Below, in pieces: positions 1 through 7,144 of a DNA stretch of 7,144 bases (within the stretch, counting starts at the first letter, position 1; the number at the start of each line of letters is the position of its first letter). The DNA is taken from positions 1-7,144 of the forward strand of contig JANQGC010000099.1 of assembly GCA_028277515.1 (NCBI GenBank), written 5' to 3'. This DNA comes from Anaerolineae bacterium (GTDB lineage: Bacteria; Chloroflexota; Anaerolineae; Promineifilales; Promineifilaceae). The notes under the pieces are model-generated. The model was not told where the DNA came from. It saw nothing but the letters and a program-made list of their open reading frames with translations, and made no database searches. A program made the position numbers and the translations under genes.

Positions 1-892
1 ATAGTCGCACCCCCTCCACAATCCGCTCCAATGCGGCCGTCGTTCTCGGTTCGTGAGTCAATATCAAGTGCTCCGCGCCGGCGGCTGCAAATTCATGGAA
101 AGATTGGGCCAGGGCTTCGGGCGATCCGCTGAGCGGATGTTCGAGGCGTGCATCTGCCGCTCCGAGATCGGGGAAGGTGCTCTCCACACCGACGGTCATG
201 CCCAGGCTGTTGATGTCGCGGCCAACATCGGCGCACGCTTTTTTCATCTTCTCTTTTGCTTCGGCCAAATCGGCCGCACGGCCGTACCAGGCGGTGTTCC
301 ATTGGTCGGCATATCGGGCGGTCAGGCGCATCATGCGCGGACCGAATGCGCCAACCATGATCGGGATACCCTGCGGCCGCGGGCCTAAGGGGGTGATCAG
401 ACAGTCTTGCACCCGGTAATGGTCACCATTGAAGGTGATTTGTTCGCCGCGCAGCAGAGGCTGAATGATCTGCAGCGCCTCCGCAAAGCGGCCAACTCTA
501 TTATCAAAAGGGAAGCCGAAGGCGTCGAACTCCGGTTTGTGCCAGCCCGCGCCCAGGCCAAGGATCAGGCGGCCGTCGCTGATCTCGTCCACGGTATGGG
601 CCATCTTGGCCATCAGCGCCGGATTGCGAAAGGGATTGCACAAGACCACGGTTCCCAACTCTGCACGTTGAGTCGCCTCGGCCAGAGCACAGAGCATGCT
701 CCAGCCCTCCCAGATACCTCCCGTTTTAAGTTCCCCTTCTTGCTCAAAGCGAAAGATGAGATGATCATAGATCCAGATTGAATCCAACCCGCCTTCATCG
801 GCCGTTTGTGCCAACTCACGTAAATGGGTATAGGAAGGAGCAAGGCCGGAATCTGTGTCTTCTGCATGATTAATGACAACGCCTATTTTCAT
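1..892 (-). CDS. LLM-class (luciferase-like) flavin/F420-dependent oxidoreductase, 3' end cut by window edge
   Basis: Translating the minus strand from the ATG at 892-890 gives 297 codons with no stop before the left edge. The family is usually about 290-330 residues, so probably only a few codons are missing. Seen: an N-terminal beta strand (MKIGVVIN, residues 1-8), the ADEGGLDSIWIYDH stretch (31-44) typical of luciferase-like TIM barrels, RAELGTVVL (76-84), NPFRNPALMAKMAHTVDEIS (87-106) and the family signature GRLILGLGAGWHKPEFDAFG (107-126), then RVGRFAEALQII (132-143). Family knowledge: these are cytoplasmic enzymes using FMN or coenzyme F420. Substrate and choice of cofactor cannot be read from the sequence. 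The start is supported by GAGGAA (905-900) 7 nt upstream. The gene is divergent from crtB, with its own candidate promoter at 926-953. No frameshift was found over the whole length. Confidence 0.9.
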   Translation of the reverse strand, partial: MKIGVVINHAEDTDSGLAPSYTHLRELAQTADEGGLDSIWIYDHLIFRFEQEGELKTGGIWEGWSMLCALAEATQRAELGTVVLCNPFRNPALMAKMAHTVDEISDGRLILGLGAGWHKPEFDAFGFPFDNRVGRFAEALQIIQPLLRGEQITFNGDHYRVQDCLITPLGPRPQGIPIMVGAFGPRMMRLTARYADQWNTAWYGRAADLAEAKEKMKKACADVGRDINSLGMTVGVESTFPDLGAADARLEHPLSGSPEALAQSFHEFAAAGAEHLILTHEPRTTAALERIVEGVRL

Positions 893-925
893 TTTACCAT
901 TCCTCAATGTGTTTAGTTCTTAGAG

Positions 926-953
926 AGTATCTTGTCCATTAAAAAGATGCCAA
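926..953 (-). promoter_or_regulatory. Candidate sigma70 promoter of the LLM oxidoreductase gene
   Basis: On the minus strand, TTGGCA (953-948), a 16-bp spacer and GATACT (931-926) form an acceptable -35/-10 pair. The predicted start is near 919, giving a short leader that contains the GAGGAA ribosome binding site. The match is moderate, and other AT-rich hexamers in the region could serve instead. It lies 18 bp left of the 11-bp repeat array, so a regulator bound there could affect both divergent promoters. Confidence 0.4.
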
Positions 954-970
954 TTTTCAATAAACCAACA

Positions 971-1014
971 TATTAACAATTATTGTACAAATACTTGACA
1001 AAATATTTACATTC
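971..1014. promoter_or_regulatory. Four 11-bp direct repeats overlapping the crtB -35 box; candidate CarH/LitR-type operator
   Basis: Seen: TTAACA (973-978), TGTACA (984-989), TTGACA (995-1000) and TTTACA (1006-1011), each starting exactly 11 bp after the last. Written as 11-mers (971-981, 982-992, 993-1003, 1004-1014), the second and fourth match nnTnTACAnnn exactly, and the first and third differ at one base. From memory of the literature, that 11-bp pattern spanning the -35 box is how MerR-family, cobalamin-binding CarH/LitR light sensors recognise carotenoid promoters. Inference: crtB is repressed in the dark by a CarH-like protein encoded outside this window. An 11-bp palindrome, ACAATTATTGT (976-986), lies inside the array. 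The region is AT-rich, so some matches could be chance, but the exact phasing is not easily explained that way. Confidence 0.6.
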
Positions 1015-1023
1015 AGTTATTAT
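995..1023 (+). promoter_or_regulatory. Sigma70-type promoter of the crtB operon
   Basis: A perfect -35 box TTGACA (995-1000), a 17-bp spacer and TATTAT (1018-1023, five of six matching TATAAT) point rightward toward crtB. The start would fall near 1030, giving a leader of about 70 nt. This is the best promoter match in the window. A -35 this strong fits a promoter that needs active repression, and the -35 box is itself one of the 11-bp repeats. Confidence 0.75.
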
Positions 1024-1029
1024 TTGAGG

Positions 1030-1080
1030 AACCTGGTTATCATTTATTTGCTCTTATTGTCGCCAGCCGAAAACCAGGTT
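1030..1080 (+). promoter_or_regulatory. Pair of AACCnGGTT palindromes flanking the crtB leader
   Basis: AACCTGGTT (1030-1038) and AACCAGGTT (1072-1080) are perfect reverse complements of each other. Each is also a palindrome around one central base. Their starts are 42 bp apart, about four helical turns. As RNA the two arms can form a 9-bp stem closing a 33-nt loop. The 5' arm would sit at the predicted transcript start and the 3' arm ends 7 nt before the GGAG ribosome binding site. They could be two half-operators for a dimeric repressor or a 5'-UTR stem affecting mRNA stability or initiation. The sequence alone does not decide. Confidence 0.5.
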
Positions 1081-1099
1081 GCAGATTGGAGAAGTAGCT

Positions 1100-2053
1100 A
1101 TGACCGTCATCATTAATGACACCTGGGAAAATACCCTCTTACGTATGGCCAATGAGGCGTGGCAATCGGTCCAGCCGGTCGTTGAAGTCAATCACAAAGA
1201 CAGTGATCTCCTGGCTGCCGCCTACGAGCATTGTAAAATCATGACGGCCGAACACAGCCGCTCCTTTTACATGGCTTCCGGTTTGATGCGTCCTGAAGTG
1301 CGCCGCGCTATCCGCGCTTTATACGCCTTCTGCCGTACCACGGATGATATTGTGGATGGTATGGGGTCGGACGCTTCGGCCGTCATGCGATTATGGCGCG
1401 AACGGGCGCTTAGCTGGCATCCACCGGAACATGAACTGGTGGCTGTGGCCTGGGCTGATGTGCGTGCACATTACGCCGTACCGCAACGGTATGCTGAGCA
1501 GTTAATCGACGGCGTTGCCCGCGATCTCTATCAGAATCGGTACGACAATTTTGCAGATTTATCAACGTATTGTTACGGGGTTGCTTCTACGGTAGGGCTG
1601 ATGAGTATGCATATTACCGGGTATAATAGTGAAGATGCGGTGCGATATGCTGTGAAGTTGGGTGTTGCTTTACAACTGACCAATGTACTGCGTGACGTCG
1701 CCGAGGATTGGCGGCGCAATCGTGTCTATCTGCCGCAGGATGAACTATGCCTCTTTGGGCTGAGCGATCAAGATATCGCTCACGGCGTTGAGACCGGTGA
1801 GTATGGCCGGCGCTGGCGCAATTTTATGCAGTTCCAGATCGCCCGCACACGCCAGATCTATGATGAGGCATGGCCTGGGATCCGGATGCTGCACCCTGAC
1901 GGCCGTTTCGCGATCGCTTCGGCGGCCGAATTTTACCGGGCAATTTTGCATGACATTGAAGCCCATGATTACGATGTGTTCAGCCGCCGTGCCTACGTCG
2001 GTAAGTGGGGTAAACTGCGCAGACTGCCCAAGATTTGGTGGCAAACGAAGTAA
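1100..2053 (+). CDS. crtB: Phytoene synthase (squalene/phytoene synthase family)
   Basis: 317 residues. The enzyme condenses two geranylgeranyl diphosphates to phytoene, the first committed step of C40 carotenoid synthesis, at the membrane surface. Seen: SRSFYMAS (53-60), the first Asp-rich motif DDIVD (82-86) after LYAFCRTT, LIDGVARDL (135-143), YCYGVASTVG (157-166), and the second Asp-rich region NVLRDVAEDWRRNRVYLPQDEL (195-216) with DVAED at 199-203. The two motifs bind Mg2+-diphosphate. Both are intact, so activity is expected. The ATG at 1100 is chosen because GGAG (1088-1091) lies 8 nt upstream; the in-frame TTG at 1079 lies inside the palindrome and has no such site. About 45 residues precede the core, slightly more than in many CrtB proteins. 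A squalene synthase or HpnC/HpnD-like role is possible but the motifs read more like CrtB. First gene of a likely three-gene operon. Confidence 0.88.
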   Translation: MTVIINDTWENTLLRMANEAWQSVQPVVEVNHKDSDLLAAAYEHCKIMTAEHSRSFYMASGLMRPEVRRAIRALYAFCRTTDDIVDGMGSDASAVMRLWRERALSWHPPEHELVAVAWADVRAHYAVPQRYAEQLIDGVARDLYQNRYDNFADLSTYCYGVASTVGLMSMHITGYNSEDAVRYAVKLGVALQLTNVLRDVAEDWRRNRVYLPQDELCLFGLSDQDIAHGVETGEYGRRWRNFMQFQIARTRQIYDEAWPGIRMLHPDGRFAIASAAEFYRAILHDIEAHDYDVFSRRAYVGKWGKLRRLPKIWWQTK

Positions 2054-2077
2054 TTACGGTGGTTTTAGAGGACGACA

Positions 2078-2617
2078 ATGGGCATTGTGTACGCTGTCAG
2101 TAAAAGTCAAAAACACGAATTTTCAAAGCAAACCGCCGGATCTGTTTTCCTGGTTGAAGGGGAAGGTGTGGAAGGAGATGCCCATCGCGGGGTCACTGTT
2201 AAGCACCGTTCGCGGGTTCGTCAAGATCCTACCCAGCCAAATTTAAGACAGGTGCATTTGATTCACCTGGAGTTGATTAAAGATTTGCAAGAACAGGGGT
2301 TTGCCGTCACACCGGGAGCGATGGGTGAAAATATTACCACGGCCGAAATCGATCTGTTGGCTTTGCCCACGGAAACGGTCTTACATCTTGGCCCACACGC
2401 TGTGATCCAGGTGACCGGGCTGCGCAATCCATGTGTGCAGTTGGATGGTTTCCAGCAAGGTTTGATGTCGGCCGTCCTGGACCGGGATGAAAAAGGAAAT
2501 CTGATCCGTAAGGCCGGCATTATGGCCATTGTGCTACGAAGCGGAATAGTCAGGCAGGGCGATCGTATTACGGTACAGCTTCCACCGCAGCCACACCGGC
2601 CGTTGGAACCCGTATGA
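2078..2617 (+). CDS. MOSC-domain protein
   Basis: 179 residues, essentially a single MOSC domain, the fold named after the C-terminal domain of molybdenum-cofactor sulfurase. Seen: GEGVEGDAHRG (28-38), RQVHLI (57-62), PGAMGENITT (79-88), TGLRNPC (113-119) with the conserved Cys119 of the family, and the closing strand GDRITVQ (161-167). Family knowledge: MOSC proteins carry sulfur on this cysteine or act with molybdenum cofactor in reductive detoxification (YiiM, YcbX, mARC). Stand-alone small MOSC proteins often have no assigned substrate, and none can be assigned here. The start ATG at 2078 has AGAGGA (2067-2072) 5 nt upstream. It begins 24 bp after crtB and overlaps the hydrolase start by 4 bp (ATGA), implying co-transcription. 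No partner molybdoenzyme or ferredoxin gene is present. Confidence 0.85.
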   Translation: MGIVYAVSKSQKHEFSKQTAGSVFLVEGEGVEGDAHRGVTVKHRSRVRQDPTQPNLRQVHLIHLELIKDLQEQGFAVTPGAMGENITTAEIDLLALPTETVLHLGPHAVIQVTGLRNPCVQLDGFQQGLMSAVLDRDEKGNLIRKAGIMAIVLRSGIVRQGDRITVQLPPQPHRPLEPV

Positions 2618-3519
2618 AAACAGTAACTATTGAACGGGTTTTAAAAGATACACGAGAAATTGAAGTAGCAACCGGCCGTTCCCTCGCATATCTCGATCTG
2701 GGGCAACCGAACGGCCTTCCAATCTTCTTTTTTCACGGCCTACCCGGCAGCCGGATCGAGGCCATCGCCCTGCATGAAAGCGCAAAAACACATGGCTTTC
2801 GCATCCTCGCCCCAGACCGGCCCGGATTCGGCGAATCAGATCCGCAGACCAGATATCGTTTTCTCGATTGGCCTTCTGAAATAGTGACTATGGCAGACAA
2901 TTTGGGACTGGACACCTTCGGGGTGATCGGTGTTTCCGGTGGCGGGCCATTCGCCCTGGCCTGCGCACACGCCATCCCAGAAAGACTTGAAATTGTGCTC
3001 GATATCGGTGGCTCTGCGCCTAAATGGACGGATGCCGCCTCTCGCCAGGAGCTGAGCAGAGTAGACCGGATCTTTTCAACGTTGGGCAGCTACCTGCCGG
3101 CACTCTTTCTGCGCCCGCCTTTCGCTTACATGGCCTACCGCCTTCATCGTATCGAAAATGGTCCCCAATTCGCTAAACTATTTGGCGATGCCATTTCTGA
3201 ACCGGATCGAAAGCTAATTGAGCAAGATTGGGTCGGCCGCCTGTTGATCCTTGACGCAAGAGAATCTTTCCGGCAGGGTACGAAAGCCGTTGCCGAAGAA
3301 TCAATTTTAAATTATAAATCGTGGGGTTTCGCGTTGAGCGAGATCAGTATGCCGGTCCACTTATTCCACGGTACGGAAGATAAATTGGTCCCTTTCTCCT
3401 TTGGGGAATTCAAAGCCCGAAGCATCCCGCGATCTGTATTCAACCCAATCAAAGGGCAGGGGCATTTTTATTTGCTGTTGAATAGCAACCTATTGTTTGA
3501 TTACATCACTGGCCACTGA
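2614..3519 (+). CDS. Alpha/beta-fold hydrolase
   Basis: 301 residues. Seen: the oxyanion-hole HGLPGSR motif (41-47), APDRPGFGESD (66-76), the nucleophile elbow GVSGGG (106-111) with Ser108, HGTEDKLVP (252-260) placing the acid at Asp256, and GQGHF (281-285) with His284. The Ser-Asp-His triad is complete, with a lid region at roughly 140-240. Family knowledge: alpha/beta hydrolases cleave esters, amides or related bonds; no substrate can be assigned. The ATG overlaps the MOSC stop by 4 bp with only a weak ribosome binding site, so translation is probably coupled to the upstream gene. It closes the crtB-MOSC-hydrolase unit, hinting at an accessory or lipid role, but that is only context. Its last 30 bp overlap the 3' end of rpe on the other strand. 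Confidence 0.87.
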   Translation: MKTVTIERVLKDTREIEVATGRSLAYLDLGQPNGLPIFFFHGLPGSRIEAIALHESAKTHGFRILAPDRPGFGESDPQTRYRFLDWPSEIVTMADNLGLDTFGVIGVSGGGPFALACAHAIPERLEIVLDIGGSAPKWTDAASRQELSRVDRIFSTLGSYLPALFLRPPFAYMAYRLHRIENGPQFAKLFGDAISEPDRKLIEQDWVGRLLILDARESFRQGTKAVAEESILNYKSWGFALSEISMPVHLFHGTEDKLVPFSFGEFKARSIPRSVFNPIKGQGHFYLLLNSNLLFDYITGH

Positions 3520-4203
3520 CTCACTTGTAACTTCTTTGAGCACCTTGCGGAGAGCGGCGATATTTTCGCCGATGCTTCCCTGGCCGCGGAAGATGGCGCT
3601 GCCTGCGACGAGGTTGTTGGCCCCGGCAGCGGCGATCATGGCAGCGTTGCCGGTGTCGATCCCCCCGTCAACCTGCAAATCGGCCGTGGAGCCAATCTCA
3701 TCCAGCATCGCCCGCAACCGGCGGATCTTATCCGTGCTGCGGAGGATATAGGATTGGCCACCGAAGCCGGGATTGACGGACATGATCAAAACCAGGTCAA
3801 CATCGGGCAGAATCTCTTGTAAGGTGATCAATGGTGTAGCCGGGTTGAGGGTGACCCCCGGTTTGACGCCCGATTCACGGATGGCCTGTACCGTGCGGTG
3901 CAGATGGGGGCAGGTTTCCACGTGCACGGTGAGAATGTCCGCGCCGGCGTGGGCGAAGTCGGCCAGGTAGCGATCCGGTTCTTCGATCATCAGATGCACA
4001 TCGACAATGGCTCCAAACTGATCGGCGATCGGCCGAACCGTGCGCACCATGATCGGACCGTAGGAAATATTGGGTACAAAATGGCCGTCCATGACATCGA
4101 CATGGATGTGCTCCGCACCGGCCAGCAACGCTTCTTCGACTTGTGCACCGAGTTGGCTGAAATCAGCGGCAAGGATGGAGGAGGCGAGTTTTACGTGGGT
4201 CAT
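3490..4203 (-). CDS. rpe: Ribulose-phosphate 3-epimerase
   Basis: 237 residues from the ATG at 4203. The cytoplasmic enzyme interconverts D-ribulose 5-phosphate and D-xylulose 5-phosphate in the pentose phosphate and Calvin pathways. Seen: ASSILAADF (7-15), HVDVMDGHFVPNIS (34-47) with metal ligands His34 and Asp36, DVHLMI (68-73) with His70, MSVNPGFGGQ (141-150), VDGGI (178-182) with catalytic Asp179, and the phosphate-binding end VAGSAIF (199-205). All expected active-site residues are present, with a C-terminal tail slightly longer than the usual 220 residues. The start is uncertain. An in-frame TTG at 4224 would add seven residues but lies inside the terminator hairpin, and the family normally begins near KLASSIL. 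No clear Shine-Dalgarno precedes the ATG because the hairpin T-run ends 6 nt before it. Confidence 0.93.
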   Translation of the reverse strand: MTHVKLASSILAADFSQLGAQVEEALLAGAEHIHVDVMDGHFVPNISYGPIMVRTVRPIADQFGAIVDVHLMIEEPDRYLADFAHAGADILTVHVETCPHLHRTVQAIRESGVKPGVTLNPATPLITLQEILPDVDLVLIMSVNPGFGGQSYILRSTDKIRRLRAMLDEIGSTADLQVDGGIDTGNAAMIAAAGANNLVAGSAIFRGQGSIGENIAALRKVLKEVTSESVASDVIKQ

Positions 4204-4209
4204 GTCAGG

Positions 4210-4243
4210 AAAAAATTGGTCCAATCTTTAAGATTGGACCAAT
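4210..4243 (-). terminator. Rho-independent terminator after the kinase gene
   Basis: Bases 4215-4228 and 4230-4243 are a perfect 14-bp inverted repeat around base 4229, followed on the minus strand by six T (4215-4210). It lies 12 bp after the kinase stop codon and 6 bp before the rpe ATG. Each arm contains its own palindrome, ATTGGTCCAAT (4215-4225) and ATTGGACCAAT (4233-4243), so a protein-binding role is also possible. The stem is AT-rich, with GG/CC only near the middle, so efficiency is uncertain. It may attenuate rather than end transcription into rpe. Confidence 0.7.
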
Positions 4244-4255
4244 CTGAATTTGTTC

Positions 4256-4552
4256 CTAGGGCAGCGGATAACAATTACCGCTGCCGAAAATGATCGAATG
4301 ATCGGCATTGGCTACGCGAGCACACATTGAGCTTGCGGCAGCCGGCCGGTCACTCTCACTATAGCCTCGGAACGGCCGCGGCCCGCCATACAAGATCCAG
4401 GGACCGCTGCCCGGTGAGCCGGCGTTGGCCTCGGACACGGTGTCGAAGTAAAAGTGCACATGCATGCCCGGCAGCGTCTCCGTGTAGCCAAAGGTTTCGT
4501 AATTAACAACATACGTGCCGCCATCCAGCGTGATGCCGTTGATGCGCACCGA
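4256..4552 (-). repeat. C-terminal HVHF domain, copy in the kinase
   Basis: Residues 694-791 of the kinase align without gaps over 98 positions to the end of the upstream gene (6754-7050), with about 60 identities by eye. Shared landmarks are HVHF (724-727), DTVS, ANAG, PGSGPW (740-745), LYGG, SSMC (767-770), VAN, DHSII, GNC (785-787) and a final PLP at the very C-terminus. Two cysteines (770 and 787) are kept in both copies and could form a disulfide outside the cell. I do not recognise the family. Confidence 0.85.
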
Positions 4553-6631
4553 CAATTCCTGCTCGACCGGCTCATCGGTGGCCGTTGGCTCAGGTGGTGT
4601 CGTCGGGGTTGGCGGGACATCGGTCGGCTCATCCGTTGGTAGTGCTGTGGGTTGCGGCTCCGGAATGGCCAACGGGTCTAAACAACCATCGCATGCTTCG
4701 TCCCACAGGATGAAACTTCCAGAGCGGCGATTGATATCCATTTCTTGCACCACTTCTCCGCTATCAAGATTAATGATGACTTCCTGCCCGGGGGGAAGGG
4801 GTTGGCGCTCATCCAGGAAGCAGTCTCCGGCAAAACAAGAGACTCGCGCGCCCTCATTTGTGACTGAAACAGACATCACCCCTTGATCGGCCGTTTGCAG
4901 GAGGCGTCGCGAAAGTGAGCCTCTCCTGGCGGCGACACTGCTATCCTGCAGCGTGCCCAGCACATTGCCATCCCGGTCGGTAATCGTCAAAGCGTTCCCA
5001 GTTATAGGTTGGCGCAGCAGCATGTTGCCATCAAACAGGCGGAAGAGCGTTTCCTGGGTCGGGTCCTGGGGATCGCTGGCGATATTTTCAACCATAGCGT
5101 CGCTGAGGCCGGCAATTTGAATGATGCTCTCATCATCAAGCGTAAAGGTGACCTGGCTGTTGGCGTCCGTTACCAGTTGTGTGCCGCTGCTGATAATGGA
5201 ATTTTCATCGACAGGACTTTGCTGGCCATCGGTGTCATAAAGAATGACCGTACCTTCTACTGATTGCACGCTGCCTTGCGGACCTTCCGGCAGGGGTTCA
5301 ACCGTTGCCGTGGCCGGTTCTTCTGTCGGCTCCTCCGTGGGTGCCGGTTCATCTGTTGCCGCCGGTTCATCTGTCGCGGCGGCTTCCTCTGTTGGCGCTT
5401 CCGTGGCAATGACAACCGGTGTGGTTTCTGGTGTTAGCTCTCCGGCAATTTCCGAACCATCGCCCCCTCCGGAATCTCGCAGGAAAATAGCCCAAATGCC
5501 CAGGGCCAGCAGTAGAACGACAGCCACCCCGCCGGCAACATAGAGCCAGGCTGGCCGATCCCCGGAACTCCCGGCAGCCGGCGCTGTTGAGGCCGGTTGC
5601 GAAGGAGGTGGGGGTGGGGGAGCGGTTGTTGGACCGGTGTCGCTGACGACGGCCCGGGCAGCGCCACTGTCGGAACCTGTGGCAGCAGCAGCGGCACCGG
5701 CAGCAGCCGCACTTTCTAGCACCGTCGCCCCTGGGTCAGAGACCGGTTTCGGCCCGGTTTCCATGATTGTAACCCCGGCAGTTGGCGCGTCTGACCGGTA
5801 ATTGCGTAAGGCATGGGCGAATGCGCCGGCCGTTTCATAGCGATCCGTGTGATTCTTGGCCAGGGATTTATTGACGATATTGACCAGTTCCGCGGGCATG
5901 TCCGAGCGTAAATCGCGCAGATCGGGTACCGGATCGGTCATGTGCATCATCATGAGGGTCATGGCCGAGTCTGATTCAAACGGTGGCCGGCCGCCCAGCA
6001 TTTCAAACAGGGTGACACCAAGGGAATATATATCGGTGCGTGGGTCGATGCGTTCCCCTTTAATTTGTTCAGGGGACATGTAACGGGCGGTGCCCAGGAC
6101 GGCTCCCGTAGCGGTATGCTGCGTGCCACCCATGATCTTGGCAATACCGAAATCGGTTATGATCGGCTGGCCAAGAACGTTTAAGATGATATTGGCCGGT
6201 TTGATGTCGCGGTGAATGAGACCCTTGACGTGAGCATATTGCAGGCCGTCGGCCGATTTAGCGGCGATATCCACCGCTTCGGCCACATCCATATTTCTGC
6301 CCGCTTTTTGCATCCGTTTCAAGCGGGCCTGGATCGTTTCCCCGGGCACGAACTCGAACACAATGAAATAGGTATCATCGTCGTTGTTAAAGTCATACAC
6401 CTGGATCAAATTGGGATGCCGTAGTTGAGCGACGGCTGCTGCTTCTTCTTCAAAGCGGCGCACAAACTCTTCATTGTTGGAGAGATGGGAATGAATCAGC
6501 TTGACGGCGACGACACGTCGCAAATTGGGATCGTTGGCTTTGTAGACGGCCGACATTCCACCTTGCCCCAGTAATTCCTGAATTTCATACCGGCCGCCCA
6601 ATGTTTGGCCGATCCAACTCGCTTTTGACAT
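4256..6631 (-). CDS. Receptor-like transmembrane Ser/Thr protein kinase with FecR-like and C-terminal HVHF domains
   Basis: 791 residues. The N-terminal PknB-like kinase (about 15-280) has the glycine loop GQGGMSAVY (22-30), VAVK with Lys44, HRDIKPANI (140-148) with catalytic Asp142, DFG (160-162), a Thr-rich activation loop (170-181) and SPE (186-188), so it should be active. A Pro/Ala-rich juxtamembrane stretch (about 285-360) precedes one membrane helix (about 362-384), putting the rest outside the cell. The external part has a Thr/Glu/Pro linker (about 395-450), a FecR-like beta-rich region (about 452-625), Cys pairs at 599/604 and 647/650, a second Pro/Thr linker (655-690) and a C-terminal domain (694-791) not recognised. 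No PASTA repeats. The start ATG has GGAG 7 nt upstream. Inference: the external domains sense an envelope or surface signal. The FecR assignment is by pattern and moderate; the kinase assignment is secure. Confidence 0.93.
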   Translation of the reverse strand: MSKASWIGQTLGGRYEIQELLGQGGMSAVYKANDPNLRRVVAVKLIHSHLSNNEEFVRRFEEEAAAVAQLRHPNLIQVYDFNNDDDTYFIVFEFVPGETIQARLKRMQKAGRNMDVAEAVDIAAKSADGLQYAHVKGLIHRDIKPANIILNVLGQPIITDFGIAKIMGGTQHTATGAVLGTARYMSPEQIKGERIDPRTDIYSLGVTLFEMLGGRPPFESDSAMTLMMMHMTDPVPDLRDLRSDMPAELVNIVNKSLAKNHTDRYETAGAFAHALRNYRSDAPTAGVTIMETGPKPVSDPGATVLESAAAAGAAAAATGSDSGAARAVVSDTGPTTAPPPPPPSQPASTAPAAGSSGDRPAWLYVAGGVAVVLLLALGIWAIFLRDSGGGDGSEIAGELTPETTPVVIATEAPTEEAAATDEPAATDEPAPTEEPTEEPATATVEPLPEGPQGSVQSVEGTVILYDTDGQQSPVDENSIISSGTQLVTDANSQVTFTLDDESIIQIAGLSDAMVENIASDPQDPTQETLFRLFDGNMLLRQPITGNALTITDRDGNVLGTLQDSSVAARRGSLSRRLLQTADQGVMSVSVTNEGARVSCFAGDCFLDERQPLPPGQEVIINLDSGEVVQEMDINRRSGSFILWDEACDGCLDPLAIPEPQPTALPTDEPTDVPPTPTTPPEPTATDEPVEQELSVRINGITLDGGTYVVNYETFGYTETLPGMHVHFYFDTVSEANAGSPGSGPWILYGGPRPFRGYSESDRPAAASSMCARVANADHSIIFGSGNCYPLP
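4260..4285 (-). other. GC-rich hairpin formed by the last codons of the kinase gene
   Basis: GGCAGCGG (4260-4267) pairs with CCGCTGCC (4278-4285), eight perfect base pairs around a 10-nt loop. Three more inner pairs (TAA 4269-4271 with TTA 4275-4277) are possible if A4268 bulges. It ends 1 nt before the stop codon and lies 16 bp upstream of the terminator hairpin. It has no T-run of its own. It could stabilise the mRNA 3' end. The same amino acids in the paralogous gene (6754-6780) do not form this stem, so it is not forced by the protein. Confidence 0.45.
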
Positions 6632-6659
6632 ATAAGCGCTCCGTTAAATCTCTATCTGA

Positions 6660-6681
6660 TCGCTTTCGCTGTCGCAATCGC
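6660..6681 (-). repeat. Four GCGA tetramers at exact 6-nt spacing in the kinase 5' leader
   Basis: On the plus strand TCGC occurs at 6660, 6666, 6672 and 6678; read on the minus strand this is four GCGA units separated by two variable bases. They lie between the candidate promoter and the GGAG ribosome binding site of the kinase gene. No known element matches. It may be a short degenerate tandem repeat without function. Confidence 0.5.
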
Positions 6682-6696
6682 TAATCACATTACGAC

Positions 6697-6719
6697 ATTA
6701 TATTATACCGCTAAAGCGG
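6697..6719 (-). promoter_or_regulatory. Candidate kinase promoter: overlapping -10 boxes next to a small palindrome
   Basis: On the minus strand, TATAAT occurs twice, sharing one base (6707-6702 and 6702-6697). Directly upstream is the palindrome CCGCT-TT-AGCGG (6719-6708), which would occupy the -35/-10 spacer. The -35 is weak: a TTGTAG-like hexamer lies 15 bp before the first -10 box. Inference: a weak-to-moderate promoter for the kinase gene, perhaps with a small operator in the spacer. The palindrome could instead be a remnant terminator for the upstream gene, although no T-run follows it. Confidence 0.45.
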
Positions 6720-6753
6720 CAACTACAAACTAAGGTCGATTGGGAATTCGCGG

Positions 6754-7050
6754 CTATGGCAGTGGGAAGCAATTGCCCGTTCCGGGAATGATCGAATGAT
6801 CTTCATTGGCCACCAGGATACACATGGATGATGGCTCGAGGTACTTATCGGATTCTGCATATTCCGTGAAGGGTGAAGATCCGCCATACAGCTTCCAGGG
6901 ACCGCTGCCGGGCATGCCGGCATTAGCCTGGGATACGGTATCAAAAAAGAAATGAACATGGCGTCCGGGAACCTGAGCCGTGAAACCGCTGGTGACGAAA
7001 TCGACGTAATAACGGCCGTCTACCAACGTGATATTGGTGATACTCGTCGA
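6754..7050 (-). repeat. C-terminal HVHF domain, copy in the upstream gene
   Basis: This is the partner copy of 4256-4552. Protein identity is about 60% and the DNA has diverged clearly, so the duplication is not recent. The two His of HVHF, the Asp of FDT, the Trp of GSGPW, the His of DHSII and both Cys are unchanged, marking the likely structural or ligand-binding core. Confidence 0.85.
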
Positions 7051-7144
7051 ATAAGAGGGTTGTTCCGGCGTAGGGCTGGCTTCGTCTTCCGGATCGGGCG
7101 TGCCTTCAACTGTCGCCTCTGGTGTGCCATCGACCGTCGCTTCC
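6754..7144 (-). CDS. 3' end of a gene carrying the same C-terminal HVHF domain (5' part outside window)
   Basis: The minus-strand frame is open from base 7143 to the TAG at 6756-6754, 130 codons, and continues beyond the right edge. It begins with an acidic Thr/Pro linker (EATVDGTPEATVEGTP and onward, about 30 residues), the kind of spacer also found in the kinase, then the roughly 98-residue domain ending GNCFPLP. The TTG at 7026 should not be read as the gene start because the frame and the linker continue upstream of it. The gene lies 122 bp upstream of the kinase in the same direction. Inference: it is a paralogous surface protein, possibly another receptor kinase, but nothing in the visible part proves a kinase domain. 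Confidence 0.85.
   Translation of the reverse strand, partial: EATVDGTPEATVEGTPDPEDEASPTPEQPSYSTSITNITLVDGRYYVDFVTSGFTAQVPGRHVHFFFDTVSQANAGMPGSGPWKLYGGSSPFTEYAESDKYLEPSSMCILVANEDHSIIPGTGNCFPLP

Follow-up and report, generated by a model that had tools for sequence, protein, structure and literature searches.

Known CarH/LitR operators and the locus under study

The CarH repeat is given as nnnnTnnACAn in the accessible sections of one report (PMC9304148) and in a stricter form, nAnnTnnACAn, in those of another (PMC8156234). According to the former sections, the operator of Bacillus megaterium CarHBm consists of four tandem 11-bp repeats, or of three repeats and a pseudorepeat, and overlaps its promoter, and the -35 box lies inside a repeat in the operators of Thermus and the myxobacteria. 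In the accessible text of PMC6210107, Herpetosiphon llansteffanense, which like our organism belongs to the Chloroflexota, is described as having a CarH gene that adjoins the phytoene synthase gene, and the pigment of a Herpetosiphon with this arrangement as constitutive; that text describes no operator.

In the present study, we analysed a 7,144-nucleotide stretch of DNA from an Anaerolineae bacterium (the whole stretch is called the window below) and compared it with these systems. Like the CarHBm operator, the window carried four tandem nnnnTnnACAn repeats over a promoter, which is a predicted one here; it differed in coming from another phylum and in that the regulators of its relatives add an extra C-terminal domain. 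The Thermus thermophilus CarHTt operator (PDB 5c8e) likewise has tandem 11-bp repeats with the -35 box inside one of them, but there are three repeats in Thermus and four in the window, and TtCarH ends after its B12 domain, whereas the regulator of the Anaerolineae relatives does not. The Myxococcales Pcrt operator shares the sense-strand repeats and a TTGACA -35 box within a repeat at a carotenogenic promoter (predicted in the window); in Myxococcales, however, the repeats are frequently imperfect and carH often belongs to the crt operon or lies close to it, whereas 4/4 repeats were perfect in the window and crtB had no adjacent carH. The initial annotation of this DNA had remarked that the layout mirrors CarH operators and that four repeats would be one more than in Thermus. 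The likeness held, since the window fits the four-repeat form of Bacillus megaterium with the -35 box in a repeat as in Thermus, and the count is no anomaly, as Bacillus megaterium also has four. The operator and its control logic are already known; the window adds a candidate member from a little-studied group.

A phased repeat array overlaps the predicted crtB promoter

The array was located in an intergenic gap of 207 bp (32% GC) between a divergent LLM oxidoreductase gene and crtB. Its features, with the evidence for each, were as follows:

969..1012, + strand: candidate CarH-type operator, four tandem 11-bp direct repeats nnnnTnnACAn (sequence, shuffles, conservation in relatives)
973..978, + strand: repeat 1, core TTAACA (sequence, shuffles)
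984..989, + strand: repeat 2, core TGTACA (sequence, shuffles)
995..1000, + strand: repeat 3, core TTGACA, doubling as the predicted -35 box (shuffles, promoter scan)
1006..1011, + strand: repeat 4, core TTTACA, inside the -35/-10 spacer (sequence, shuffles)
1018..1023, + strand: predicted -10 box TATTAT, with its end 76 bp ahead of the crtB start (promoter scan)

The 11-bp units occupied 969-979, 980-990, 991-1001 and 1002-1012, and successive cores followed in steps of 11, 11 and 11 bp, all on the + strand. The initial annotation had described four TTnACA-like elements exactly 11 bp apart, two of them fitting TnTACA exactly and two missing it by one base; our recount, with cores at 973, 984, 995 and 1006, agreed. 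The array thus had 2 mismatches to TNTACA and none (0) to TNNACA. A CarH operator is expected to hold at least three tandem 11-bp TnnACA repeats, and 4/4 window repeats fitted this published core (nnnnTnnACAn), while the extra A of the stricter form nAnnTnnACAn was present in 2/4.

To assess chance occurrence, we compared the array with 20,000 dinucleotide-preserving shuffles of positions 906-1100. None (0/20,000) gave four elements at 11-bp steps with at most 2 mismatches to TNTACA, and the array was likewise never equalled when periods of 10-12 on either strand were allowed. Counted singly over the window, TnTACA words were not enriched (7 found, 6.42 expected), so that the unusual feature is the phasing. 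The GC content over 971-1014 was 18%.

The promoter scan predicted a sigma-A-type promoter, TTGACA-17-TATTAT, with 11/12 consensus bases. Shuffles of the region contained a mean of 1.2 promoter-like sites, and the promoter match alone therefore proves little. Operator and promoter are expected to overlap in CarH systems, and here repeat 3 coincided with the predicted -35 box; the earlier identification of the third element as the TTGACA -35 box of a crtB promoter was thus upheld for a predicted promoter, with TATTAT at a spacer of 17. Downstream, in the presumed crtB leader, we observed an imperfect inverted repeat (1030-1041/1069-1080, 92% complementary). A leader hairpin formed by it was rejected, as RNA folding was no better than in shuffles (z 0.17).

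Genes of the window

The genes around the array were annotated with Pfam and NCBIfam models:

2..892, - strand: divergent LLM-class oxidoreductase gene, running off the window (PF00296; NCBIfam F420 LLM subfamilies)
1100..2053, + strand: crtB, phytoene synthase family (SQS_PSY), the presumed controlled gene (Pfam PF00494, 1.1e-74)
2078..2617, + strand: MOSC-domain protein gene, 24 bp after crtB (PF03473)
2614..3519, + strand: alpha/beta hydrolase gene, its start overlapping the stop of the MOSC gene (PF00561)

The best NCBIfam model for the crtB product was a CrtB, with 251 bits under a cut-off of 550, and the second was HpnD, with 217 bits and a cut-off of 279. In several relatives, crtI was found near the crtB orthologues. 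The MOSC gene probably belongs to the crtB operon, which presupposes co-transcription, although it was not found beside crtB in the relatives' loci compared; the alpha/beta hydrolase gene would be a further member. The LLM oxidoreductase gene stands where many relatives have a divergent carH. At the other end of the window, the C-terminal part of a Ser/Thr kinase gene (4256-6631, - strand) was closely similar to the end of a truncated ORF (6754-7143, - strand), perhaps the trace of a tandem duplication, judging by sequence likeness.

Apart from P0001, which is the window CrtB itself, the nearest proteins to it were P0002 (82% identical) and others at 71-74%, and one relative at 72%, P0010, was named from Candidatus Promineifilaceae. 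The nearest CrtB proteins in the orders of genomes G305 and G104 were 64% and 62% identical. In the order of G115, the nearest CrtB was 62% identical and a ribulose-phosphate epimerase was 74% identical to that of the window, and the sequence likeness suggests that the window lineage may belong to this order.

CarH-like regulators in Anaerolineae relatives

We searched for the regulator in a set of 396 genomes of the class, centred on the Anaerolineae genome G001 (the genome of contig L001). A CrtB match was found in 164/396 genomes, the best being 64% identical to the window, and the regulator search started from domain PF02607 in the 30 genomes with the best CrtB. The search retrieved CarH-like proteins with MerR_1, B12-binding_2 and B12-binding domains, that is, the MerR HTH and B12 architecture that defines class I CarH/LitR. 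All three domains were over the cut-off in the protein of L063, and B12-binding was below its cut-off in that of L073 (28.7 vs 32.1). The nearest solved sequence was T. thermophilus CarH/LitR. With the L063 protein as query, 194/396 genomes gave a match at 1e-10; we classed homologues with a best E of at most 1.5e-93 as strong (100/396 genomes) and the remaining 94 as weak.

The residues of class I repressors, W-x9-EH and the lower-axial His, were retained in the relatives' regulator: among the 120 best-listed CarH relatives, GxxWx9EH was kept in 120/120 and the presumed B12-ligating (lower-axial) His in 118/120. The Gly of GxxH was kept in 10/120 of the same best-listed proteins and missing in at least 108/120. 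P0195, a CarH-like protein named from Candidatus Promineifilaceae, had the NCBIfam CarH equivalog NF052513 as its best family but did not reach the cut-off (151.4 bits vs 400), and it is therefore a CarH relative, not the equivalog.

The position of carH was compared in the 71 genomes where CarH was strong and crtB readable. In at least 43 of them, carH lay divergently, no more than 2.5 kb upstream of crtB, and in 1 it preceded crtB with the same orientation. In 27/71 it was not linked to crtB in the assembly, a figure that is an upper bound because the assemblies are drafts; the divergent carH of G337, for example, was cut by a contig end (L102). The window resembles the carH-unlinked regions, because its divergent neighbour is another gene. 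The earlier proposal that the regulator is encoded elsewhere fits both the LLM oxidoreductase neighbour and the unlinked carH of up to 27/71 relatives. In G305 (L063, about 4306-4500), a crtI-like gene was observed about 1.5 kb from carH, which was not beside crtB.

CarH-bearing relatives keep the 11-bp phasing ahead of crtB

To evaluate conservation, we examined 111 regions from 110/164 genomes, each reaching as far as 350 bp ahead of crtB (less in three cases), and left out weaker or incomplete crtB matches. A site was scored where four TNNACA elements had at most 4/16 mismatches, or three at most 2/12, on either strand. A period-11 site was found in 50/72 regions with a strong CarH, 6/19 with a weak one and 1/20 with none (Fisher, strong CarH vs all others, 3.1e-7, in a test that ignores the kinship of the genomes). 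These results indicated that conservation of the site at orthologous promoters goes along with carH, as expected of a CarH operator. By the same criterion, 22/72 strong-CarH regions had no period-11 site. Among the 39 regions that had no strong CarH, period 11 and period 9 gave forward sites equally often, in 6 each. In the order of G115, where 39 genomes gave a match, the site was present at 9/9 newly retrieved crtB loci, two of which (L241, L246) were from genomes already within the 111. No 11-bp site was found in L001, the closest GTDB contig by CrtB in one collection scan (53% identical). The initial annotation had let its reading depend on conservation of the 11-bp phasing upstream of crtB orthologues; the phasing was conserved in the CarH-bearing relatives, which are not close ones (CrtB at most 64% identical).

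Based on the repeats and this conservation, we consider that positions 969-1012 are the operator of a CarH/LitR-type repressor encoded elsewhere in a Promineifilaceae-like genome, with a probability of roughly three in four. The earlier CarH/LitR reading is thereby strengthened through the relatives, and from them we infer binding, B12 and light dependence, and a regulator in the window's own genome. The 22/72 strong-CarH regions that had no site, the sub-cut-off CarH score and missing GxxH Gly of the relatives' proteins, and the constitutive pigment of the Herpetosiphon weigh against the reading. Such a repressor would combine a MerR DNA-binding domain with adenosylcobalamin-binding domains. 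In the dark, its B12-loaded oligomer would sit on the four head-to-tail repeats, hiding the -35 box together with most of the spacer and denying RNA polymerase access to the crtB promoter. In the light, the cobalt-carbon bond would break and the oligomer would fall apart; after release, crtB would be transcribed, probably together with the MOSC and hydrolase genes. As far as can be read from the DNA, the pigment gene crtB is thus probably switched on by light.

The same site might instead be read by a B12-independent LitR- or CarA-like MerR protein (class II-V LitR or CarA), with light or another signal arriving through a partner protein. Myxobacterial CarA and CarH have common operators in the accessible sections of PMC9304148, and class II LitR is described in those of PMC9758184 as binding TnTACA-type sites and acting through a LOV protein. 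Against this, the MerR relatives that we found, in a search for B12-domain MerR proteins only, keep both B12 domains, the W, the EH and the presumed ligating His, and it is with these B12-domain relatives that site presence tracks in the counts above. We regard this explanation as unlikely.

It is also improbable, in our estimate, that the operator is real but light control or the repressor has been lost, leaving crtB constitutive. The absence of carH beside crtB in the window and the constitutive pigment of the Herpetosiphon mentioned above would suit such a loss. However, all four window repeats were intact: four perfect repeats occurred in none of the 111 relatives' crtB regions, and the window, at 0/16 mismatches, had fewer than any of them (next best 1/16). 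Moreover, the forward site was still kept in 17 of the 27 carH-unlinked regions at period 11, vs 1-4 at other periods. In the 19 unlinked regions with a promoter-like match, the commonest offsets of the elements from the -35 box were -11, -22 and +11 (10, 7 and 6 regions), with a mean count of 1.1 at the remaining offsets.

That an AT-rich promoter shows phased TnnACA words by chance is very unlikely. Single TnTACA words were not enriched, AT-rich sequence favours them, and perfect four-repeat arrays alone were not above control in the relatives. Nevertheless, the shuffles never equalled the window array, and the relatives showed a peak at period 11: other periods from 7 to 16 gave sites in 3-17 of the 72 strong-CarH regions (the 17 at period 9), and dinucleotide shuffles of these regions in 1-6 (12 rounds).

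The operator-promoter layout recurs at other genes

We searched the 396 genomes for the layout TNNACA-N5-TNNACA-N5-TTGACA-N17-TANNNT, a pattern present in the window at 973-1023. The layout was found at 19 places in 13/396 genomes and at 0 in a reversed control, which matches composition but not promoter-likeness. The identities of the neighbouring genes, which were assigned by Pfam for ten proteins and by sequence likeness for the other photolyase, TspO and ABC names, are evidence independent of this control. Four places were before crtB (G204, G235, G255, G364), and three had a MerR-B12 gene downstream (G326, G208 and, by coordinates, G102); in G356 a MerR-B12 gene was divergent and a DegV gene lay downstream. 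In G347, G364, G235 and G255, the layout stood between a DNA photolyase gene and a divergent TspO/MBR-type gene. The remaining places were at genes for ABC ATPases (3), GTP cyclohydrolase I (folE, 1), a sigma-70 factor (1) and a fasciclin protein (1), with 1 unclear. Three site types are common to G235, G255 and G364, which seem to be closely related genomes, and the number of independent cases is correspondingly lower. Among the sites outside crtB and MerR-B12 genes were:

L255, L261, L263, L265, about 1501-1551, in site-forward orientation: photolyase/TspO sites
L247, L249, L254, L256-L258: folE, sigma-70, fasciclin and ABC ATPase sites

The repeats could alternatively bind a regulator of another kind that also uses 11-bp direct repeats, such as an activator placed on the -35 box, and a position on and upstream of -35 might suit an activator too. 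However, the layout lies immediately ahead of MerR-B12 genes in G326, G208 and G102, as is expected of an autoregulated CarH, and we consider this explanation extremely improbable.

For the CarH-type reading, the sites at photolyase/TspO genes suggest, from the motif and its gene context, a wider light regulon. In the accessible text of PMC9758184, photolyase and folE are among the light-inducible LitR-dependent genes of Pseudomonas. The perfect four-repeat pattern without a promoter was rejected as a genome-wide signature, as it occurred at 11 places in 7 genomes vs 12 places in 4 in the reversed control (396 relatives); several of its matches look like simple tandem repeats. In G350 (L115/L252, about 1501-1551), four perfect repeats combined with -35 and -10 boxes were observed before no clear gene, and they may belong to an untranslated RNA or have arisen by chance.

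The relatives' regulators carry an extra domain predicted to be globin-like

The Anaerolineae CarH relatives (L063:1409-2752, - strand; P0121-P0240) had an extra C-terminal domain. In the one structural model made, that of P0195, this domain was predicted to fold like the globin domain of photocobilins. The regulator would thus have the photocobilin order, a B12 domain followed by a five-helix globin domain. The solved photocobilins SasPcob (8j2w, free-standing) and AbPcob (8j2y, with a GGDEF domain) are without a MerR domain; unlike them, the relatives' regulator has a MerR DNA-binding domain ahead, and the bilin-anchoring Asp270 is not evident. By residue counting on a non-significant alignment stretch (score -3.1), a Trp (W392) was found at the inferred SasPcob Trp296 position in 54/54 proteins, and by the same counting on that stretch (score -3.1) the inferred Asp270 position fell at A366/N367. 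Heme oxygenase PF01126, a possible biliverdin source and the only family searched for, was found in 0/12 genomes.

It is conceivable, though we consider it doubtful, that a fusion of a MerR protein and a photocobilin-like sensor serves as the repressor, a two-chromophore factor that could release a light-protection regulon across many Anaerolineae. Our literature search found no publication joining MerR, B12-binding, a globin domain and light. We do not claim the MerR-B12-globin architecture as new, as a paper on the photoglobin family may already list it.

Implications for light control in the Anaerolineae

By in silico evidence, the present reading adds a large class of Chloroflexota, most of it uncultured, to the groups in which light controls carotenoid synthesis through CarH-type regulators. 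It can be tested with a defined DNA of 44 bp and with named proteins (P0195 and its kin), and from the promoter pattern a wider light regulon is predicted. If the two-chromophore proposal were true, the regulon would comprise crtB, the photolyase/TspO genes, folE, the regulator's own gene and perhaps a sigma factor, and would respond to green and possibly red light. If the globin domain binds a bilin, the regulator would respond, as a natural transcription factor, to a broader range of colours than CarH does, and this would be of interest for photobiology and optogenetics.
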